Source of the DNA: Kineococcus endophyticus
GTDB lineage: Bacteria; Actinomycetota; Actinomycetes; Actinomycetales; Kineococcaceae
Direction: 5' to 3'
Assembly (NCBI RefSeq): GCF_040796495.1
Contig: NZ_JBFNQN010000020.1
Span: 1 to 64,000 of the forward strand
Length of the DNA stretch: 64,000 nt
Below, in pieces: positions 1 to 64,000 of this stretch (position 1 is its first letter; the number at the start of each line of letters is the position of its first letter). Under the pieces are notes generated by a model that made no database searches, was not told the origin of the DNA, and worked only from the letters and a program-made list of their open reading frames with translations. The translations under genes were made by a program, and so were the position numbers.

Positions 1-149
1 GGCAGGTGGCGGACCGGATCCACATCCAGCGGTTGGGTCGGCGGGCGGCGGTGATCACCCCGTCGTCGCACTCGATGGGTGAGGGGGTGGCGATCATGAC
101 CGGCGCCGTCACCGTCCCCGCCGAGGAGCAGGCCGCGCGACCGGCCTGA
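1..149 (+). CDS. Sugar ABC transporter ATP-binding protein, C-terminal end (partial)
   Basis: Only the last 48 codons lie in the window; the frame is entered at base 3 and ends with TGA at 147-149. The visible tail carries VADRIHIQRLGRR and, near the end, VAIMTGA. This is how the short, single-domain ATPases of carbohydrate importers (ribose/fructose/xylose family) usually end. In those proteins the ATPase sits on the cytoplasmic face and powers a membrane permease fed by a periplasmic-type binding protein. Walker A, signature and Walker B motifs are upstream of the window, so the family call rests on the tail alone. The substrate cannot be told. Confidence 0.6.
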   Translation, partial: QVADRIHIQRLGRRAAVITPSSHSMGEGVAIMTGAVTVPAEEQAARPA

Positions 150-194
150 CCCGCGCACGGGGTGCGGCGTCCTCCGGGCGCCGCACCCCGGCGG

Positions 195-200
195 TACCGT
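195..200 (+). promoter_or_regulatory. -10 box of a probable leaderless transcript
   Basis: TACCGT fits the actinobacterial TANNNT -10 hexamer and lies 6 bases before the GTG at 207. With that spacing, transcription would begin at or next to the start codon. No Shine-Dalgarno sequence precedes 207, which agrees with leaderless translation. Confidence 0.45.
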
Positions 201-206
201 CCCGGC

Positions 207-719
207 GTGCAGCGAGCCGAGGCCCCCGACACCCACGACGCCCGGGACCGGGCAGCGGCCCGGGTGTCGGCCTACCTCTACGGCGACGTCCTCGTCCTCG
301 CCGCGCTCATCGCCCTCGTCCCGGCGGACCTCACACGGGCCAAGGGCATCACCTACGTGCTCGGGACGGCCGTCTCGACGTTCGTCGCCCACGTCCTGGC
401 CGACGGGATCGGGCTGAGCATCCGCTCGGGTCGCGTCTCCCGCACCGTGCTGCTGCACGAGGTGCGCGACGCCGTCCCCGTGGCCTCCGCGGCCGTCGGC
501 CCCGCGCTCCTCATGCTCCCCGCCCTCACCGGGGCGTGGCGGCCCGCGCTCGCCCTCCACCTGGCGGTCGCCGTCACCGTGCTGCGGCTGGCCGCGCTGG
601 GGTTCGTCGTCGGGCGCGTCCGCGGGGAGCGACCCTCCTTCCGCACCTTCGTCGCCGGACTCGTCCTGGCGGCGGTCGGCGCCGGAGCAGCCCTGCTGAA
701 GGTCCGGCTCACGCACTGA
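207..719 (+). CDS. Small integral membrane protein, unknown function
   Basis: A 170-residue protein that I do not recognise. It has about five hydrophobic segments (roughly residues 20-38, 47-65, 89-108, 112-135 and 144-163), separated by short charged loops. It therefore probably sits in the cytoplasmic membrane with a short cytoplasmic N-terminus. I chose the GTG at 207 rather than an upstream in-frame codon because a TANNNT box lies 6 bases before it and the extra N-terminal residues are only proline/arginine-rich. Its 3' end overlaps the 3' end of the convergent GGDEF gene by 11 bases. Nothing nearby suggests a role. Confidence 0.7.
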   Translation: MQRAEAPDTHDARDRAAARVSAYLYGDVLVLAALIALVPADLTRAKGITYVLGTAVSTFVAHVLADGIGLSIRSGRVSRTVLLHEVRDAVPVASAAVGPALLMLPALTGAWRPALALHLAVAVTVLRLAALGFVVGRVRGERPSFRTFVAGLVLAAVGAGAALLKVRLTH

Positions 720-1764
720 GGACGGCCGCGACCGCCCGGTCCCGGCCGGCGCGCTTGGCGGCGTAGAGGGCTTCGTCCGCACGGGCGTACGGGTCGGCGT
801 GGGGGTCCCCGGACGTCGTCAGCGGTGCCGTGCCCGCGCTGAGGGACAGCGGGACGACCGTCCCGTCGGGCAGGTGCAGCGGCGACCGGCGCACGGCGTC
901 GACGAACCGGTCCGCCAGTTCCGCCGCCGCGGCGGGCGTGGTGTCCACGAGCAGCACGGCGAGTTCGTCCCCGCCCATGCGGGCCACCACGTCCCCGGGG
1001 CGGCAGCACCGGCGCAGGACACCGGCCACGTGCACGAGGGCGGCGTCGCCGCCGAGGTGGCCGTGCGTGTCGTTGATCGCCTTGAAGCGGTCGAGGTCGA
1101 GCAGCACCAGCGACGCCCGGACCCCGGGCTCGGCCCGCAGCCGGGCCGTCGTGTCGTCCAGGACCCGGCGCGTGGCCAGCCCCGTCAGCGCGTCGACCCC
1201 GGCCTGCTCGGCGAGCTCCTCCACGAGGCGCTGCCGCGTGGACGCTGCGCGACCCAGGACGCCGGCGAGGACGGCCACCAGTCCGGACACCAGCGCGCAG
1301 TCGACGACGGCCTGCTCCAGCGGCAGCAGCGAGAAGACGACGACGGCCTCCCCGGCGACGGTCGCGGCCGTGACCAGGGCGATCCCGCCCCAGCGCAGGT
1401 GCGTCGCCGCCCAGACGACGGGGACGGTGAAGAACACCTGACCGGTGACACCGGCGTCCCCGCTGGGCAGGTCGAGCTTCACGATGAGCACGATCCCGAG
1501 CAGCGGGACGAACACCACCCAGGGCGCGACGACCCGCGGCGGCAGTCGCAGCAGGAGGGCGGCGACGCCCAGGACGAGGGCCGTGGACCCGACGGCCGCC
1601 ACGTTCGTCCCGTCCGGTGACGTCAGCCACTGCACGACGAAGCTGGTGAGCATTGCCGAGACGATGGAGGCGCACGCCCACCGCTGGGCCGCGCGGGCGT
1701 CGCGCGGGCTCAGCGAACGGACCAGGGCGCCGGGCGCGGCGACCAGGCGGTGCAGGGACCTCAC
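709..1764 (-). CDS. Membrane-anchored diguanylate cyclase (GGDEF protein)
   Basis: A 351-residue protein. The first ~180 residues form about six hydrophobic helices (MASE-like sensor region); the rest is a GGDEF domain that would condense two GTP into cyclic di-GMP. The domain contains DALTGLATRR at its start, LDLDRFKAINDTHGH, and the active-site loop GGDEL at residues 264-268. The last-residue change from Phe to Leu is tolerated in known active cyclases. RPGD at 255-258 sits exactly five residues before GGDEL and matches the RxxD inhibitory site for product feedback. There is no EAL domain. The signal sensed is unknown. It is read in the same direction as the phosphatase gene upstream, across a gap of 90 bases. 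Confidence 0.9.
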   Translation of the reverse strand: MRSLHRLVAAPGALVRSLSPRDARAAQRWACASIVSAMLTSFVVQWLTSPDGTNVAAVGSTALVLGVAALLLRLPPRVVAPWVVFVPLLGIVLIVKLDLPSGDAGVTGQVFFTVPVVWAATHLRWGGIALVTAATVAGEAVVVFSLLPLEQAVVDCALVSGLVAVLAGVLGRAASTRQRLVEELAEQAGVDALTGLATRRVLDDTTARLRAEPGVRASLVLLDLDRFKAINDTHGHLGGDAALVHVAGVLRRCCRPGDVVARMGGDELAVLLVDTTPAAAAELADRFVDAVRRSPLHLPDGTVVPLSLSAGTAPLTTSGDPHADPYARADEALYAAKRAGRDRAVAAVLSA

Positions 1765-1854
1765 AGCTGTCCATCGGCTGCTCCGGGGTCCTCCCCCACG
1801 CTGTGGGACCGGGTACCCGCCGGGTGGAGCAACGCCGAGCCGGGCTGCAACGCT

Positions 1855-2505
1855 TCAGACGCGGCGAACCAGCACGTCGACGTCGCCGAGCGCCCGTCGC
1901 CACCGCGGCAGGTCACGCCGTCGCGGCCGGACGAGGTGGGGCGTGCGGGCGGCGAGCAGCAGCGGCAGGTCCCGCAGGCTGTCGCTGTAGGCGTGGTCGA
2001 CGGGCAGCCCGACCCCGGCCCGCCGGAGCGCCTCGACCTTGGCCTCCCCACGGATCGCGCTCGCCCGTGGAGTCCCCCACCGCCGGTGCTCGTACGCGGT
2101 GGCGACCAGCTCGACGTCCCCCAGCCCGAGGGCGTGGAGCACGAGCCGGGCCAGGGGCTCGGCGCAGGCGGTGGCGACGACGACCCGGTCGCCGGCCTCG
2201 CGGTGGGCGGCGAGCCGGTCCAGCGCCTCGGGGACCGCGCCGAACCGCGCGTGCCGCAGCGCGTGCTCGCGCCACCGTCGCTGCAGCGCGGCGTCCGTGG
2301 TCCCGACGGTGGCGGTCGCGACGACGAGCAGTTCGGCACGGCGGTCCAGCAGCACCAGGGGCGCGAGGACGAGGGCACCCAGGAGCCGCACCGGTGAGCT
2401 CCGCCACCTCGAGAGCAGGAACGCGCCGAAGGCGTCACCGGGGACGAGGGTGCCGTCGAGGTCGAAGACGACAGTGCGCCGCCGCCCCGGGGGACGACGG
2501 CGCAC
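1855..2505 (-). CDS. HAD-superfamily hydrolase, subfamily IB (PSP-like)
   Basis: A 216-residue soluble phosphatase-like protein. Motif I is DLDGTLV with the nucleophile Asp15 and the acid/base Asp17. Motif II is the VVVATA stretch, motif III the lysine in GEAKVEAL, and motif IV SDSLRDLPLL. This set matches the phosphoserine-phosphatase-like IB group, many of which act on serine phosphate, lipid phosphates or unknown small phosphomonoesters. The helical cap between motifs I and II is present. The GTG at 2505 was chosen because it starts just before the conserved core and after the zwf stop codon at 2520. An earlier start would run into zwf. The substrate is not predictable from sequence. Confidence 0.8.
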   Translation of the reverse strand: MRRRPPGRRRTVVFDLDGTLVPGDAFGAFLLSRWRSSPVRLLGALVLAPLVLLDRRAELLVVATATVGTTDAALQRRWREHALRHARFGAVPEALDRLAAHREAGDRVVVATACAEPLARLVLHALGLGDVELVATAYEHRRWGTPRASAIRGEAKVEALRRAGVGLPVDHAYSDSLRDLPLLLAARTPHLVRPRRRDLPRWRRALGDVDVLVRRV

Positions 2506-2519
2506 GGACGGGCCCTGCG

Positions 2520-3956
2520 TCAGGCGCGCTTCTCCGTCAGCCAGCCGTACGGGGCGGCGATCGCCTCGGCGGCCTCCGGGCCCCAGGTGCCCGGCTCGTA
2601 CGGGTGCAGCTCGGGCCGGTGGTCCAGCATCGGAGCGGCGACGCGCCACGCGTCGCGCAGCCCGGCCGACGTCGTGAAGAGGGCGCGGTCACCGATGAGC
2701 ACGTCGCGCAGCAGCGCGGCGTACGGGGGCAGCGGTTCGGCGTTGGGCAGCTCGGCCAGGTCCAGGTAGAGCTTGCCCGGGACGAGGTCGTCGGAGACGC
2801 CGGGACGGCGGGCCGTGACCCCTGCGAAGAGGGAACCGTTGCCGGACAACGTGAAGGTGAGCGTCTCGGGCGCCGCGTCGTCGTCCTTCTGCGGCGAGTT
2901 CAGCGGCCGCTTGAAGACGAGGGTGACGTGCTGGTGGCTCTCGGCGAGCTTCTTGCCCGTCCGCAGGACGAACGGGACGCCCTGCCAGCGCTCGGTGTCG
3001 ACCCACACGCGGGCCGCGACGAACGTGTCCGTCGTCGAGCCCTCACGGACGTCCTTGATCTCCCGGTAGCCCGTGCCCTGACCGAGGATGACCTCGGCCG
3101 GGTCCATCGGGCGGAACTTGGCCAGGACGGCCTCGCGGGCCTCGGCCAGCGCGTCCGACGTCCAGTCCGCCGGCGGGTCGAGGGCGACCTCCGCGGCGAC
3201 CTGCAGCAGGTGCGTGACGAGCATGTCCAGCGTCGCGCCGGTCTCGTCGTAGAACGTCGCGCGGTCGTCGACGCCGAGCACCTCGGGGACGTCGATCTGC
3301 ACCTGCGCGACGTGCTCGTTCGACCACAACTGCTCGATCATGCGGTTCGCGAACCGGATGACGTGGAGCTGCTGCGTCGCCTCCTTGCCGAGGAAGTGGT
3401 CGATGCGGAAGACCTGCTGCTCGTCGAAGACCGACAGGACCAGCTGGTCGAGCTCCTCGAAGGACTGCGGCGAGGTGCCGTAGGGCTTCTCGTAGACGAC
3501 GCGGGTGCCCTCGGCGAGGCCGTGCGCGGCGATGGCCTTGGTGTACGACTCGAACGTCGAGGGCGGCAGGGCGAGGTAGTGGACGACCTGGGCGTCCTCA
3601 CCGACCTCGTCCTTGGCCGCCGCGATCGCGTCGAGCAGCTCGCCCGGGTCGTCCGCGGTGAACCCGCCGCCGGCGAAGCGCAGCCCGGGCAGGAGCGACT
3701 CGATCACCTCGTCGGTGACGCCGTTCTTGCCGCGGGCGAACTCGACGAGACCGTCGCGGACGTGCTCGCGGTACTGCTCGTCGGGCGTGGCGCGGCGGCC
3801 GCTGCCGACGAGGACCCAGCGCTCGGGCAGCAGGTCGGCGGCGGCCAGGGCTGCGAAGCCCGGCATGACGAGCCGCTTCGCCAGGTCACCGCTGGCGCCG
3901 TAGACGACGAAGACGGTGGGGCCGGCGCTCGTGGTGGCGCCCAGCGCGTTGTTCAT
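2520..3956 (-). CDS. zwf: Glucose-6-phosphate 1-dehydrogenase
   Basis: A 478-residue enzyme that oxidises glucose 6-phosphate to 6-phosphoglucono-lactone, making NADPH at the head of the oxidative pentose phosphate pathway. The N-terminal Rossmann fold shows VVYGASGDLAKRLVMP. The family signature RIDHFLGKE lies at residues 184-192, including the substrate-binding lysine, followed by the region of FANRMIEQLWSNEHV. Length is normal. The start ATG is preceded by GGAG in a gap of 73 bases shared with the divergent aldo/keto reductase gene. No tal, tkt, gnd or opcA lies beside it, so this is a stand-alone copy and a genome may hold another within a pentose phosphate cluster. Confidence 0.96.
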   Translation of the reverse strand: MNNALGATTSAGPTVFVVYGASGDLAKRLVMPGFAALAAADLLPERWVLVGSGRRATPDEQYREHVRDGLVEFARGKNGVTDEVIESLLPGLRFAGGGFTADDPGELLDAIAAAKDEVGEDAQVVHYLALPPSTFESYTKAIAAHGLAEGTRVVYEKPYGTSPQSFEELDQLVLSVFDEQQVFRIDHFLGKEATQQLHVIRFANRMIEQLWSNEHVAQVQIDVPEVLGVDDRATFYDETGATLDMLVTHLLQVAAEVALDPPADWTSDALAEAREAVLAKFRPMDPAEVILGQGTGYREIKDVREGSTTDTFVAARVWVDTERWQGVPFVLRTGKKLAESHQHVTLVFKRPLNSPQKDDDAAPETLTFTLSGNGSLFAGVTARRPGVSDDLVPGKLYLDLAELPNAEPLPPYAALLRDVLIGDRALFTTSAGLRDAWRVAAPMLDHRPELHPYEPGTWGPEAAEAIAAPYGWLTEKRA

Positions 3957-4017
3957 GCGTCTCCAACTCGAGACTCGTGGGGGGAGGTGCAGGGGTACCC
4001 CGTGTGGGACCCGCGCC

Positions 4018-4023
4018 TACGCT
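4018..4023 (+). promoter_or_regulatory. -10 box of a probable leaderless transcript
   Basis: TACGCT (TANNNT) lies 6 bases before the GTG at 4030, which has no ribosome binding site. This is the same geometry as at 195-200. Confidence 0.45.
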
Positions 4024-4029
4024 ACCCGC

Positions 4030-4959
4030 GTGACGAAGACCACACCGTGGGCGCACCGCCTGGGGCTGGGGCTGGCCGCCGTCGGCCGCCCGGCCTACAT
4101 CACCCTCGGACGAGGCGAGGACCTCGCCGCGGCCCGCTCCGTGGCGGAGATGCAGGCCCGCTGCCACGACCTGCTCGACGCCGCGTGGGACGCCGGTGTG
4201 CGCTACGTCGACGTCGCCCGTTCCTACGGCTACGCCGAGCGGTTCCTCGGCGCCTGGCTCGCCGCCCACCCCGGCCGCCGCGAGCAGCTGACCGTCGGGT
4301 CGAAGTGGGGTTACGAGTACGTGGGCGGGTGGACGCTGGACGCCGACGTCCACGAGCGCAAGGACCACTCGCTGGCCGTCTTCGAGCGGCAGTGGCCCGA
4401 GACGCTGGAGGCGCTCGGGGGCCCGCCGGACGTGTACCTCGTCCACTCGGTGACCCCCGACTCCGGCGCCCTCGACGACGAACCCCTCCTGCGGGCGCTC
4501 ACCGACCTCGCGCGTACCGGTGTGCGCGTGGGCATCTCGACCAGCGGTCCGGCCCAGGGCGCCGTCCTCGAACGCGCCCTCGCGCTGTCGACGCCGTTCA
4601 CGGCGGTGCAGTCGACGTGGAACCTCCTCGAGCGCTCCGTGGGTCCCGCCCTCGCCCAGGCCCACGACGACGGCTGGCTCGTCGTGGTGAAGGAGGGCGT
4701 CGCGAACGGACGGCTCACCGCCCACGGCGCGGACCCGGCGGTCACCGCCCTCGCCCGCGTCGACGGTCAGACGGTCGACGCCTTCGCCCTCGGCGCCGCC
4801 CTGGCCCAGCCCTTCGTCGACGTCGTCCTCAGCGGGGCCGTGAGCCGGGAGCAGCTGGCGCAGAACCTCGCGGCGCGACCGCCGGCCGCCGTGCCCGACG
4901 GCGCGGTCGAGGGGCCCGAGGCGTACTGGGCGACGCGCAGCGCGCTGCCGTGGGGGTGA
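4030..4959 (+). CDS. Aldo/keto reductase family oxidoreductase
   Basis: A 309-residue cytoplasmic TIM-barrel protein of the aldo/keto reductase family, which reduces carbonyl groups with NAD(P)H. The catalytic tetrad can be placed: Asp61 and Tyr66 in YVDVARSYGYAE, Lys92 in VGSKWGYE, and His139 in YLVHSV. The C-terminal part has the NAD(P)-binding pattern of this family (VKEGVANGRL region). The GTG at 4030 is chosen because of the leaderless-type -10 box and because it gives a normal N-terminus. The stop codon overlaps a GTG of the next frame, and the following P-loop gene starts within 24 bases, so the two are probably cotranscribed. The substrate is unknown. Confidence 0.88.
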   Translation: MTKTTPWAHRLGLGLAAVGRPAYITLGRGEDLAAARSVAEMQARCHDLLDAAWDAGVRYVDVARSYGYAERFLGAWLAAHPGRREQLTVGSKWGYEYVGGWTLDADVHERKDHSLAVFERQWPETLEALGGPPDVYLVHSVTPDSGALDDEPLLRALTDLARTGVRVGISTSGPAQGAVLERALALSTPFTAVQSTWNLLERSVGPALAQAHDDGWLVVVKEGVANGRLTAHGADPAVTALARVDGQTVDAFALGAALAQPFVDVVLSGAVSREQLAQNLAARPPAAVPDGAVEGPEAYWATRSALPWG

Positions 4960-4982
4960 GCGCGGACGTGGAGGAGACACCG

Positions 4983-5573
4983 GTGGACGACCCGACCCAC
5001 GACACCTGTGTCGTGTTCATGCTCGGCTACCCGGGGATGGGCAAGCGGACCGTCGGCCGCCACCTGGCCGAGCTGCTGGACGGGGTCCTCGTCGACAACG
5101 CCCTCGTGAACCGCCCCGTCCTGGAACTCTTCCGCTGGGACGGGGTCTTCCCGCTGCCGCCGACGGTCTGGGACCACGTGGTGCCCATCCGGGACGCCGT
5201 CCTGCGCGCGATCGAGGAGGTCGCGCCGGCGTCGAACAGCTACGTGTTCACGAACGTCATCGAGGACGGCCCGGACGCCCTCGAGCAGTACGACGCCGTC
5301 CGCTCGCTGGCCCGGCGCCGCGGGTCCCTGTTCCTCGCCGTCGTGCTGACGTGCGACCTCGACGAGCAGGTCAGCCGGATCGACAACCCCGACCGGGTCG
5401 CGGCGCGCAAGGGTTCCGACCCCGAGGGGTACCGCGGGTACACGCTCACGACACGGCTGTTCCAGCCCCCGGCGGAGGAGGTCGTCACCATCGACACGAC
5501 GACGACCCCGCCGGGGGAGAACGCGCAGCACCTGCTGGGCGTCCTGCGCGAGCGGGGGCTCCGGACCCCCTGA
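4983..5573 (+). CDS. P-loop NTPase / small-molecule kinase-like protein
   Basis: A 196-residue protein with a Walker A-like loop GYPGMGKRT at residues 15-23, close to the GxxGxGK[ST] of adenylate-kinase-like proteins, although Arg follows the key Lys. The rest resembles nucleoside or shikimate kinase-like P-loop proteins only in general shape: an LVDNALVNRPV region after the loop and a lid-like arginine-rich part near RIDNPDRVAARKG. I chose GTG 4983 because GAGGAG lies six bases before it; GTGs at 4956 and 4968 are in frame but lack such a site. The gene follows the aldo/keto reductase closely. Substrate and reaction are unknown. Confidence 0.7.
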   Translation: MDDPTHDTCVVFMLGYPGMGKRTVGRHLAELLDGVLVDNALVNRPVLELFRWDGVFPLPPTVWDHVVPIRDAVLRAIEEVAPASNSYVFTNVIEDGPDALEQYDAVRSLARRRGSLFLAVVLTCDLDEQVSRIDNPDRVAARKGSDPEGYRGYTLTTRLFQPPAEEVVTIDTTTTPPGENAQHLLGVLRERGLRTP

Positions 5574-5576
5574 CGC

Positions 5577-7142
5577 TCAGACCTCCACGGCGCCCGGCCG
5601 GCCGTCCTCGACCACGAACTCGCGGAACGTGGAGGTGGGCGCGTCGGGGGTCGACACGGTGGGGGTCATCCGCAGTTCCGTCCGCCACTGCCCCGGCGTC
5701 ACGGTGCAGCGGACGTAGCCGCGGCGGTCGCCGTCGAAGAACCGCACCTGGGGGTTGTACGCGATCATCGGGCCGTAGTAGGGCCCGTACACCTCACGGT
5801 CACCGTTCGAGGAGATCGACGTGCCCACGAACTCGGTGGCGATGACGGGGGAGTCCCCGGGACGTTCGACCTGTCGGTGCACGTCGCTGACGAACGTCGA
5901 GTGCCAGTCGCCCGTGACGAAGACCGGGTTCGACACCCGGGAACTCTCCAGGGACCGGAACAGGCGTTCACGGGCGACGGGGTAGCCGTCCCAGGAGTCG
6001 TGCCACACCACGTCCCCGGTCGGCCCGTCGTGGTCGAGACCGGAGACCATCACGTTGCCGCCCAGCACGTTCCAGCGCGCCCGGGAGGCGTGGAGACGGC
6101 GGTCCAGCCAGCGTTCCTGCTCCCGACCGAGCATCGTGGCGGCCGGGTCCCGCACCTCCGGGCCCTCGCCCCACGTCCCGGCGGGGACGGTCCGGTACTG
6201 GCGGCCGTCGAGCACGCTCAACGACGCCAGGGTCCCGAACTCCAGGCCCCGGTACAGCCGCAACCCGCCGTCGGGGCGGGGGATGGACGCGCGCCGCAGG
6301 GGTTGGTGCTCGTAGTACGCCTGGTACGCGGCGGCGCGGACCGCGGCGAGGTCGGGCCGCCCCTCGGCCGCCGTCCCGGCGTAGTCGTTCGCGACCTCGT
6401 GGTCGTCCCACGTCACGACGAACGGGTGCCGGGCGTGGGCGGCCTGCAGCTGCGGGTCGCTCTTGTAGAGCGAGTAGCGGTAGCGCCACTGCTCCAGGGT
6501 CCGGGGCGCGGCTCGGGCGGGTTCGGGGACGGGTGCGTCGCGGTACCCGCCGCGGTCGTCGACGTCGCCCTCGTACACGTAGTCGCCCAGGTGCAGCACG
6601 AACCCCAGGTCCTGTCCGGCGATGTCCACGTAGGACGGGTAGTACCCGGACGCGAAGTCCTGGCAGGACACGAACGCGAAGCGCAGTTCCGCCGGGCACG
6701 AACGCGCTGCCGGCAGGGTCCTGGTCCGGCCGACGGCCGACACGGCCCGGCGGTACCGGAACTGGTAGTGGTACTCGCGGTCCGGCTCCAACCCGTCGAC
6801 CTCGACGTGCACCGAGTGCGCGAGTTCCGGTGCGGCGAGAGCGCGGCCGCGGGCCACCTCGCAGCGCATGCCCTCGTCGGTGCAGACCCGCCACTCGACG
6901 CGGACCGCGTGCCGGCCCATGCCTCCGTCGGCCTCGAAGGGTTCCGGCGCCAGCCGGGTCCACAGGACGACACCGTCCGCCGTCGGGTCGCCGGAGGCGA
7001 TGCCGAGGGTGAACGGGTCGTCGTCGCGGTGCCGACCGCTGCTCGCCTCCGCGGGGCTCACCCCCACGCCCGTGGCGGCGGCGAGCCCGGCGACGGCACC
7101 CGTCGCGGCGAGGAACGTGCGGCGGTCGGTGGGGGTGGCCAT
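5577..7142 (-). CDS. phoD: PhoD-type alkaline phosphatase / phosphodiesterase, Tat-exported
   Basis: A 521-residue secreted metallophosphoesterase. The N-terminus has a twin-arginine signal (DRRTFLAATGA, residues about 6-16, then a hydrophobic stretch and an Ala-rich cleavage region near 32), so the folded enzyme would be exported by Tat. PhoD landmarks are present: SGDPTADGVVLWTRLAPEP, FVSCQD, HLGDYVYE at 184-191, TWDDHEVANDY near 244, and GNVMVSGLDHDG. These residues bind the Fe/Ca centre that cleaves phosphate mono- and diesters, typically under phosphate limitation. The gene ends 3 bases from the convergent P-loop gene. It lies downstream of the SDR gene on the same strand, separated by a long hairpin. 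No Pho box was identified. Confidence 0.9.
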   Translation of the reverse strand: MATPTDRRTFLAATGAVAGLAAATGVGVSPAEASSGRHRDDDPFTLGIASGDPTADGVVLWTRLAPEPFEADGGMGRHAVRVEWRVCTDEGMRCEVARGRALAAPELAHSVHVEVDGLEPDREYHYQFRYRRAVSAVGRTRTLPAARSCPAELRFAFVSCQDFASGYYPSYVDIAGQDLGFVLHLGDYVYEGDVDDRGGYRDAPVPEPARAAPRTLEQWRYRYSLYKSDPQLQAAHARHPFVVTWDDHEVANDYAGTAAEGRPDLAAVRAAAYQAYYEHQPLRRASIPRPDGGLRLYRGLEFGTLASLSVLDGRQYRTVPAGTWGEGPEVRDPAATMLGREQERWLDRRLHASRARWNVLGGNVMVSGLDHDGPTGDVVWHDSWDGYPVARERLFRSLESSRVSNPVFVTGDWHSTFVSDVHRQVERPGDSPVIATEFVGTSISSNGDREVYGPYYGPMIAYNPQVRFFDGDRRGYVRCTVTPGQWRTELRMTPTVSTPDAPTSTFREFVVEDGRPGAVEV

Positions 7143-7199
7143 GCCCGGAGTGTGGTCCCGCTCGGCGCCGGCCAGGTGACCCGCGGGACAACTCCGGGC
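7143..7199 (-). terminator. Long intercistronic hairpin between SDR and phoD
   Basis: Two nested perfect arm pairs: GCCCGGAGT (7143-7151) with ACTCCGGGC (7191-7199), and GTCCCGC (7155-7161) with GCGGGAC (7183-7189). The structure begins 7 bases after the SDR stop codon and ends at the phoD start codon. There is no T-tract, so it could be a GC-type terminator or processing hairpin, or could shield the phoD start. Confidence 0.45.
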
Positions 7200-7205
7200 G
7201 AACGG

Positions 7206-7910
7206 TCAGGCCGTCAGGTGCTGCTGGTAGAACTCCCGCGGGTCCTTGGCCAGGGACGCCTTGACCATCTCGCTCCAGTCGTCGACGACGACCTCGAACG
7301 CGCCGGCGGCGACGCCGTCCAGCATGCGCGTGGCGACGTCGGCGGGCGCGGTCATGGGGCCCTCGTACCCCTTCATCATGTCGGTGTCGGCCGCGCCGAG
7401 GTGGACGGAGACGACGTGGGTGCCCTGGCCCGCCAGTTCGATGCGCAGGGCGTTGCTCATGTTCCAGTTCGCGGCCTTGGAGACGGCGTACGAGCCGGCA
7501 CCGGGGAACGCGAACCACGACAGCGCGGAGGCGACGTTGACGACCGTCCCCCCGCCGTTGGCCGCGAGGACGGGCGCGAACGCGCGGACCATCGACAGCG
7601 TCCCCCAGAAGTTCACGTCCATCTCGGCGCGGACGGCGTCCAGGTCGCCGAGGAGCGTCCCGCCGGTGGAGATCCCGGCGTTGTTGACGAGCAGGTCGAC
7701 GTCGGAGGCCAGCTCGGCGGCAGCGGCCACCGAGGCGGGGTCGGTGATGTCGAGCGCGACGGGCGTGACGCCCGGCAGGTCGATGCTCTCGGGGCGGCGG
7801 GCCGCGGCGTAGACGGTGGCGCCGCGGGCGAGCAGTTCGGCGGCGGTGGCCCGGCCGATGCCGCGGTTGGCGCCGGTGACGAGAGCGGTGGTGGTGGTCC
7901 AGGTGGTCAT
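7206..7910 (-). CDS. Short-chain dehydrogenase/reductase, MerR-controlled
   Basis: A 234-residue classical SDR. The NAD(P) loop is TGANRGIG at residues 12-19, the structural NNAG motif is present in LLVNNAGIS, and the catalytic Tyr141-x3-Lys145 is in GSYAVSKAA with the serine upstream in VASALSWF. It would oxidise or reduce an unknown alcohol/carbonyl substrate in the cytoplasm. The ATG at 7910 is preceded by a promoter with an unusually long 19-base spacer and a dyad, and the divergent gene encodes a MerR regulator, so this SDR is very likely induced by that regulator. No metal or thiol ligand site is obvious in the SDR itself. Confidence 0.93.
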   Translation of the reverse strand: MTTWTTTTALVTGANRGIGRATAAELLARGATVYAAARRPESIDLPGVTPVALDITDPASVAAAAELASDVDLLVNNAGISTGGTLLGDLDAVRAEMDVNFWGTLSMVRAFAPVLAANGGGTVVNVASALSWFAFPGAGSYAVSKAANWNMSNALRIELAGQGTHVVSVHLGAADTDMMKGYEGPMTAPADVATRMLDGVAAGAFEVVVDDWSEMVKASLAKDPREFYQQHLTA

Positions 7911-7918
7911 GGCGGGTA

Positions 7919-7949
7919 CGCTAAGACCTGACGCCGACGTCAGGGTCAA
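7919..7949 (-). promoter_or_regulatory. MerR-type promoter with operator dyad
   Basis: On the minus strand, TTGACC (plus 7944-7949) and TTAGCG (plus 7919-7924) are separated by 19 bases instead of 17. Between them is the perfect dyad CCTGACG-CCGA-CGTCAGG (7927-7944). An overlong spacer containing an inverted repeat is the hallmark of promoters that MerR-family activators untwist. The site drives the SDR gene and lies 42 bases before the MerR start. Confidence 0.8.
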
Positions 7950-7985
7950 GTCCTGCGTCGGACGAGTTCGAGAGGGGTGAGCGCG

Positions 7986-8369
7986 GTGCGCATCGGCGAG
8001 GTCGCGCAGCGGTCGGGGGTCAGCGTCCGGGCGCTGCGGTACTACGAGGAGCAGGGGCTGCTGCACGCCGAGCGCAGCCCCGGCGGGCAGCGCCACTACC
8101 CGGCTTCGGCCGTGGACCGGGTCCGGTTCATCCAGAACCTCTACGCCGCCGGGCTCGGCAGCAAGGCCGTCCTGCGGATCCTGCCGTGCATGGACCACGG
8201 CGTGCTGACCGACGAGATGCAGGACCGGCTGCTGGCGGAGCGGGCCCGCGTGCAGGCGCAGCTCGACGAGCTCACGGCCACGCGCGACAAGCTGGACGAC
8301 GTGATCCGTGCCGGGCAGGCCTACCGCGCCGACCCTTCGGCGCCGACGCGCTGTGCGGTGGCCTCGTGA
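7986..8369 (+). CDS. MerR-family transcriptional regulator
   Basis: A 127-residue DNA-binding regulator. The N-terminal winged helix is typical: RIGEVAQRSGVSVRALRYYEEQGLL, then a second part with GGQRHYPASAVDRVRFI, followed by a long dimerisation helix (residues about 75-115). The effector end has only two cysteines (in LPCMDHG and TRCAVAS) in no metal-binding arrangement, so it more likely senses an organic molecule than a metal. The GTG at 7986 is chosen because AGAGGGG lies 8 bases before it; GTG 7977 overlaps that site. It shares a 75-base region with the divergent SDR, which holds its likely operator. Its stop overlaps the start of the next small gene (GTGA). Confidence 0.9.
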   Translation: MRIGEVAQRSGVSVRALRYYEEQGLLHAERSPGGQRHYPASAVDRVRFIQNLYAAGLGSKAVLRILPCMDHGVLTDEMQDRLLAERARVQAQLDELTATRDKLDDVIRAGQAYRADPSAPTRCAVAS

Positions 8370-8587
8370 GCGGAGCGGGCCAGGACGAGGAGTTCGCCAC
8401 GTTGCGCCGCGAGGCGACCCGCAAGGGCTGGACGCTGGAGGCGCCGACGAACCGTCACCCCGGCTACCTGTTGACGAGCGGCAAGCCCGGGGAGAAGGAC
8501 GCGCGGATCGCGTTCGGGGCCGCCGGACCCGTCCTCACCCTCGACGAGGTCAGGACGTGGCTGGCGGACCTGCCCAGGTCGCGCTGA
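8366..8587 (+). CDS. Small hypothetical protein
   Basis: A 73-residue, charged, soluble protein that I do not recognise. It starts at a GTG whose last two bases are part of the MerR stop codon (GTGA overlap), so it is translationally coupled to the regulator. The sequence has a short pattern EEFATLRREATRKGW followed by a PGYLLTSG stretch and a C-terminal LDEVRTWLADL, reminiscent of small single-domain beta-alpha proteins. Its last 38 bases overlap the end of the convergent deaminase gene. No function is inferred. Confidence 0.6.
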   Translation: MSGAGQDEEFATLRREATRKGWTLEAPTNRHPGYLLTSGKPGEKDARIAFGAAGPVLTLDEVRTWLADLPRSR

Positions 8588-9518
8588 GGCTGGTGCGCGC
8601 CAGGCGCTCCAGCTCCTCGTCGGTGAGGTCCAGCGCGTCCCGCACGGCGCGGTAGTTGTCCGCGACGTAGCCGCCGAAGTAGCTCGGGTCGTCGGAGTTG
8701 ACCGTGACGAGGACGCCCGCGTCGAGCAGTGTCCGCAGCGGGTGCGCCGTCAGGTCGGGGGTGACGTGCAGCCGCTGGTTCGACAGCGGGCAGACCGTGA
8801 GCGGAACCCGCTCGCGGGCCAGGAGGGCGACGAGGTCGGGGTCCTCGGCGGACCGCACCCCGTGGTCGATGCGTTCGACGCCGACGTCGAGCGCCTCGCG
8901 CACGTAGTCCGGGCCACCCTCCTCCCCGGCGTGGGCCGTGGCGTGGAAACCCCGGTCCCGGACCGTCGCGAAGTACCGCGCGAACTTCGACGGCGGGTTC
9001 CCGAGTTCGGTGGAGCCCAGCCCGAACCCCACGATCCGGTCAGCCCACGGCATGAGGGCGTCGACCATCGCGAGGGCGTCGTCCTCGGTGCGGTGCCGTT
9101 GCGCCGACGTGATGAGCGCGGCGTCGATGCCCGTCTCGGCCCGCGCCCGGTCGAACCCGTCGAAGATCCCCTCCAGCTGGTCCGCGAGCGGCACCCCGAG
9201 GGCGAGGAACGTCTGCACGCCGAAGAACACCTCGGCCCGGACCACCCCGTCGGCCGCCGCGCGCAGGAGGTAGCGGTGCGCGAGGTCCGCGAAGTCCTGC
9301 CGTTCCCGCAGCACGCGGCAGCCGACGAAGAACACGTCGAGGAACGACTGGAGGTCGGTGAACGCGTAGGCGGCGCGAACCTCCTCGACGCTCCGCCACG
9401 GCAGGGCGACGTCGTGGCGGCGTGCCAGCTCGAGCAGGTGGTCGGCCTCGAGGGTCCCCTCCAGGTGGACGTGGAGCTCGGCCTTGGGGAGGTCCTCGAC
9501 CCTCGTCCGTCCTGTCAT
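8550..9518 (-). CDS. Adenine/adenosine deaminase family protein
   Basis: A 322-residue cytoplasmic metallo-hydrolase that removes the 6-amino group of a purine, feeding purine salvage. Metal ligands are HVHLEGT (His16, His18), HAGEEG at 196-201 (catalytic Glu199) with the later His in IDHGV, and the aspartates in NSDDPSYFGGY (276-278). The LEGT after the first histidines and the SDDPSYFGGY pattern are closer to adenine deaminases (Aah1-like) than to classical adenosine deaminases, which usually have LDG and NTDDP. I therefore lean to adenine as substrate, without certainty. The gene is last in an overlapping run with the MpaB-like and S4 genes (4-base overlap at 9515-9518). Confidence 0.85.
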   Translation of the reverse strand: MTGRTRVEDLPKAELHVHLEGTLEADHLLELARRHDVALPWRSVEEVRAAYAFTDLQSFLDVFFVGCRVLRERQDFADLAHRYLLRAAADGVVRAEVFFGVQTFLALGVPLADQLEGIFDGFDRARAETGIDAALITSAQRHRTEDDALAMVDALMPWADRIVGFGLGSTELGNPPSKFARYFATVRDRGFHATAHAGEEGGPDYVREALDVGVERIDHGVRSAEDPDLVALLARERVPLTVCPLSNQRLHVTPDLTAHPLRTLLDAGVLVTVNSDDPSYFGGYVADNYRAVRDALDLTDEELERLARTSLSATWAGPPATS

Positions 9519-10597
9519 GCCACCAGTTCCGCGCTCTCGGTCAGGAAGCGCCGGTTCGACCAGATGTTCAGCTCCACGACCGCGTTCCACACCCGGTCCG
9601 ACCGGCGCAGGACGGACAGGCCCACCCTGTTGACGGCCGCGGCGAGTGGGACCAGCCGGTCCTGCGGGGCGGGGTCGCCCAGCCCGAGCGCCCGGCCGAG
9701 GTCGGGACCCTGCAGGTGGCGCGCCACGGTGCGGGCCGCGATCCGGCCCGGGCCCAGGGGGACCCGGACGAGGTCGCGCAACCCGCCGGCGAGGGCCTCG
9801 ATCCCGGCCTCGGTGAGGATCCGCGAGTCCTGCGACGGCGGGCCGGTGAGGGCGTCGACGCGACGCAGCAGGTCGGCGGCGGAACGGCGGTCGACGGCGC
9901 CCGCGACGAGCTGGGGTTCGACCCCCAGCAACCCGCCCAGGAACCGCCAGTAGGTGAGGAACTGCGCGTACTCGGCGTCGGTGACCTCGAACCCCAGCCG
10001 GTGGGCCGACCGCGGGGCGACCACCGTGAAGTCGAGCCAGGTCCGCACCGAGTCCATCTGGGAGATCGGCACGACGACGCCCCGGCCCTCCGCCCGCTGC
10101 ACGGCGCGCCGGGCCACCGCGTGCCCCAGGCGGACCCACGACGTCATGACCCAGCCCTCGGCCCCGCGGACGAGCCCGTCCGGGAGGGAGGCCGCCGACA
10201 GCCAGCGCGCCGTCTCGGTGAGGCGGTGCTGGGTCCCGTGCACGAGGCGGCCGGTGCCGGTGAGGACGGCCGCGGGCCCCGGGGGACGGTAGGAGCTGAT
10301 GAGCGCGCCGGCGCCGACGTCGAACACGTGCACCGCCAGCGGCGCGGTGAACGTCGCGCGGGCCCCGGCGGCGAGCAGGTCCGGGTCGCCCGCGTCGGCC
10401 AGCCGTTCCTGCTCGGCGACGAACGCCCGGACGGCCGGGTGCTGCGCGCTCGAGGAGCCCGCTCGCAACGCCCGCGCGAACTCGCCGCGGACGGCGGGGT
10501 CGTCGTGCACGGCGTCGGCCACCGCGTCGGCCAGGTCGTCGCCGCGCCGCTGGGCGGCCGTGAGCTGCTCCGGGGTGGGCAGTTCCGGGAACGTCAC
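9515..10597 (-). CDS. MpaB-like (DUF2236) oxygenase family protein
   Basis: A 360-residue, mainly helical protein of the DUF2236 / MpaB group, which includes latex clearing protein and other b-type-haem oxygenases. Family-like stretches are the AVHVFDVGAGALISSY region, TETARWL, and in the second half DSVRTWLDFTVVAPRSAHRLGF with YAQFLTYWRFLGGLLG. There is no signal peptide, so it should act in the cytoplasm or at its membrane. The start GTG overlaps the stop of the S4 gene by 4 bases, and its own stop overlaps the deaminase start, so all three are one operon. The substrate is unknown, and haem binding is inferred from the family only. Confidence 0.75.
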   Translation of the reverse strand: MTFPELPTPEQLTAAQRRGDDLADAVADAVHDDPAVRGEFARALRAGSSSAQHPAVRAFVAEQERLADAGDPDLLAAGARATFTAPLAVHVFDVGAGALISSYRPPGPAAVLTGTGRLVHGTQHRLTETARWLSAASLPDGLVRGAEGWVMTSWVRLGHAVARRAVQRAEGRGVVVPISQMDSVRTWLDFTVVAPRSAHRLGFEVTDAEYAQFLTYWRFLGGLLGVEPQLVAGAVDRRSAADLLRRVDALTGPPSQDSRILTEAGIEALAGGLRDLVRVPLGPGRIAARTVARHLQGPDLGRALGLGDPAPQDRLVPLAAAVNRVGLSVLRRSDRVWNAVVELNIWSNRRFLTESAELVA

Positions 10598-10956
10598 CGT
10601 CGTCCTCGCAGGTCGTCCATCTCCCGCCGGTCGCGCTTCGTCGGGCGTCCGGCGCCGCGGTCGCGGACGCCGAACGCACCGAAGAACTCGTCCCGGGGCG
10701 GCGGGGGTGGGGAGTGGTCGATGTAGGCCGCCTGGGCCAGGGGAGCACCCACGCGCTTGTCCAGCAACTGGACGACCTCGAAGACCTTGTCGTACCCCTC
10801 CGCCCGCACCGTGACCACGTCCCCGACGTGGACGCTCGTCGCGGGTTTCGCGCGCTCGTCGTTGACGCGGACGTGACCCGCCTTCACCGCCGCGGACGCG
10901 AGCGACCGGCTCTTGTAGAGCCGGACCGCCCACGTCCACGCGTCGATCCTCGTCAC
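10594..10956 (-). CDS. S4-domain RNA-binding protein (Hsp15/HslR-like)
   Basis: A 120-residue protein. Residues about 3-65 form an S4 RNA-binding fold (RIDAWTWAVRLYKSRSLA, then GHVRVNDERAKPAT and the VGDVVTV turn). The C-terminal part is basic (RPTKRDRREMDDLRGRR). This layout matches heat-shock protein 15, which binds stalled 50S subunits carrying nascent chains. The GTG at 10956 gives the normal N-terminus of the family. It is the first gene of the overlapping operon with the MpaB-like and deaminase genes and lies 20 bases after the pgm stop, so it may also be read from pgm. Confidence 0.85.
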   Translation of the reverse strand: MTRIDAWTWAVRLYKSRSLASAAVKAGHVRVNDERAKPATSVHVGDVVTVRAEGYDKVFEVVQLLDKRVGAPLAQAAYIDHSPPPPPRDEFFGAFGVRDRGAGRPTKRDRREMDDLRGRR

Positions 10957-10976
10957 GCGTCCCCCCGCACTGCTAC

Positions 10977-12632
<1,656 letters not shown>

Positions 12633-12663
12633 GGCTTCCTCGTCACTCCTGGGCTCCGGCTGG

Positions 12664-13560
12664 TCAGGCTCGCATCGTGCGTGCCGATGATCCTGCACCG
12701 CCCGTGGCGACCCCGCCACCACCCCCTGCCGAGGTCGTGAGGGGGTCCAGCCGGGCCAGCCGCTCGGCGTCCACGGAACCCGGGGCGGCGGAGTACACGA
12801 CGACCCGGACGTCGCTGCCGGGGACCTCGAGCACGTCGCCGTCGAGCGTCATCGGCCCGACCTCGGCGTGGTCGACGCGCTTGCGCATCCCGCGGTAGCG
12901 GGCCGGCCGCGCGGACGTCCACCGCTCGACGAACTCGGGGCTGCGCTGCCTCAGCGCCTGCACCAGGTCGATGAGCTCGGCGTCGTCGGGGTGCTCCAGC
13001 AGCGCCACCCGCAGGTCCCCGACGACGGCGTCGCGGAACACCTCGTCCTCGGCCGGGTCCACCCACACCCGCGGGTTGGGCTCGACCATCTCGTACCAGA
13101 CGACGTTGCGTTCGCGGCCGCGCTTGAGCAGGGGATCGCCGAGCAGCGCCGTCCATGCGGCGTTCCAGCGCAGCACCCACCAGTCCGCGGAGTACACCGC
13201 CGCCGGCAGCGGCCCCAGCCGGGCGACGAGGCGCTCGGCCGCAGCGGGGACCTCGCGCCGGACGGCACCCGTCGGGGCGGCCAGACCGGCGGCCCGGTGC
13301 AGGAGCGCGGTGTCGTCGTCGGTCAGGCGCAGGGCCCGGGACAGCGCGGCGACCACGGGCGCCGACGGCCGCGCCGCGCGGCCCTGCTCGAGCTGGACGA
13401 GGTAGTCGACGGAGACCCCGGCCAGCAGCGCGAGCTCCTCGCGCCGCAACCCCGGCGTGCGCCGGGTCCTGCGGGCGAAGCCCGTCCCCTCGACGGCGCA
13501 GCCGCGCCGGAACTGGCGCAGCAGGCCGCCCAGGGCAGGGGCTGTCGTACCCGTCGTCAC
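12664..13560 (-). CDS. XRE-type regulator with MmyB-like ligand domain
   Basis: A 298-residue regulator. Residues about 15-75 form a helix-turn-helix ([19 protein letters not shown] then [10 protein letters not shown]). The remainder is the MmyB-like domain seen in many actinobacterial regulators of this type, with [21 protein letters not shown] and [15 protein letters not shown]. MmyB-like domains are PAS-like and are thought to bind a fatty acid or other ligand. The neighbouring divergent gene is an SDR, a common pairing in which the regulator represses the dehydrogenase; this is inference from gene order. The C-terminal tail is Gly/Ser-rich and probably disordered. Confidence 0.88.
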
Positions 13561-13647
13561 GGGCTCATCCTGCCCCGGGTGGTGCTGCCGGTCCCCCCGA
13601 CCGACGTCGCCTTCCGCGGGGACGAGGGCCGCCGCAGGGTGGTACCC

Positions 13648-14355
13648 ATGACCACGACACGCCCCGTCGCCCTCGTCACCGGCGGGAACAAGGGCATCGG
13701 CCGCGAGACCTGCCGACGCCTTGCCGCCCTCGGCCACACCGTCCTCCTCGGCGCTCGCGACCCCGGGCGCGGACGGGCCGCCGCCGACGAGCTCGGCGTC
13801 ACCTGGATCCCGCTCGACGTCACCGACCAGGCGAGCGTCGACGCCGCGGCCGAGCAGGTCCGCCGCGAGCACGGCGGCCTCGACGTCCTCGTCAACAACG
13901 CGGGCGTCAACAGCGCCGTGACCCCCGTCGAGGAGCTGACGGCCGACGCCCTCGCCGCGCTGCTGGACGTGAACCTCCTCGGGGTCCTGCGCGTCACCAA
14001 CGCGTTCGTCCCGCTGCTGCGCGACTCCGCCCACCCGCGCGTCGTCAACGTCTCCTCCACCGTGGGGTCCTTCGCCCGCACGCTGGAGATGGACCTCTTC
14101 GACTGGCGGATCACGCCGCCGGCGTACGCGGTGTCGAAGAGCGCGCTGACCATGCTGACGCTGAAGTTCGCCCACGCCCTGCCCGGCGTCCTCGTCAACG
14201 CGGCCGACCCCGGCTACACGCGCACCGACCTCAACGGCGGTGACGGCGCGCAGAGCGTCACCGAGGGAACCGACGCGGTCGTGCACCTCGCGACGCTGCC
14301 CGACGACGGGCCGACGGGGACGTTCGTCGACCGGCGGGGCGTCGTGCCCTGGTGA
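13648..14355 (+). CDS. Short-chain dehydrogenase/reductase
   Basis: A 235-residue classical SDR: cofactor loop TGGNKGIG at residues 11-18, NNAGVNS, serine in VVNVSSTVGS, and the catalytic Tyr160-x3-Lys164 in PAYAVSKSAL. It reduces an unknown carbonyl or oxidises an alcohol with NAD(P). The ATG at 13648 has no ribosome site, but CAGGGT lies 7 bases before it, so the transcript may be leaderless. It is divergent from the MmyB-type regulator across 87 bases, and is probably its target. It is not closely similar to the other two SDRs in the window (at 7206 and 15525). Confidence 0.92.
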   Translation: MTTTRPVALVTGGNKGIGRETCRRLAALGHTVLLGARDPGRGRAAADELGVTWIPLDVTDQASVDAAAEQVRREHGGLDVLVNNAGVNSAVTPVEELTADALAALLDVNLLGVLRVTNAFVPLLRDSAHPRVVNVSSTVGSFARTLEMDLFDWRITPPAYAVSKSALTMLTLKFAHALPGVLVNAADPGYTRTDLNGGDGAQSVTEGTDAVVHLATLPDDGPTGTFVDRRGVVPW

Positions 14356-14361
14356 GGCGGG

Positions 14362-14979
14362 TCAGGCCAGGGCGTCGACCACGGGGGTGAGGAACTCCTC
14401 GTAGGCGCGGGCGTCGCGGCGCAGGGCGGTGCTGACGAGCACGTCATCCCCGGCCAGCACCCACCCGACGGGTTCGGCGAGGGGGAGGAGCCGCACGCCG
14501 AGCTGGAACGGGCGGACGGGGCGCCCCAGCCGTCGCTCGTACCCGTTCACCCAGCGGGTCAGGTCGACTGGATCGCCCTTTCGCCTGCTGTCGGCCTGCT
14601 CTCGCGTCCGGTCGTCGATCCAGCCCCAGAACTTCCGGTGGTGCCGTTCCGCCAGGACCCGCACGGTCGGCAGGTGCTCGAGACCGTTCCAGTCCGGTGG
14701 GGAGGGCGGAACCTGCGGCGGTTCGGTGAGCGCGCGGTGCCACCAGATGCCCCACTCGCGGACCGCGGCCGACGAAGGGGCGGCCGTCGTGGTGTCCGGC
14801 GCAGGGTCCAGGGCGCCCACCTCGGGCTCGCCGACGGCGGGCTCACTGACGACGAACGGCGTCAGCCCCTCTGCGTCACGCACGTAGAGGGCCAGCAGCA
14901 GCCCGCGGTCGAAGTCCTCGCGGACCTCCCAGCTCGCCGTCCCCCGCAGGTGCACCCCGGCATGGTCGCGGGGCCGCAC
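14362..14979 (-). CDS. Hypothetical protein
   Basis: A protein of about 205 residues, not recognised. It is soluble, rich in Trp and Arg, with the patterns REWGIWWHRAL, HHRKFWGWIDDR and LTRWVNGYERRLGR, and a C-terminal ALRRDARAYEEFLTPVV. No signal peptide or membrane segment is seen. Start choice is uncertain: a GTG at 14979 and a TTG at 14991 are both in frame and neither has a clear ribosome site; I took the GTG. It ends 6 bases from the convergent SDR stop. Its codon usage looks like that of its neighbours. Confidence 0.6.
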   Translation of the reverse strand: MRPRDHAGVHLRGTASWEVREDFDRGLLLALYVRDAEGLTPFVVSEPAVGEPEVGALDPAPDTTTAAPSSAAVREWGIWWHRALTEPPQVPPSPPDWNGLEHLPTVRVLAERHHRKFWGWIDDRTREQADSRRKGDPVDLTRWVNGYERRLGRPVRPFQLGVRLLPLAEPVGWVLAGDDVLVSTALRRDARAYEEFLTPVVDALA

Positions 14980-15050
14980 CCGCCGCGACAAGGTCTTGCG
15001 TCGCGTCCCCGCGAGCGTCAGGCTGGCCTGACGACACCAGGGGAGGCGAC

Positions 15051-15449
15051 GTGACCACCATCGACGAGCTCGAGCGCGAGCACACCCTGCTCACCGCGGC
15101 CCACCGCTACGACGACCTGCGGCTGCGGCACACGCTCCTGGGCTCCGGCCCGCCTGGTGAGGGTGACGTGCACCTGCCGAAGGACGAGGCGCTGGAGCTG
15201 CTCGCCCTCGGGGAGGTGCTGTCCCGCAAGGCGTCCTACGGCCGCCAGCTCGCGGTCCGCGCCGCCCGGGCCGCGGGGGCGTCCTGGGCGCAGATCGCCG
15301 CGGCGAGCGGCGTGACCAAGCAGAGCGCGTGGGAAGCGCACCAGGCGTGGATCCAGGCGCAGGCCGACGCCCACCGCGCCCACGACTGGGAGGGCTTCTC
15401 GGCGGACGAGGAACGGGACGCCCGCCGGCTCGCCGGGTCGCCCGACTGA
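15051..15449 (+). CDS. Small helix-turn-helix protein
   Basis: A 132-residue protein with a central helix-turn-helix-like stretch (ARAAGASWAQIAAASGVTKQSAW, about residues 78-100), the pattern often found in small actinobacterial proteins that resemble sigma-factor region 4 or Myb-like DNA-binding modules. Both ends are charged and helical. GGGAGG lies 5 bases before the GTG at 15051. DNA binding is an inference from the helix-turn-helix pattern; there is no ligand-binding domain. It stands alone between a hypothetical gene and an SDR. Confidence 0.7.
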   Translation: MTTIDELEREHTLLTAAHRYDDLRLRHTLLGSGPPGEGDVHLPKDEALELLALGEVLSRKASYGRQLAVRAARAAGASWAQIAAASGVTKQSAWEAHQAWIQAQADAHRAHDWEGFSADEERDARRLAGSPD

Positions 15450-15524
15450 GCCACCGCCGCGGTCCAGGCGCATGATCGCCCTGGGAACGCGCCGACCGAG
15501 GTGCGCCGGACGCAGGGAGACGAC

Positions 15525-16430
15525 GTGAGCAGCACGCGGTGGACGGCGGGCGACGTGCCCGACCAGCACGGCCGGGTGGCGGTCGTCACCGGCGCGAACA
15601 CCGGCCTCGGCTTCGAGACCGCGAAGGTGCTGGCGCAGCGGGGCGCGACGGTCGTGCTGGCCGTCCGGGACGTCGAGAAGGGTGCGGCGGCGGCGTCGCG
15701 GATGGGCGGGGACGTCTCGGTCCAGCGGCTGGACCTGTCCTCGCTCACCTCGGTCCGCGAGGCGGCCGAAGCCCTGCGCGGCAGGCACCCCCGCATCGAC
15801 CTGCTGATCGACAACGCCGGGGTCATGTACACGCCACGGCAGACGACGCAGGACGGGTTCGAGCTGCAGTTCGGCACGAACCACCTGGGGCACTTCGCGT
15901 TCACCGGGCTGCTGCTCGACGCGCTGCTGCCCGTCGAGGGATCGCGCGTCGTGGTGGTCAGCAGCGTCGCGCACCGCATCCGCGCCGCCATCCACTTCGA
16001 CGACCTGCAGTGGGAGCGGTCGTACTCCAAGGTGGCCGCCTACGGGCAGTCCAAGCTCGCCAACCTGCTCTTCACCTACGAGCTGCAGCGCCGGCTCGCC
16101 GCGCACCCGACGAGCACGGTGGCCGTCGCGGCCCACCCGGGGGTCTCGAACACCGAACTCGTCCGGCACACCCCGGCCCCCGTGCGCGCGCTCATGGACC
16201 GGGTCGGGAACGTCCTCACGCAGCCCGCGGCCATGGGGGCGCTGCCCACGCTGCGGGCCGCGACCGACCCCGCCGTCCTGGGTGGTCAGTACTTCGGACC
16301 CTCCGGTGCGGGGGAGGCGCGCGGCTACCCGCGTCAGGTGGCGTCCAGCGACCAGTCGCACGACCTCGCCGTCCAGCGCCGGCTGTGGGCGGTGTCCGAG
16401 GAGCTCACGGGGGTCGTCTTCCCCGTGTGA
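15525..16430 (+). CDS. Short-chain dehydrogenase (retinol/WW-oxidoreductase-like)
   Basis: A 301-residue SDR of the longer type related to retinol dehydrogenases and protochlorophyllide reductase. The cofactor loop is TGANTGLG at residues 22-29; IDNAGVMY replaces the usual NNAG; GTNHLGHFAFTGLLL and VVVVSSVAHR follow, with the catalytic Tyr173-x3-Lys177 in YGQSKLANLL. These family members act on lipophilic alcohols or aldehydes; the actual substrate is unknown. The GTG at 15525 is preceded by AGGGAGA. It ends 28 bases from the convergent DUF1275 gene. Confidence 0.92.
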   Translation: MSSTRWTAGDVPDQHGRVAVVTGANTGLGFETAKVLAQRGATVVLAVRDVEKGAAAASRMGGDVSVQRLDLSSLTSVREAAEALRGRHPRIDLLIDNAGVMYTPRQTTQDGFELQFGTNHLGHFAFTGLLLDALLPVEGSRVVVVSSVAHRIRAAIHFDDLQWERSYSKVAAYGQSKLANLLFTYELQRRLAAHPTSTVAVAAHPGVSNTELVRHTPAPVRALMDRVGNVLTQPAAMGALPTLRAATDPAVLGGQYFGPSGAGEARGYPRQVASSDQSHDLAVQRRLWAVSEELTGVVFPV

Positions 16431-16457
16431 ACCCCGCGCGAGTGAGCCCCGTGCGGT

Positions 16458-17192
16458 TCAGCGGGTGGCGTGCGCCCGGAAGTGCCCGAGGACGGCCGCG
16501 ACGAGGGAGATCAGGGCCGCGACCCCGAGGCCGGCGCCGATGTGCCAGCGCAGTAGCGCCGCGCCCGCGGCCGCCCCGGCGAGGATCAGCACGACGGCGC
16601 CCAGGCGGCGACGCCACCCGTCGCCCGTGCCGCCGGCCATCCGGGAGTCGGCGGCCAGGCCCGTGAGCGTCGACGTGACGACGACCGTGGTGACGTCCTT
16701 GACCGCGAGGCGGCGCGCGGCGGCGGCCTGACCGCCCATCGCGATGCCGAGCACGGTCGTCACGGCCAGGGCCGCGGGCGGGGGCGTCGTGCCGGGTTCC
16801 ACCGGCAGGCCCACCATGAGGGACGTGGCGACGCCGAGCCCCGCCAGCACGACCCCGACGACGACGAAGACCCACGTCGACGCCGTCGTCCAGCCCGTGG
16901 CGGCCTTGCGCAGCACCCGGCCCACGACGGCCGCGCCGGCGAGGAAGCCGAGGAGCGCGAGCACGGGCCCCACGATCGGCAGGTCCTCCGACCCGGTGAG
17001 GGCCATGCCGAGGATGACGACGTTCCCCGTCATGTTCGCGGTGAACACGCGGTCCAGGCCGAGGTAGCCGACCGCGTCGACGATGCCGGTCGAGAAGGTC
17101 AGCACGAGCATCAGCGCGAGGTGCCAGGACGCCCGGCGCGCGCCGCGGGCGACGGCGGCGGGGGACGGTGCGGCGGTCTTCTCGGGGGGCAT
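16458..17192 (-). CDS. YoaK/DUF1275 family membrane protein
   Basis: A 244-residue membrane protein with six or seven hydrophobic helices. Family landmarks are FSTGIVDAVGYLGLDRVFTANMTGN near the start and a second related stretch, GIAMGGQAAAARRLAVKDVTT followed by TSTLTGL, showing the internal duplication typical of DUF1275. The function of the family is not settled; small-molecule transport has been suggested. AGGAGA precedes the ATG at 17192. Its leader contains a perfect 8-base inverted repeat and it is divergent from the peptide importer operon. Confidence 0.88.
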   Translation of the reverse strand: MPPEKTAAPSPAAVARGARRASWHLALMLVLTFSTGIVDAVGYLGLDRVFTANMTGNVVILGMALTGSEDLPIVGPVLALLGFLAGAAVVGRVLRKAATGWTTASTWVFVVVGVVLAGLGVATSLMVGLPVEPGTTPPPAALAVTTVLGIAMGGQAAAARRLAVKDVTTVVVTSTLTGLAADSRMAGGTGDGWRRRLGAVVLILAGAAAGAALLRWHIGAGLGVAALISLVAAVLGHFRAHATR

Positions 17193-17220
17193 CGCGTTCT
17201 CCTGCTCGGCGGATTCCGAA

Positions 17221-17246
17221 CCCCGGTGCCTCTTGAAACACCGGGG
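17221..17246. promoter_or_regulatory. Perfect inverted repeat in divergent region
   Basis: CCCCGGTG (17221-17228) and CACCGGGG (17239-17246) are perfect arms around a 10-base loop. It lies between two divergent genes, so it is not a normal terminator. It may be an operator, or a hairpin in the leader of the DUF1275 gene. Confidence 0.45.
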
Positions 17247-17273
17247 AAACACAGGAAGAGTACGGTGCTCGGA

Positions 17274-17284
17274 TTGTATACGTT
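17274..17284. promoter_or_regulatory. Candidate GntR (FadR-subfamily) operator
   Basis: TTGTATACGTT is a near-palindrome around GTATAC, resembling TTGTATACAA-type sites bound by FCD-domain GntR regulators. It is 34 bases before the start of the importer operon whose last gene encodes such a regulator. Autoregulation is inferred. Confidence 0.35.
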
Positions 17285-17317
17285 CGGCTGCTGAGTCCGA
17301 CCTGCGAGAGGTTCGCG

Positions 17318-18982
17318 ATGACTGCTCGACCAGCACTGCTCCGTCTCCTGTCCCGTGCCCTGCCCCCGTTCGTGGTCGTGCCCGTCCTCGCGCTGGCGGC
17401 CTGCGTCCCCGTCCAGCCCGTCGGCGAGGCGCCCGAGCGCGAGGACGTCACCGGCGTCGCGGTCGGCGACCGTCCCGTCCGCGACGGCGGGGACCTCGTC
17501 ATGGCCCTGTCGGCCGAACCCGACCGGCTCGACCCGACCACGTCGTCCTCGCTCTACACGCGCTACGTGATGAACGCGATCTGCGAGAAGCTCTACGACA
17601 TCGACGCCGAGGGGAACCTCGTCCCGCAGCTCGCCGCGGCCCTGCCCACGACGTCGCCCGACGGCCTCACCGTGACGATCCCCGTCCGGTCCGGCGTCCG
17701 GTTCGCCGACGGGACCCCCCTCGACGCCGCGGCCGTCGTCACGACGCTGGAACGGAACCTCACCCTCGAGACGAGCTCGCGCAAGAGCGAACTCGGACCC
17801 GTCGACACCGTGGAGGCGGCCGACCCGTCGACCGTCGTGGTCCGCTACAAGGCCCCGTTCGCCCCGCTCACGGCCTCCCTCGCCGACCGGGCCGGGATGG
17901 TCATGTCCCCGACGGCGCTCGCCGAACGGGGCGAGGACTTCGGCGACCACCCGACGTGCGTGGGGCCCATGAAGTTCGTCGACCGCGTCCCGCAGACGTC
18001 GATCACGGTCGAACGTGACCCGAACTACTACGCGGCCGACCAGGTCCACCTCGACCGCATCACCTACCGGATCATGACGGACGCGAACATCCGGGCCGCG
18101 AACCTGCGCTCCGGCGACGTCCAGGTCGCCGACAGCCTGTCGCCGCAGGACGTCGACGCCCTCCAGCAGGAGGAGGGCATCGGCCTGCTGCAGACCGGAT
18201 CCTTCGGGTACCAGGGCGTCACGTTCAACCTCGGCAACACGGCCGGCGTCGGGAAACCCCCGGGTCGCATCGACACCCCGCTGGCGACGGACCCCCGCAT
18301 CCGCGAGGCGTTCTCGCTCGCCGTCGACCGGCAGGCCCTCGTGAACTCGGTCTTCAACGACTGGTACGAACCCGCGTGCTCGTTCGTCTCGCCCGCCAGC
18401 ACCTACGCGACGGACGCGTCGAACGCCTGTCCGCCGCACGACCCCGCCAGGGCCAAGCAGCTGCTCACCGAGGCCGGGGTGGAACTGCCCTACCGGATCA
18501 GGGTCTCGGCGTCGAACACCGCGGACACCCTCCGCCTCTCGCAGGCGTTGCAGGCCAGCGTCCTGGAGGCCGGGTTCCAGCTCGAGATCGAACCGGTGGA
18601 GTACTCCACGCTCCTCGACCAGCAGTCCTCCGGCGACTTCGAGGCCGTCCAGCTCGGTTGGTCCGGCCGTGTCGACCCGCACGGGAACTCCTCGAGCTTC
18701 CTCACCACGGGAGCGGGGAACAACTACTCGGGCTACTCGAACCCCGAGGTGGACGCCCTGCTCAAGCGGGCCGCGCAGAGCACCGACCCCGCCACGCGCG
18801 CCGACCTCTACGGGCAGGTCGTGACGGTCGTCCAGCGGGACAACCCGATCGTCTACCTCTACCGCGTGCGCAGCATCACCGGGTACGTGAGTTCCGGTGA
18901 GGGCTCCGTGGCCGGGGTCGAGACCTTCGCCGACGGCGTCGTCCGCCTCGGACGCGCCGCCTTCCTCCAGGAGAGTGAGTGA
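17318..18982 (+). CDS. Peptide-type ABC transporter substrate-binding lipoprotein
   Basis: A 554-residue extracytoplasmic solute-binding protein of family 5 (DppA/OppA type). The signal peptide ends in the lipobox LALAAC with the lipidated Cys29. Family features are GGDLVMALSAEPDRLDPTTSS after the signal, LTVTIPVRSGVRFADGTPL, and DPRIREAFSLAVDRQAL. It would capture a peptide or peptide-like compound outside the membrane and hand it to the two permeases that follow. GAGAGG lies 6 bases before the ATG. The first gene of a six-gene operon with ATGA/GTGA overlaps. The ligand is not predictable, but the gamma-glutamyltransferase in the operon hints at a gamma-glutamyl compound. Confidence 0.93.
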   Translation: MTARPALLRLLSRALPPFVVVPVLALAACVPVQPVGEAPEREDVTGVAVGDRPVRDGGDLVMALSAEPDRLDPTTSSSLYTRYVMNAICEKLYDIDAEGNLVPQLAAALPTTSPDGLTVTIPVRSGVRFADGTPLDAAAVVTTLERNLTLETSSRKSELGPVDTVEAADPSTVVVRYKAPFAPLTASLADRAGMVMSPTALAERGEDFGDHPTCVGPMKFVDRVPQTSITVERDPNYYAADQVHLDRITYRIMTDANIRAANLRSGDVQVADSLSPQDVDALQQEEGIGLLQTGSFGYQGVTFNLGNTAGVGKPPGRIDTPLATDPRIREAFSLAVDRQALVNSVFNDWYEPACSFVSPASTYATDASNACPPHDPARAKQLLTEAGVELPYRIRVSASNTADTLRLSQALQASVLEAGFQLEIEPVEYSTLLDQQSSGDFEAVQLGWSGRVDPHGNSSSFLTTGAGNNYSGYSNPEVDALLKRAAQSTDPATRADLYGQVVTVVQRDNPIVYLYRVRSITGYVSSGEGSVAGVETFADGVVRLGRAAFLQESE

Positions 18983-19938
18983 TGGGACGTTTCCTGCTGT
19001 CCCGGCTGTGGCAGAGCGTCGTGACGCTCGTGCTCGCCTCGATGGTCGTCTTCGCGGGCGTCCGCGCCCTGCCCGGTGACCCCGCCCTCGCCGTGGCCGG
19101 TGAGGAGGCGACGCCCGAGGCGCTCGCCGCCGTGCGGGCCGACCTCGGACTGGACCAGCCCGTCTGGGTGCAGTACTGGCGGTTCCTCACGAGCGCGCTG
19201 CGGGGCGACCTGGGGACGTCGGTCCGCACCGGGACCCCGGTGACCGACCTCATCGGCGCGACGTTGCCGGTGACGGTCTGGCTCTCCGTCTACGCGATGC
19301 TCTTCGCGGTCGTGTTCGGACTGGCGATGGGGGTCGTCGCGGCCGTCCGTCGCGGCACCTGGGCCGAGGCCGGCGTGAACGGCCTGTCCCTGCTCGGGTT
19401 GTCGGTGCCGAGCTTCTGGCTGGGGTTGCTCGCGATCCTCTACCTCGCCGTCGGGACCGGATGGTTCCCCGCGTCCGGGTACGTCTCCCCGGGGGAGGAC
19501 CCGTTGCGCGCGCTGCACCACCTGACGCTGCCGGCCGTCATCCTGGGCGCAGGGATCGCCGCCGTCGTCATGCGCCAGACGCGCGCCTCGATGCTGCAGA
19601 ACCTCTCGGCCGACTACGTGCGCACGGCCCGGGCCAAGGGTGCGTCCCGCTCCGCGGTCGTCCTGCGCTTCGCCCTGCGCAACTCCCTCGTCGTCGTGGT
19701 GACGCTCGTCGGGTTGCAGCTCGGCGGGCTGATCTCGGGGGCCGTCGTCACCGAACGCATCTTCGGCCTCCCGGGCTTCGGCAAGCTGACGCTGGACTCG
19801 GTGTTCAGCCGCGACTACCCCGTGATCGAGGGGGTCGTGCTCGTCGTGACCCTCGCGTACGTCGTCATCAACCTGGTGGTCGACCTCCTCTACACCGTCC
19901 TCGACCCGCGCATCCGCGTCGCCGGAGGTTCCCGATGA
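18982..19938 (+). CDS. Peptide-type ABC transporter permease (DppB-like)
   Basis: A 318-residue membrane permease with six helices and the conserved cytoplasmic loop RTARAKGASRSAVVLRFALRN that contacts the ATPase (EAA-type motif). The N-terminus RFLLSRLWQSVVTLVLASMVVF and the ALPGDPA segment are typical of DppB-type subunits. The ATG at 18982 shares one base with the stop of the binding-protein gene, with AGGAG 8 bases before. It pairs with the next gene to form the membrane channel. Confidence 0.93.
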   Translation: MGRFLLSRLWQSVVTLVLASMVVFAGVRALPGDPALAVAGEEATPEALAAVRADLGLDQPVWVQYWRFLTSALRGDLGTSVRTGTPVTDLIGATLPVTVWLSVYAMLFAVVFGLAMGVVAAVRRGTWAEAGVNGLSLLGLSVPSFWLGLLAILYLAVGTGWFPASGYVSPGEDPLRALHHLTLPAVILGAGIAAVVMRQTRASMLQNLSADYVRTARAKGASRSAVVLRFALRNSLVVVVTLVGLQLGGLISGAVVTERIFGLPGFGKLTLDSVFSRDYPVIEGVVLVVTLAYVVINLVVDLLYTVLDPRIRVAGGSR

Positions 19939-20822
19939 GCCAGACCGTCCAGGCCGCCGACCGGCTCGAGGTCGACCTCGGGTCCTCCCGCGGTGTCGTG
20001 CTGCGGCGCATGCTGCGCAACCCCTCCGGCGTCGTCGGCATGGTGCTCGCCGCACTCGTCGTGCTGGCCGCGCTGCTGGCGCCCGTGCTCGCGCCCTACC
20101 CGCCGACGCAGGTCCACTTCGAGACGCCCTTCCAGGTCCCGCGCACCGTGGGGTTCTGGCTCGGGACCGACGACCTCGGCCGCGACGTGATGTCGCGCAT
20201 CCTCTTCGGCCTGCGCGCCTCGCTCCAGGTGGCGCTGCTGGCCGTCGTGCTGTCGGTCGTCGTCGGGACGCCGCTCGGCCTGGCCGCGGGCTACTGGCGC
20301 GGGCTGGACGCCGTCGTCTCGCGCGTCACCGACGTCGTGCTGGCGTTCCCGTTCCTCGTGCTGGCCGTCGGGCTCGCCGCGATCCGCGGTGCGAGCCTGG
20401 GCAACGCCGCGATCGCCCTGGGCATCGCCCACGTGCCGCAGGTGATCCGCGTGGTCCGCGCCGAGACCCTGCGGCTGCGCGGGGCGGAGTACGTCCTGGC
20501 GGCCAAGACGATGGACGCCTCCGGGGTCCGCATCCTCGCCACCCACGTGCTGCCGAACGCGGTGCCCTCGATCGTCGTGCAGGCCACGGTCATCGTGCCG
20601 GCCGTCGTCATCGGCGAGGCGCTGCTGTCCTTCCTCGGCCTCGGCATCCAGCCGCCCACCCCGAGCCTGGGCATCATGCTGTCCGACGCGCAGCAGTACA
20701 TCTTCCGGGCGCCGACGGCGGCGCTGTTCCCGGGCCTGGCGATCGTGCTCGTGTGCCTGGCCTTCAACCTGTTCGGCGACGCCCTGCGCGACGCCCTCGA
20801 CCCGAGCGGAGACCACCGGTGA
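19935..20822 (+). CDS. Peptide-type ABC transporter permease (DppC-like)
   Basis: A 295-residue permease with an N-terminal cytoplasmic extension, a first helix (MVLAALVVLAALLAPVLA), the LGTDDLGRDVMSRILFGLR segment that is diagnostic of DppC/OppC subunits, and the coupling loop LRGAEYVLAAKTMDASGVRI. It ends with FGDALRDALDP as usual. It starts with an ATGA overlap with the previous permease and overlaps the gamma-glutamyltransferase start by 4 bases. Confidence 0.93.
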   Translation: MSQTVQAADRLEVDLGSSRGVVLRRMLRNPSGVVGMVLAALVVLAALLAPVLAPYPPTQVHFETPFQVPRTVGFWLGTDDLGRDVMSRILFGLRASLQVALLAVVLSVVVGTPLGLAAGYWRGLDAVVSRVTDVVLAFPFLVLAVGLAAIRGASLGNAAIALGIAHVPQVIRVVRAETLRLRGAEYVLAAKTMDASGVRILATHVLPNAVPSIVVQATVIVPAVVIGEALLSFLGLGIQPPTPSLGIMLSDAQQYIFRAPTAALFPGLAIVLVCLAFNLFGDALRDALDPSGDHR

Positions 20823-22621
20823 GCTTCACGCCCCCGACCGACCACACCACCCGGCCCACCCTGCGCGGCACCTTCGGCATGACGGCCTCGACGCACTGGC
20901 TGGCCTCCGCCACGGGGCAGTCGGTCCTCGAGCGCGGCGGGAACGCGTTCGACGCCGCCGTCGCCGCGGCGTTCGTCCTGCACGTGGTCGAACCCCACCT
21001 CAACGGACCCGGCGGGGACATGACGGGCGTGTTCGCCACCGCGCAGGACCCGACCCCCGTCGTCCTCAACGGTCAGGGCCCCGCGCCCGCGGCCGCCACG
21101 ATCGAGCACTACCGCGCCGAGGGCCTCGACACGGTCCCCGGGGCGGGCGGTCTCGCGGCGGCCGTCCCCGGTGCCGTCGACGCCTGGATGGTGCTGCTGC
21201 GCGACCACGGGACGTGGGAACTCGCCGACGTCCTGGACCCCGCCATCGGGTACGCCCGCGACGGCCACCCCGTCGTCGGCCGCGTCGGGACGACCATCGC
21301 CTCGGTGGCCGACCTGTTCCGCGAGCACTGGCCGAGTTCGGCGGCGCTGTGGATGCCGCAGGGCCGGATCCCCCAGCACGGGGACGTCATCACGAACCCG
21401 GCGTGGGCGCGGACGCTGCAGCGGCTGGTGGACGCGGGGAAGGACGCCGGGTCGCGCGTCGAGCGGATCGAGGCCTTCCGCCGCGAGTGGCGCGAAGGTT
21501 TCGTCGCCCGCGAGGCCGTCGAGTTCCTCCGCACCCCGCACCGGCACTCCTCCGGCACCGACCACGCCGGGGTCCTCGAGACCTCCGACTGGGCCGGGTT
21601 CTCCGCCAGGTTCGAGGAGCCGACCACGATCGAGTTCCGCGGGACGACGGTCGCCAAGACCGGCCCGTTCGGCCAGGGGCCCGTGCTGCTGCAGGCGCTG
21701 CGGATCCTCGACGGGTTCGAGGACGCCGACCTCGACCCCTCGACCGTCCGCGGTGCGCACACCGTCCTCGAGGCGCTGAAACTCGCTCTCGCCGATCGCG
21801 ACGCCTGGTACGGCTCGGCCGCGGACCCGGACGTGGTGCGCGAACTCCTGTCCGAGGAGTACGCCGCGACCCGCCGTGCCCTCATCACCGACCGGGCCTC
21901 GCGCGAGTTCCGCCCGGGCAGCCCCGGTGGGCGGACACCCCACGTGCCCCCGCTGCGCACCGACGCCCCGTCCGCCGTCGGCGTCGGTGAACCCACCGTC
22001 GGCGAACCGACCGTCGAGAGCACCGGCACGACCCGCGGTGACACCTGCCACGTCGACGTCGTCGACCGCTGGGGGAACGTCGTGTCGGCCACGCCCTCCG
22101 GTGGGTGGCTGCAGTCGTCCCCGACCGTCCCGGAGCTCGGGTTCTGCCTCGGCTCCCGGTTGCAGATGACGTGGCTGGACGAGGACTCGCCCTCGGCGCT
22201 GCGGCCGGGGGAACGTCCCCGCACCACCCTGACGCCGACGCTGCTGCTGCGCGACGGGGTTCCCGTCGAGGCGCTCGGAACTCCCGGCGGCGACCAGCAG
22301 GACCAGTGGCAGCTGCTGTACCTGCTGCGGACGCTCGTCGGCGGGTACGAACCCCAGCAGGCGATCGACGCACCCGCCCTGCACACCACGTCCATGCCGG
22401 GGTCGTTCTGGCCGCGGACCTGGACACCCGGCGGAGCCGTCGTCGAGGGCCGGATCGGGGACGACGTCATCGCCGGGCTCGAGGAGCGGGGTCACGTCGT
22501 GACCCGGTCCGGGGACTGGTCGCTGGGCCGGTTGTCCTGCGCCGGACGGGACCCGAAGACGGGTGTGCTGCACGCGGCCGCGAACTCCCGCGGGGCCCAG
22601 GGCTACGCGGTGGGGAGGTGA
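20819..22621 (+). CDS. Gamma-glutamyltransferase family protein (cytoplasmic)
   Basis: A 600-residue Ntn-hydrolase. The N-terminal half has GMTASTHWLASATGQSVLERGGNAFDAAVAAAF-type family features and GPGGDMTG; the autocleavage point is placed at Thr409 in GDTCHVDVVDRWGN, where T-x-H-x-x-VVD lines up with the start of the small subunit of known enzymes. The C-terminal half has PGERPRTTLTPTLLLRDG and GTPGGDQQ. It would hydrolyse or transfer a gamma-glutamyl group. No signal peptide is present, unlike secreted glutathione-degrading enzymes, so it should act on a compound after import. It is embedded between permease and ATPase genes with overlapping codons, so it belongs to the uptake operon. Confidence 0.9.
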   Translation: MSFTPPTDHTTRPTLRGTFGMTASTHWLASATGQSVLERGGNAFDAAVAAAFVLHVVEPHLNGPGGDMTGVFATAQDPTPVVLNGQGPAPAAATIEHYRAEGLDTVPGAGGLAAAVPGAVDAWMVLLRDHGTWELADVLDPAIGYARDGHPVVGRVGTTIASVADLFREHWPSSAALWMPQGRIPQHGDVITNPAWARTLQRLVDAGKDAGSRVERIEAFRREWREGFVAREAVEFLRTPHRHSSGTDHAGVLETSDWAGFSARFEEPTTIEFRGTTVAKTGPFGQGPVLLQALRILDGFEDADLDPSTVRGAHTVLEALKLALADRDAWYGSAADPDVVRELLSEEYAATRRALITDRASREFRPGSPGGRTPHVPPLRTDAPSAVGVGEPTVGEPTVESTGTTRGDTCHVDVVDRWGNVVSATPSGGWLQSSPTVPELGFCLGSRLQMTWLDEDSPSALRPGERPRTTLTPTLLLRDGVPVEALGTPGGDQQDQWQLLYLLRTLVGGYEPQQAIDAPALHTTSMPGSFWPRTWTPGGAVVEGRIGDDVIAGLEERGHVVTRSGDWSLGRLSCAGRDPKTGVLHAAANSRGAQGYAVGR

Positions 22622-22626
22622 ACGGC

Positions 22627-24189
22627 GTGACGAACCTGCTGGAGGTCGAGGGCCTCGAGGTCGCCTACGGCGCCACCACGGTCCTGCACGGCGTCGACGT
22701 GACGGTCCGCCGCGGCCACCGCGTCGCCGTCGTCGGGGCGTCCGGGTCGGGCAAGTCGACGACGGCCGCCGCCGTCCTGGGGTTGCTCCAGGGCGCGGGC
22801 CGCGTCACGGGTGGCCGCGTCGTCGTGGCCGGCGACGACATCACGACGGCCCTGCGCGGCCGGGACGAGAACCGGTTGCGGCGCCTGCGCGGGCGGCAGA
22901 TCGGGCTCGTCCCGCAGGACCCGATGTCGAACCTCAACCCCTCGGCGCGGGTCGGCCGCCAGGTCGCCGAGACCCTCGTGATGCACGGGCTGGCGAAGGG
23001 GTCGGCCGCGCGGGAGCGGGCCGTGGAACTGCTGGAGGAGGCCGGCATCCCCGACGCCGGCCGGCGAGCGAAGCAGTACCCGCACGAGTTCTCCGGCGGG
23101 ATGCGCCAGCGCGTCCTCATCGCGATGGCGCTGGCCGCCGAACCGGAGCTCCTCATCGCGGACGAACCCACGTCGGCGCTCGACGTGACGGTCCAGCGGC
23201 AGATCCTCGACCACCTCGACCGGCTCACCGCCGCGCGCGGGGCGTCGCTGCTGCTCGTCACGCACGACCTGGCGCTGGCGGCCGACCGCTGCGACGACGT
23301 CGTGGTGATGTCCGACGGCCGGGTCGTGGAGACCGGTCCGGCGGCGCAGGTGCTGCGGGCACCGAGCGCGGAGTACTCCCGCGCCCTCGTCGCCGCCGCC
23401 CCCGCGACGGCCGGGCGCACCGCGCCGCGGGAGCTGCCGGAACGCACGCGCGAGGACGTGCTCGTGGTGAGGGACCTCGTGAAGGAGTACCGCATCCGGG
23501 GTCAGCGGGAGAAGCTCCGCGCCGTCGACGGGGTGTCCTTCAGCGTCCCGGCGGGGACGACGACCGCGGTCGTGGGGGAGTCCGGGTCGGGCAAGACGAC
23601 GACCGCCCGGCTCGTCCTCGGGCTCGAGGACGCCACGAGCGGGGAGGTCGTCGTCGACGGCGGCCGGCGCGACGTGCAGCCGGTGTTCCAGGACCCGTTC
23701 GGGTCCCTGGACCCGACGAAGACCCTCGAACGCCTCATCGACGAACCCCTGCGCATCGCCCGCGTCGGTGACCCCCGCAGCCGTCGCGCACGCGTCGGGG
23801 AACTGCTCGACCAGGTGTCGCTGAGCCGCACCTTCGCGCAGCGTCGTCCGGCCGAACTGTCCGGCGGTCAGCGCCAGCGCGTGGCCATCGCACGTGCCCT
23901 GGCGCTGAACCCGAAGGTCGTCGTCCTCGACGAGGCGACGTCCGCGCTCGACGTCCTCGTGCAGCAGCAGGTGCTCCGCCTCCTGGAGCAGCTGCAGGAG
24001 GACCTCGGGCTGACGTACCTGTTCATCACCCACGACCTCGCCGTCGCGCGGCACCTGGCGCACCAGGTCCTCGTGATGCGGTCCGGCCGGGTCGTCGAAC
24101 ACGGCATGATCGGGGACGTGTTCGAGAACCCCCGCGAGGAGTACACCGCCCAGCTGCTGTCGGCGATCCCCGGCCGCCTGGCGGCCTGA
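22627..24189 (+). CDS. Peptide-type ABC transporter ATPase, DppD-DppF fusion
   Basis: A 520-residue protein with two complete ATPase domains in one chain. First domain: Walker A GASGSGKST at 37-45, Q-loop VPQDPMSNLNP, signature SGGMRQRV, Walker B LLIADEPTSALD. Second domain: Walker A GESGSGKTT at 317-325, QPVFQDPFGSLDP, signature SGGQRQRV and VVVLDEATSALD. Both have the switch His (THDLA). This fused arrangement replaces the separate D and F subunits and powers import through the two permeases. GTG 22627 is chosen because GGGGAGG lies 8 bases before it; GTG 22618 overlaps that site. Confidence 0.94.
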   Translation: MTNLLEVEGLEVAYGATTVLHGVDVTVRRGHRVAVVGASGSGKSTTAAAVLGLLQGAGRVTGGRVVVAGDDITTALRGRDENRLRRLRGRQIGLVPQDPMSNLNPSARVGRQVAETLVMHGLAKGSAARERAVELLEEAGIPDAGRRAKQYPHEFSGGMRQRVLIAMALAAEPELLIADEPTSALDVTVQRQILDHLDRLTAARGASLLLVTHDLALAADRCDDVVVMSDGRVVETGPAAQVLRAPSAEYSRALVAAAPATAGRTAPRELPERTREDVLVVRDLVKEYRIRGQREKLRAVDGVSFSVPAGTTTAVVGESGSGKTTTARLVLGLEDATSGEVVVDGGRRDVQPVFQDPFGSLDPTKTLERLIDEPLRIARVGDPRSRRARVGELLDQVSLSRTFAQRRPAELSGGQRQRVAIARALALNPKVVVLDEATSALDVLVQQQVLRLLEQLQEDLGLTYLFITHDLAVARHLAHQVLVMRSGRVVEHGMIGDVFENPREEYTAQLLSAIPGRLAA

Positions 24190-24190
24190 C

Positions 24191-24820
24191 GTGGGGGCTT
24201 CGGCCGAGCGCGTCGTCGAGGAGTTGCGGCGCGACGTCCTCGGCGGGTTCTTCCCGCCGGGGACGCGGCTCACCGAGACGGCCCTCGTCGACCGGTACGG
24301 CACCTCGCGGGTGCCCGTGCGGGAGGCGCTGCGGGCGCTGGCCGGGGAGGGTTTCGTCGAGCTGCGCCCCAACGCCGGCGCCCGCGTCGCGGAGGTCCCC
24401 GTCGACGACCTCGCCGACCTGTACGCCGTGCGCTGCGTCGTGGAGGAGATCACCGCGAGCCGCTGCGCCCGGCGGGTCGCGGCGGGGGAGCGCCTCGTGG
24501 TCGACGAACTGACGGAGATCGTCGAGGCGGGGTTCGCCGCCCTCGACTCCGGCGACCCCGTCCTCGGCGCGGAACTCAACTCCCGGTTCCACGGGACGGT
24601 GGCCCGCTTGTCGGGATCGCACAGCATGACCCTCGTCCTGCGCCGCGTCAGCGAGCAGATCCAGTGGGCCTACGCCACCACCGTCCCCCAGCAGGGTCAC
24701 CGCGCCTGGACCGAGCACCGCCGGATCGTCGCCGCCATCGCCACCGGGGACGAGGGGAAGGCCGGGCGAGCGATGGTCAGGCACGTGGAGACGTCGCGGC
24801 GGGGGTTCGCGCGGGGGTAG
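24191..24820 (+). CDS. GntR-family regulator with FCD domain
   Basis: A 209-residue regulator. The N-terminal winged helix has the GntR pattern PPGTRLTETALVDRYGTSRVPVREALRALAGEGFVELRPNAGARV (residues about 20-64), and the C-terminal helical FCD domain shows DLADLYAVRCVVEEITASRCA, the Asp/His metal positions being in LNSRFHGTVARLSG and EHRRIV. FCD domains usually bind a small carboxylate. It is the last gene of the uptake operon, one base after the ATPase stop, so it most likely controls the operon in response to the imported compound or its breakdown product. It ends 3 bases from the convergent AraC gene. Confidence 0.9.
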   Translation: MGASAERVVEELRRDVLGGFFPPGTRLTETALVDRYGTSRVPVREALRALAGEGFVELRPNAGARVAEVPVDDLADLYAVRCVVEEITASRCARRVAAGERLVVDELTEIVEAGFAALDSGDPVLGAELNSRFHGTVARLSGSHSMTLVLRRVSEQIQWAYATTVPQQGHRAWTEHRRIVAAIATGDEGKAGRAMVRHVETSRRGFARG

Positions 24821-24823
24821 GCG

Positions 24824-25828
24824 TCAGGGCGTGGAGTCGATGCCGGAGTTCTGCCGCCGGTAGGCGGCCGGAGGCAGGCCGTACTGCTCCCGGAACAGCC
24901 GGTTGACCGCCGGGGGGTTGTCCATGCCCCACCGCCGGGCGAGGGTCGCCACGGTGCACCCCGCCAGCGACGGGTCGAGCAGGTCGTGCCGCAGGTGTTC
25001 CAGGCGTCGTTCCCGGACGAACGCGGACACCGTGCTGCCGTTGCCGGCGAACACGCCCCGGACCTGCCGGACGGAGACGTGGTGCGCGGTCGCCACCGCC
25101 TCGGCGTCGAGCCCGACCGTCTGGATGCGCTCCTCCAGCCACTGGGTGTACCGCCCGAAGGAGTCGTTGGCGGGCCGTGGTCCGTGGGGGAGCGCCGCCT
25201 CGTCGACCACGGCCCGGACCAGGGAGTGGATGGCGTCGGCGCAGTGCAGGCGACCGCTGGGCCGCAACGTGTCCCGGGCCTGCGTCGACCCGCGCAGGAG
25301 CTCGGACAGGAGCGAGCCCGCGCTCCCCGAGGAGGTCATGTCCCCGGCCAGCAGCCCGTTGACCCGGTCGGTGTCGGTCCCGACCCGCAGGAAGCGGAGC
25401 CGGCACACCAGCCAGCGGTGCGGTCCGCCGGTGCTGATCCGGTACGGCACGTAGCCGTGGAAGAAGGTGAAGTGGCCCTCGGGCAGGAGCACAGACCGGC
25501 CCCGCTGCTCGAGGGCGACGGTGGTGCCGCCCAGGTTCATGCCCACGACCAGTCCCGCCCACGGGGCCCGGGACCGCAGGGCGGGCTGGACGCAGACGCC
25601 GCGGTCACCCTCGAAGAGCGCGAAGTCGAGGTCCCCGAAGTGCCAGGTGACCATCGTCAGCGTGGCGCCCGGGCCACCCCAGGCGAGTCGGATCTCGTCG
25701 GCCGGGGACCCGCCCGGTGCCAGCCCGAGGGAGGAGTCCTCCCCGAGGTAGCCGGCCAGCCGGGTGGGCGCGTCGATGGAGCTCACGTGGGGGTCACCCA
25801 GGCCGGGGACAGGCTGTCGTGCCGCCAT
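24824..25828 (-). CDS. AraC-family transcriptional regulator
   Basis: A 334-residue regulator with an N-terminal ligand/dimer domain of about 210 residues and a C-terminal AraC-type double helix-turn-helix (RQVRGVFAGNGSTVSAFVRERRLEHLRHDL, then LARRWGMDNPPAVNRLFREQYGLPPAAYR). The second helix-turn-helix has Asn-Pro-Pro-Ala in place of the usual Ser-x-Phe-x-Arg-x-Phe core, a small departure. GAGGAGG lies before the ATG at 25828. It lies downstream of the permease of the amidase-linked importer, on the same strand, and probably regulates that operon (inference). Confidence 0.88.
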   Translation of the reverse strand: MAARQPVPGLGDPHVSSIDAPTRLAGYLGEDSSLGLAPGGSPADEIRLAWGGPGATLTMVTWHFGDLDFALFEGDRGVCVQPALRSRAPWAGLVVGMNLGGTTVALEQRGRSVLLPEGHFTFFHGYVPYRISTGGPHRWLVCRLRFLRVGTDTDRVNGLLAGDMTSSGSAGSLLSELLRGSTQARDTLRPSGRLHCADAIHSLVRAVVDEAALPHGPRPANDSFGRYTQWLEERIQTVGLDAEAVATAHHVSVRQVRGVFAGNGSTVSAFVRERRLEHLRHDLLDPSLAGCTVATLARRWGMDNPPAVNRLFREQYGLPPAAYRRQNSGIDSTP

Positions 25829-25915
25829 CGGGGGGTCCTCCTCGTCGCTGGGGAAGGGGTGCGGAAGGGTGAGCCGGCCGGGTTCCCGGTGGGGACGATG
25901 GTGCCCGACGCGGTC

Positions 25916-25929
25916 CACCACCGGTGGTG
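25916..25929. promoter_or_regulatory. 14-base perfect palindrome upstream of AraC gene
   Basis: CACCACCGGTGGTG is perfectly self-complementary and sits in the 166-base gap between the permease stop and the AraC start. It could be an operator of the regulator or part of a terminator for the importer operon. The rest of the gap shows nothing clear. Confidence 0.35.
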
Positions 25930-25994
25930 CCGCTCGACCGGACCACCACCCACCGGCCGGCAGGACCGCCCGATCGGCCCCACCGCCGGCACGC

Positions 25995-27026
25995 TCACCT
26001 GGTGCGCCGCAGCCGCCCGAGTCCGGCGACGCCGACGGCGAGCAGGAGCGCGGCCCCGGAGAACACCTGGCTCACCCAGGCCGGCGAGCCGATGAGGGTC
26101 AGTCCGCTGGTGCTCACGGCGAGGAACAGCACGCCGATCACGGTGCCGAGGACGGAGGGGCGACCGACGTCGATGACGATGGTCGACAGCAGGACCGCGG
26201 TCAGCGCCGGGAACAGCATCGTCATGCCGTTGTCCGCGGTGGCCGCGCCCTGGCGGCCGAGCAGCAGCACGCCCGCCGCCGCGGCGACCAGGCCCGAGAG
26301 CACGAACGCGGAGAGCTGGGCCCGGCGCACGTCGACGCCGACCAACCGGGCGGCCGCGGCGTTGGACCCCACGGCGAACAGCCGTCGTCCGAACGCCGTC
26401 TGCGCCATGGTGAACCAGCAGACCGCGGCCAGCACCACCGAGACGACCACGATGCTCGGCAACCCGGACCACCTCCCGGACCCGAGGGCGGTGAGCGAGG
26501 GCGAGATGCCCTGGGTGATCTGCAGACCACCGGTGTAGGCGAAGATGCCGCCGCCGAGCAGGGTGGCCGTCCCGAGGGTGGCGATGAACGGGTTCATCTG
26601 CAGGTAGGCGACCAGCACGCCCTGCAGGCCGCCGATCACCACGCCGGCCAGCAGGGCGAGCCCCACGGCCACGGGCAGCGGGAGGTCGTGCGCGCTCATC
26701 GCGGCGGCGGCGACGACCGAGCAGGTGGCCGCGACGGCTCCGACGGAGAAGTCGAAGAACCCGGCCGCCATGGGGAAGAGCAGGGCCAGGGCGACGGTGA
26801 GGGTGACCGCCTGGTTGGCGGTGAGCGCCAGCCAGTTCGCCGGGCTGCGGAAGGCGAGCCCGGACGCCGGGGCGACCGAGAAGAACACGACGACGGCGAG
26901 CAGCACGAGGACCAGTCCGTAGCGCTCGACGAGGGAGCCCACCCGCAGGGGGCGGCGGACGGCGGGCGGCGGAGCGGCGGGGACGGCGCCCACGGGCGTG
27001 ACGGTGGTGGTGGGTTCGCTGGTCAT
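25995..27026 (-). CDS. Simple-sugar-type ABC transporter permease (RbsC-like)
   Basis: A 343-residue membrane protein with about nine or ten hydrophobic helices and the features of the RbsC/XylH permease family: LTANQAVTLTVALALLFPMAAGFFDFSVGAV, NPFIATLGTATLLGGG, and VGSNAAAARLVGVDVRR, the cytoplasmic loop that meets the ATPase. The N-terminal 30 residues are Pro/Thr-rich and cytoplasmic. It lies 5 bases downstream of the ATPase gene and is the last transporter gene of the operon. A single permease gene implies a homodimeric channel. Confidence 0.92.
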   Translation of the reverse strand: MTSEPTTTVTPVGAVPAAPPPAVRRPLRVGSLVERYGLVLVLLAVVVFFSVAPASGLAFRSPANWLALTANQAVTLTVALALLFPMAAGFFDFSVGAVAATCSVVAAAAMSAHDLPLPVAVGLALLAGVVIGGLQGVLVAYLQMNPFIATLGTATLLGGGIFAYTGGLQITQGISPSLTALGSGRWSGLPSIVVVSVVLAAVCWFTMAQTAFGRRLFAVGSNAAAARLVGVDVRRAQLSAFVLSGLVAAAAGVLLLGRQGAATADNGMTMLFPALTAVLLSTIVIDVGRPSVLGTVIGVLFLAVSTSGLTLIGSPAWVSQVFSGAALLLAVGVAGLGRLRRTR

Positions 27027-27031
27027 GGTCC

Positions 27032-28597
27032 TCAGGAGTCCTGTCGGTCGGGGGTCTGGGAGTGCGCGGCCTGGGCGATGACGTCCTCCTGCAGCTGCGC
27101 CCCCACCAGCTCGGTGCGCAGGCGGCCGCCGGCCACCACGAGCACCCGGTCGCACAGGGCGGCGAGCTCGGCGAAGTCGGAGGAGACGACGAGCGCGGCC
27201 CGTGCCCCGTCGACCACGTGCCCGCGGACCAGGGTGTGGATGTCGCGGCGGGCCATGGCGTCGACCCCCTGGCTGGGTTCGTCGAGCAGCAGCACGCTGG
27301 GGTCGGTCCACGTGGTGCGGGCCAGCACGGCCTTCTGCTGGTTCCCTCCCGACAGCGTGGCGAAGGGGACGTCGGCGTGCGCGGCCCGCACGGCGTAGCG
27401 CCCGGCGGCGGCCATGGCGGCCCTCTTCTCGGCGCGCCGGGCCACGCCCCAGGGCCGGAGGAAGCGGGGGTAGGCGATGGCGGAGACGTTCTCCCACAAC
27501 GGGCGGTCCGCGAAGGCCGCCTCCCGGGCCCGGTCCTCGGGGACGTACGCGATGCCGTCGGCCAGCGCCGCGCGCGGGCTGCGGTGCTCGACCGGGCGAC
27601 CGGCGAGCTCCAGCGTGCCGCCGGTGCGGGGGACCTGGCCCGAGAGCGCGCGCAGCAGCCGGCTGCGCCCCGACCCCAGCAGCCCGGCGACGCCCACCAC
27701 CTCACCGGGGTGCAGGTCGAGGTCCACCGGCCCCACGCCCGGGAAGCTCAGGCCGCGGGCCCGCAGCACCGGTTCGCCGTCGCGGGCGGGTGCCGGGTGG
27801 CGCTGGTCCACCCCGGACGCCGGGGAGGTGCCGGTCATGAGGGCGACGATCGCGGTCTCGTCGAGGCCCTCGACCGGCCCGGAGTGGGCGACCGCGCCGT
27901 CCCGCAGAACGGTGAGGTCGTCCGCGACCGCCAGCACCTCGGGGATGCGGTGGCTGACGTAGACGACCGCGTGCCCCTCGCCCCGGCGTCGACGGAGCTC
28001 GGCGAGGAGACCGTCGACCTCGTTCCGGGGCAGGCTGGCGGTGGGCTCGTCGAGCACGAGCACCAGCGGTCCCCGCTCCGGTCCACCGCCCGTGCCCGTC
28101 TGCAGGGCGCGGGCGACGGCCAGCAGGGTGCGGTCGCCGGGGCGCAGTTCGCGCACCCGGGCCCGCGGGTCAAGGTCGAGGCCCGCGTCGGCGAGCTGCC
28201 GGGCGGTGCGGCGGTGCAGCGCGCGCCAGCCCACCGATCCCGCCCGGCCGGGGAAGCCGTGCACCAGCGCCATGTTCTCGGCGACCGTCAGGTCCTCGAC
28301 GAGCCCGAGGTCCTGGTGCACGAAGCGCAGACCGGCCGCGTGGGCGGCCGCGGGGCTGAACCCGTCGGCGGGGTGCTCGACCCCGCCGACGGTGATCGTG
28401 CCGCCGGGGTCCGCCGTGTACACGCCCGCGACGACCTTCAGGGTGGTGGACTTGCCCGAACCGTTGCCCCCCAGGAGGGCGTGCACGCGGCCGGGGCGCA
28501 CCTCCACGTCCACCCCGCGCAGCACGGGCACGCCGTCGAAGGTCTTGCTGACTCCGGCCAGGCGCAGCGCGACCACCGGGGGAGCGTCCACGACCAC
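27032..28597 (-). CDS. Simple-sugar-type ABC transporter ATPase (RbsA/MglA-like)
   Basis: A 521-residue duplicated ATPase. The first domain has Walker A GGNGSGKST at 43-51, LVLVLDEPTASLP as Walker B, and a degenerate signature (ELRPGDRTLLAVARAL). The second has the usual reduced Walker A of this family (GLLGSGRSRLL), a normal signature LSGGNQQKAVLAR, and VLLLDEPSQGVD. It drives the RbsC-like permease. The GTG at 28597 begins one base after the binding-protein stop, so translation is coupled; GTG 28591 is an alternative. A normal family member otherwise. Confidence 0.92.
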   Translation of the reverse strand: MVVDAPPVVALRLAGVSKTFDGVPVLRGVDVEVRPGRVHALLGGNGSGKSTTLKVVAGVYTADPGGTITVGGVEHPADGFSPAAAHAAGLRFVHQDLGLVEDLTVAENMALVHGFPGRAGSVGWRALHRRTARQLADAGLDLDPRARVRELRPGDRTLLAVARALQTGTGGGPERGPLVLVLDEPTASLPRNEVDGLLAELRRRRGEGHAVVYVSHRIPEVLAVADDLTVLRDGAVAHSGPVEGLDETAIVALMTGTSPASGVDQRHPAPARDGEPVLRARGLSFPGVGPVDLDLHPGEVVGVAGLLGSGRSRLLRALSGQVPRTGGTLELAGRPVEHRSPRAALADGIAYVPEDRAREAAFADRPLWENVSAIAYPRFLRPWGVARRAEKRAAMAAAGRYAVRAAHADVPFATLSGGNQQKAVLARTTWTDPSVLLLDEPSQGVDAMARRDIHTLVRGHVVDGARAALVVSSDFAELAALCDRVLVVAGGRLRTELVGAQLQEDVIAQAAHSQTPDRQDS

Positions 28598-28598
28598 C

Positions 28599-29762
28599 TC
28601 AGAGTCCCCAGGCCGCGCGGTAGCCGGCGGGGGCGTCGACCGACCCGGCGTACCAGTCGCCCTGAGCGGGCAGGTTGTGGTCGGCGTCGACCAGCTGCTC
28701 ACCCAGACCGGAGTCCACGACCGGCTGCCCGGCGAAGACCCGGTTCAGTCCGTCGATGCCGGCGTACGACAACCACACCGGCGACTGCCCGATGCACATG
28801 TCGATGCCTCCGCCGGTGTGCAGGTACCCGACCGAGTCACGGGTGCACTCACCGCCGGCCACGGCGAGGTCCTTGCCGGAGGTGGTCAGCGCCTGCTGGA
28901 TGCCGGCCGGGAGCATGAAGTCCACGTCGACGGCCACCGCGTTCGCCTCGGGGTGCTGCAGCATCGCCGTCTCGAACTTCTGCCGGATGTTCGGCACGTC
29001 CGCCGGGGTGATGACGACGGTTCCCACGACCTCGCAGCCGCTGCACGCGGCGATCCTCTCGTTGAACGCGTCGGCCAGGTGCTCCCCGAACGCGACCCCG
29101 CGGAACTCCACGTGCACGACCTGGGCCGCCCCCTTCGTCTGCGCCACGACCCAGTCCGCCCGGAGCTGGCCGGCGGCCTCGTAGCTCTGCGCCGCGGTCG
29201 TCCCGCCCACGAAGGGCACCGTGACGTCGAACAGCGGCTGACCGCCGCCCTGGGTCGGGTCGTCGCAGTCGAACGAGGTCAGCGAGGCGACGAGCACACC
29301 GGCGGCCTTGGCCTCCTTGAGGGCCTGGGCCACCGGGGCGCAGTCGATGGACTCCAGGACGATGGCGTCGGCACCGGCCGCGACGGCCTGGCGCACGCAC
29401 TTGGCCCACGCCCCGTCGGTGTTGTTCTGTCCGTCGCACACCTGCGTGCCCCAGCCCAGCGCCTTCGCCGCCTCGACGGTCTCGTCGGTGAGGTGGGCCA
29501 GCCCCGCGACCTGCTGGAAGGCCGACAGCACCCAGACCGTCTTGCCCTGGGCCGGTGCGGGCCCCTGTGCGGGGGGCCGGGTGCTGCTGCCGGCGTAGGC
29601 GGCGTCCACCGCGGCCACGGCCGCCGTGGTGTCGGCGGCGGCCTGGGCCGAACCACCCGAGCCGCCGGGGGTCGCGCCGCCCGGCGGCGAGGAGCAGCTC
29701 GTGAGCAGGACGCACCCGAGCAGCAGGGCGAGCAGGGCACGCAGGGACGTGAGAGAGCGCAT
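28599..29762 (-). CDS. Substrate-binding lipoprotein of the RbsB-like ABC importer
   Basis: A 387-residue lipoprotein: signal peptide ending LLTSC with lipidated Cys23, a Gly/Ser-rich linker, then a periplasmic-binding-protein fold of the ribose type (KTVWVLSAFQQVAG, AGADAIVLESIDCAPVAQALKEAKAAGVLVASL). It differs from common sugar-binding members in having about eight cysteines in the mature part, for example CSGC, FDCDD, GECTRD and DMCIG. AGGAGAA precedes the ATG. It follows an amidase gene in the operon. The ligand is not known; the amidase makes an amide or other nitrogen compound as plausible as a sugar. Confidence 0.88.
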   Translation of the reverse strand: MRSLTSLRALLALLLGCVLLTSCSSPPGGATPGGSGGSAQAAADTTAAVAAVDAAYAGSSTRPPAQGPAPAQGKTVWVLSAFQQVAGLAHLTDETVEAAKALGWGTQVCDGQNNTDGAWAKCVRQAVAAGADAIVLESIDCAPVAQALKEAKAAGVLVASLTSFDCDDPTQGGGQPLFDVTVPFVGGTTAAQSYEAAGQLRADWVVAQTKGAAQVVHVEFRGVAFGEHLADAFNERIAACSGCEVVGTVVITPADVPNIRQKFETAMLQHPEANAVAVDVDFMLPAGIQQALTTSGKDLAVAGGECTRDSVGYLHTGGGIDMCIGQSPVWLSYAGIDGLNRVFAGQPVVDSGLGEQLVDADHNLPAQGDWYAGSVDAPAGYRAAWGL

Positions 29763-29811
29763 CGTCGGGTTCTCCTGGGATCGAGCGAGGTGCGGGGTCT
29801 GAGGTCGGGGG

Positions 29812-31221
29812 TCAGGCGAAGGCGGGTGGGATGGACGTCGTCCACCCGACGGCGGGTTCGACGGCGGCGGCCAGCCGCACGAGGGTGGCCTCGTCGAAGG
29901 GGCCACCCACCAGCTGGGCGCCGACGGGAACTCCTCCGGCGGTGCGGTGCACGGGAAGGCTGATCGCGGGCAGGCCTGCGATGTTCACGAAGGAGGTGAA
30001 CGAGATCATCTGGTTCTCCACCACCCGCGGGCCGCTGGGGTCGGCGTTGGCCTCCTCCAGCACGGTGCCGAGGGGCGGGGCGACGGTGGCCATGGTCGGG
30101 GTGAGCAGCACGTCCCAGTCCCGGCCCCACTGCGCGTTGACCGCGCGGGTCTCGATCTGCAGCAGGGCGTCGACGGCGGCGTACTCCCCGGCGTGCCGCT
30201 GCCGGCCCAGCGCCATGCGGTGCTGGAGGTACGGCTCGGCCACCGTCGGGTCGTCGTAGGGCAGCGCCAGCAGCGACGCGTTGACGATCACGTCGAGGTA
30301 GCCCCGGACAGCGGGTTCGGAGTACCCGCGCAGGGTCGCGGGCACGACGACGTGCCCGAGGCGCTCGAGTTCGGTGGCCAGCCGCTGGGCGGCGGCGACG
30401 CACTCGGGGTCCACCGGCAGCCCGGTGGGCGCGTCGGTGAGCAGGCCGATGCGCAGGGGCGCCTGGTCGCGGCCCACCTCCTCGGCGAAGGGCCGCACCG
30501 GCTGGGGAGCGGAGTACCACGCCAGTGGGTCCGTCGGGCTGAGCACGTCGAGGAAGGCCGCGGCGTCGAGCACCGAGCGGGTGATCATGCCGTCGGTCAC
30601 CCCGTGGTTCCACGCACCGACGAGTTGCGGCACCCGCCCACGGGAGGGTTTGAGCCCCACCGTGCCGCAGCACGACGAGGGCATCCGGATGGAACCGCCG
30701 CCGTCGGAGGCCTGCGCGGCCGGGGCGAGGCCCGCGGCCACGGCGGCCGCGGCGCCACCGGAGGAACCTCCCGCCGTGCGCGAGAGGTCCCACGGGTTGG
30801 CCGTCCTGCCGTACCGGCGGTTGTCCGAGACCGACATGGGTCCCAGCTCGGGGCTGTTGGAACGGCCCATGAACAGGGCGCCGGCCCGTCGGAGCAGGCC
30901 GATGCAGAGGTCGTCCTCGGTCTGCACGCGGTCGCTGAAACCCAGCGAACCACGGGTGTTCGGCTGTCCTGCAGCGGTGGTGAGTTCCTTGACGGGGACC
31001 GGCACTCCGTGGAACGGGGGCAGGTCGCCGCCCTCGGCCACCTGCTTCTCGGCGATCCGCGCCTGCTCCAGGAACTGCGCGTCGTCGCGCCAGACGATCG
31101 CGTTGACGTCGCCGTCGAGCCGGTCGACGCGGTCCAGGTAGTACTCGGCCACCTCCACCGGACTGACCTGTCGGGAACGGATGGCAGCCGCCAGATCGGT
31201 GGCGGTCGTGATGGGTTGCAA
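29812..31221 (-). CDS. Amidase signature family hydrolase
   Basis: A 469-residue cytoplasmic amidase. The Ser-cisSer-Lys triad can be placed at Lys78 (VPVKEL), cis-Ser153 (AGGSSGGAAAA) and Ser177 (DGGGSIRMPSSC); the spacing of 75 and 24 residues matches the classic family. Residues around FNIAGLPAISLPV near the end are also typical. It would hydrolyse a carboxylic amide, releasing ammonia or an amine. It is the first gene of an operon with a binding protein, ATPase and permease, so it probably acts on the imported compound. Long GatA-like extensions are absent and no gatB/gatC is nearby, so it is not the tRNA amidotransferase subunit. Confidence 0.92.
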   Translation of the reverse strand: MQPITTATDLAAAIRSRQVSPVEVAEYYLDRVDRLDGDVNAIVWRDDAQFLEQARIAEKQVAEGGDLPPFHGVPVPVKELTTAAGQPNTRGSLGFSDRVQTEDDLCIGLLRRAGALFMGRSNSPELGPMSVSDNRRYGRTANPWDLSRTAGGSSGGAAAAVAAGLAPAAQASDGGGSIRMPSSCCGTVGLKPSRGRVPQLVGAWNHGVTDGMITRSVLDAAAFLDVLSPTDPLAWYSAPQPVRPFAEEVGRDQAPLRIGLLTDAPTGLPVDPECVAAAQRLATELERLGHVVVPATLRGYSEPAVRGYLDVIVNASLLALPYDDPTVAEPYLQHRMALGRQRHAGEYAAVDALLQIETRAVNAQWGRDWDVLLTPTMATVAPPLGTVLEEANADPSGPRVVENQMISFTSFVNIAGLPAISLPVHRTAGGVPVGAQLVGGPFDEATLVRLAAAVEPAVGWTTSIPPAFA

Positions 31222-31347
31222 CGGTCCTCCCCGGGGTTCGTGGGAAGGAGTGTGCGTCCCTGAGCGGCTACCGAGTTGCTCGTGGAGGCGGATCTCTTGC
31301 CGCTGACGGCACGGATCGGGTCCGGCGCGACCGCGCTGGACGTGCGG

Positions 31348-32160
31348 CTAGAGCGTGCCCTGCTCCTGCGAGCACCACCACGTCGTCCGTCCGCCGACGG
31401 TCGCCCGCACCATCGGTGCGCCGCAGCGCGGGCAGTGCTCACCGGACGCCCGGTGCGGGATGACCTCCCCCGTGTGGACGCCGCCGTGCTTCACCGCGTG
31501 CCGGATCCCGGCCCGCAACTGCCGGCGCAGTTCGTCGAGCTCGGAGGTCCGCAGTTCCCCCGCCGGGCGACGCGGGTCGAGCTTCGCCCGCCACAGCACC
31601 TCGTCGGCCAGGAGGTTCCCGATGCCCGCGACGACGGACTGGTCGAGCAGCCGCGCCTTCAGCGGGGCCGTGCCCTTGCCGACGCGTTCGCGGAACTCCT
31701 CGCGCCCGACGTGCTCGGCGTCCGGGCCCAGGGCGGACAGGTCCGGGTCGAGGCGCACCCGGCCGAGCCGCCGCTTGTCGAGCAGGCGCAGGGTGCCGCC
31801 GTCGGCGAACGTCAGGGTGAAGCGGTACCACTCGTCCTTCGCCACGCGCGGCACCTTCGGGGTGCCCTCGTAGTCGCCGCCGACGACCCGCTCGCCCTCG
31901 GGGGACGTGATGACGATGCGCCCGCTCATGCCGAGGTGGATGCCGAGCGCCGGGCCGTCGCCGGAGGTGTCGCACCACATCGACTTGCCCTGCCGGTGCG
32001 CCGCGGTGAGCGATCGCCCGACGAGGGCCGTCCGCAGGTCGCCGGGCTGGTGGGGGCGGCACTCGTAGGTGTCGGTGTCGTCGACGTCCGCGATCTCGCG
32101 GTGCAGACCGCCCGCCTCGACGACCTGGCGGGCCGATTCGACCTCGGGGAGTTCAGGCAC
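31348..32160 (-). CDS. Fpg/Nei-family DNA glycosylase with altered zinc finger
   Basis: A 270-residue base-excision repair enzyme. The catalytic N-terminus PELPEVE is present (Pro/Glu after start removal), as is the helix-two-turns-helix with GIGNLLADEVLW. The C-terminal finger has Cys243-x2-Cys246 and, 16 residues later, Cys263, but the expected fourth cysteine is Glu266 (WWCSQEQ). Arg in GGRTTWWC, used to contact DNA, is kept. Such glycosylases excise oxidised bases and nick the strand. The GTG start is preceded 6 bases upstream by TACGTT, so translation is probably leaderless. A second, intact homologue is at 51480. Confidence 0.88.
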   Translation of the reverse strand: MPELPEVESARQVVEAGGLHREIADVDDTDTYECRPHQPGDLRTALVGRSLTAAHRQGKSMWCDTSGDGPALGIHLGMSGRIVITSPEGERVVGGDYEGTPKVPRVAKDEWYRFTLTFADGGTLRLLDKRRLGRVRLDPDLSALGPDAEHVGREEFRERVGKGTAPLKARLLDQSVVAGIGNLLADEVLWRAKLDPRRPAGELRTSELDELRRQLRAGIRHAVKHGGVHTGEVIPHRASGEHCPRCGAPMVRATVGGRTTWWCSQEQGTL

Positions 32161-32166
32161 CCGCGG

Positions 32167-32172
32167 AACGTA
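32167..32172 (-). promoter_or_regulatory. -10 box of a probable leaderless transcript (glycosylase)
   Basis: On the minus strand this reads TACGTT (TANNNT), 6 bases before the GTG at 32160. Confidence 0.45.
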
Positions 32173-32219
32173 ACCGAGCCGTCGCGCTCGCGCTCCCCGA
32201 CGGCGAGCGGACGGGCACC

Positions 32220-32225
32220 TAGAGT
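32220..32225 (+). promoter_or_regulatory. -10 box of a probable leaderless transcript (CapA-like)
   Basis: TAGAGT (TANNNT) lies 6 bases before the GTG at 32232. The two divergent -10 boxes here are only 47 bases apart. Confidence 0.45.
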
Positions 32226-32231
32226 GCCGGG

Positions 32232-33257
32232 GTGCGGAAGCGGTGGGGTGCGGTGCTGGTGGCGACGGGCCTCGTGGCCGCCGGGTGCGGGAGCGACGAA
32301 CCGGAGGCGCCCACGCCGCAGCCCGTGACGATCGCGGTCGCCGGTGACGTCCACTTCGACGGCACGAGCGAGAAGGCCCTGGAACCCGGTGGGCTGGACG
32401 CCATCACGCCGGTCCTGTCGCGGGCCGACCTGACCGTCGTCAACGTGGAGACGGCCATCACCGAGCGAGGGAGCGCGGCGGGCAAGCAGTACACGTTCCG
32501 GGCGCCCGCGGCGGCGCTGGGGGCGCTGAAGGACGCGGGCGTCGACGTCGCGGCGATGGCGAACAACCACAGCCTCGACTACGGCCGCACCGGGTTGACC
32601 GACACGCTCGCGGCCGGGAAGGACAAGGGCCTGCCGGTCATCGGGCTCGGGGAGGACGCCGACGGCGCGTTCGCCCCGCACCGGGTCACGCTGAAGGACA
32701 ACCGGATCGCGGTGTTCGACGCGACCCAGGTCCTCGACTCCTCGCTCGCGAAGGCCTGGACGGCGACGGACGCGCAACCGGGGCTGGCGTCGGTGCAGAG
32801 CACGGCGGGAGCGGCGCGACTGGTGGCGGCGGTCGAGGCCGAGCGGTCCCGCAGCGACTCGGTCGTGGTGGTCCTGCACTGGGGCAGGGAGCAGCAGGAC
32901 TGCCCGACCGACGCCCAGCAGGGACTCGCCCACGACCTCGTCGCGGCCGGCGCGGACGCCGTCGTCGGCTCGCACGCCCACGTGCAGCTCGGGCAGGGGT
33001 TCCTCGAGGCGGGGGGCCGCAAGGGGTTCGTCGACTACGGCCTGGGGAACTTCGTCTTCTACGCCAAGAAGGCGGCGGCCGTGGAGACCGGTGTCCTGGA
33101 ACTCACGCTGCCCGGGACGGGCGGGGTGTCGGCGGCGCGGTGGGTCCCCGCGACGATCCGCTCCGGCGTGCCCGTCCCGCTGAGCGGGGACGACGCCGAC
33201 GAGGCGGTGCAGCACAAGGAGTCCCTGCGGTCCTGCACCGACCTCGCGGCGTCGTGA
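32232..33257 (+). CDS. CapA-family (PGA_cap) lipoprotein
   Basis: A 341-residue lipoprotein. The signal peptide ends VAAGC with lipidated Cys19. The mature part is a metallophosphatase-like CapA fold: AVAGDVHFDG, VVNVETAITERGS, AMANNHSLDYG, VVLHWGREQQD and VGSHAHVQLGQG, all positions known to carry metal ligands in this family. CapA/PgsA proteins are linked to poly-gamma-glutamate or cell-envelope polymers, but single members away from capsule genes have unknown roles. No capB or capC is near, so capsule synthesis is unlikely here. The protein would sit on the outer face of the membrane. Confidence 0.88.
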   Translation: MRKRWGAVLVATGLVAAGCGSDEPEAPTPQPVTIAVAGDVHFDGTSEKALEPGGLDAITPVLSRADLTVVNVETAITERGSAAGKQYTFRAPAAALGALKDAGVDVAAMANNHSLDYGRTGLTDTLAAGKDKGLPVIGLGEDADGAFAPHRVTLKDNRIAVFDATQVLDSSLAKAWTATDAQPGLASVQSTAGAARLVAAVEAERSRSDSVVVVLHWGREQQDCPTDAQQGLAHDLVAAGADAVVGSHAHVQLGQGFLEAGGRKGFVDYGLGNFVFYAKKAAAVETGVLELTLPGTGGVSAARWVPATIRSGVPVPLSGDDADEAVQHKESLRSCTDLAAS

Positions 33258-33270
33258 GAGTGGCCTGGTC

Positions 33271-34353
33271 TCAGGCGCGCGTCTCCGGGAGGAACGGGTA
33301 GTCGGTGTACCCCTCCGGGCCCGTCCCGTAGGACGTGGACGCGTCGAGCGCGTTCTCGGGGTGACCACCCTGCCAGCGGGCGAGCAGGTCCGGGTTCGCC
33401 ATGACGGCGCGGCCGACCGCCACGACGTCCGCGACACCGTCGGCGAGGTAGCCGGTGGCCTCCTCGCGGGTCGTCACCTGCGCGAACCCGGTGTTCACCA
33501 TGAGCGGACCGCCGAAGCGCTTGCGCAGACCCTGGACGAACTCCCCGGCGGGCTCGGCGTGCAGGACGCTCAGGTAGGCCAGGCCGAGCGGCTGGAGCTG
33601 CTCGACGAGGTGCGTGTAGGTCGCCTCGACGTCGGCCGGGTCCTTCTCCCACGCGTCCTGGATGTTGTGCGCGGGGGAGATCCGGACGCCGACGCGGCCG
33701 GCCCCGATCTCGGCGGCCACGGCCTGCGCGACGCGCACGGTCAGCCGCGCACGGTTCTCGGGGGACCCGCCGTACTCGTCGGTGCGCTGGTTGGCGCCCG
33801 GCGCGAGGAACTCGTGCAGCAGGTAGCCGTTGGCGCTGTGGATCTCCACGCCGTCGATCCCGGCGTCCACGGCGCGGCGCGACGCGGCCACGAAGTCGGC
33901 GACGACGTCGTCGACCTCGGTGGCGGTCAGCGCGTGCGGGACGGGGTACGGCTTCTTGCCCAGCGGCGTGTGCGCCTCGCCGGAGACGGCGATCGCGCTG
34001 GGGGCGACGATGCGGTCGGTGCCGGTGATGTCGGTGTGCGAGACGCGGCCCCCGTGCATGACCTGGACGACGATGCGACCGCCGGCGGCGTGCACGCCCT
34101 CGGCGACCTTGCGCCACCCCTCCTGTTGCTCGTCGGTGACGAGCCCGGGCTGGCCGGGGTAGGAGCGGGACTCGTGGCTCGGGTAGGTGCCCTCGGAGAC
34201 GATGAGACCCACGCTGGCGCGCTGGGAGTAGTGCTCCACGAGCAGCTCGTTGGGGATGCCCTCGGCGCCCGCGCGGGTGCGCGTCAGGGGGGCCATCACG
34301 AGGCGGTTGGGCAGGGTGAGGTCGCCCACGGCGACAGACGAGAACAGATCCAT
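33271..34353 (-). CDS. Old yellow enzyme-type alkene reductase
   Basis: A 360-residue FMN-dependent TIM-barrel oxidoreductase that reduces activated C=C bonds with NADPH, and in relatives also nitro-esters. Landmarks: NRLVMAPLTRTRA near the N-terminus, VQVMHGGRVSH, the substrate-binding HSANGYLLHEFLAP (His-x2-Asn pair), RTDEYGGSPENRARL, and the FMN phosphate-binding AVGRAVMANPDL. Length is normal for the NemA/OYE class. The ATG at 34353 has no strong ribosome site. It ends 13 bases from the convergent CapA-like gene and is divergent from a small membrane protein. The physiological substrate is unknown. Confidence 0.94.
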   Translation of the reverse strand: MDLFSSVAVGDLTLPNRLVMAPLTRTRAGAEGIPNELLVEHYSQRASVGLIVSEGTYPSHESRSYPGQPGLVTDEQQEGWRKVAEGVHAAGGRIVVQVMHGGRVSHTDITGTDRIVAPSAIAVSGEAHTPLGKKPYPVPHALTATEVDDVVADFVAASRRAVDAGIDGVEIHSANGYLLHEFLAPGANQRTDEYGGSPENRARLTVRVAQAVAAEIGAGRVGVRISPAHNIQDAWEKDPADVEATYTHLVEQLQPLGLAYLSVLHAEPAGEFVQGLRKRFGGPLMVNTGFAQVTTREEATGYLADGVADVVAVGRAVMANPDLLARWQGGHPENALDASTSYGTGPEGYTDYPFLPETRA

Positions 34354-34397
34354 GTGCAGCTGCAACAACCGGACCACGGTCCGTCTTCCCGCCCCCG

Positions 34398-34403
34398 TAG
34401 AGT
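34398..34403 (+). promoter_or_regulatory. -10 box for the small membrane protein pair
   Basis: TAGAGT (TANNNT) lies 8 bases before the GTG at 34412, giving a leaderless or nearly leaderless transcript. Confidence 0.4.
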
Positions 34404-34411
34404 TCACCCTC

Positions 34412-34774
34412 GTGTCCGGGGTCCTCGTCGCCATCACCTGCGCGCTGTGCCTGGTGGGGAGCGTCTGGGCGGTGGTCACCGTCGCCCGTGACCGGCGCGT
34501 CGGCCGGGCCCTGCTGACCGCGCTCGCGGTGGTCGAGCTGTCCGTCCTCGTCACCGTCGTCGACGGCTTCGCGGCCCTGGCCACCGGCACGCGGCCGGTC
34601 GAGCTAGCGACGTCGATCGCCTACCTCGTCGTGGCGCCGTTCATCCTGCCGGCCGGCACCTTCTGGGCCCTGGCCGACCGCTCGCGGCCCAGCACGCTCG
34701 TGCTCGCGGTGGCCTGCTTCGCCGTCGTCGTCATCGCCTACCGCGCGTTCCTGCTCTTCGCGGTGACCCGGTGA
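34412..34774 (+). CDS. Small membrane protein, unknown
   Basis: A 120-residue protein with four hydrophobic helices and little else: one from the start (LVAITCALCLVGSVWAVVTVA), one around residues 36-52, one in YLVVAPFILPAG and one at the C-terminal end. Arg-rich loops suggest a defined topology. I do not recognise a family. The GTG start has a nearby -10 box and the end overlaps the next membrane protein gene by 4 bases (GTGA), so the two are coexpressed and may interact. Confidence 0.7.
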   Translation: MSGVLVAITCALCLVGSVWAVVTVARDRRVGRALLTALAVVELSVLVTVVDGFAALATGTRPVELATSIAYLVVAPFILPAGTFWALADRSRPSTLVLAVACFAVVVIAYRAFLLFAVTR

Positions 34775-35190
34775 GCGCCCCGGGCGCGGCGCGCCGGACG
34801 ACCGGGCTGGGGCGCGTGCTCGTCGCGCTGTACGCCGTCTTCGCCATCGCGGCCGTCTCGCGCGCGAGCGTCCAGATCGCCACCGACTTCCACGAGGCGC
34901 CGCTGGCGTACGTGCTCTCGGCGTTCGCCGGGGTCGTCTACGTGCTGGCGACGGTCGGCCTGGGTCGGTCCGGTCCGCGCTGGCGGCGGGTGGCGTGGAT
35001 CGCGTGCAGCGTCGAGCTCCTCGGCGTGCTGACCGTCGGGTCGCTCAGCCTCGCCGACGCCGAGGCCTTCCCCCGCGCGACGGTGTGGTCCGGGTACGGC
35101 GCGGGCTACGGGTTCATCCCGCTCGTGCTGCCGGTGCTGGGCCTCGTCTACCTGCGGCGGGAGTCGCGCGCCGCCCACCGAGCGGTCTGA
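34771..35190 (+). CDS. Small membrane protein, unknown
   Basis: A 139-residue protein with four hydrophobic segments (RVLVALYAVFAIAAVSRA, YVLSAFAGVVYVLATVGL, a segment around residues 75-92, and GFIPLVLPVLGLVYL). It is translationally coupled to the gene before it by a GTGA overlap. It resembles integral membrane proteins of unknown function common in actinobacteria. Nothing indicates its role; the downstream MgtC gene is on the other strand. Confidence 0.72.
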   Translation: MSAPGAARRTTGLGRVLVALYAVFAIAAVSRASVQIATDFHEAPLAYVLSAFAGVVYVLATVGLGRSGPRWRRVAWIACSVELLGVLTVGSLSLADAEAFPRATVWSGYGAGYGFIPLVLPVLGLVYLRRESRAAHRAV

Positions 35191-35200
35191 GGGCGCCCGC

Positions 35201-35899
35201 TCACGACGCGGGCGTGCCCGTGTGCACCTCGGTGACACCGGGCAGCTCGCCGAGGCCGGCCGCCAGCGCGGTCGCCGACCCGCGACCCTGCACGGACAGG
35301 TCGACGCGCACGGCGTGGGCGCCCGGGACCACCGTCGTCTCCAGGGCCGTCACCGCCCACCCGGCGCGCGTGCAGTGCGCCATGACGTCGCGCAGCACCC
35401 CGCGTCCGTCGAGGTAGGTGCACGACACGGCCTGCTCGCTCGGGGCCCGCCGGGCCAGTCGCTGCGCGAGCGGGGTCAGGCCGTAGAGCACGAGGAAGTG
35501 GCCCAGCGTGCACAGCACGGCGAGCAGCGGCAGCCCGGCCGCGGCCGACATCCCCACCGCCGCCGTGAGCCAGATCGTCGCGGCCGTCGTCAGCCCACGT
35601 ACGGCGTCGCGGCGGACGAAGATGACGCCCGCGCCGAGGAACCCGAGCCCCGAGGCGACCTGCGCCGCCACGCGCGACGGGTCGAGCTCGATGCGCCCGG
35701 TCGCCAGGACGTCGGTGAAGCCGTACTTGCTGACGAGCAGGAACAGCGCCGCACCGAGCCCGACGATCGTGTGGGTGCGCAGCCCGGCCGACTTCTGCCG
35801 CACCTCGCGCTCGAAGCCGATGAGCGCCGACAGCCCGAAGGCGAGGCCCAGCTCGCCGACCTGCAACCACCCCTGACCGGTGTCCTCGCCGAACCACAT
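35201..35899 (-). CDS. MgtC/SapB family membrane protein
   Basis: A 232-residue protein. The N-terminal ~150 residues hold four or five helices with the MgtC signatures LSALIGFEREVRQKSAGLRTHTIVGLGAALF and SGLGFLGAGVIF followed by RGLTTAATIWLTAAVGMSAAAG. The C-terminal 80 residues are an ACT-like soluble domain. MgtC proteins modulate adaptation to low magnesium and bear on the ATP synthase in pathogens; in free-living actinobacteria the role is less clear. No magnesium transporter gene or mgtA-like leader is nearby. Confidence 0.9.
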   Translation of the reverse strand: MWFGEDTGQGWLQVGELGLAFGLSALIGFEREVRQKSAGLRTHTIVGLGAALFLLVSKYGFTDVLATGRIELDPSRVAAQVASGLGFLGAGVIFVRRDAVRGLTTAATIWLTAAVGMSAAAGLPLLAVLCTLGHFLVLYGLTPLAQRLARRAPSEQAVSCTYLDGRGVLRDVMAHCTRAGWAVTALETTVVPGAHAVRVDLSVQGRGSATALAAGLGELPGVTEVHTGTPAS

Positions 35900-35950
35900 G
35901 GCCGCGACGATGCCAGGCGCGCGTTGGGGCGGCCAGAGGGGACCGGCCGG

Positions 35951-36823
35951 TCAGCGTGTGCGGCGGAAGAACTCCCGGGCGTCGTGCAGCCCCTTCGTGT
36001 TCTCCCGAGGGTCGTCGATCCCCGTCCGGTCGTCGGTGACGACCCGGCGTGCGAAGTAGTCCGCCTGCACCGCCCAGCGCAGCTCGTGGAGGACGTCGAG
36101 ACCGCGCTCGACCTCGGCCCGCGTGAGGGCCCCGGTGGCGAGGTAGGCGTCGACGAGCGCCGGGGCGCGGTCGGGACCGCCGAGGTAGAACGCGGCGCTC
36201 GCGAGGTCGTAGAGGAGCGGGCCTGGTTCCGCGCTGGACCAGTCGATGAGACCGCAGACGTCCCCGAGAACGAGGAACGCGCCCGGTTCGGGGTCGCCGT
36301 GGAGCACGCCGCACGTGAGCGGTTCCCCGGTGGCGGCGAGGTCGGCGTACCGGACGAGGGCGGCGCGCACCGCCGGGCGCACCCAGGGTTCGACGTCGAG
36401 GTGCGCCGCGTCGGGGTCGACCCACGCCGGGAAACCGTGCTCGGGACCCGGGAGCACGAGGGCCCGGTGGGCCTGGCCGAGCGTGGCGCCCATGACCGCC
36501 TGCTCGTGGTCGTCGTCCCCCGACAGGGGAGAGCCCCCGACCCACCGCAGCAGCGCGAGCGTCCCGGTGCGCAGGTCGCCGTCGCGCGTGGGTTCGGGCG
36601 CACCAGCCGGGATCCCCGCCGCGTCCACGGCCTGCGCGGCGCTCAGCCCTCGGACGAACCCTGCCTCGCCTGCCGCGTCGACGGCCTTGGCGACCCAGCG
36701 GCCGCCAGGACCGGTCACCGTCCACGTCTCAGAGTTCATTCCGCCGGGCAGCGGTGCGACCTCGACGGGACCCACGGCCCAGCGCCGGGCCACGAGCCCG
36801 CGGACGTCGTCGACGGTCAGCAC
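35951..36823 (-). CDS. Aminoglycoside-phosphotransferase-like (APH) protein
   Basis: A 290-residue kinase-fold protein. The nucleotide lysine is in WVAKAVD, and the catalytic loop is HGDPEPGAF with His175 and Asp177. The expected Mg-binding Asn eight residues into the loop (HGDxxPGN) is Ala182. A DFG-like aspartate is in LIDWSSAEPGP. Either metal binding is altered or the protein is a pseudokinase. Such proteins phosphorylate small alcohols, sugars, choline or antibiotics; no substrate is suggested here, and this is not evidence of drug resistance. A 9-base inverted repeat covers its start codon. Confidence 0.78.
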   Translation of the reverse strand: MLTVDDVRGLVARRWAVGPVEVAPLPGGMNSETWTVTGPGGRWVAKAVDAAGEAGFVRGLSAAQAVDAAGIPAGAPEPTRDGDLRTGTLALLRWVGGSPLSGDDDHEQAVMGATLGQAHRALVLPGPEHGFPAWVDPDAAHLDVEPWVRPAVRAALVRYADLAATGEPLTCGVLHGDPEPGAFLVLGDVCGLIDWSSAEPGPLLYDLASAAFYLGGPDRAPALVDAYLATGALTRAEVERGLDVLHELRWAVQADYFARRVVTDDRTGIDDPRENTKGLHDAREFFRRTR

Positions 36824-36847
36824 CCCGGCACGGTAGGCGCCGGGGTG
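36821..36847 (-). terminator. Hairpin between formaldehyde dehydrogenase and APH-like gene
   Basis: CACCCCGGC (36821-36829) and GCCGGGGTG (36839-36847) are perfect 9-base arms around a 9-base loop. It lies 26 bases after the dehydrogenase stop and includes the first bases of the APH-like gene. Without a T-tract it may be a GC-type terminator, or a structure that occludes the APH-like start. Confidence 0.4.
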
Positions 36848-36872
36848 CCCCGCCGACCACGGGGTTCCGGGG

Positions 36873-38027
<1,155 letters not shown>

Positions 38028-38061
38028 GGGTTTCTCCTCAGGTGGGTGGTGGTCGCGACAA

Positions 38062-38097
38062 CGGGGCGCCACCTCGGCCGTTCCGGGTGACGCCCCG
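38062..38097 (-). terminator. Hairpin downstream of alpha/beta hydrolase
   Basis: CGGGGCG (38062-38068) pairs with CGCCCCG (38091-38097); after one C/A mismatch, CACC (38070-38073) pairs with GGTG (38086-38089). The stem of 11 pairs follows the hydrolase stop (38128) by 30 bases and precedes the dehydrogenase start, a plausible terminator. Confidence 0.45.
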
Positions 38098-38127
38098 CTG
38101 CTGGAGCTGTGGTGGTGGTGCTGGTGG

Positions 38128-38964
38128 TCAGGACGCCAGGAACTCGAGGAGGACGCGGTTGAACTCCTCGGCGTGGCTGACGTTGAAACCGTGGGGGGCA
38201 CCGGCCACGACGTGCAGCCGGCTGCCCGGAACCGCGACGTGGGTGAGGGCGCCGGAACCCTCGAGCGGGACGACCGCGTCGGAGTCGCCGTGGATGACCA
38301 GGGTCGGCACCGTGACCTTCGGCAGGTCCCCGCGGAAGTCGGTCGTGCCGAAGGACTCCATCGCCTTCAGCGCCGCCGTGTGGTCGGCCTGCTTCGTCAA
38401 CGCGATCGCATCCTGGCGCTGGGCCTCGGTGACCTTCAGGACGCCGTCGACGGAGAAGAAGTTCGTGACGAACCCGTCGTAGAAGGAGTCCTCGTCGGCC
38501 TTCAGGCCGGCCTCCATCTCGTCCGCGAGCTCCTTCGTCAACGGCCCCTGCGGGTTGTCGTCGGTCTTGGCCATGTAGGGCGGCACGGCCGCGGCGAAGA
38601 CGACGCTGTGCAGGCGTCCGGTGCCGTGGTTGCTCACGTACCGCGCCACCTCGCCGCCGCCCATCGAGAAGCCGACGAGGGTGACGTCGCGCAGGTCGAG
38701 CTGCTCCAGGAGGGCGTGCAGGTCCTCGGCCAGGGTGTCGTAGTCGTAGCCGCTGCGGGTCTTGTCGCTGCGGCCGAAACCGCGCCGGTCGTAGGTGACG
38801 ACGCGGTACCCCGCGGCGGCCAGGGCCGGGACCTGCTCCGACCACGACGCGCCGGACAGCGGCCAGCCGTGGATCAGCACGACGGGACGACCGCTCCCCC
38901 CGGTGTCGTCGACGTGCAGGTTCGTGTCCTTGAACAGTCCGTGGTGGGCCGTGACCTCGGTCAT
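38128..38964 (-). CDS. Alpha/beta hydrolase (non-haem chloroperoxidase-like)
   Basis: A 278-residue alpha/beta hydrolase. The nucleophile is Ser100 in VGFSMGGGEVARY, the oxyanion region is HGWPLSGASW, the acid Asp is in IHGDSDAVVP, and the His is in GAPHGFN. YDRRGFGRSDKTRSGYDYDTLAEDLHALL is the typical region of bacterial cofactor-free haloperoxidase/esterase members. These enzymes are esterases in practice; perhydrolysis is a side reaction. It reads in the same direction as the formaldehyde dehydrogenase gene downstream, separated by a 100-base gap with a hairpin. Confidence 0.92.
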   Translation of the reverse strand: MTEVTAHHGLFKDTNLHVDDTGGSGRPVVLIHGWPLSGASWSEQVPALAAAGYRVVTYDRRGFGRSDKTRSGYDYDTLAEDLHALLEQLDLRDVTLVGFSMGGGEVARYVSNHGTGRLHSVVFAAAVPPYMAKTDDNPQGPLTKELADEMEAGLKADEDSFYDGFVTNFFSVDGVLKVTEAQRQDAIALTKQADHTAALKAMESFGTTDFRGDLPKVTVPTLVIHGDSDAVVPLEGSGALTHVAVPGSRLHVVAGAPHGFNVSHAEEFNRVLLEFLAS

Positions 38965-39097
38965 CCTGGTTCCTCCAGATGGGTGGGCGGTCAGTGCGGG
39001 TCTCCCCGTCGCCGGGGTCGACGCTACGAAGGCGGTGGCGGGTCCGCGCGCTGAAACCTGCGGTCGTGCACGGAACGCGGTCTGGTTGGCTGGCCCC

Positions 39098-39619
39098 GTG
39101 CGCGCCGTCTTCCCCGCTCTGCCGTCCGACCCGCCCGCCACCTGGGGGCCCGCCAGGACCGAGGACGGCGCGGCGATCGCCGAGCTGCGCGCCGTCGTCC
39201 TGCGGCCGAGCCTGGAACGTCTGGACAGGTACGACGACGTCCGGGTCCGGCAGAGGTTCCTGTCCTCCTGGTCGCCCGAGCGCACCCGCGTCCTCGCCGG
39301 CCCGGACGGCACGGTGGGGTCCCTCGCCCTGCGTCCGGCGGACGACGGGGTGTGGCTCGAGCACTTCTACCTCGACCCCTCGCTGCAGGGCCGGGGTCTG
39401 GGCACGCGCGTCCTGCGGGCCGTCACGGGGCAGGCGGACCGCACGGGGACCCTCCTGCGCCTCGACGTCCTGCGGGGCAGCGACGCCCGCCGCCTGTACG
39501 AGCGGCACGGTTTCGTCCTCGACCACGAGGACCCCGTCGACGTGTTCCTCCGCCGCGACCCCGGACCCGGAATCTCCTCGACGGGGCGGCCGGCCGTGGG
39601 TACCGTCGAGGGGTGCTGA
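39098..39619 (+). CDS. GNAT-family N-acetyltransferase
   Basis: A 173-residue acetyl-CoA-dependent transferase. The GNAT core is visible: a beta strand VGSLALRPADDGVWLEHFYLDP, then the CoA pyrophosphate loop QGRGLGTRVL (motif A), and RRLYERHGFVLDHEDPVDVFL (motif B). The acceptor is unknown. The GTG start at 39098 has a weak -10-like box 6 bases earlier. Its last 7 bases overlap the Trp leader peptide of the following trpS transcript, so the promoter of that transcript lies inside this coding sequence. Confidence 0.88.
   Translation: MRAVFPALPSDPPATWGPARTEDGAAIAELRAVVLRPSLERLDRYDDVRVRQRFLSSWSPERTRVLAGPDGTVGSLALRPADDGVWLEHFYLDPSLQGRGLGTRVLRAVTGQADRTGTLLRLDVLRGSDARRLYERHGFVLDHEDPVDVFLRRDPGPGISSTGRPAVGTVEGC
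39601..39606 (+). promoter_or_regulatory. -10 box of the trpS leader transcript
   Basis: TACCGT (TANNNT) lies exactly 6 bases before GTG 39613, predicting transcription from the first base of the leader peptide. CTCGAC at 39577-39582 is a possible -35 with an 18-base spacer. The promoter is inside the 3' end of the GNAT gene. Confidence 0.5.
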
Positions 39620-39651
39620 CGATCCCGCGCACCGGGTGGCAGCCGCTGTAG
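39613..39651 (+). CDS. Trp leader peptide (12 codons) of trpS
   Basis: GTG then codons for VLTIPRTGWQPL and a TAG stop. The single Trp codon (39637-39639) is followed three codons later by the stop, which forms the 3-base loop of a perfect 10-base-pair hairpin. A ribosome waiting for Trp-tRNA would cover the left arm of that hairpin. There is no ribosome binding site, but the -10 box geometry fits a leaderless message. The peptide has no other expected function. Confidence 0.65.
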   Translation: MLTIPRTGWQPL

Positions 39652-39744
39652 CAGCGGCTGCGACGACCACCTGTCCCCAGCCGCCCACGGCGGCTCCGGG
39701 CAGTGCGACGTCCCGGGGCCGGGCGGTGGGCGGCGTCCACCACC
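39639..39744 (+). ncRNA. Ribosome-mediated Trp attenuator of trpS
   Basis: Four RNA arms: arm 1 GCAGCCGCTG (39639-39648), arm 2 CAGCGGCTGC (39652-39661), arm 3 AGCCGCC (39679-39685), arm 4 GGCGGCT (39689-39695). Arms 1:2 form a perfect 10-pair hairpin with the leader stop codon as loop; arms 3:4 form a 7-pair hairpin; and GCGGCTG of arm 2 (39654-39660) pairs with CAGCCGC (39678-39684). This is the pause / antiterminator / terminator logic of amino-acid attenuators. No T-tract follows 3:4. Arm 3 (39681-39687) can also pair with 39727-39733, and GGTGG with CCACC occurs just before the trpS ribosome site, so control could be at translation. Confidence 0.65.
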
Positions 39745-39758
39745 TCCAGGAGCACCCC

Positions 39759-40847
39759 GTGTCCCACCCCTCCACCTCCCTCGAGAACGCCCTGCGCCGC
39801 AGCGCGGAACTGCACGCGCAGGTGCACGCCGATCCCGGCCGGTTCCGCGTCGTGACCGGCGACCGCCCGACCGGCCCCCTCCACCTCGGCCACCTGCTGG
39901 GAACCCTGGCCAACCGCGTCGCGCTGCAGCGCAGCGGGGTCGAGGTGTTCGTGGTCATCGCCGACCTGCAGGTCAGCACCGACCGCGACGATCCCGGTGA
40001 CGTCCGCGGGAACGTCCGCGAGGTCCTGCTCGACAACCTGGCTGCCGGGCTGGAACAGGCGACGAGGACGGAGGCCGGCGGCGCTCCCGTGTTCGTGCAC
40101 AGCGCCGTCCCGGCCCTCAACGAACTCCTGCTGCCGTTCCTGGCGCTCGTCACGGTCGCGGAACTGCAGCGCAACCCCACGGTGCGGGCCGAGGCGGCCG
40201 CCGCCCGGGAACGCGGGGCTCGCCGGGGCGTCAGCGGTCTGCTGCTCACCTACCCCGTCCACCAGGCCGCCGACGTCCTGTCCTGCGGTGCGAACCTCGT
40301 CCCCGTGGGGCAGGACCAGCTGCCGCACCTGGAGGTGGCGCGGACGGTCGCCCGGCGGTTCAACGACCGGTACGGGGCAGGAGGACCCCTGCTGACCGAA
40401 CCGGAGGCGCTGCTGTCGGCGGCGCCCCTGCTCCTGGGGACCGACGGCCGGAAGATGAGCAAGAGCGGCGGCAACGCGATCGCCTTGCGCGCCGGGGAGG
40501 ACGAGACGGCCCGGCTGGTCCGGTCGGCGACGACGGACGGGGAGCGACGCATCACCTACGAGCCGGCCCGCCGCCCCGAGGTCGCGAACCTCCTGCTGAC
40601 GGGTGCGCTGTGCTCGGGCACCACACCGGAGGCCCTGGCCGAGGAGGTCGGCGACGGCGGTGCGGCGCGTCTCAAGGCCGTCGTCACCGACGCCGTCAAC
40701 GAGCACCTGCGTCCCCTGCGCCGGCGGCGCCGGGAGCTCGCGGGCGAGGAGGACCACCTGCGGGCCGTGCTCGCCGCGGGCGCCCGGCGGGCGAACGCCG
40801 AGGCGGGGCGGACGCTGGCGCGGGTCCTGGCCGCCACCGGGGCGTGA
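39759..40847 (+). CDS. trpS: Tryptophanyl-tRNA synthetase
   Basis: A 362-residue class I synthetase that charges tRNA-Trp. The HIGH-like motif lies in GDRPTGPLHLGH (34-45) and KMSKS at 232-236, with the surrounding LLGTDGRKMSKSGGNAI. VEVFVVIADLQVSTDRDDP and VPVGQDQLPHLEVAR are typical of the TrpRS group that includes the auxiliary, indolmycin-tolerant Streptomyces enzymes. AGGAG lies 6 bases before the GTG at 39759. The 108-base leader after the leader peptide contains an attenuator. Known precedent: the Streptomyces coelicolor auxiliary trpS1 is regulated by ribosome-mediated attenuation. Whether this is the only TrpRS of the organism cannot be told. Confidence 0.93.
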   Translation: MSHPSTSLENALRRSAELHAQVHADPGRFRVVTGDRPTGPLHLGHLLGTLANRVALQRSGVEVFVVIADLQVSTDRDDPGDVRGNVREVLLDNLAAGLEQATRTEAGGAPVFVHSAVPALNELLLPFLALVTVAELQRNPTVRAEAAAARERGARRGVSGLLLTYPVHQAADVLSCGANLVPVGQDQLPHLEVARTVARRFNDRYGAGGPLLTEPEALLSAAPLLLGTDGRKMSKSGGNAIALRAGEDETARLVRSATTDGERRITYEPARRPEVANLLLTGALCSGTTPEALAEEVGDGGAARLKAVVTDAVNEHLRPLRRRRRELAGEEDHLRAVLAAGARRANAEAGRTLARVLAATGA

Positions 40848-40906
40848 GGAGCGCCCGGACGGCCTCCTCCGTGCGCGCGGGGGTCGTCCCGTGGCACGGT
40901 GCCGCC

Positions 40907-41797
40907 GTGACCCGCCGCCAGCTCCAGCAGTTCCTCGCCGTGCTCGAGCACGGCAGCCTGGCGCGGGCGGCCGCGGCCACCGGGACGGCGCCCGCGAGCC
41001 TCGCCCAGTCCCTCACGGCCCTCGAACGCGACGTGGGGGCCGAGCTCGTGCACCGGCTCCCGCACGGGACCGTGCCGACGGGAGCGGGGGTCGCCTTCGC
41101 GCCGCACGCGCGGGCCACGCTGCGGGCCCTGTCGGCCGACGTCGTCGCGGACCCCGCAGGCAGCGAGCGGCTCCGCGGCGACCTCGACCTCGTCGCGGAC
41201 CCGGTCCTGGCCGTCGACCCGGGGGCCGCGTTGCTGGGCAGGTTCCGCCGGGCCCACCCCGACGTCCGCGTGCGCTTCGACGTGCCCGACGACGCCGAGG
41301 AGGTGCCGCGCCACCTCGCCGACGGGCGCGCCGAGGTGGCCCTGACGTACCTGCCGCTCGACCAGCCCCTCGACGGCCCGCACCGGCGTCGTACCGAGGT
41401 CCTGTCCCTGGGGTCGCAGGAGCTCCACCTCGTGCTGCCGCCGGGGGCGGAGGACCTGCCCGACCCGCTCGCCCTCGACCGGCTCGGCCCGTGCGACGTG
41501 GTCGACGTCCCCGGCAGCCGGTGGCGGGAGGTCGTGCGCGCCCGGGTGTCCGGAGGGGGCCCGAGTGGTGGGGGCTGGCGGGTCGCGGTCCGCACGGTGC
41601 ACCGCGAGGCCGTCGTCCCGCTCGTCCTGGCCGGCGCGGGGGTCGCGTTCACGGCGGGGGCGGCGTGCCGCTGGGCGGCGCAGCAGGGGGCCGTGGTGCG
41701 CCGGCTGGACCCGCCGCTGCGCCTGGAGGTGGGCCTCGTCCACCACGGGCCGGCCTCCCCCGTCGTCGCGGCCCTGCTGCGGACGGCGCGGCCGTGA
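40907..41797 (+). CDS. LysR-family transcriptional regulator
   Basis: A 296-residue LysR-type regulator. The winged helix-turn-helix is at the very N-terminus (RRQLQQFLAVLEHGSLARAAAATGTAPASLAQSLTALERDVGAELVHR), followed by the effector domain with two subdomains. GTG at 40907 gives the standard LysR start. The gene overlaps the next LysR gene by 4 bases (GTGA), so both are made together. The target genes are unknown; the next genes on the other strand form an acyl-CoA operon. Confidence 0.88.
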   Translation: MTRRQLQQFLAVLEHGSLARAAAATGTAPASLAQSLTALERDVGAELVHRLPHGTVPTGAGVAFAPHARATLRALSADVVADPAGSERLRGDLDLVADPVLAVDPGAALLGRFRRAHPDVRVRFDVPDDAEEVPRHLADGRAEVALTYLPLDQPLDGPHRRRTEVLSLGSQELHLVLPPGAEDLPDPLALDRLGPCDVVDVPGSRWREVVRARVSGGGPSGGGWRVAVRTVHREAVVPLVLAGAGVAFTAGAACRWAAQQGAVVRRLDPPLRLEVGLVHHGPASPVVAALLRTARP

Positions 41798-42702
41798 CGT
41801 CGCCCTTCGAGACCGAGCGCGACGCGCGGTTCTTCCTCGCCGTCGTCGACGAGGGCGGGATCACCGCGGCCGCGGCGACGTTGTTCGTGGCGCAACCCTC
41901 GCTCTCACAGGCGGTCCGCGTCCTGGAGCGGCGCACCGGGCGGGACCTGTTCGAGCGGACGCCGCGGGGGACGGTCCCGACGGCGGCCGGGCGGGCGCTG
42001 GTGCCCGTGGCCCGGGCCGTGCTGGACCGGGCCGGTGCTGGGCGCGCGGCCGTCGCCGACGTCGTGGCCGTGCGGGCCGGGACCCTGCGCCTCGTGGCCC
42101 ACGCCTCGGTCGCCGCGGACCCGCTGGCCGCGGCGGTGGGCGAGTTCCGGCGGCGCCACCCGGGGGTCGACGTCGTGGTGGAGGACGCGCGCGACGACGA
42201 CGCCCTGGTGCGCCGGCTCGCGGCCGGGGACGCCGACCTCGCGCTCGTGCACCTGCCGCTGCCCGAGCACCCTGCGCTGGTCGTGCGCGAACTCGGCCGG
42301 CAGCAGGTGCACGCCGCGTTCCCGCCCGGCACCGACCTGCCACCGGGACCGGTCACCCTCGACGACCTGCGCCCGCACCCCCTCGTCGCCCTCCTGCACG
42401 GGGGATCGGCCCGGCGGGCCGTCCGCGACGCCCTGGAGGTCGCCGGTCAGGTCGCCCCCGGCGGCACGTGGCACGCCCGCGTCAGCACCCCGCGCGTCGG
42501 CGCCGCCATCCCGCTCGTCCTCGCCGGTGCCGGGGTCGCGCTCGTCGGCGACTGGTACGCCCACCGCATCGCCGACCTCGGCGGGGTCGTCCGCCCCCTG
42601 GACCCGCCCGTCCACAGCCCCTACGGGACGGTGCGGCGGCGGGAGGGGACCGGGCCCGTCGCGGCGGCCTTCGCGGACCTGCTGGCGGTCCGCTGCCGTT
42701 GA
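41794..42702 (+). CDS. LysR-family transcriptional regulator
   Basis: A 302-residue LysR-type regulator: helix-turn-helix ARFFLAVVDEGGITAAAATLFVAQPSLSQAVRVLERRTGRDLFERTPRG in the first ~60 residues, then the effector domain with AALVGDWYAHRIADLGG near the end. It is translationally coupled to the LysR gene in front and resembles it, including the PTGAG/PTAAG turn, suggesting a tandem duplication that has diverged. Convergent to the enoyl-CoA hydratase gene (13 bases apart). Confidence 0.9.
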   Translation: MTSPFETERDARFFLAVVDEGGITAAAATLFVAQPSLSQAVRVLERRTGRDLFERTPRGTVPTAAGRALVPVARAVLDRAGAGRAAVADVVAVRAGTLRLVAHASVAADPLAAAVGEFRRRHPGVDVVVEDARDDDALVRRLAAGDADLALVHLPLPEHPALVVRELGRQQVHAAFPPGTDLPPGPVTLDDLRPHPLVALLHGGSARRAVRDALEVAGQVAPGGTWHARVSTPRVGAAIPLVLAGAGVALVGDWYAHRIADLGGVVRPLDPPVHSPYGTVRRREGTGPVAAAFADLLAVRCR

Positions 42703-42715
42703 GCGGCAGCGGGTC

Positions 42716-43513
42716 TCAGCGTCCGGTCCAGACGGGCGCGCGGCGCTGCGCGAACGCGCGTGCGCCCTCGGCGGCGTCGGCGGACGTGAGCACCTCGCGG
42801 ACCAGGGCGTCCTGCCGGCGGAACCCCTCGGACTCCTCGACGTCCAGCGCCTCGTGCAGGACGCGGGTCACCGCCCGCACCGCCAGCGGAGCACCGGCCG
42901 CGATGCGGCGGGCGAGGTCGAGCGCGGCGACGAGGGCCTCGCCGGGTGGGGTGAGCCGGGTGAGGAGGCCGTACCGCTCGGCGCGGTCGGCGGGCAGGGG
43001 TTCGCCCGTGAGCAGGAGTTCGGCCGCGACCGCGCGCGGCAGGGCCTTCGGCAGGCGCAGCATCCCGCCCTCGGGCGCGACGATGCCGCGGGTCACCTCC
43101 GGCAGCCCGAACCGGGCGTCGGCGGCGGCCACGACGAGGTCGCAGGCCAGGGCGAGTTCCGTGCCCCCGCCCAGGGCCCACCCCTCCACGGCGGCGACGA
43201 GGGGTTTGGTGCGGCGGGCGCGGCTGACGCCGGCGAAACCCCGGTCGCCCACGACGGGGCTCTCACCGCGCGAGAACGCCTTGAGGTCCATGCCCGCGCA
43301 GAACGTCCCGCCCGCTCCCGTGAGGACACCCACCCGCAGGTCGGGATCGTCCTCCAGGCGGTCGAGGGCGTCGGCCAGCGCCCGTGCGGTGGCGGCGTCG
43401 ACGGAGTTCTTCGCCCGCGGCCGGTCGATGGTGGCGACGAGCACGCCGCCGGTGACCTCGACGCGGACGGGAACCTCGGTGGTCTGCTCGGTGGTCTGCT
43501 CGGGGGTGCTCAC
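42716..43513 (-). CDS. Enoyl-CoA hydratase/isomerase
   Basis: A 265-residue crotonase-fold protein. The oxyanion hole is at GGTFCAGMDLKAF and EGWALGGGTELALACDLVVAAADARFGLPEV, and the position of the catalytic glutamate is in GIVAPEGGMLRLP. It would hydrate a trans-2-enoyl-CoA to 3-hydroxyacyl-CoA. The N-terminus has 15 Thr/Gln-rich extra residues. The GTG overlaps the stop of the CoA-transferase gene (GTGA), placing it last in the five-gene acyl-CoA operon. Confidence 0.88.
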   Translation of the reverse strand: MSTPEQTTEQTTEVPVRVEVTGGVLVATIDRPRAKNSVDAATARALADALDRLEDDPDLRVGVLTGAGGTFCAGMDLKAFSRGESPVVGDRGFAGVSRARRTKPLVAAVEGWALGGGTELALACDLVVAAADARFGLPEVTRGIVAPEGGMLRLPKALPRAVAAELLLTGEPLPADRAERYGLLTRLTPPGEALVAALDLARRIAAGAPLAVRAVTRVLHEALDVEESEGFRRQDALVREVLTSADAAEGARAFAQRRAPVWTGR

Positions 43514-44700
43514 CGCAGGGCCGCCAGCCGCTCGGAGTCCCAGCCCAGTTCGGCCATGACCTCCTCGGTGTCCGCGCCGAGGGCGGGGGAGTGCCGCCGC
43601 ACCCCGCTGGGCGACTCCGAGAACCGCACCGGGTCGCCGATGACGCGGTAGGCGCCCTCCTGCGGGTGTTCCTGGACGTCGAGGAGACCGCCCTGCGACC
43701 AGTAGTCGTGCTCGCCGGCGTGGTCGAGGTCCATGACGGGGGCGAACGGGATGCTGTGCTCGGCGCAGATCTGCGACCACTCCTGCGTCGTGTGCGTCCG
43801 GGAGTACCGGCCGACCGCCTCGTACAGGTCCCCGAGGTGGTCCTGCAGCGTCACCGCGTCCCAGCCCTCGACCTCCTCCGGGTGGCCGACGACGTCGAAG
43901 TACGCGACGACGTTCGCCCAGCTGTACGGGAGGATGCACGCGTGGCCGTCCTTCGTCGGCAGCGCCGCGTGCCCGGGTTCCAGCGACCGCGGGAAACCCA
44001 CCGGGCCGGCCTGCGGTTCGTAGGCGCGGCCGCCGATGTGCTCGACCATCGTGAACGCGAACATGGTGTCCGCCATCGGCACCTCCACGCGCTGACCGCG
44101 GCCGGTGCGCTCGCGGCCCAGCAGCGCCGCCAGCACCGCGTACACGATCGTCAGGCCGCAGATCTTGTCGGCCATCGCGGTCGGGACGTAGTACGGGGTC
44201 CCGGTGACGCGCCGCATGAGGTCCACCATCCCCGACGCGGCCTGCACGACCTCGTCGTAGGCGGCCAGGTCCGCCGCGGCGGAGTCGGAGCGGAAACCCT
44301 GCGCGTTGCAGTAGACCAGGCGCGGGTTGGCCTCGGCGAGGTCCTCGTACGACAGGCCGAGCTTGGCCAGCGCCCGCGGCCGCATGTTCGTGACGAGGAC
44401 GTCGGCGCTCGCGATGACGTCGAGGGCGGCCTGCTTGCCGGCCGGGGACTTCAGGTCCAGCCGGACGCTGCGCTTGTTGCGGTTGAGGTTCAGCGCCAGG
44501 GCGCCGGTGCTCTCCTCGTCGCGGCGCTGCAGCAACCGCATGACGTCCCCGGTGGGCGACTCGATCTTCACGACGTCGGCGCCGAGGTCGCCCAGCAGCT
44601 GGCACGCGTACGGGGCCATGATGACGGTGGACAGGTCGACGACGCGCAGACCCTCGAGGTTCGGGGTGCCGGCGGGGTTCGCGGTGCTCTGGGTGGTCAC
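43510..44700 (-). CDS. Class III CoA-transferase (CaiB/BaiF family)
   Basis: A 396-residue CoA-transferase that moves CoA between carboxylic acids without ATP. The N-terminal GLRVVDLSTVIMAPYACQLLGDLGADVVKIESPTGD and NRNKRSVRLDLKS are diagnostic, and the catalytic Asp is in LAAYDEVVQAASG. Length is normal. The GTG start has GAGGAG in front. It would activate the free acid that enters the operon's beta-oxidation steps, with acetyl-, succinyl- or another CoA as donor. The substrate cannot be told from sequence. Confidence 0.92.
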   Translation of the reverse strand: MTTQSTANPAGTPNLEGLRVVDLSTVIMAPYACQLLGDLGADVVKIESPTGDVMRLLQRRDEESTGALALNLNRNKRSVRLDLKSPAGKQAALDVIASADVLVTNMRPRALAKLGLSYEDLAEANPRLVYCNAQGFRSDSAAADLAAYDEVVQAASGMVDLMRRVTGTPYYVPTAMADKICGLTIVYAVLAALLGRERTGRGQRVEVPMADTMFAFTMVEHIGGRAYEPQAGPVGFPRSLEPGHAALPTKDGHACILPYSWANVVAYFDVVGHPEEVEGWDAVTLQDHLGDLYEAVGRYSRTHTTQEWSQICAEHSIPFAPVMDLDHAGEHDYWSQGGLLDVQEHPQEGAYRVIGDPVRFSESPSGVRRHSPALGADTEEVMAELGWDSERLAALR

Positions 44701-44729
44701 GGTGGTGCTCCTCGATCTGGTGGGGTTCC

Positions 44730-45926
44730 TCAGACGAACGCGCTGATGCCGGTGGCCGCGCGGCCGGTGATGAGGGAGTTCATGTCGCGGGTGCCCTCGT
44801 AGGAGTAGAGGGCCTCGGCGTCGGCGAAGAACCGCGCGACGCCGTGCTCGAGCAGGATGCCGTTGCCGCCCAGCACCTCGCGGGCCAGTGCGACGGTCTC
44901 ACGCATGCGCGAGGTGCAGAACATCTTGGCGAGGGCGGCCTGGGCGTCGGTCAGCCGGCCGGCCTCGGTGAGCTGGGCCATCCGGACGCACATCGCCTGC
45001 GCGGCGGTGATGTTCCCCAGCATCGTCGACAGCTTGTCCTGCACGAGCTGGAACGAGGCGATCGGCTTGCCGAACTGCTCGCGCTGCACGGCGTAGCCGC
45101 GGGCCGCGCGGTAGGCGCCCACGGCGCACCCGGTCGCGCTCCAGGCGACCCCGCCGCGGGTGACCTTGAGCACCTGGGCGGTGTCGCGGAACGAGTTCGC
45201 CCCCTGCAGGCGGTTCCCCTCCTCCACCCGCACGCCGTCGAGGACGAGGTGGGCGTTCTGGACGCCGCGCAGCGAGATCTTGCCCTCGAGCACGGAGGCG
45301 CTGAAACCGGCCTGCCCCTTCTCGACGACGAAACCCTTGACCGAGTCGTCGGCCACGTCACGGGCCCAGACGACGACCAGGTCGGCGAAGGTGCCGTTCC
45401 CGATCCACTTCTTCTCCCCGTCCAGGACCCAGCCCTCGCCGTCGCGGCGGGCGGTGGTGGTCAGGCCGCCGGCGGTCCCGGACCCCACGAGGGGTTCGGT
45501 GAGGCCGAAGGCGCCGACCTTCTCCCAGCGGGTCATGGCCGGCAGCCAGCGCCGCCGCTGCTCCTGCGACCCGCACACGCGGATCGAGCCCATCGACAGT
45601 CCGGAGTGGACGCCGAAGAACGTCGCGAACGAGGGGTCGACGGCCGACATCTCCATCCCGACGATGCCGTTGAGCAGAGCGCTGCGGGCGGCGGTGCCGG
45701 TCTCGTCCTCCGGCAGCCCGGTGATGCCGAGCTCGGCGATGCGGGGCGCGAGGTGCACGGGGCTCTCGCCCTTCTCCCACAGCTCGTCGGCGTGGGGGGC
45801 GACCTCCTCGGCGAGGAACGTGCGGATGCGCTGCAGGACGGCGTTCTCCGCGTCGTCGAGGAGGTCCTCGACGTGGAAGAAGTCGCCGGCCACGGCGCCG
45901 GGGTCCAGGCTCTTGTGGGAACTCAC
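44730..45926 (-). CDS. Acyl-CoA dehydrogenase, GCDH/ACX4-like clade
   Basis: A 398-residue FAD acyl-CoA dehydrogenase. The catalytic base is Glu377 in YSYEGTRDMNSLITGRAATGI, in the position used by glutaryl-CoA dehydrogenase and its relatives. FGLTEPLVGSGTAGGL, KWIGNGTFADLVVVWARD and GVQNAHLVLDGV are also shared. Where glutaryl-CoA dehydrogenase has the arginine that binds the second carboxylate, this protein has VDPSFATFFGVHSG with alanine, as in the short-chain acyl-CoA oxidase (ACX4) relatives. So it more likely handles a short monocarboxylic acyl-CoA than glutaryl-CoA. GTG start. Confidence 0.9.
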   Translation of the reverse strand: MSSHKSLDPGAVAGDFFHVEDLLDDAENAVLQRIRTFLAEEVAPHADELWEKGESPVHLAPRIAELGITGLPEDETGTAARSALLNGIVGMEMSAVDPSFATFFGVHSGLSMGSIRVCGSQEQRRRWLPAMTRWEKVGAFGLTEPLVGSGTAGGLTTTARRDGEGWVLDGEKKWIGNGTFADLVVVWARDVADDSVKGFVVEKGQAGFSASVLEGKISLRGVQNAHLVLDGVRVEEGNRLQGANSFRDTAQVLKVTRGGVAWSATGCAVGAYRAARGYAVQREQFGKPIASFQLVQDKLSTMLGNITAAQAMCVRMAQLTEAGRLTDAQAALAKMFCTSRMRETVALAREVLGGNGILLEHGVARFFADAEALYSYEGTRDMNSLITGRAATGISAFV

Positions 45927-45965
45927 GGTGGGTCTCTCCAGGGTTTCGGTGGTCTCAGTGCTCGG

Positions 45966-46913
45966 TCACTGCTCAGCCAGGGCGGCCAGCACGGCCGCCT
46001 GCCGGGTGTCGCGTTCGCGGGCCAGGTCGGCGACGTCGCGCCCGTCGGTGGCCTGCTCGCTCTGCGCGACGAGGTCGGAGGTCGTCGCCTCGTCGAGGAC
46101 GGGGCGGCCCAGGTGCTCCCAGCCGTCGGCCATGCCGGGCCCGAGGTGGGTGAGGAAGTGGGCCATCCCGCCGGGGCCGCCGCCGAGGTGGAAGGAGCGG
46201 AACGGACCGGCCGCGGCCCAGCGCGGCCCGATCGAGGACGTCACGACGTCGTCGAGACCGGCGACGTCCACGACGCCCTCGCGCACCAGGTGCACGGCTT
46301 CGCGGAACAGGGCGGACTGCAACCTGTTCGCGACGAACCCCGGAACCTCCCGGCGCAGCACGACGGGGTGCTTCCCGAGGGCGGTGTAGAACTCCACGAC
46401 GCGGTCCACGGTTGCGGGGGAGGTGTCGCGGCCGGGGACGACCTCCACCAGCGGCACGAGGTGCGGCGGGTTGAAGGGGTGCCCCACGACGAGACGTCCG
46501 GGGTCGCTCATGCGGGTCGAGACCTCCGTCGCCGTCAGGGCGGACGTGGAGGTCAGCAGCAGGGCGTCGGCGGGAGCGGCCGCCTCGACGTCGGCCCACA
46601 GCTGCTGCTTGAGGTCGAGGCGTTCGGGTCCGTTCTCCTGCACCGCGTCCGCGCCGCGCACGGCGGTGGTGAGGTCGTCGGCGACGGTGAGGTCGTCGGT
46701 GTCCGGGTCCAGGGTCAGGCCCAGGTCGGCCAGGCCCGGGACGAGGCGGGCCAGGTCGGCGCGCAGCGTCCGCCCGGTGTCCGGGCGCGGGTCGTGGACG
46801 GTGACGCGGTGGCCCCGGGCCAGCAGCAGGGCGGTCCAGGACGTGCCGATGAGGCCGGTGCCGAGCACGGTGGTGCGGGGTCGGTGGGTGGGTCGGCTGG
46901 TGGGGTTTCCCAC
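45966..46913 (-). CDS. 3-hydroxyacyl-CoA dehydrogenase family oxidoreductase
   Basis: A 315-residue NAD-dependent dehydrogenase. The Rossmann loop is TVLGTGLIGTSWTALLLARGH; the catalytic His region is VVGHPFNPPHLVPLVEVVPG, with STSALTATE before it and ADN/NRLQ-type residues in PGFVANRLQSALFREA. The length and C-terminus also resemble carnitine 3-dehydrogenase and L-gulonate 3-dehydrogenase, so the substrate may be a free hydroxy acid rather than a CoA ester. It is the second gene of the operon, after the acetoacetate decarboxylase. Confidence 0.86.
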   Translation of the reverse strand: MGNPTSRPTHRPRTTVLGTGLIGTSWTALLLARGHRVTVHDPRPDTGRTLRADLARLVPGLADLGLTLDPDTDDLTVADDLTTAVRGADAVQENGPERLDLKQQLWADVEAAAPADALLLTSTSALTATEVSTRMSDPGRLVVGHPFNPPHLVPLVEVVPGRDTSPATVDRVVEFYTALGKHPVVLRREVPGFVANRLQSALFREAVHLVREGVVDVAGLDDVVTSSIGPRWAAAGPFRSFHLGGGPGGMAHFLTHLGPGMADGWEHLGRPVLDEATTSDLVAQSEQATDGRDVADLARERDTRQAAVLAALAEQ

Positions 46914-46932
46914 GGTTCTCCTCCGGTGGTTC

Positions 46933-47667
46933 TCAGGCGAGGTAGTCGTGCACGAGCTCGGCCGGTCCCAGCGAGAGGTCGGTCAGGACGTGCGAGGCGG
47001 ACAGGACCCGGCGCACGGGCAGGTCGGCCAGCGGGGCGAGGGCGTGCTCGAAGAGCTGCAGCCGGGCCGGGCCGGTCCAGGCGCCCTTCACCGTCAGGTC
47101 GGTGGTGCGGGTGCGGACGAGTTCGCAGATGCGGGGGCGGCCGTCGTACCCGGGCAGCACCTTGAGCATGTAGGTGGGGACGCCGATCTCGCGCTCGGCC
47201 GCGGCGCGGTCCAGGGGCGCGTGCTTGTAGCCCATCGTCGCCGTGGCCACCGGCAGGCTGCCGTGGTCGAGGGTCCCCACGAGGGTGTCGGAGTCGACGT
47301 GCAGCCGGGGCGAACCCCAGACCTTGGGGTAGGCCCCCATCTCCCGGCCGCTGGCGATCGCCGGGTGGTTGTCGACGTGCATGGTGTGCAGGTACTCGCC
47401 GGGTTCGCCGTCGAACTCGACCCGCAGGGCCTGCCCGGCCTCGGTGTAGTCCCCCAGACCGGTGACGTCCGGCATGCGCATGACCTCGAACCGCACGAGC
47501 GGGTCGGTGACCTGCAGCGGTTCGGGGACGACCGCGCGCACGGCGTCGAGGTCGGAGCGGTACGTGATGGTGAAGTACTCGCGGTCGGTGAAGCGGTACG
47601 GCGGAGCCGGGAACGCGGGCGCTCCCAGCGGCGTGGTCGTCGTCCCGGCGACGTCCTGCAGACGCAC
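46933..47667 (-). CDS. Acetoacetate decarboxylase family protein
   Basis: A 244-residue protein of the acetoacetate decarboxylase family. The Schiff-base lysine is Lys115 in GAYPKVWGSP, the same number as in the well-studied clostridial enzyme. AEFPAPPYRFTDREYFTITYRSD-like N-terminal features and the MHVDNHPAIASGREMG stretch also match. It would decarboxylate a beta-keto acid, such as acetoacetate to acetone, or act on a relative. GAGGAGG precedes the GTG at 47667. It is the first gene of the five-gene operon and is divergent from an MFS transporter across 171 bases. Confidence 0.88.
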   Translation of the reverse strand: MRLQDVAGTTTTPLGAPAFPAPPYRFTDREYFTITYRSDLDAVRAVVPEPLQVTDPLVRFEVMRMPDVTGLGDYTEAGQALRVEFDGEPGEYLHTMHVDNHPAIASGREMGAYPKVWGSPRLHVDSDTLVGTLDHGSLPVATATMGYKHAPLDRAAAEREIGVPTYMLKVLPGYDGRPRICELVRTRTTDLTVKGAWTGPARLQLFEHALAPLADLPVRRVLSASHVLTDLSLGPAELVHDYLA

Positions 47668-47838
47668 GGGGTCCTCCTCGAGGTGCGGTGCGCGACCCCC
47701 GGGCGGGGGCCGACCACTCCAGGCAACTCCCGCGCCGGACAGAGGTCAAAGACCGTTTCCCGGCACCCTCGCGAGGTTCTCCCTATGGCAGGAGGTGGAG
47801 CGCAGCGCCGCGTCGGCGTGCGCGACGATGGCCGGGAC

Positions 47839-49023
47839 ATGTCGACCACGCCCGCGCCCGCCGTCCAACGCCGCACCGCCGTGCTCCTGCTCGCCGGGCT
47901 GCTGCTCGTGGCGTGCGCGATGCGCTCGCCCATCACCGGGGTCGGGCCGGTGCTGCCGTTCGTCTCCGACGACCTGGGCCTGTCCGCCGCCGCGGCCGGG
48001 GCGCTGACCTCGTTGCCGCTGGTCGCGTTCGCGGCGAGCTCGCTCGTCGTCCCGAAGGTCGCCGCGCGCCTCGGCGCCCGCGCCACCCTGGTCCTGGCGA
48101 TGTTCCTGCTGACGGCCGGGTCGGCCCTGCGCTGGGTGCCCGGGACGGTCCCGCTGTTCACCGGGACGGCGCTGCTGGGCATCGCCATCGCGGTGGCGAA
48201 CGTCCTCATGCCGGCCCTCATCCGCGCCGAGTTCCCCGGGCGGATCGCGCTGCTGACCAGCGGCTACGTCGTCCTCATGCAGGTCGTCGGCAGCATCGCG
48301 TCCGGGGTGTCCGTGCCCGTGGCCGAGACCGTGGCGGGTGGCTGGCGGACCGCGCTCGTCGTGTGGGCCGCGCCCGCGCTGCTCGCGGCCCTGCTGTGGC
48401 TCCCGCTGGTCCGCGCCCGTCGGAGCGCCGGGCCCGCCGGGCCGCACGCGCGGACGCCGTGGCGCTCCCCGCTGGCGTGGGCGGTGACGGCCTTCATGGG
48501 GACGCAGTCGATGCTCTTCTACGTCCTGCTCTCCTGGCTCGCGACGATCGCCCGCGACCGCTCCGGGCTGGACGCGACGGTGTCCGGGGTCCTGCTGTCG
48601 GAGCTGCAGGTCCTCGGCGTCGTGGGTTCGCTCCTCGTCCCCGTGCTGACGGCGGGGTCCGTGCAGCGGACGCGGTGGGTGGCCGTCGCGGCGACGCTCT
48701 GCTCCCTCGCCGGGATCGTGCTGCTGCTGGTCGCGCCGGGGCTGGCCGTGGTGGCCGTCGGGCTCATCGGGCTCGGCGGCGGGGCGACGGTCGTCCTGGC
48801 CCTGGCCGCGATCTCGGCCCGGGCCGCGGACGCTCCCACGGCGGCGGCCCTGTCGGGGATGGCCCAGGCCGTCGGGTACCTCGCGGCGGCCGTGGGGCCC
48901 GTCGTGTTCGGGGCCCTGCACTCGCTGACGGGGGACTGGGTGGTGCCGCTGACGGCGCTCGCGCTCGTCGCGGTCTTGCAGCTCGTCCCGGCGTGGGCGG
49001 CGCACCGGGACGCGGTGGTCTGA
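47839..49023 (+). CDS. MFS transporter, CynX/NimT-like
   Basis: A 394-residue transporter with about twelve hydrophobic helices. The first loop RSPITGVGPVLPFVSDDLGLS and the VVPKVAARLGARATL region match the CynX/NimT-type MFS family, whose members carry small anions such as cyanate or hydroxylated acids. The ATG at 47839 has GGGA in front. It is divergent from the acyl-CoA operon and could supply its substrate, which is inference from position only. Confidence 0.88.
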   Translation: MSTTPAPAVQRRTAVLLLAGLLLVACAMRSPITGVGPVLPFVSDDLGLSAAAAGALTSLPLVAFAASSLVVPKVAARLGARATLVLAMFLLTAGSALRWVPGTVPLFTGTALLGIAIAVANVLMPALIRAEFPGRIALLTSGYVVLMQVVGSIASGVSVPVAETVAGGWRTALVVWAAPALLAALLWLPLVRARRSAGPAGPHARTPWRSPLAWAVTAFMGTQSMLFYVLLSWLATIARDRSGLDATVSGVLLSELQVLGVVGSLLVPVLTAGSVQRTRWVAVAATLCSLAGIVLLLVAPGLAVVAVGLIGLGGGATVVLALAAISARAADAPTAAALSGMAQAVGYLAAAVGPVVFGALHSLTGDWVVPLTALALVAVLQLVPAWAAHRDAVV

Positions 49024-49081
49024 CGCCGGTCGGTGCTCGGCGGACTCGTCAGGCTCACGGCTCCCGTCGTACCGGACCAGC

Positions 49082-50050
49082 TCAGTTCCGCAGGACGTCC
49101 TCGGGGTGCACCCCGAACTCGTCCCGGAAGGACGCGACGAAGCGGTCCACCCGGGCGAACCCCCAGCGGTGGGCCACCTGCGCGACGGTCGCCCCGCCGG
49201 AGGGGTCGGTCTGCTGCAGGTCCTGGCGCGCAGCCGTCAGCCGCACCCACTGCAGATGGGTTCTAGGGGTGCAGCCCAGGTGGCGACGGAACCCGGCGTC
49301 CAGCGACCGACCGTCCACTCCGGCTGCCGTGGCGATGTCGGTCACCGTGATGGGCAGTGAGGCGTGGTCCTCGATGAACTGCATCGCTCGCCGCACCACC
49401 GCGGCACCGACCAGTCCCGGTCCGGCCCGGTGGGCCAGGGTGGTCGTGGTGTTCGGGAAGGCCCTCAGCGCCGCCCAGGCCACTGTCTGCACCAGGTGCG
49501 TCGACAGCAACGGCTCGTCGGCGAGCGGGTGCGGTCCGCTCAGCGCCTCGTGCACCAGGGCCGCCGTGCGCAGCCAGGCGTCCTCGAGCGGCCGGGACGT
49601 CGGGGTCATGCCGGTGAAGCGCAGCCGCTGGGTGAGCGGGCCGAACCGTTCCTCCGCGACCCGCTCGACCACCGACAACGGCAGGCGGACCATCCGGGCG
49701 TCGATGGCGTCGTCCCAGCGACCCGTGATCGCCACGTCGTCGGGGTAGCGGACCGCCCGCCCGGGCTGCGTGGTGACCACGTCGTGCCCCACGTCGTACC
49801 GGGTGCGCCCGAGGGCGGGGGTGAAGGCCATGAACTCGTCCACCGGTTCCAGTCCCGCGCTCATCGCCGTGCTGAACCGCAACCGGTCCGCCACCAGGTC
49901 CCCCACCTGCGCCGTGCGGAAGGCGCAGGAGAAGGGCCCCGATCCTCCCGCCAACGCGAAGGGGCGGTCGGGGCTCTAGACGTCCTTGAGCACCGCCTCG
50001 GCGGCGTCCCGTCGATCGGTGGACCACTCGACGACTTCGATCGGCACCAC
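49082..50050 (-). pseudogene. AraC-family regulator interrupted by an in-frame amber codon
   Basis: The C-terminal AraC helix-turn-helix is intact (VTDIATAAGVDGRSLDAGFRRHLGCTPRTHLQWVRLTAARQDL, then ATVAQVAHRWGFARVDRFVASFRDEFGVHPEDVLR). Upstream in the same frame is the expected N-terminus (GTG at 50050, VVPIEVVEWSTD..AVLKDV), but residue 25 is TAG (49976-49978), after which SPDRPFALAGGSGPFSC continues without a frame change. The family usually has Tyr at this spot, one base from TAG. A TTG at 49954 could start a shortened protein lacking ~32 residues. Either a natural pseudogene, a readthrough gene, or a sequencing error. Confidence 0.7.
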
Positions 50051-50133
50051 CGCATCGTCCCGCTCCACCCCGCGCACCGCAGGTCGTCCCCGCGGCCACC
50101 CTCCGGCAACTCGCTGCGAGCGGTCCGGACGGG

Positions 50134-50535
50134 TCAGTGCTGCACGGACTCGTCCGTCAGCTCGAACCAGACGGTCTTGCCGAGCGGCCCCACCGCGAGG
50201 TCGGTGCCCCACCGCGTCGACAGCATCTCGACCATCGCCATCCCGCGACCGCTCTCGGCGTCGGCGCGCTGGGCCCCGATGAGCGGCATCCCGCCCCCGT
50301 CGTCGGAGACCTCCACGCGCAGCGAGGCGCCGTTGACGCGCCGGACGGCCAGCTGCACCATGCCGTCGCCGTGCACGACGGCGTTCGTGACGACCTCGCT
50401 GGCCAGCAGCAGCGCGGCCTCGACCGTGTCCTCGAGGAGCTCCGAGGAGGCCACCCAGGGCGCGCACCACTCGCTGATGAGCCAGCGGGCGACGCCCACG
50501 GAGCGCGGGCTGGGCGGGAGGACCACGTGGAACAA
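50134..50535 (-). CDS. Anti-sigma-type HATPase (RsbW-like) protein
   Basis: A protein of 130-133 residues with a GHKL ATPase fold: N-box EVVTNAVVHGD, G1-like VEVSDDGGGMP and the glycine-rich G2 SGRGMAMVEMLSTRWG. Such single-domain proteins are anti-sigma factors or serine kinases of the RsbW/SpoIIAB type. The start is a TTG at 50535 with GAGGA close in front, or a GTG at 50526 without a good site. A gap of 168 bases separates it from the GDT1 gene; it contains an imperfect tandem repeat at 50595-50640. Confidence 0.8.
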   Translation of the reverse strand: MFHVVLPPSPRSVGVARWLISEWCAPWVASSELLEDTVEAALLLASEVVTNAVVHGDGMVQLAVRRVNGASLRVEVSDDGGGMPLIGAQRADAESGRGMAMVEMLSTRWGTDLAVGPLGKTVWFELTDESVQH

Positions 50536-50594
50536 CGGTCCTCGACCTCCCCCGACTGCGAGCCCGCCGCCGCGGCCCGTCCACGGCGTGCACC

Positions 50595-50640
50595 ATCACG
50601 CGTGTGAGCACAGTCATCAACGCGTGACTCACAGTCAATC
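50595..50640. repeat. Imperfect tandem repeat upstream of HATPase gene
   Basis: Two similar units: ATCACGCGTGTGAGCACAGT followed by CATCA, and ATCAACGCGTGACTCACAGT followed by CAATCA. Both hold CGCGTG and CACAGTC. They lie 60-105 bases upstream of the HATPase start, where an operator could be expected. Confidence 0.4.
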
Positions 50641-50703
50641 ACCCGGGTCGCCGCTTGTCCGCACGCAGGCGGATTCCGGTACCGGCACCTCCAGCCCCAC
50701 CGG

Positions 50704-51321
50704 TCACACCGGGAGGGGCACCCCGACCACCTCGAGCGCGGTCACGACGGCCAGGACGGCGCACACGACGCCGCCGATCCGGCTCACGGTCGCCACGCTC
50801 AGCCGGCGCACGATGGTGCTCCCGAGCGCCGCCGCCAGGCCGGCCACCACGAGCAACGCGGCCCACGACCCGACGAAGACCGAGACCGGGTCGTCGTAGC
50901 GCGCGGCCAGGCCCGCCGTGAAGAGCTGCGACAGGTCGCCCCACTCGGCGAGGAAGATCACGCCGAAGCACGTGAGGACCCCGCGCCACCCCGACCGGCC
51001 GGCCCCGACCTTGGCCTCGTACTCGCTCCGGGCCTCCTGCCCGGCCTGCTTCGCCTTCGCCGCGCCCCGGAACAGCGTCACCGCACCCACGGCGAAGAGG
51101 ACGGCGGCCACGGCGGCGACGGGACGCTCGGGCAGCTGGGCCAGCAGCCGCCCGGCGACGACGGCGATGAGGCACTGCACGGCGAACGCCAGCCCGACCC
51201 CCACCCAGGCCGTGAGCGGCCTGAAGCGGGTGGCCAGGACGAGCGTCGCGACGAACGTCTTGTCGGGCAGTTCCAGCAGCAGGATCGGCAGGAAGCTGGC
51301 GGCGAGGACGGCGAGGTCCAC
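50704..51321 (-). CDS. TMEM165/GDT1 (UPF0016) family cation transporter
   Basis: A 205-residue membrane protein with six helices and two copies of the family motif: LELPDKTF in the first half and AEWGDLSQL in the second. Family members export or exchange Mn2+ or Ca2+ for protons. AAGGAG lies before the GTG at 51321. In many bacteria such genes sit behind Mn riboswitches; I looked at the 158-base leader and saw no such element. Divergent from the second Fpg/Nei gene. Confidence 0.9.
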   Translation of the reverse strand: MDLAVLAASFLPILLLELPDKTFVATLVLATRFRPLTAWVGVGLAFAVQCLIAVVAGRLLAQLPERPVAAVAAVLFAVGAVTLFRGAAKAKQAGQEARSEYEAKVGAGRSGWRGVLTCFGVIFLAEWGDLSQLFTAGLAARYDDPVSVFVGSWAALLVVAGLAAALGSTIVRRLSVATVSRIGGVVCAVLAVVTALEVVGVPLPV

Positions 51322-51425
51322 GGTGGGTGCGGCTCCTTCACGACGGGAACGGGACGGGGGCGCGTCGGTGGGCCGCGGGCCATGCCAGCACACGGGGGGT
51401 GGGCCGCGACAGCTCCAGGACTCGC

Positions 51426-51466
51426 GTTCGGCGGGCCGAACAACTGGTTCGCCTGCACCGGGTGCA
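51426..51466. promoter_or_regulatory. Two perfect dyads between GDT1-type and glycosylase genes
   Basis: GTTCGGC-GG-GCCGAAC (51426-51441) and TGCACC-G-GGTGCA (51454-51466) lie within 55 bases of the glycosylase start, the second overlapping its -10 region. They are operator-like and could serve both divergent genes. Confidence 0.4.
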
Positions 51467-51479
51467 CCAGACTGGCGGC

Positions 51480-52367
51480 GTGCCGGAGCTCCCCGAGGTC
51501 GAAGCGCTCGCCGCCTTCCTGCGCGAGCGCATGACAGGACGCGTCGTGGCGAAGGTCGAGGTCGGCGCGATCAACGTCCTCAAGACCTACGACCCGCCGC
51601 CGACCGCGCTGCAGGGTCTGCTCGTCACGGGGGTGGACCGGCACGGCAAGTGGCTCGACGTCGACGTCGACGGGCTGCACCTGGCGATCCACCTGTCCCG
51701 GGCGGGGTGGTTGCGCTGGTCGGACGCCCTGCCGAAGACGCCGCTGCGGCCGAGCGGGAAGAACCCCGTCGCGCTGCGGGTGCGCTTGGCGCCCGAGGAC
51801 GACGAGGACCCGGACAGCCCGCCCGGGTTCGACCTCACCGAGGCCGGCACCCAGAAGCGCCTCGCCGTGCACGTCGTCAAGGACGTCGCGCAGGTCCCCG
51901 GGATCGCCTCGCTCGGCCCGGACCCGCTCGACGACTCCTTCGACCTCGACGCGTTCCGCGCGTTGCTCAGCGGTTCGCGCCAGCAGGTCAAGGGGCTGCT
52001 GCGCGAGCAGTCGGTGCTGGCGGGCGTCGGGAACGCCTACTCCGACGAGGTGCTGCACGTCGCGAAGCTGTCGCCGTACGCGTCGGCCGGCAAGTTGCCC
52101 GCCGCGGACGTCGAACGGCTCTACGAGGCGTTGCGGACGACCCTGAGGGACGCCGTCGCGGCCGCCAGCGGCAAACCCGCCAAGGAGCTCAAGGACGCCA
52201 AGCGTGCGGGGATGCGCGTGCACGGGCGCACCGGTCAGCCGTGCCCCGTCTGCGGTGACGTCGTGCGCGAGGTCTCGTTCGCGGACCGTTCGATGCAGTA
52301 CTGCGCCACGTGCCAGACGGGCGGGAAACCCCTCGCGGACCGCCGGTTGTCGCGCCTGCTGAAGTGA
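51480..52367 (+). CDS. Fpg/Nei-family DNA glycosylase (intact zinc finger)
   Basis: A 295-residue glycosylase/AP lyase for oxidised bases. PELPEVE follows the start; the beta-clamp lysine is in HGKWLDV; the helix-two-turns-helix is LLREQSVLAGVGNAYSDEVLH. The C4 finger is complete: Cys255, Cys258, Cys275 and Cys278 (CPVCG ... YCATC). GTG 51480 has CAGACT 6 bases before it, so initiation may be leaderless. The region around residues 104-116 carries an acidic insertion (DDEDPDSPPG). Its stop codon is part of the left arm of a long hairpin. Confidence 0.92.
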   Translation: MPELPEVEALAAFLRERMTGRVVAKVEVGAINVLKTYDPPPTALQGLLVTGVDRHGKWLDVDVDGLHLAIHLSRAGWLRWSDALPKTPLRPSGKNPVALRVRLAPEDDEDPDSPPGFDLTEAGTQKRLAVHVVKDVAQVPGIASLGPDPLDDSFDLDAFRALLSGSRQQVKGLLREQSVLAGVGNAYSDEVLHVAKLSPYASAGKLPAADVERLYEALRTTLRDAVAAASGKPAKELKDAKRAGMRVHGRTGQPCPVCGDVVREVSFADRSMQYCATCQTGGKPLADRRLSRLLK

Positions 52368-52425
52368 ACTCACCCGGAACCTGCTGTGCACCCCCTTGGC
52401 GGGGAGGTGCCGGGAGGAGTTCACT
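52363..52425 (+). promoter_or_regulatory. Long hairpin covering the glycosylase stop and next RBS
   Basis: AGTGAACTC (52363-52371) pairs with GAGTTCACT (52417-52425), and CCCGG (52373-52377) with CCGGG (52410-52414); CACC and GGTG can pair inside. The left arm contains the glycosylase stop codon and the right arm contains GGAGGAG, the only ribosome site before the next GTG at 52432. It may terminate transcription or couple translation of the two genes. Confidence 0.5.
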
Positions 52426-52431
52426 GCGCCC

Positions 52432-53547
52432 GTGAACGAGATCAGCGCCGACCTCCGTCCCTCCCGCCGCACCGTCCTGTCCGCGACCGCCGTCCTCGGC
52501 GGCCTCGCCTCGGTGCCCCTCACCGCCGGACCGTCCTCGGCCGCCGCGACGCACCGGCCGGGCCACGGCTGGCCCTCGCCCTTCGTCGTGGGACACCGCG
52601 GCGCGTCGGCCTACCGGCCCGAGCACACCGTCGCCTCGTGGGAACTCGCAGCCCGCCTCGGCGCGGACGTCGTCGAACCCGACCTGGTGCCCACGAAGGA
52701 CGGGGTCCTCGTCTGCCGGCACGAGCCGGAGATCTCCGGGACGACGGACGTCGCCGACCACCCCGAGTTCGCCGACCGCCGCACGACGAAGACCATCGAC
52801 GGCGTCGAGTACACGGGGTGGTTCACCCCCGACTTCACGTTGGCGGAACTGCGCACGCTGCGGGCGGTCGAACGTCTCCCGGAACTGCGCCAGCACAACA
52901 CCGTCTACGACGGGCTCTGGTGCGTCCCGACGTTCGAGGAGGCGCTCGACACCCGGCAGCGGCTGTCGCGCGAGCTCGGCCGGACGATCGGGATCATCCC
53001 GGAGATCAAGCACAGCACGTACTTCCGCTCCCTGGGGTTCGACCTCGAGGCCGAGGTCGTGCGGATCCTGCGCGAGCACCGGCTGAACTCCGCCGGCGCC
53101 CCCGTCGACGTGCAGTCCTTCGAGCTGACGAACCTCGTGCAGCTGCGGACCCGGTACGGGCTGCGGACCCCGACGGTGTTCCTCACGTCGGAGACGGGCG
53201 CCCCGGCGGACCTCGTCGCGGCGGGCGACCCGCGGCAGTACGCTGACCTGCTCGTCCCGTCGGCGCTGCGCGACCTGGCGCGGTACGTCGACCAGATCGG
53301 CCCGTCGCTCGTGCAGGTGACCTCCGACCTCGTCGACGACGCCCACGCGGCCGGGCTGCAGGTCGTGCCCTACACGCTGCGACCGGAGAACGAGTTCCTG
53401 CCCGCGCAGTTCCGGACGGGGGAGGACCCGGCCGACTGGGGACGCGTCCTGGACTACGCCGCCCAGCTGCTCGCGACGGGGATCGACGGGTTCTTCACCG
53501 ACGCCCCGGACCTCGGCGTCCTCGCGCGGGACCAGCTGCGCGGCTGA
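52432..53547 (+). CDS. Glycerophosphodiester phosphodiesterase, Tat-exported
   Basis: A 371-residue secreted TIM-barrel phosphodiesterase that releases glycerol 3-phosphate from glycerophosphodiesters. The N-terminus has a Tat motif (SRRTVLSATAVLGG) and Ala-rich cleavage site near residue 40. Catalytic features are VGHRGASAYRPEHT, ADVVEPDLVPTKDGVLVCRHEPE (the catalytic His), and IIPEIKHS. The GTG at 52432 lies 12 bases after GGAGGAG, rather far, which is odd. The sequence between metal motifs has the length of the periplasmic GlpQ type. Confidence 0.92.
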   Translation: MNEISADLRPSRRTVLSATAVLGGLASVPLTAGPSSAAATHRPGHGWPSPFVVGHRGASAYRPEHTVASWELAARLGADVVEPDLVPTKDGVLVCRHEPEISGTTDVADHPEFADRRTTKTIDGVEYTGWFTPDFTLAELRTLRAVERLPELRQHNTVYDGLWCVPTFEEALDTRQRLSRELGRTIGIIPEIKHSTYFRSLGFDLEAEVVRILREHRLNSAGAPVDVQSFELTNLVQLRTRYGLRTPTVFLTSETGAPADLVAAGDPRQYADLLVPSALRDLARYVDQIGPSLVQVTSDLVDDAHAAGLQVVPYTLRPENEFLPAQFRTGEDPADWGRVLDYAAQLLATGIDGFFTDAPDLGVLARDQLRG

Positions 53548-53660
53548 GCGTCCTCCCCCGGGAGGACGAGGCGGTTCCACCCCGGGCACGATGTGCCGCC
53601 CCGTGCCCGCGGCCGATCCTGGACGGGTCGAGGTCGGGAACGGTGCGGAGGGGTGCGGAG

Positions 53661-53945
53661 ATGGACGTGCAGGTGCTGGTGGGAGTGCTGGTGGGGATCG
53701 TCGGCGTCGCCGGCGCACTGCTCGTCGTCGTGGCGGCCGCGGCCGGCCGGTTCGCGCGGGAGGGGAGGGGCGAGGAGCAGTTGCTCGTCGCCCCGCGCGG
53801 CGCCCGGTTCGGGGACGCGACGGACCTGGTGCTCACGGCGGCCCGGGCGCAGGAGGTCCGGACGCGTGAGGACCGGGCCGTCACGGTCGTCCGGCTGGAC
53901 GAGCACCGGCGGCGGCGCGGGGCCGCCACCGGCCACGCCGCCTGA
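53661..53945 (+). CDS. Small single-helix membrane protein
   Basis: A 94-residue protein with one N-terminal membrane helix (VLVGVLVGIVGVAGALLVVVAAAA, about residues 5-28) and a charged cytoplasmic tail with DEHRRRRG near the end. GGAGGGG lies 7 bases before the ATG. I do not recognise a family. A strong hairpin follows its stop. Confidence 0.6.
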   Translation: MDVQVLVGVLVGIVGVAGALLVVVAAAAGRFAREGRGEEQLLVAPRGARFGDATDLVLTAARAQEVRTREDRAVTVVRLDEHRRRRGAATGHAA

Positions 53946-53976
53946 CACCCCCGTGGGGGACGGGGACGGGGCCTGA

Positions 53977-54008
53977 CCCCGCGGCGGGAGGTTCCTCCCG
54001 CCGCGGGG
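53977..54008. terminator. Bidirectional GC hairpin terminator
   Basis: A perfect 15-base inverted repeat (53977-53991 and 53994-54008) around a 2-base loop, between two convergent genes: the small membrane protein (ends 53945) and the CWB2 protein (ends 54025). There is no T-tract, as is common in high-GC actinobacteria. Confidence 0.8.
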
Positions 54009-54024
54009 CTGCCCGCACCCCCGG

Positions 54025-55056
54025 TTACTGCACCAGGGCGGTGGCGGCGTCCGCGGTCGCCTGCGGGACCGAGGGCAGGCCGCCGAAGATCCACCCGGTG
54101 CCCGAGGTGGTGTAGTTCGCCTTCTTGGCGCTCAGGTACGCCGAGGTGCTGGTGCCGAGGGAACCGTTGAAGTCGGTGAACAGCAGGGGAACCCCCTGGC
54201 TGCCCGCCACCGGTGCCGCGGCGAGGGCGTCGGCGGCCGTCGCGTCGGTCCCGCCCACGAGAGCCACGCTCTGGCTGTCGAAGTTCTCGTTGGCGATGGC
54301 GTCGTCGGCGATCTTCGACGCCGTCTCCTGGCGGTTGGTGCCCGCGATGCGTTCGGTGCCGCCGGCCTGGCTGTAGACGGCGTCCGAGACGGACGTGGAA
54401 CTGCCCAGGACGACCCGGTTGGTCGTGCCCAGCTCCGTCAGCGCGTCCTTGGTGGCCGTCGGCAGCGACCCGGCCTCGGTGAGCAGGATCGGGTAGTTCC
54501 GGGCCCACGCGACCGGACCGGCCGCGAGCGCGTCGGCCGTGCTCGTGCCGCTGGCGATGAACACCTGCTCCGGGGCGTCCCCGGAGTCGTCGGCCTCGGC
54601 GACGAGCGCCGCGGTCGCGTAGCGGTCGGCGCCGGCGAGGCGGTGGACGGTCTTGCCGTCCGCCTTCCAGGCGTCCTCCTGCGCCTGGGAGACGCGGTTC
54701 GTGCCGCCGACGATCCAGACGTCCTTGGCGCCCAGGCGGTCGATCTCGGCCGACGTGACCGCCGGGACGGCGTTCGTGTCGGTGTAGAGGATGGGCGCCG
54801 ACTTCAGGCCGGCCAGGTAGGAGGCCGTGAGGCCGTCGACCGTGGCGTACCCGTTGACGACGACGACGTCGGTGGCCGACCCGTCGACGGGTTCGAGCAG
54901 CTTGGACGCGGCGACGGCGGTGGCGAACCGGTCGGTGCCCGAGATGCGGTCGTCGAACGCGAAACCGGTGGCGGCCTGCGCGGGCAGTGCGGTGACGGCG
55001 GAGCCGAGACCGACGAGCAGGGCCACACCGGCAGCGGTGGCGAGGGTCTTCTTCAT
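54025..55056 (-). CDS. Cell-wall-binding repeat 2 (CWB2) protein, secreted
   Basis: A 343-residue exported protein with a Sec signal peptide (KKTLATAAGVALLVGLGSAVTALPAQA, cleaved near residue 29). The whole mature part is three CWB2 repeats, each with the RISGTDRFATAV, LAGADRYATAAL or IAGTNRQETASK start and a glycine-rich end such as VWIVGGTNRVS, VVLGSSTSVS and WIFGGLPSVP. CWB2 triplets bind cell-wall polymer in S-layer proteins. There is no catalytic domain, so this is a pure wall-binding or scaffold module. It follows the ferritin-like gene by 23 bases on the same strand, so they form an operon. Confidence 0.9.
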   Translation of the reverse strand: MKKTLATAAGVALLVGLGSAVTALPAQAATGFAFDDRISGTDRFATAVAASKLLEPVDGSATDVVVVNGYATVDGLTASYLAGLKSAPILYTDTNAVPAVTSAEIDRLGAKDVWIVGGTNRVSQAQEDAWKADGKTVHRLAGADRYATAALVAEADDSGDAPEQVFIASGTSTADALAAGPVAWARNYPILLTEAGSLPTATKDALTELGTTNRVVLGSSTSVSDAVYSQAGGTERIAGTNRQETASKIADDAIANENFDSQSVALVGGTDATAADALAAAPVAGSQGVPLLFTDFNGSLGTSTSAYLSAKKANYTTSGTGWIFGGLPSVPQATADAATALVQ

Positions 55057-55079
55057 CGTGTTCTCCTGGGATCCGCGGG

Positions 55080-56006
55080 TCAGCTGGTGGCGATCTCGCC
55101 GTTGAGGCCGGCGGGGTAGAACCCGCCCTTGGTGACCCCGGTGCCCGGCGTCAGGTACACGATGTTCAGGACCTCCTGCGGTGACCGGCTGAACGCGATC
55201 CCGTTGGCGTCGGTCGGGACGAGGTTGGCCCGGCCGCCGGAACCCACGGTGATGCCCTGGTCCTTGTCGGCGCCTGCGCCGTCGAGGGAGTCGCGGGCGT
55301 CGGAGATGAGGTTCGTGGGGGTGTCCAACCCGTTCTCGTACAGCAGGGTGCGCACGATCCCGGAGTGGTAGGCCTCGACGGCGAGGATGCCGGCCGCGGC
55401 CTCGAGGTAGGCGGGGGTGGAGATGAGCGGGGCCGCACCCTTGTAGGCGGTGACCCCGACGTCCTCGAAGAGGAACGCGCCGAGGAGGAAGAACGCCTCG
55501 GAGGAGAACGGGTCGAACGTCTCACCCTGCTTGATGACACCGGCGGCGACGGCCGCTCCGGTGAAGGACTCCTGCAGGTTGATGGCCGGGCGGGAGACCG
55601 CGGCCGAGCCGAGGGCGGAGCGCAGGAACTTCACGTGCGCGATCTCGTCGTTGGCGATCTCCTCGGCGTAGTAGCGCATCGCCTTGGACTTGAAGGGGAC
55701 GCGGTGCCCGCCGGTGACCCCGCCCTGGGTGCCGGTCCCGGTGGCGAGGGCGTCGGCGAGGCCGTGGCCGTAGGCGGCGTAGCAGTAGAACTCGGCTTCG
55801 AGGTACTCGAGGTTCAGGGCGAAGTTGAGGACGCTGCCCTCGCTGGGGGTCGCCGCCGAGGCGGACTCGGCCGTGGAGGCCCCCACGAGCCCGGCGCCGA
55901 CGGCGCCGGCGGACAGCAGGCCCATGCCGCGCAGGAAGTTCCTGCGGTCGGCGGGGGTCTCGGAACTGCGGTTGATCATGTCGACGAGGAGGGACTTCTT
56001 GAACAT
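55080..56006 (-). CDS. Tat-exported ferritin-like protein
   Basis: A 308-residue protein. A Tat signal is present (DRRNFLRGMGLLSAGAVGAG around residues 20-39). The mature part is a ferritin-like four-helix protein of the type related to desiccation-linked plant PCC13-62 proteins: ALNLEYLEAEFYCYAAYGHG, EEIANDEIAHVKFLRSALG and GILAVEAYHSGIVRTLLYENG carry the Glu/His metal-ligand positions. It would be folded and metal-loaded in the cytoplasm, then exported. Its role may be protection from oxidation or drying, by family association only. No clear promoter was found in the 204 bases in front. Confidence 0.85.
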   Translation of the reverse strand: MFKKSLLVDMINRSSETPADRRNFLRGMGLLSAGAVGAGLVGASTAESASAATPSEGSVLNFALNLEYLEAEFYCYAAYGHGLADALATGTGTQGGVTGGHRVPFKSKAMRYYAEEIANDEIAHVKFLRSALGSAAVSRPAINLQESFTGAAVAAGVIKQGETFDPFSSEAFFLLGAFLFEDVGVTAYKGAAPLISTPAYLEAAAGILAVEAYHSGIVRTLLYENGLDTPTNLISDARDSLDGAGADKDQGITVGSGGRANLVPTDANGIAFSRSPQEVLNIVYLTPGTGVTKGGFYPAGLNGEIATS

Positions 56007-56073
56007 GGGCAGCCTTTGAGGTCTGGGCGCCAAGGCTCGACGCCGGTGCTCGACGCGGCAGGTGTCACGTCGT

Positions 56074-56172
56074 CGTGATCGGACGTCCGGTGTTCGGAGC
56101 GGTCGGCCCGGTGGATGGGTCGTGGTCGTGACTCCTCGGACGAACCGTGATCAGCCTGCCCTGCCGATCACG
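56074..56172. promoter_or_regulatory. Repeated half-site CGTGATC in ferritin-like upstream region
   Basis: CGTGATC occurs at 56074-56080 and 56146-56152, and as its inverse GATCACG at 56166-56172; the last two form an inverted repeat with a 13-base spacer. The 204-base region between the ferritin-like gene and the inhibitor gene shows nothing else clear. Confidence 0.35.
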
Positions 56173-56210
56173 ATCCGTCTACCCAGCGTCATGCTCCGAC
56201 TACAGAAGGC

Positions 56211-56750
56211 TCATGAAGCGCCGCGCGACCTCGTCGTCACGGGCGTGTCGGGCTGGAGGAGGGGGGCGATCCGGTCCCAGCGGGCGATCTGACAGCCGTC
56301 GTTGCGGGCGTAGCGCGCGTCGACCCGTTCCCCGCGCCACGTGCCGGTGACCGTCGCCGTCTGCGCGCCGCCGTAGACCTGCGTGCAGGCCATGTCCTTC
56401 GGGACGGGCGCCCAGGGCGACTTCGCCGCGGCGATCGCGTCGCACGCGTTCTGGGCGTCCGGGTGGTCCCCGCCGACGACGCCGTCGGCGCACGTCAGGG
56501 TCCACGTGGTCTGCGCCCCCGTGCCGTCGTCGACCACGACGGTCAACGTGTCCCCGGACGTCGCCGCGGCGCTGCCCGACGGGGTGCTGTCCGACGGGGT
56601 GCTGTCCGACGGGGTGCTGGAGGGAGTGCTGCTCGTCACCGGTGCTCCTGCCTGCTGGTCACCGCAGGCCGCGAGCAGACCGAGCCCCACCGCCAGGAGG
56701 GCGGCGGCACCGGTCCGGGCGCTGCGGTGGACGGTCCTGCGTTCGGTCAC
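56211..56750 (-). CDS. Subtilisin-inhibitor-like (SSI) lipoprotein
   Basis: A 179-residue lipoprotein. Signal peptide ending LLAACG (lipidated Cys), a low-complexity Ser/Thr/Pro linker with repeated STPSD, then an SSI-type inhibitor domain: LTCADGVVGGDHPDAQNACDAI, the CTQVYGGAQTATVTGTW core, RVDARYARNDGCQIARWD, with the four conserved cysteines. In SSI the reactive bond follows CPM; here the P1 position is Gln in CTQVYGG. It would inhibit an external serine protease while tethered to the membrane, unlike the freely secreted Streptomyces inhibitors. The GTG at 56750 is the natural signal-peptide start. Confidence 0.85.
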   Translation of the reverse strand: MTERRTVHRSARTGAAALLAVGLGLLAACGDQQAGAPVTSSTPSSTPSDSTPSDSTPSGSAAATSGDTLTVVVDDGTGAQTTWTLTCADGVVGGDHPDAQNACDAIAAAKSPWAPVPKDMACTQVYGGAQTATVTGTWRGERVDARYARNDGCQIARWDRIAPLLQPDTPVTTRSRGAS

Positions 56751-56964
56751 GGGACTACGACGCCCGCGGCCGCGGGACGGTTCCCGTCCGGTCGGCACGT
56801 GACGGGTGACAGGGGCGCCACGCCCGCGTTACGGTGGGGATTTCGCTCGATCCGGGTTCTCCCCGCGTCACCACGGACATCGTCCCGCGGGCGCCCTCGT
56901 GATCGCAACGTTGTTGTCGCGCACCGGTTCCGGCAGAATCGACGGTCGATCCGATGGAGGAACC

Positions 56965-59028
56965 GTGTCCGAGCACGCCCCGGACGAGGTGCTGACCGCC
57001 GAGCAGCGGCACCTCGACCACGCCCGCGCCGAACTCGCCCGCATGCGGGCCCACACCCTGTCCCTCGTCGACTCCCTCGCCCCCGGTCACGCCGGCGACG
57101 CCGGCGCCGACGAGGCCCTCGGCTGGACGCTGCACCGCCGCGCCGCCAGCCTCGTCGACGACCCGTCCACCACGCTGTTCTTCGGCCGCACCGACCACGA
57201 CGACGGCCAGAGCCTGCACATCGGCCGTCGGCACGTCACCGACTCCGCCGGCGACCCGGTCGTCGTCGACTGGCGCGCCGACGTCTCCCGCGGGTTCTAC
57301 CGCGCGACCCGCGACGACCGCGCCGGCGTGCGGTTGCGCCGCCGGTTCGGCGTCGAGCAGGGCCGCCTGACGGCCTACGAGGACGAGCACCTCACCGACG
57401 AGTCCGAGGTGGACTCCTCCTCGGACATCCTGGCCCGCGAGATCGAGCGTCCGCGCTCGGGCCCGATGCGCGACATCGTCGCCACCATCCAGCCCGAGCA
57501 GGACGCCCTCGTCCGCGCCGACGCCCAGACGACGGTCTGCGTCCAGGGAGCCCCCGGCACGGGGAAGACGGCCGTCGGCCTGCACCGCGCCGCGTGGCTG
57601 CTGTACGCGCACCGGGAACGCTTGACGCGGCAGGGCGTCCTCGTCATCGGTCCGAACCGCGCGTTCCTGCAGCACATCTCGGCGGTCCTGCCGGCCCTCG
57701 GCGAGGTCGAGGTGGACCAGCGGACGGTCGACGAACTCCTGACGGCGGCGACCGAGGGAAGCAGGGAGGTCCGCGTCCGCGGCACCGAACCGCCCGAGGT
57801 GGGGACCCTCAAGGGCGACGGGCGGATGGCCGAGGTCGTCCGCCGCGCCGTCTGGGCGGCGGTGGGGGACCCCGCGCAGGTGCTGGAGTCGGGCGCGGTG
57901 GTCGTGACGCGCGGTTCCCGGCGCTGGCGCGTCCCCGGGTACGTCGTCCGCGAACTCCTCGACGAGCTGACCGGTCGCGGGATCCGCTACGGGGCGGCGG
58001 CTGCCCTGCTGCCGCAGCGGCTCGCGCACTCCGTCCTGCAGCTGCTCGAGGCGGCCGGGGACTCCCCGGACGACGTCGTCCAGGACGCCGTCGCCCGCAG
58101 CGCCGAGGTCAAGCGGGCGGTCAAGGCGCTCATGCCGGCCCAGGACCCGGCGAAGGTCCTGCACCGGGTGCTGTCCGACGCGGAGTTCCTGCGCGCGTGC
58201 TCCGACGGGGTCCTCACCGACGCCGAACGGGACCTGCTCGCCTGGCCCGTGCCGCCGCGCACGGCGGGTTCGGCGAAGTGGACCGCGGCGGACGCGGTGC
58301 TGCTCGACGAGGTGCGGGACCAGCTGCAGCGCACGCCGTCCCGGGCGCACGTCGTCCTCGACGAGGCGCAGGACCTGTCCGCCATGCAGTTGCGCGCCGT
58401 CGGCCGCCGGTGCAGCACGGGCGCGGCGACGGTGCTCGGCGACATCGCGCAGGGCACGACGCCGTGGGCGGCCCGCAGCTGGGACGACGTCCTGGTCCAC
58501 CTCGGCAAACCCGACGGCGAGCTCGAGGTCCTCGACCGGGGTTTCCGCGTCCCCGCGGCCGTCATCGACTACGCGGCGAGGTTGTTGCCCCGCATCGCGC
58601 CGGACCTCACCGTCCCCCGGTCCGTCCGGACCGATCCCGGTCTGCTGGAAGTCCTCCGCGTCGAGGACCCCGTCGTGCAGGCGGCCCGGACGGTGCGCGA
58701 GCTCGCCGACCTCGAGGGTTCCGTGGGGGTCGTGGTGGCGTCCGCCGTGGTCGAGGACGTGGCCCGGGAACTGAGCGCGCAGGGCCTGGAGTTCTCCCGG
58801 CTCGACGACCCCGACCCCGACCAGCAGCGGATCTCCCTCGTCCCCGCGCCGCTGGTCAAGGGCCTGGAGTTCGACCGCGTCGTCGTCGTGGAACCCGCGG
58901 CCGTGGTGGCCGGGGAACCCGACGAGCGCACCGGTCTGCGGCGCCTCTACGTGAGCCTGACGCGTGCGGTGAGCGCGATGGTCGTGCTGCACCGCGAGGA
59001 CCTCCCCGCCGAACTCGTCGGCGGCTGA
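56965..59028 (+). CDS. helD: HelD-like RNA polymerase recycling helicase (UvrD-type)
   Basis: A 687-residue superfamily 1 motor of the actinobacterial HelD class. Walker A is GAPGTGKTA at 195-203, Walker B/DEAQD at 466-470, and conserved motifs of UvrD type (VLGDIAQGTTPW, GFRVPAAVIDYA, KGLEFDRVVVVEP, LYVSLTRAVS) are present. N-terminal residues 1-90 form a coiled-coil arm, and FFGRTDHDDG begins the next domain. HelD proteins pull RNA polymerase off DNA and recycle it, and in mycobacteria link to rifampicin tolerance. GGAGGAA precedes the GTG at 56965. Confidence 0.92.
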   Translation: MSEHAPDEVLTAEQRHLDHARAELARMRAHTLSLVDSLAPGHAGDAGADEALGWTLHRRAASLVDDPSTTLFFGRTDHDDGQSLHIGRRHVTDSAGDPVVVDWRADVSRGFYRATRDDRAGVRLRRRFGVEQGRLTAYEDEHLTDESEVDSSSDILAREIERPRSGPMRDIVATIQPEQDALVRADAQTTVCVQGAPGTGKTAVGLHRAAWLLYAHRERLTRQGVLVIGPNRAFLQHISAVLPALGEVEVDQRTVDELLTAATEGSREVRVRGTEPPEVGTLKGDGRMAEVVRRAVWAAVGDPAQVLESGAVVVTRGSRRWRVPGYVVRELLDELTGRGIRYGAAAALLPQRLAHSVLQLLEAAGDSPDDVVQDAVARSAEVKRAVKALMPAQDPAKVLHRVLSDAEFLRACSDGVLTDAERDLLAWPVPPRTAGSAKWTAADAVLLDEVRDQLQRTPSRAHVVLDEAQDLSAMQLRAVGRRCSTGAATVLGDIAQGTTPWAARSWDDVLVHLGKPDGELEVLDRGFRVPAAVIDYAARLLPRIAPDLTVPRSVRTDPGLLEVLRVEDPVVQAARTVRELADLEGSVGVVVASAVVEDVARELSAQGLEFSRLDDPDPDQQRISLVPAPLVKGLEFDRVVVVEPAAVVAGEPDERTGLRRLYVSLTRAVSAMVVLHREDLPAELVGG

Positions 59029-59063
59029 CCCGCTGCCTGCCTGCCCCCGCCTGAGTTCGGGCG

Positions 59064-59253
59064 CGGGGTCACCCCGTGCGTGGTGATGGGGTGCGGGGTC
59101 ACCCCGAGCCGCCCGTGCCGCCCCTTGCCGCGGTGGTCGGCCGACGGGTTCGGGTATGGGGTCACCCCGTACGCGGTGATGGGGTGCGGGGTCACCCCGT
59201 GCCGCCCGGGCCTGGGTGAGAGACCGACGGGTTTTGGCGCGGGGTCACCCCGT
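59064..59253. repeat. Array of five 13-base palindromes (CGGGGTCACCCCG)
   Basis: The perfect palindrome CGGGGTCACCCCG or its core is at 59064-59076, 59094-59106, 59158-59169, 59187-59199 and 59240-59252 (third copy with A/T in place of the first C). Copies 1-2 and 3-4 are each 30 bases apart and share the intervening GGTGATGGGGTG; spacings 2-3 and 4-5 are 63 and 53. It fills the convergent gap between helD and prs; the last copy ends 12 bases from the prs stop. No coding function seems likely, although the repeats read as VTP-type peptides in several frames. Confidence 0.85.
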
Positions 59254-59264
59254 GCCCGACCGGG

Positions 59265-60215
59265 TCAGTGCTCGAACAGTGCGCTGACCGACTCCCCCTC
59301 GTGGATCCGCCGGATCGCGGCGGCGAGCGCCGGGGCGACGGAGATGACGGACAACCCCTCGCGCGGGCCGCCGCGCAGGGGGACCGTGTCGGTGCAGACG
59401 ACCTCGTCGATGTCGGGGTGGGCCAGCAGCCGGTCGAGGGCGTCGCCGGCGAAGATCCCGTGCGTGCAGACGACGCGGATGCTGCGGGCCTGCAGTTCCG
59501 TGAGGCGGTCGGTGAGTTCGAACACCGTGCTGCCCTTGGCGATCTCGTCGTCGAGAACGATGACGTCCTTGCCGGTGACGTCGCCGATGACGTTCGCGAT
59601 GACGACCCGGTCGTCGGGGAACCGCTGCTTGGCGCCGGTGGCGATGCCGCAGCCGAGCATCCGCGCGAACGCGGCGGCGGGTTTGGCGTTGCCGAGGTCG
59701 GGGGAGACGACGACGGCGTTCGACAGGTCCTCGCCCTCGAAGTGCGTCGCGAGCTGCTTGAGGGCGTGCAGGTGGTCGACGGGGACGCGGAAGAACCCGT
59801 GGACCTGCGGGGAGTGCAGCGTCATGACGAGGACGTGGTCGGCGCCGGCGGTCTCCAGCAGGTCGGCGACGAGACGGCCGCCGATGGAGATCCGGCCGGT
59901 GTCCTTCTTGTCCGAACGTGCGTAGGAGTAGTGCGGGACGACGGCGGTCACGCGGGCCGCGGAGGCGTGCTTGGCGGCGTCGAGCATGAGCAGCAGCTCG
60001 ACGAGCGCCTCCTGCACCGGGGGCACGAGGGGCTGCACGACGTACACGTCGCGCTGACGGCAGTTGGCCTGCAGCTGGACCTCGAGGCAGTCGTTGGAGA
60101 AGCGGCTGACGCGGGTGGGGGACAGTTCCACCCCCATCTCCGCGGCGACCGCGGCGGCGAGCTCGGGGTGGGCGGATCCGCTGAACACGGCGATCTCTCG
60201 CGGGGTGGCAGGCAC
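59265..60215 (-). CDS. prs: Ribose-phosphate pyrophosphokinase, variant loop
   Basis: A 316-residue PRPP synthetase. N-terminal AVFSGSAHPELAAAVAAEMGVELSP, then PHYSYARSDKKDTGRISIGGRLVADLLETAGADHVLVMTLHSPQVHGFF are normal for the family. The PRPP-binding loop is DDEIAKGST (residues 222-230), where the main bacterial enzymes have DDMIDTxGT. This second class is known in actinobacteria and others. It makes phosphoribosyl pyrophosphate for nucleotide, histidine or tryptophan synthesis. The GTG at 60215 has TAGCGT 8 bases before it. A canonical prs next to glmU would be expected elsewhere in the genome. Confidence 0.9.
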   Translation of the reverse strand: MPATPREIAVFSGSAHPELAAAVAAEMGVELSPTRVSRFSNDCLEVQLQANCRQRDVYVVQPLVPPVQEALVELLLMLDAAKHASAARVTAVVPHYSYARSDKKDTGRISIGGRLVADLLETAGADHVLVMTLHSPQVHGFFRVPVDHLHALKQLATHFEGEDLSNAVVVSPDLGNAKPAAAFARMLGCGIATGAKQRFPDDRVVIANVIGDVTGKDVIVLDDEIAKGSTVFELTDRLTELQARSIRVVCTHGIFAGDALDRLLAHPDIDEVVCTDTVPLRGGPREGLSVISVAPALAAAIRRIHEGESVSALFEH

Positions 60216-60254
60216 GGGGCGCCACGCTAGCGGGACGGCTCGCGGGCCGGGCCG

Positions 60255-60260
60255 TACGCT
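60255..60260 (+). promoter_or_regulatory. -10 box of the rhodanese gene
   Basis: TACGCT (TANNNT) lies 7 bases before the ATG at 60268. GGGAG is also present but touches the start codon, so leaderless initiation is favoured. Confidence 0.45.
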
Positions 60261-60267
60261 CGGGAGC

Positions 60268-60615
60268 ATGAGCGAGTCCCGGACGTTCGACGTCGACGGC
60301 GTGCCCACCACCGCGGTGACCGACCTCCCCGAGGACGCGACGGTCCTCGACGTGCGCGAGGACGACGAGTGGGCCGCCGGCCACATCGCCGGTGCCCTGC
60401 ACATCCCGATGGGGCAGGTGCCGCAGCGCCTGGAGGACCTGCCCGAGGGGCAGCTGCACGTCGTGTGCCGCTCCGGCGGGCGTTCGCAGCGCACCGCGGT
60501 GTGGTTGCAGCGCAACGGCTACGACGTGGTGAACGTCGACGGCGGGATGTCGGCGTGGGCCGAGGCCGGCCGGGACATGGTCTCGGAGTCGGGTCAGGAG
60601 CCCTTCGTCCGCTGA
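60268..60615 (+). CDS. Single-domain rhodanese
   Basis: A 115-residue rhodanese domain. The active-site cysteine is Cys67 in VVCRSGGRSQRTA, with VLDVREDDEWAAGHIAGALHIP as the first half and GYDVVNVDGGMSAW after the loop. It would move a sulfane sulfur atom between small thiols. It is a stand-alone protein divergent from prs and convergent to gpgS. Confidence 0.92.
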   Translation: MSESRTFDVDGVPTTAVTDLPEDATVLDVREDDEWAAGHIAGALHIPMGQVPQRLEDLPEGQLHVVCRSGGRSQRTAVWLQRNGYDVVNVDGGMSAWAEAGRDMVSESGQEPFVR

Positions 60616-60628
60616 CCCGCGGGCGGCG

Positions 60629-61579
60629 TCAGGACACCTTGGCGGGCCGGTCCCGGTAACCGTCGACCGTCAGCATCGGCGGCCGCTCGTCGAGCGTGAG
60701 GACGTGGGTCACCGGGGCGTAGTGCCCGTAGCCGTCCCGGGCGAACTGCGTCATCGCCGGGGGCCGGCCCAGCGCCTCCCCGGCGGCGCGCTGGTGCACG
60801 ACGTGCGTGATCTCGGCGGCCATCCGCCCCAGGGCGGCGGTGTCCTGGTGGCTGTGCCCGCGCCGGCCGAGGTCGACCTGCGCGATGGCCTGCAGCCCCT
60901 TCAGCTCCAACGTGTCGATGAGCATGGCCATCTCGACGCCGTAGCCCCCGCAGAAGGGGATGGCCTCCAGCAGGCGGCGCCGGCCGGCGTACTCCCCGGC
61001 CAGCGGCTGCACGACCCCGGCGAGGTCGGGGTAGAAGCGGCTGATGAGCGGACGGGCCACGAGCTCGGTGACGCGGCCGCCGGACGTGCTGCCGGCGCCC
61101 TGCAGCGGGCGGTCGTAGCAGCCCTTGACGAGCTCGACACCGGGATCGGTGAGCAGCGGCCCGAGCAGACCCGTGACGAGCTGCGGCTGGGGGTCGACGA
61201 GGTCGCTGTCGACGAAGACGACGACGTCGCCCGTCGTGACCGCGAGCGACTTCCACAGCACCTCGCCCTTGCCGGGGCGCGACCCCGTCTCGGGCAGGAC
61301 GTCGTCACGGTGGTGGACGGTCGCGCCCGCCGCGGCGGCCACCCGGGCGGTCCCGTCGGTGGAGCCGGAGTCCATGACGACGACCTCGTCGACGAGGCCG
61401 GTGGCGTCGGCGAGGCGGCGCACCATGGTCACGACACCGCCGACCGTTGCCTCCTCGTCCAGTGCAGGCAGGACGACGCTGACCCGGGTCCCGGCCTTCT
61501 GGCGGCGCAACCGCTCCAGCGGCCAGTCGCGGGCGCGGGACGTGGACCTGCCGAACCAGGCCTGCACGGGCAGCTTCAC
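60629..61579 (-). CDS. gpgS: Glucosyl-3-phosphoglycerate synthase
   Basis: A 316-residue GT-A glycosyltransferase (GT81 family). VSVVLPALDEEATVGGVV begins the domain, VVVMDSGSTDGTARVA binds UDP, and the metal-binding DSD is Asp124-Ser125-Asp126 in VFVDSDLVDPQP. YDRPLQG, LAGEYAGRRRLLEAIPFCGGYGVE and GRRGHSHQDTAAL match GpgS. It transfers glucose to 3-phosphoglycerate, the first step of glucosylglycerate and methylglucose lipopolysaccharide synthesis. GGAGGAG precedes the GTG at 61579. The phosphatase gpgP is not nearby. Confidence 0.93.
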   Translation of the reverse strand: MKLPVQAWFGRSTSRARDWPLERLRRQKAGTRVSVVLPALDEEATVGGVVTMVRRLADATGLVDEVVVMDSGSTDGTARVAAAAGATVHHRDDVLPETGSRPGKGEVLWKSLAVTTGDVVVFVDSDLVDPQPQLVTGLLGPLLTDPGVELVKGCYDRPLQGAGSTSGGRVTELVARPLISRFYPDLAGVVQPLAGEYAGRRRLLEAIPFCGGYGVEMAMLIDTLELKGLQAIAQVDLGRRGHSHQDTAALGRMAAEITHVVHQRAAGEALGRPPAMTQFARDGYGHYAPVTHVLTLDERPPMLTVDGYRDRPAKVS

Positions 61580-61800
61580 AGGGCTCCTCCGTCTGCTCGA
61601 GGGTCACCGCGACGTCGCCTCCAGAACGAGCCGGGTCCGGCCACCGTGGCACGCGGCGGCCACGGCGGACCACCGCCGGCGGCAGAGTTCACGCCCGCGC
61701 AACACGGGAGCGGTCCCGGCCCGCACCACGTTTCCGGCGCGTTGCGGCCCGTTGTCCGGCGCGTCTCGCGTCCGTGCGGGTGAGGTGGAGGTGGTCGCAG

Positions 61801-61826
61801 GTTTGACCTCCGCGGGCCTCGGGTAC
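61801..61826 (+). promoter_or_regulatory. Sigma-B/F-type promoter before RsbW-like gene
   Basis: GTTTGA (61801-61806) and GGGTAC (61821-61826), with 16 bases between GTTT and GGGTAC, match the actinobacterial general-stress promoter form GTTT-N14/16-GGGTAY. Transcription would start near 61833, some 33 bases before the ATG at 61866. The rest of the 286-base gap (61580-61865) shows no other clear site. Confidence 0.55.
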
Positions 61827-61865
61827 CCAGCTTCCGGTCCATCCGCGACACGGGAGTGGGAGAAC

Positions 61866-62315
61866 ATGCCGACGGGAGCACGGCCGGTGCCGGCCACCCA
61901 CTGGGCGACCTTCGCCCACGACGCGGCGTCCGTGCCGCGGGCGCGGCACGTGGTGCGCATGGTGCTCGACGGGGCCGGTCTGGACGAGATGACGACCGCG
62001 GAGATCGAGATCGTGCTGTCCGAGATCGTCGGCAACGCGATCCGGCACGCGCGTCCCCTCCTCGGCGGGGAGATCCACGTGACGTGCGAGGTAGTCCCGG
62101 ACGACTCCCCGCACGTCGAGATCGCGGTGACCGACGGCGGGGCGCCGGGCTCGGTGCTGAGCCCTCGCGCAGCGGCCGACTCCGACACCAGCGGGCGGGG
62201 CCTCTTCATCGTCGACGGCCTCGCGCACGAGTGGGGCGTGGTCGAGGACCTCGACAACCTCAGCCGCACCGTCTGGGCCTCCTTCGGAGGACCCACCCGG
62301 CACCACCCGCACTGA
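61866..62315 (+). CDS. Anti-sigma factor / HATPase (RsbW-like)
   Basis: A 149-residue GHKL ATPase of the RsbW type: N-box IEIVLSEIVGNAIRHARP, G1 EIAVTDGGAPGS and G2 DTSGRGLFIVDGLAHEWG. GGGAGA precedes the ATG. A stress-type promoter lies in front and a GAF/PAS sensor protein, probably a SpoIIE-type phosphatase, follows, so it may belong to a partner-switching module that controls a stress sigma factor. Its sigma factor is not in the window. The second such ATPase in the window is at 50134. Confidence 0.87.
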   Translation: MPTGARPVPATHWATFAHDAASVPRARHVVRMVLDGAGLDEMTTAEIEIVLSEIVGNAIRHARPLLGGEIHVTCEVVPDDSPHVEIAVTDGGAPGSVLSPRAAADSDTSGRGLFIVDGLAHEWGVVEDLDNLSRTVWASFGGPTRHHPH

Positions 62316-62461
62316 CCAGGGCGCCCGGCCCGTCCGGACCCTGCCGCGTCGCCCGTTCGGGCCACCGGCTCCCGCTGGACCACCACCGACCGCGCCCGGT
62401 CGGATACGGTCTGCACACGGCCCCGCGCGGTGCGGACCCGTGACCTGCTGGGAGGCGCAGC

Positions 62462-64000
62462 GTGGAGTCGCCCACGGCGCCCCCGTCCCTGGAGCTGTTG
62501 CACCGCACGGCCGCGGAGCTCGCCGCCGCGCTCGACGTCCGCGACGCGGTCACGTCGGTCCTGCACGCCGGCCGGGACGTCGTCGGCACGAACACCTGCG
62601 GGGTGGCGCTCCTGGACGAGACCGGCACCCTCCTCGTCCCGACCGCACCCCGCGACGGTGGCGACCTCGCCGGTCTGGGCACCGGTCTCCCCGTCCCGCT
62701 GACCTCCGCCACCCCCAGCGCCGAGGCCGCCCGCACCCTGCGCCCGGTCCTGCTGCGCGATCGCGCCGAGCTGGCCGCCCGCTTCGGCGCCGGACCGGGC
62801 CGGGGGCTCAACGACACCGTCCTGGCCCTGGGCGAGCACTCCTGGGCCATGTACCCCCTCGTCGCCAGTGGCCGCCTCGTCGGTGTGCTGCGCTTCGGGC
62901 TGCTGCGCGAAGGGTCGCTGGACTGCGAGGAGCAGCTGTTCGCGGCGACCCTCGCCGACCAGTGCGCGCTGGCGGTCGAGCGCGCGCGGCTGCTGACCGA
63001 CGCCCGGCGCAGCGCCGTGCGGTACCGGACCCTGGCCGAGGCCGGGTCCCTCGACGTCTTCACGGCCCGCCCCGGCGAGGGCATGACCTCCGACATGCCG
63101 GGCTGGCGCGCCCTGACCGGACGCGCGGACGTCCGTGGGCGCGCGTGGCAGGCCGACGTCCACCCCGAGGACCTGCCCGGTGTCCTGGACCGCTTCTACG
63201 AGTCGGTCCGCGACCGCACCACCGCGCGGTTCCGCGTGCGGGTGCGGGGTCTGCGGGGCTGGCGGACGATCTCGGCCGTCGCGGTGCCCGTCCTGGCCGA
63301 CCCGGCCGACCCGGCGTCCGAGATCGTGGAGTGGGTCGGCTCCCTCGACGACGTCACCGAGCGCGTCCGGGCCCGGCGCCAGACGCAGACCCTGCACGCG
63401 CTCACCGCGGCGCTGGCCACGGCCGGCGGCTACGAGCAGGTCCTCGACGTCGTCCTGCGCGCCTGCCTCGACGGCGCGGGTGCCGTGCGGGCCGTCGTCA
63501 CGGTCGCCGAGGGCCAGGGCGAGCCGGGTCTCGTCGCGCACCGGATGGGCCAGGACCGCCGGCGCACGCGCACCGAGCTGCCCCACGTCACCCGCGAGGG
63601 CCTGGCGGCGTTCGTCGGAGACCGCGGCACCTTCCCCGTGGGGGCGGCCGGGGTGGCCGCGCTGCCCGCGGAGGTCCGGCCCCACTTCGAGGCGGCCGCA
63701 CGGGCGGGGGAGACGTCGTGGGCGGTCCTGCCGCTGACGGCCCGCACCCGCCGCCTGGGCACGCTCGTCCTCGCCTCCGCCGCCGGGGACGACCCCGCCG
63801 ACCAGGCCGCCGACGGCCCCGAGGACGAGGACCGCGACTTCCTCCTCACCTTCGCCCGGCAGGCGGCGACGGCCCTGGACCGCATGCAGCTGCTCGAGCA
63901 GCAGCGCGACACCGCCACCGTGCTCGCCGAGGCCCTGCGACCCGGCCCCCTGCCGGCGGTGGACTGGCTCGCGACGCACCGGGTGGCGCAGACGAGCGCG
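62462..64000 (+). CDS. GAF-PAS-GAF sensor protein, probably SpoIIE phosphatase (partial)
   Basis: A frame open from GTG 62462 to the window edge, 513 residues seen. Residues about 15-175 are a first GAF domain, 180-300 a PAS-like domain (WQADVHPEDLPGVLDRFYESV and EWVGSLDDVTERVRAR), and 305-475 a second GAF. The end, EALRPGPLPAVDW, is where the PP2C/SpoIIE domain begins in similar proteins (LLPxxLPxxxG). It would dephosphorylate an anti-anti-sigma factor. GGGAGG lies 6 bases before the start. The C-terminal catalytic half is outside the window. Confidence 0.82.
   Translation, partial: MESPTAPPSLELLHRTAAELAAALDVRDAVTSVLHAGRDVVGTNTCGVALLDETGTLLVPTAPRDGGDLAGLGTGLPVPLTSATPSAEAARTLRPVLLRDRAELAARFGAGPGRGLNDTVLALGEHSWAMYPLVASGRLVGVLRFGLLREGSLDCEEQLFAATLADQCALAVERARLLTDARRSAVRYRTLAEAGSLDVFTARPGEGMTSDMPGWRALTGRADVRGRAWQADVHPEDLPGVLDRFYESVRDRTTARFRVRVRGLRGWRTISAVAVPVLADPADPASEIVEWVGSLDDVTERVRARRQTQTLHALTAALATAGGYEQVLDVVLRACLDGAGAVRAVVTVAEGQGEPGLVAHRMGQDRRRTRTELPHVTREGLAAFVGDRGTFPVGAAGVAALPAEVRPHFEAAARAGETSWAVLPLTARTRRLGTLVLASAAGDDPADQAADGPEDEDRDFLLTFARQAATALDRMQLLEQQRDTATVLAEALRPGPLPAVDWLATHRVAQTSA

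Follow-up and report, generated by a model that had tools for sequence, protein, structure and literature searches.

A predicted ribosome-mediated attenuator before an auxiliary trpS gene of Kineococcus endophyticus, with a putative fifth RNA arm near the trpS ribosome-binding site

Introduction

A stretch of 64,000 nucleotides from Kineococcus endophyticus (assembly GCF_040796495.1, contig NZ_JBFNQN010000020.1, positions 1-64,000, forward strand; hereafter the window) carries an auxiliary tryptophanyl-tRNA synthetase gene, trpS, behind a leader peptide with one Trp codon and alternative RNA hairpins. A classical transcriptional attenuator consists of a hairpin and then a T-tract, whereas no T-tract follows the last hairpin of this leader, which ends at 39695. 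By what route might a ribosome reading the Trp codon govern trpS? The original prediction had read the locus as a four-arm attenuator; this interpretation held up, most of the novel features claimed for it did not, and a fifth arm had been overlooked.

In Streptomyces coelicolor, trpS1, an auxiliary gene for an indolmycin-resistant enzyme, is reportedly under ribosome-mediated attenuation, in work by Vecchione and Sello from 2010. Going by the title of that work, the window resembles trpS1 in pairing an auxiliary trpS with this type of control, and differs in its single Trp codon, its missing T-tract and an arm (arm 5) near the Shine-Dalgarno (SD) sequence. For S. lividans TK24, trpL2/trpS (SLIV_21110, which would be the auxiliary copy) is described as leaderless, with one Trp codon (MMTRTCTQLWRAA, then a stop), two hairpins and no uridine-rich stretch (PMC8079986). 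The window shares the single Trp codon, the two hairpins and the lack of such a stretch, and its transcript is predicted to be leaderless too; its peptide is different, and the leader account of PMC8079986 does not mention an SD-proximal arm. Attenuators termed classical were predicted for trp operons, leuS and S. avermitilis trpS2 (Seliverstov et al. 2005, PMC1262725), the first two with poly-U tracts; as far as that account goes, they resemble the window in combining a leader peptide with alternative helices ahead of a gene for an aminoacyl-tRNA synthetase. The LEU element before leuA, from the same paper, is likewise an actinobacterial leader with alternative structures and RNA pairing near the downstream SD, but there the run of leucine codons pairs with the SD, whereas the window has a distinct arm 5, whose partner is arm 3. 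As to the output stage, Rho is raised for cys operons (PMC1262725), and termination is called unclear for some leaders (PMC8079986). No mention of an arm near a trpS SD was found in the portions of the attenuation literature searched. A Trp-codon attenuator before trpS in actinomycetes is already known, and what comparison with relatives adds is the putative fifth arm, which would join arm 3 to the vicinity of the SD.

Results and Discussion

The gene at 39759-40847 (plus strand, as all features below; GTG start at 39759, 362 amino acids plus stop) encodes a product matched by TIGR00233 (199 bits, cutoff 176.75) and PF00579. The same genome contains a second trpS, about 36% identical to it. 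Since a trpS of this second type occurs in 11 of the 11 genus genomes searched, K. endophyticus included, and the gene of the window in five, the other copy is presumably the housekeeping one. Across the order, the auxiliary gene was found in 164 of 396 sampled genomes. The SD of the window's copy, AGGAG, lies at 39748-39752.

Sequence inspection confirmed, base for base, the architecture that had been described upstream. A -10 box, TACCGT (39601-39606), begins 12 bases 5' of the leader start and is separated by six bases from the GTG at 39613-39615, which predicts a leaderless transcript. The leader (39613-39651) comprises 12 codons, MLTIPRTGWQPL, with its sole TGG at 39637-39639 and the stop TAG at 39649-39651. 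Arm 1 (39639-39648), with the Trp codon at its base, forms ten Watson-Crick pairs with arm 2 (39652-39661), and the stop codon itself is the three-base loop of this perfect hairpin. Arm 3 occupies 39678-39685 and is separated from arm 4 (39689-39695) by a loop (39686-39688); AGCCGCC (39679-39685) pairs with GGCGGCT (39689-39695) in the seven-pair hairpin 3:4. In the alternative helix 2:3, seven pairs are possible between GCGGCTG (39654-39660) and CAGCCGC (39678-39684). An upstream open reading frame with a GNAT domain (38795-39619, the longest frame, real start uncertain; PF13508 2.5e-10, PF00583 1.8e-9) lies outside the switch; its 3' end, with the stop at 39617-39619, covers the -10 box and the first leader codons. 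Long open frames span the leader start in congeners as well, and such frames are expected at this GC richness.

With the window left out, a covariance model made from just four relatives found 39613-39703 in the 64 kb searched (58.9 bits, E 4.2e-9, the tool's E-values being rough); the next best place reached 17.5 bits (E 0.17). Given this match to a model made from relatives only, the attenuator is not a chance arrangement. The composition is extreme, and the folding energy of the element alone is only moderately unusual for it (z -2.12, 3 of 200 shuffles as good), which would suit hairpins that are a chance product of GC-rich DNA; the recurrence of the layout in relatives, the covariation of helix 2:3 and the model match refute this explanation, and we regard its probability as negligible. 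Neither the T-box covariance models nor Trp_leader, the Rfam model for leaders like that of E. coli, gave a match when the window was searched at gathering score and 39550-39800 up to E 1.

Relatives were drawn from the 80 best of 488 confirmed matches, 30 additional loci (25 of them new) and 20 further stretches. L002, whose contig ends at trpS, was omitted; of 129 loci, L091, L092, L154, L156 and L159 showed no HIGH-type motif by our pattern, and 124 were kept. A Trp leader of the window's layout was present in 94 of these 124 listed loci, or 92 distinct leaders after two duplicate leader regions had been merged. The search required TANNNT between -15 and -10 and allowed 7-24 residues; on these terms the box stands at -12 or -13 from the start in 92 of 92 distinct leaders, and the peptides are 10-17 residues long. 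The predicted leaderless start thus fits a pattern that would be the rule among the relatives examined, not one genome's curiosity.

Covariation among homologues, the check proposed with the original prediction, is present in helices 2:3 and 3:4. In 46 leaders of other lineages, of the Streptomyces, Actinomadura and Kitasatospora type, helix 2:3 is 99.5% paired, with exchange of G-C for A-U in 18 of the 46, and slid versions reach at most 61.7%; helix 3:4 is 99.3% paired in the same leaders. Sequence, model and relatives together support a Trp leader with mutually exclusive helices 1:2, 2:3 and 3:4 before an auxiliary trpS.

Most of what had been listed as novel turned out to be common. A single Trp codon occurs in nine of the 92 distinct leaders (two codons in 67, three in 16) and, with the leaderless start, is already in print for S. 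lividans trpL2/trpS; the -10 spacing behind that start is general among the leaders. In 65 of the 92 the stop codon falls within the loop that the hairpin is predicted to form. A missing T-tract is usual in what we call the order group, where one of 38 leaders has at least four T in the eight bases after hairpin 3:4, compared with 19 of the 45 others (83 leaders counted). This group is our own, and consists of the same-order loci, several named genera, L032 (titled Streptosporangiaceae) and L080 (Sphaerisporangium); the named genera are placed there on our assumption that they belong.

The WQPL motif, whose conservation the original prediction had proposed to check, varies: the residues after Trp read WQPL, WQSL, WQSP, WWPS, WWRSS or WWWLPPQP among relatives. 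Congeneric leader peptides are MLTIPCTRWQSL, MLTIPCTWWQSL and MSTTPCTGWQSP, and that of Cellulomonas telluris is MLTIPCTWWQPL. We first attributed the window's single Trp to loss of the first Trp from a WW ancestor, and dropped this given relatives with TGWWP. The existence of those relatives suggests that in the window Gln may have replaced the second Trp, and that L004 and L017 may carry a first-position Trp of secondary origin.

The same variation bears on what the leader senses. TnaC-type arrest peptides stop the ribosome when free tryptophan is present, through a conserved Trp and residues at the C-terminal end, and this leader might similarly sense free tryptophan through its nascent peptide instead of Trp-tRNA through codon occupancy. 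In 39 of 92 leaders a Cys, for which both Cys codons are in use, stands three residues ahead of the first Trp, which hints at a constraint on the peptide. However, conserved residues after Trp of the TnaC type were not found in the relatives' leaders, which differ there; the window has Arg at the Cys position; and leaders of 10-17 residues are shorter than TnaC. We consider sensing by the nascent peptide very improbable.

The fifth arm, GGTGGGCGGCG (39725-39735), ends 12 bases 5' of the trpS SD, and its bases 39726-39734 are the exact complement of 39680-39688, that is, of arm 3 and its loop. Four of 100 dinucleotide shuffles pair as well in the window, the predicted fold of which is ambiguous between 3:4 and 3:5: the minimum-energy structure of 39613-39758 contains 3:5, and 20 bases more, into trpS, give 3:4. 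Loci in which our script assigned no arm 3, arm 4 or SD were excluded from comparisons across relatives, which kept 85 of the 94 leaders for shuffles, 84 for swap and energy calculations, 83 for T counts and 80 for SD states. Of the 38 order-group loci, 37 have the end of arm 5 no more than 12 bases away from the SD.

Alignment of relatives revealed coordinated change between arms 3 and 5. In 27 leaders aligned with plain MAFFT, a set of our own choosing that excludes the window and omits the weaker L049 and L135 as well as diverged leaders, 91.9% of 270 cells are paired, compared with 36-49% in slid versions and with 0 of 500 shuffles as high; both-sided changes occur at five of ten pairs, with 19 further pair types. 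These leaders, and the arm 3 motifs, were picked after the sequences had been inspected. In a set of 39, which adds L049, L135 and diverged leaders and leaves out L153, L164, L165 and L169, 84.7% of 379 cells are paired (slid controls 39-52%), with L028 and several diverged leaders misaligned in arm 5. Arm 5 could instead be a side effect of GC-rich arms that resemble one another, or serve mRNA stability, in a purely transcriptional attenuator like that of Streptomyces trpS1, in which 3:4 is a terminator that lacks a T-tract or exposes a Rho site. A side effect does not predict covariation for arm-3 bases that are unpaired in 3:4, yet for 13 of the 19 both-sided 3:5 cells the base contributed by arm 3 has no partner when hairpin 3:4 is folded locally, and arm 5 is no copy of arm 4 in leaders of the Cellulosimicrobium and Oerskovia type.

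A lineage-swap test over 84 loci in 20 lineages gave a 3:5 energy of -19.38 kcal/mol with arms from the own lineage and -15.93 with arms from others (0 of 20000 permutations). The reversed arm 3 used as a control was not null (-16.05 vs -14.76; 18 of 20000), and arm 1 behaved similarly (-15.39 vs -14.05; 36 of 20000), so composition or shared arm sequences account for part of the signal, a point in favour of the purely transcriptional explanation. In six of 33 loci (L070, L158, L028, L049, L135 and L155) arm 5 from other loci pairs, on average, more strongly than the locus's own. Beyond the order group the case for 3:5 is less clear (mean z -1.76; swap 122 of 20000). Taken as a whole, the alignments point to a helix 3:5 that covaries in relatives and shares arm 3 with 2:3 and 3:4.

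Folding predictions around the SD speak to what 3:5 might do. At equilibrium 3:4 is more stable than 3:5 in 82 of 84 loci, so that 3:5 requires a kinetic route. Predicted equilibrium accessibility of the SD is the same overall with the ribosome stalled or at the stop codon (stalled higher in six of 80 loci, lower in six), which rules out a simple thermodynamic switch at the SD and suits purely transcriptional control. When arm 5 is blocked, the SD opens more than on blocking a neighbouring segment in 28 of 38 order-group loci and less in four; outside the group it opens more in five of 46 and less in 19. With 3:5 forced, the accessibility of the SD rises by more than 0.1 in 52 of 84 loci and falls in eight. 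In the window, where the starting value is 0.36, it falls to 0.22 with 3:5 forced and reaches only 0.43 with arm 5 blocked (control segment 0.35), a weak response that we ascribe to GTCC in place of the relatives' SD-pairing CTCC. A helix between arm 5 and the SD is weakly supported by alignment: 84.0% of cells are paired, against an 82.0% level in shuffles, of which 39 of 500 do as well (17 of 500 for the covariation score). The SD is less accessible than the mononucleotide-shuffle mean in 67 of 80 loci; a general SD-sequestering hairpin was nevertheless rejected, with 5:SD barely above its shuffles and poor in the window, and survives only within the hypothesis below. The T-tract and the energy difference between 3:5 and 3:4 are uncorrelated (Spearman 0.003), and the hand-over energy is not significantly stronger in the order group than elsewhere (p 0.053).

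We judge it probable, from sequence comparison, that the locus is a ribosome-mediated attenuator of the auxiliary trpS, that its transcript is leaderless and that a fifth arm lies next to the ribosome-binding site of trpS. Support is good as far as the competition between 2:3 and 3:4; the subsequent handover to arm 5, and which way it acts, we put forward as a hypothesis. With the usual ribosome footprint, a ribosome holding the Trp codon in its A site would reach to about 39649, which would leave arm 1 masked and arm 2 available, and one at the stop codon would extend to about 39661, where arm 2 ends. With ample Trp-tRNA, the ribosome would reach the stop and mask arm 2, 3:4 would form, and trpS expression would be low. 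A shortage of Trp-tRNA would stall the ribosome on the Trp codon with arm 1 masked, and 2:3 would withhold arm 3 from 3:4. Helix 2:3 would then hold arm 3 until arm 5 is transcribed, and arm 5 could take over arm 3 through the loop bases, which stay unpaired in 2:3. Arm 5 is also, by prediction for the order group, the segment that covers the SD, so 3:5 would open the SD, and the output would be at least partly translational where the 3:4 hairpin lacks a T-tract.

A five-arm attenuator of this kind, in which arm 3 passes from 2:3 to 3:5 on stalling and the output is translational without a T-tract and transcriptional where one is kept, is our tentative proposal, which we consider somewhat less likely than not. 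Were it true, the output stage would have been exchanged beneath a conserved, ribosome-read Trp-codon sensor across actinomycetes. Helix 3:5 might instead be a further OFF state, one that impedes binding of the 30S subunit near the SD on transcripts that escape the terminator, with 2:3 relieving both 3:4 and 3:5. Its logic is simple, with 2:3 as the sole ON form, and both the closeness of arm 5 to the SD in nearly all order-group loci and the fall in accessibility in the window fit it; the gain in SD accessibility in most loci on forcing 3:5, and arm 5 itself being the predicted SD cover in the order group, argue against it, and we think it somewhat unlikely. Purely transcriptional control has in its favour that the closest studied relative is, by its title, reported as transcriptional and that S. 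lividans trpL2, with two hairpins and no U-stretch, is described as terminating (PMC8079986); in view of the 3:5 covariation we rate it as unlikely.

Under the five-arm proposal, the fifth arm may relay the Trp signal to trpS translation. Erm leaders are translational attenuators in which stalling on the leader alters access to the downstream SD; the signal there is a drug-bound ribosome, whereas in the window it is proposed to be Trp-tRNA, with an additional choice between 3:4 and 3:5. The covarying 3:5 offers a handle on how actinomycete attenuators that lack a T-tract act, whether through transcription, Rho or translation: bases of the loop and of arm 5 in the window can be changed without altering the 3:4 stem.

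Results and Discussion

A −10 box (TACCGT, 39601–39606) precedes the trpS leader, and 6 bases downstream a GTG begins a 12-codon leader peptide, MLTIPRTGWQPL. The first hairpin has 10 pairs between arm 1 (39639–39648) and arm 2 (39652–39661), with TAG forming its 3-base loop; a second hairpin of 7 pairs (39679–39695) joins arms 3 and 4 (3:4), and an alternative helix of 7 pairs (39654–39660 with 39678–39684) joins arms 2 and 3 (2:3). Inspection of the sequence thus bore out to the base every coordinate of the box, leader, two hairpins and alternative pairing in the original prediction. An upstream ORF encoding a GNAT domain runs at its 3′ end across the −10 box and the start of the leader. Long open frames occur everywhere in this GC-rich DNA, and they overlap the leader start in the congeners too. 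The gene behind the leader encodes a tryptophanyl-tRNA synthetase (TIGR00233; PF00579), and the genome holds a second trpS with about 36 % identity to it. The second type is present in 11 of 11 genus genomes searched and the type behind the leader in five of the 11 (own genome included in both counts), so the latter is auxiliary, as had been predicted, and patchily distributed. An ORF for a LysR-type regulator (40907–41794; NCBIfam matches under their cut-offs) lies directly downstream of trpS.

The same kind of leader precedes trpS in three congeners (MLTIPCTRWQSL, MLTIPCTWWQSL and MSTTPCTGWQSP) and in Cellulomonas telluris (MLTIPCTWWQPL); in the fifth genus genome with an auxiliary trpS, the contig stops at trpS (L002). 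A covariance model built from these four leaders, with the window excluded, matched the window at 39613–39703 (58.9 bits, E 4.2e-9); its next-best hit in the 64 kb had E 0.17. This argues against a chance resemblance. Folding energy (z −2.12) is by itself a weak witness in DNA this GC-rich, and no Rfam family matched the whole window at gathering score or 39550–39800 up to E 1. We judge the trpS-leader attenuator to be genuine and its kind to be known already. In C. telluris (locus L017, 1856–2003) the leader and trpS closely resemble their counterparts in the window's genus, with 71 % identity at the protein level, whereas those of C. humilata do not (62 %; leader MSSTTWRRLL); trpS and leader may have been transferred jointly between families.

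Relatives were drawn from the best 80 of 488 confirmed matches in named genomes and further loci of the order, which gave 124 loci with a TrpRS motif. At 94 of them (92 distinct) a −10 box is followed by a short ORF that contains Trp codons, and this search found no such leader at the other 30 (for example L054, L066 and L141–L146). The negatives include Brachybacterium, Actinomyces/Schaalia-type and other trpS loci. The search demanded a box between −15 and −10, yet it occurs only at −12 (66 leaders) and −13 (26), against five −10-type matches over 45 background positions (−16 to −60) in all 92 sequences combined; leaderless translation of this leader is therefore very probably general among the relatives. 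Two Trp codons are present in 67 leaders, three in 16 and one in nine. A Cys codon stands three codons ahead of the first Trp in 39 of the 92 (TGC in 25, TGT in 14), a position occupied by Arg in the window.

Covariation, the check named in the original prediction, was found for both helices in 46 Streptomyces/Actinomadura/Kitasatospora-type leaders. Helix 2:3 is 99.5 % paired (versions with one arm slid against the other, at most 61.7 %), with both-sided change in 18 sequences, all at one pair; 3:4 is 99.3 % paired, with both-sided changes at two pairs. Classical attenuators were predicted before trp operons and before S. avermitilis trpS2 (Seliverstov et al. 2005, PMC1262725), and ribosome-mediated transcriptional attenuation of an auxiliary trpS is the title subject of Vecchione and Sello 2010 (as cited in PMC4787780). 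Three of the five features thought novel are already in print for a relative: the passage on trpL2, which precedes trpS in the S. lividans reannotation (PMC8079986), describes one Trp codon, a leaderless start and two hairpins with no uridine-rich stretch. A fourth, the placing of the stop codon in a loop, recurs often among the relatives: of 92 leaders, 65 have the codon in the loop of their predicted first hairpin and nine have it elsewhere within that stem-loop, and in 18 the hairpin does not extend past it.

A fifth arm (39725–39735), 12 bases upstream of the trpS Shine–Dalgarno sequence (SD, 39748–39752), is complementary to arm 3 and its loop, with nine Watson–Crick pairs between 39726–39734 and 39680–39688 (3:5). 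Other loci keep this complementarity in different letters: GAGCTGCCCGCCG with CGGTGGGCGGCTC (L134), GAGCTGCGCGCC with GGTGCGTGGCTC (L021) and GAGCTGCCCTC with GAGGGCGGCTC (L041). Against dinucleotide shuffles it has a mean z of −2.26 over 85 loci (one a duplicate), 57 of which reach 5/100 or better; the window's own value is 4/100. When arm 3 was paired with pre-SD segments of its own or other lineages, own pairings were stronger (−19.38 versus −15.93 kcal/mol; 0/20000 permutations; 84 loci, 20 lineages). A smaller run of this test, on 33 loci divided among 9 groups, gave 2/20000, own pairing being weaker than the swapped mean in six of the 33. The swap controls are not all null. Reversed arm 3 gave 18/20000 with a smaller difference (−16.05 versus −14.76), arm 1 with the pre-SD segment 36/20000 (−15.39 versus −14.05), and arm 3 with a stretch further upstream holding part of arm 4 0/20000; the leader's first 13 bases gave 1031/20000, arm 3 with the first 40 bases of trpS 15791/20000, arm 2 with the pre-SD segment 17153/20000, and the positive control, arm 2 with arm 3, 29/20000. 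The arm 3/arm 5 difference is about 2.5 times that of the largest non-null control lacking arm 4 or arm 3 partners.

In a plain alignment of 27 hand-chosen leaders that left the window out, 91.9 % of the ten 3:5 pairs are standard (slid versions 36–49 %), with both-sided changes at five. When the 3:4 hairpin is folded locally, it leaves the arm 3 base unpaired in 13 of 19 both-sided cells, so arm 4 pairing does not explain those changes. With weak and diverged leaders added, some misaligned, 84.7 % of cells in 39 leaders are paired (slid versions 39–52 %) and 19 are both-sided; five pairs again show both-sided change, a number reached by 38 of 500 shuffles. We regard helix 3:5 as genuine and as an alternative to 3:4 in, at a minimum, the 38 loci that we group as the window's order. 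As a sequence feature of the relatives the fifth arm is well supported, and as a functional part it is plausible but unproven; no mention of it was found in the titles, abstracts and passages surveyed.

At 37 of the 38 order-group loci no more than 12 bases separate the end of arm 5 from the SD. The 3:4 hairpin of the group lacks a T-tract: one of the 38 loci has at least four T in the 8 bases that follow it, compared with 19 of 45 loci outside the group. With 3:4 formed, blocking arm 5 rather than its neighbour is predicted to open the SD more in 28 of 38 and less in four (outside the group, more in five and less in 19 of 46). Together these suggest a translational output stage in the order group. 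Bare duplex energies, in which 3:5 had a longer stretch to choose from, make 3:5 stronger than 2:3 in 38 of 38 order-group loci and 40 of 46 others, so arm 3 could be handed over from 2:3 to 3:5. Since 3:4 is more stable than 3:5 in 82 of 84 loci, 3:5 could form only if arm 3 were first held in 2:3. It may instead be that 3:5 has the opposite role, as a second OFF form; forcing 3:5 in the window lowers predicted SD accessibility from 0.36 to 0.22. Other loci illustrate the fifth arm better than the window does. Relatives carry GGCTCCC in arm 5, the window GGCGGCGTCC, and the window's minimum-energy fold holds 3:5 if the RNA stops ahead of the trpS start and 3:4 once 20 bases of trpS are added. 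A stretch at arm 4 (39691–39700, CGGCTCCGGG) can also pair with 39711–39720 (CCCGGGGCCG; 10 pairs, one G–U), and in the window this hairpin lies inside 3:5 in the minimum-energy fold. Near-perfect short inverted repeats cover the trpS SD at loci L132, L136 (AGCTCCT..AGGAGCT), L157 and L042, with weak covariation over the 27 leaders.
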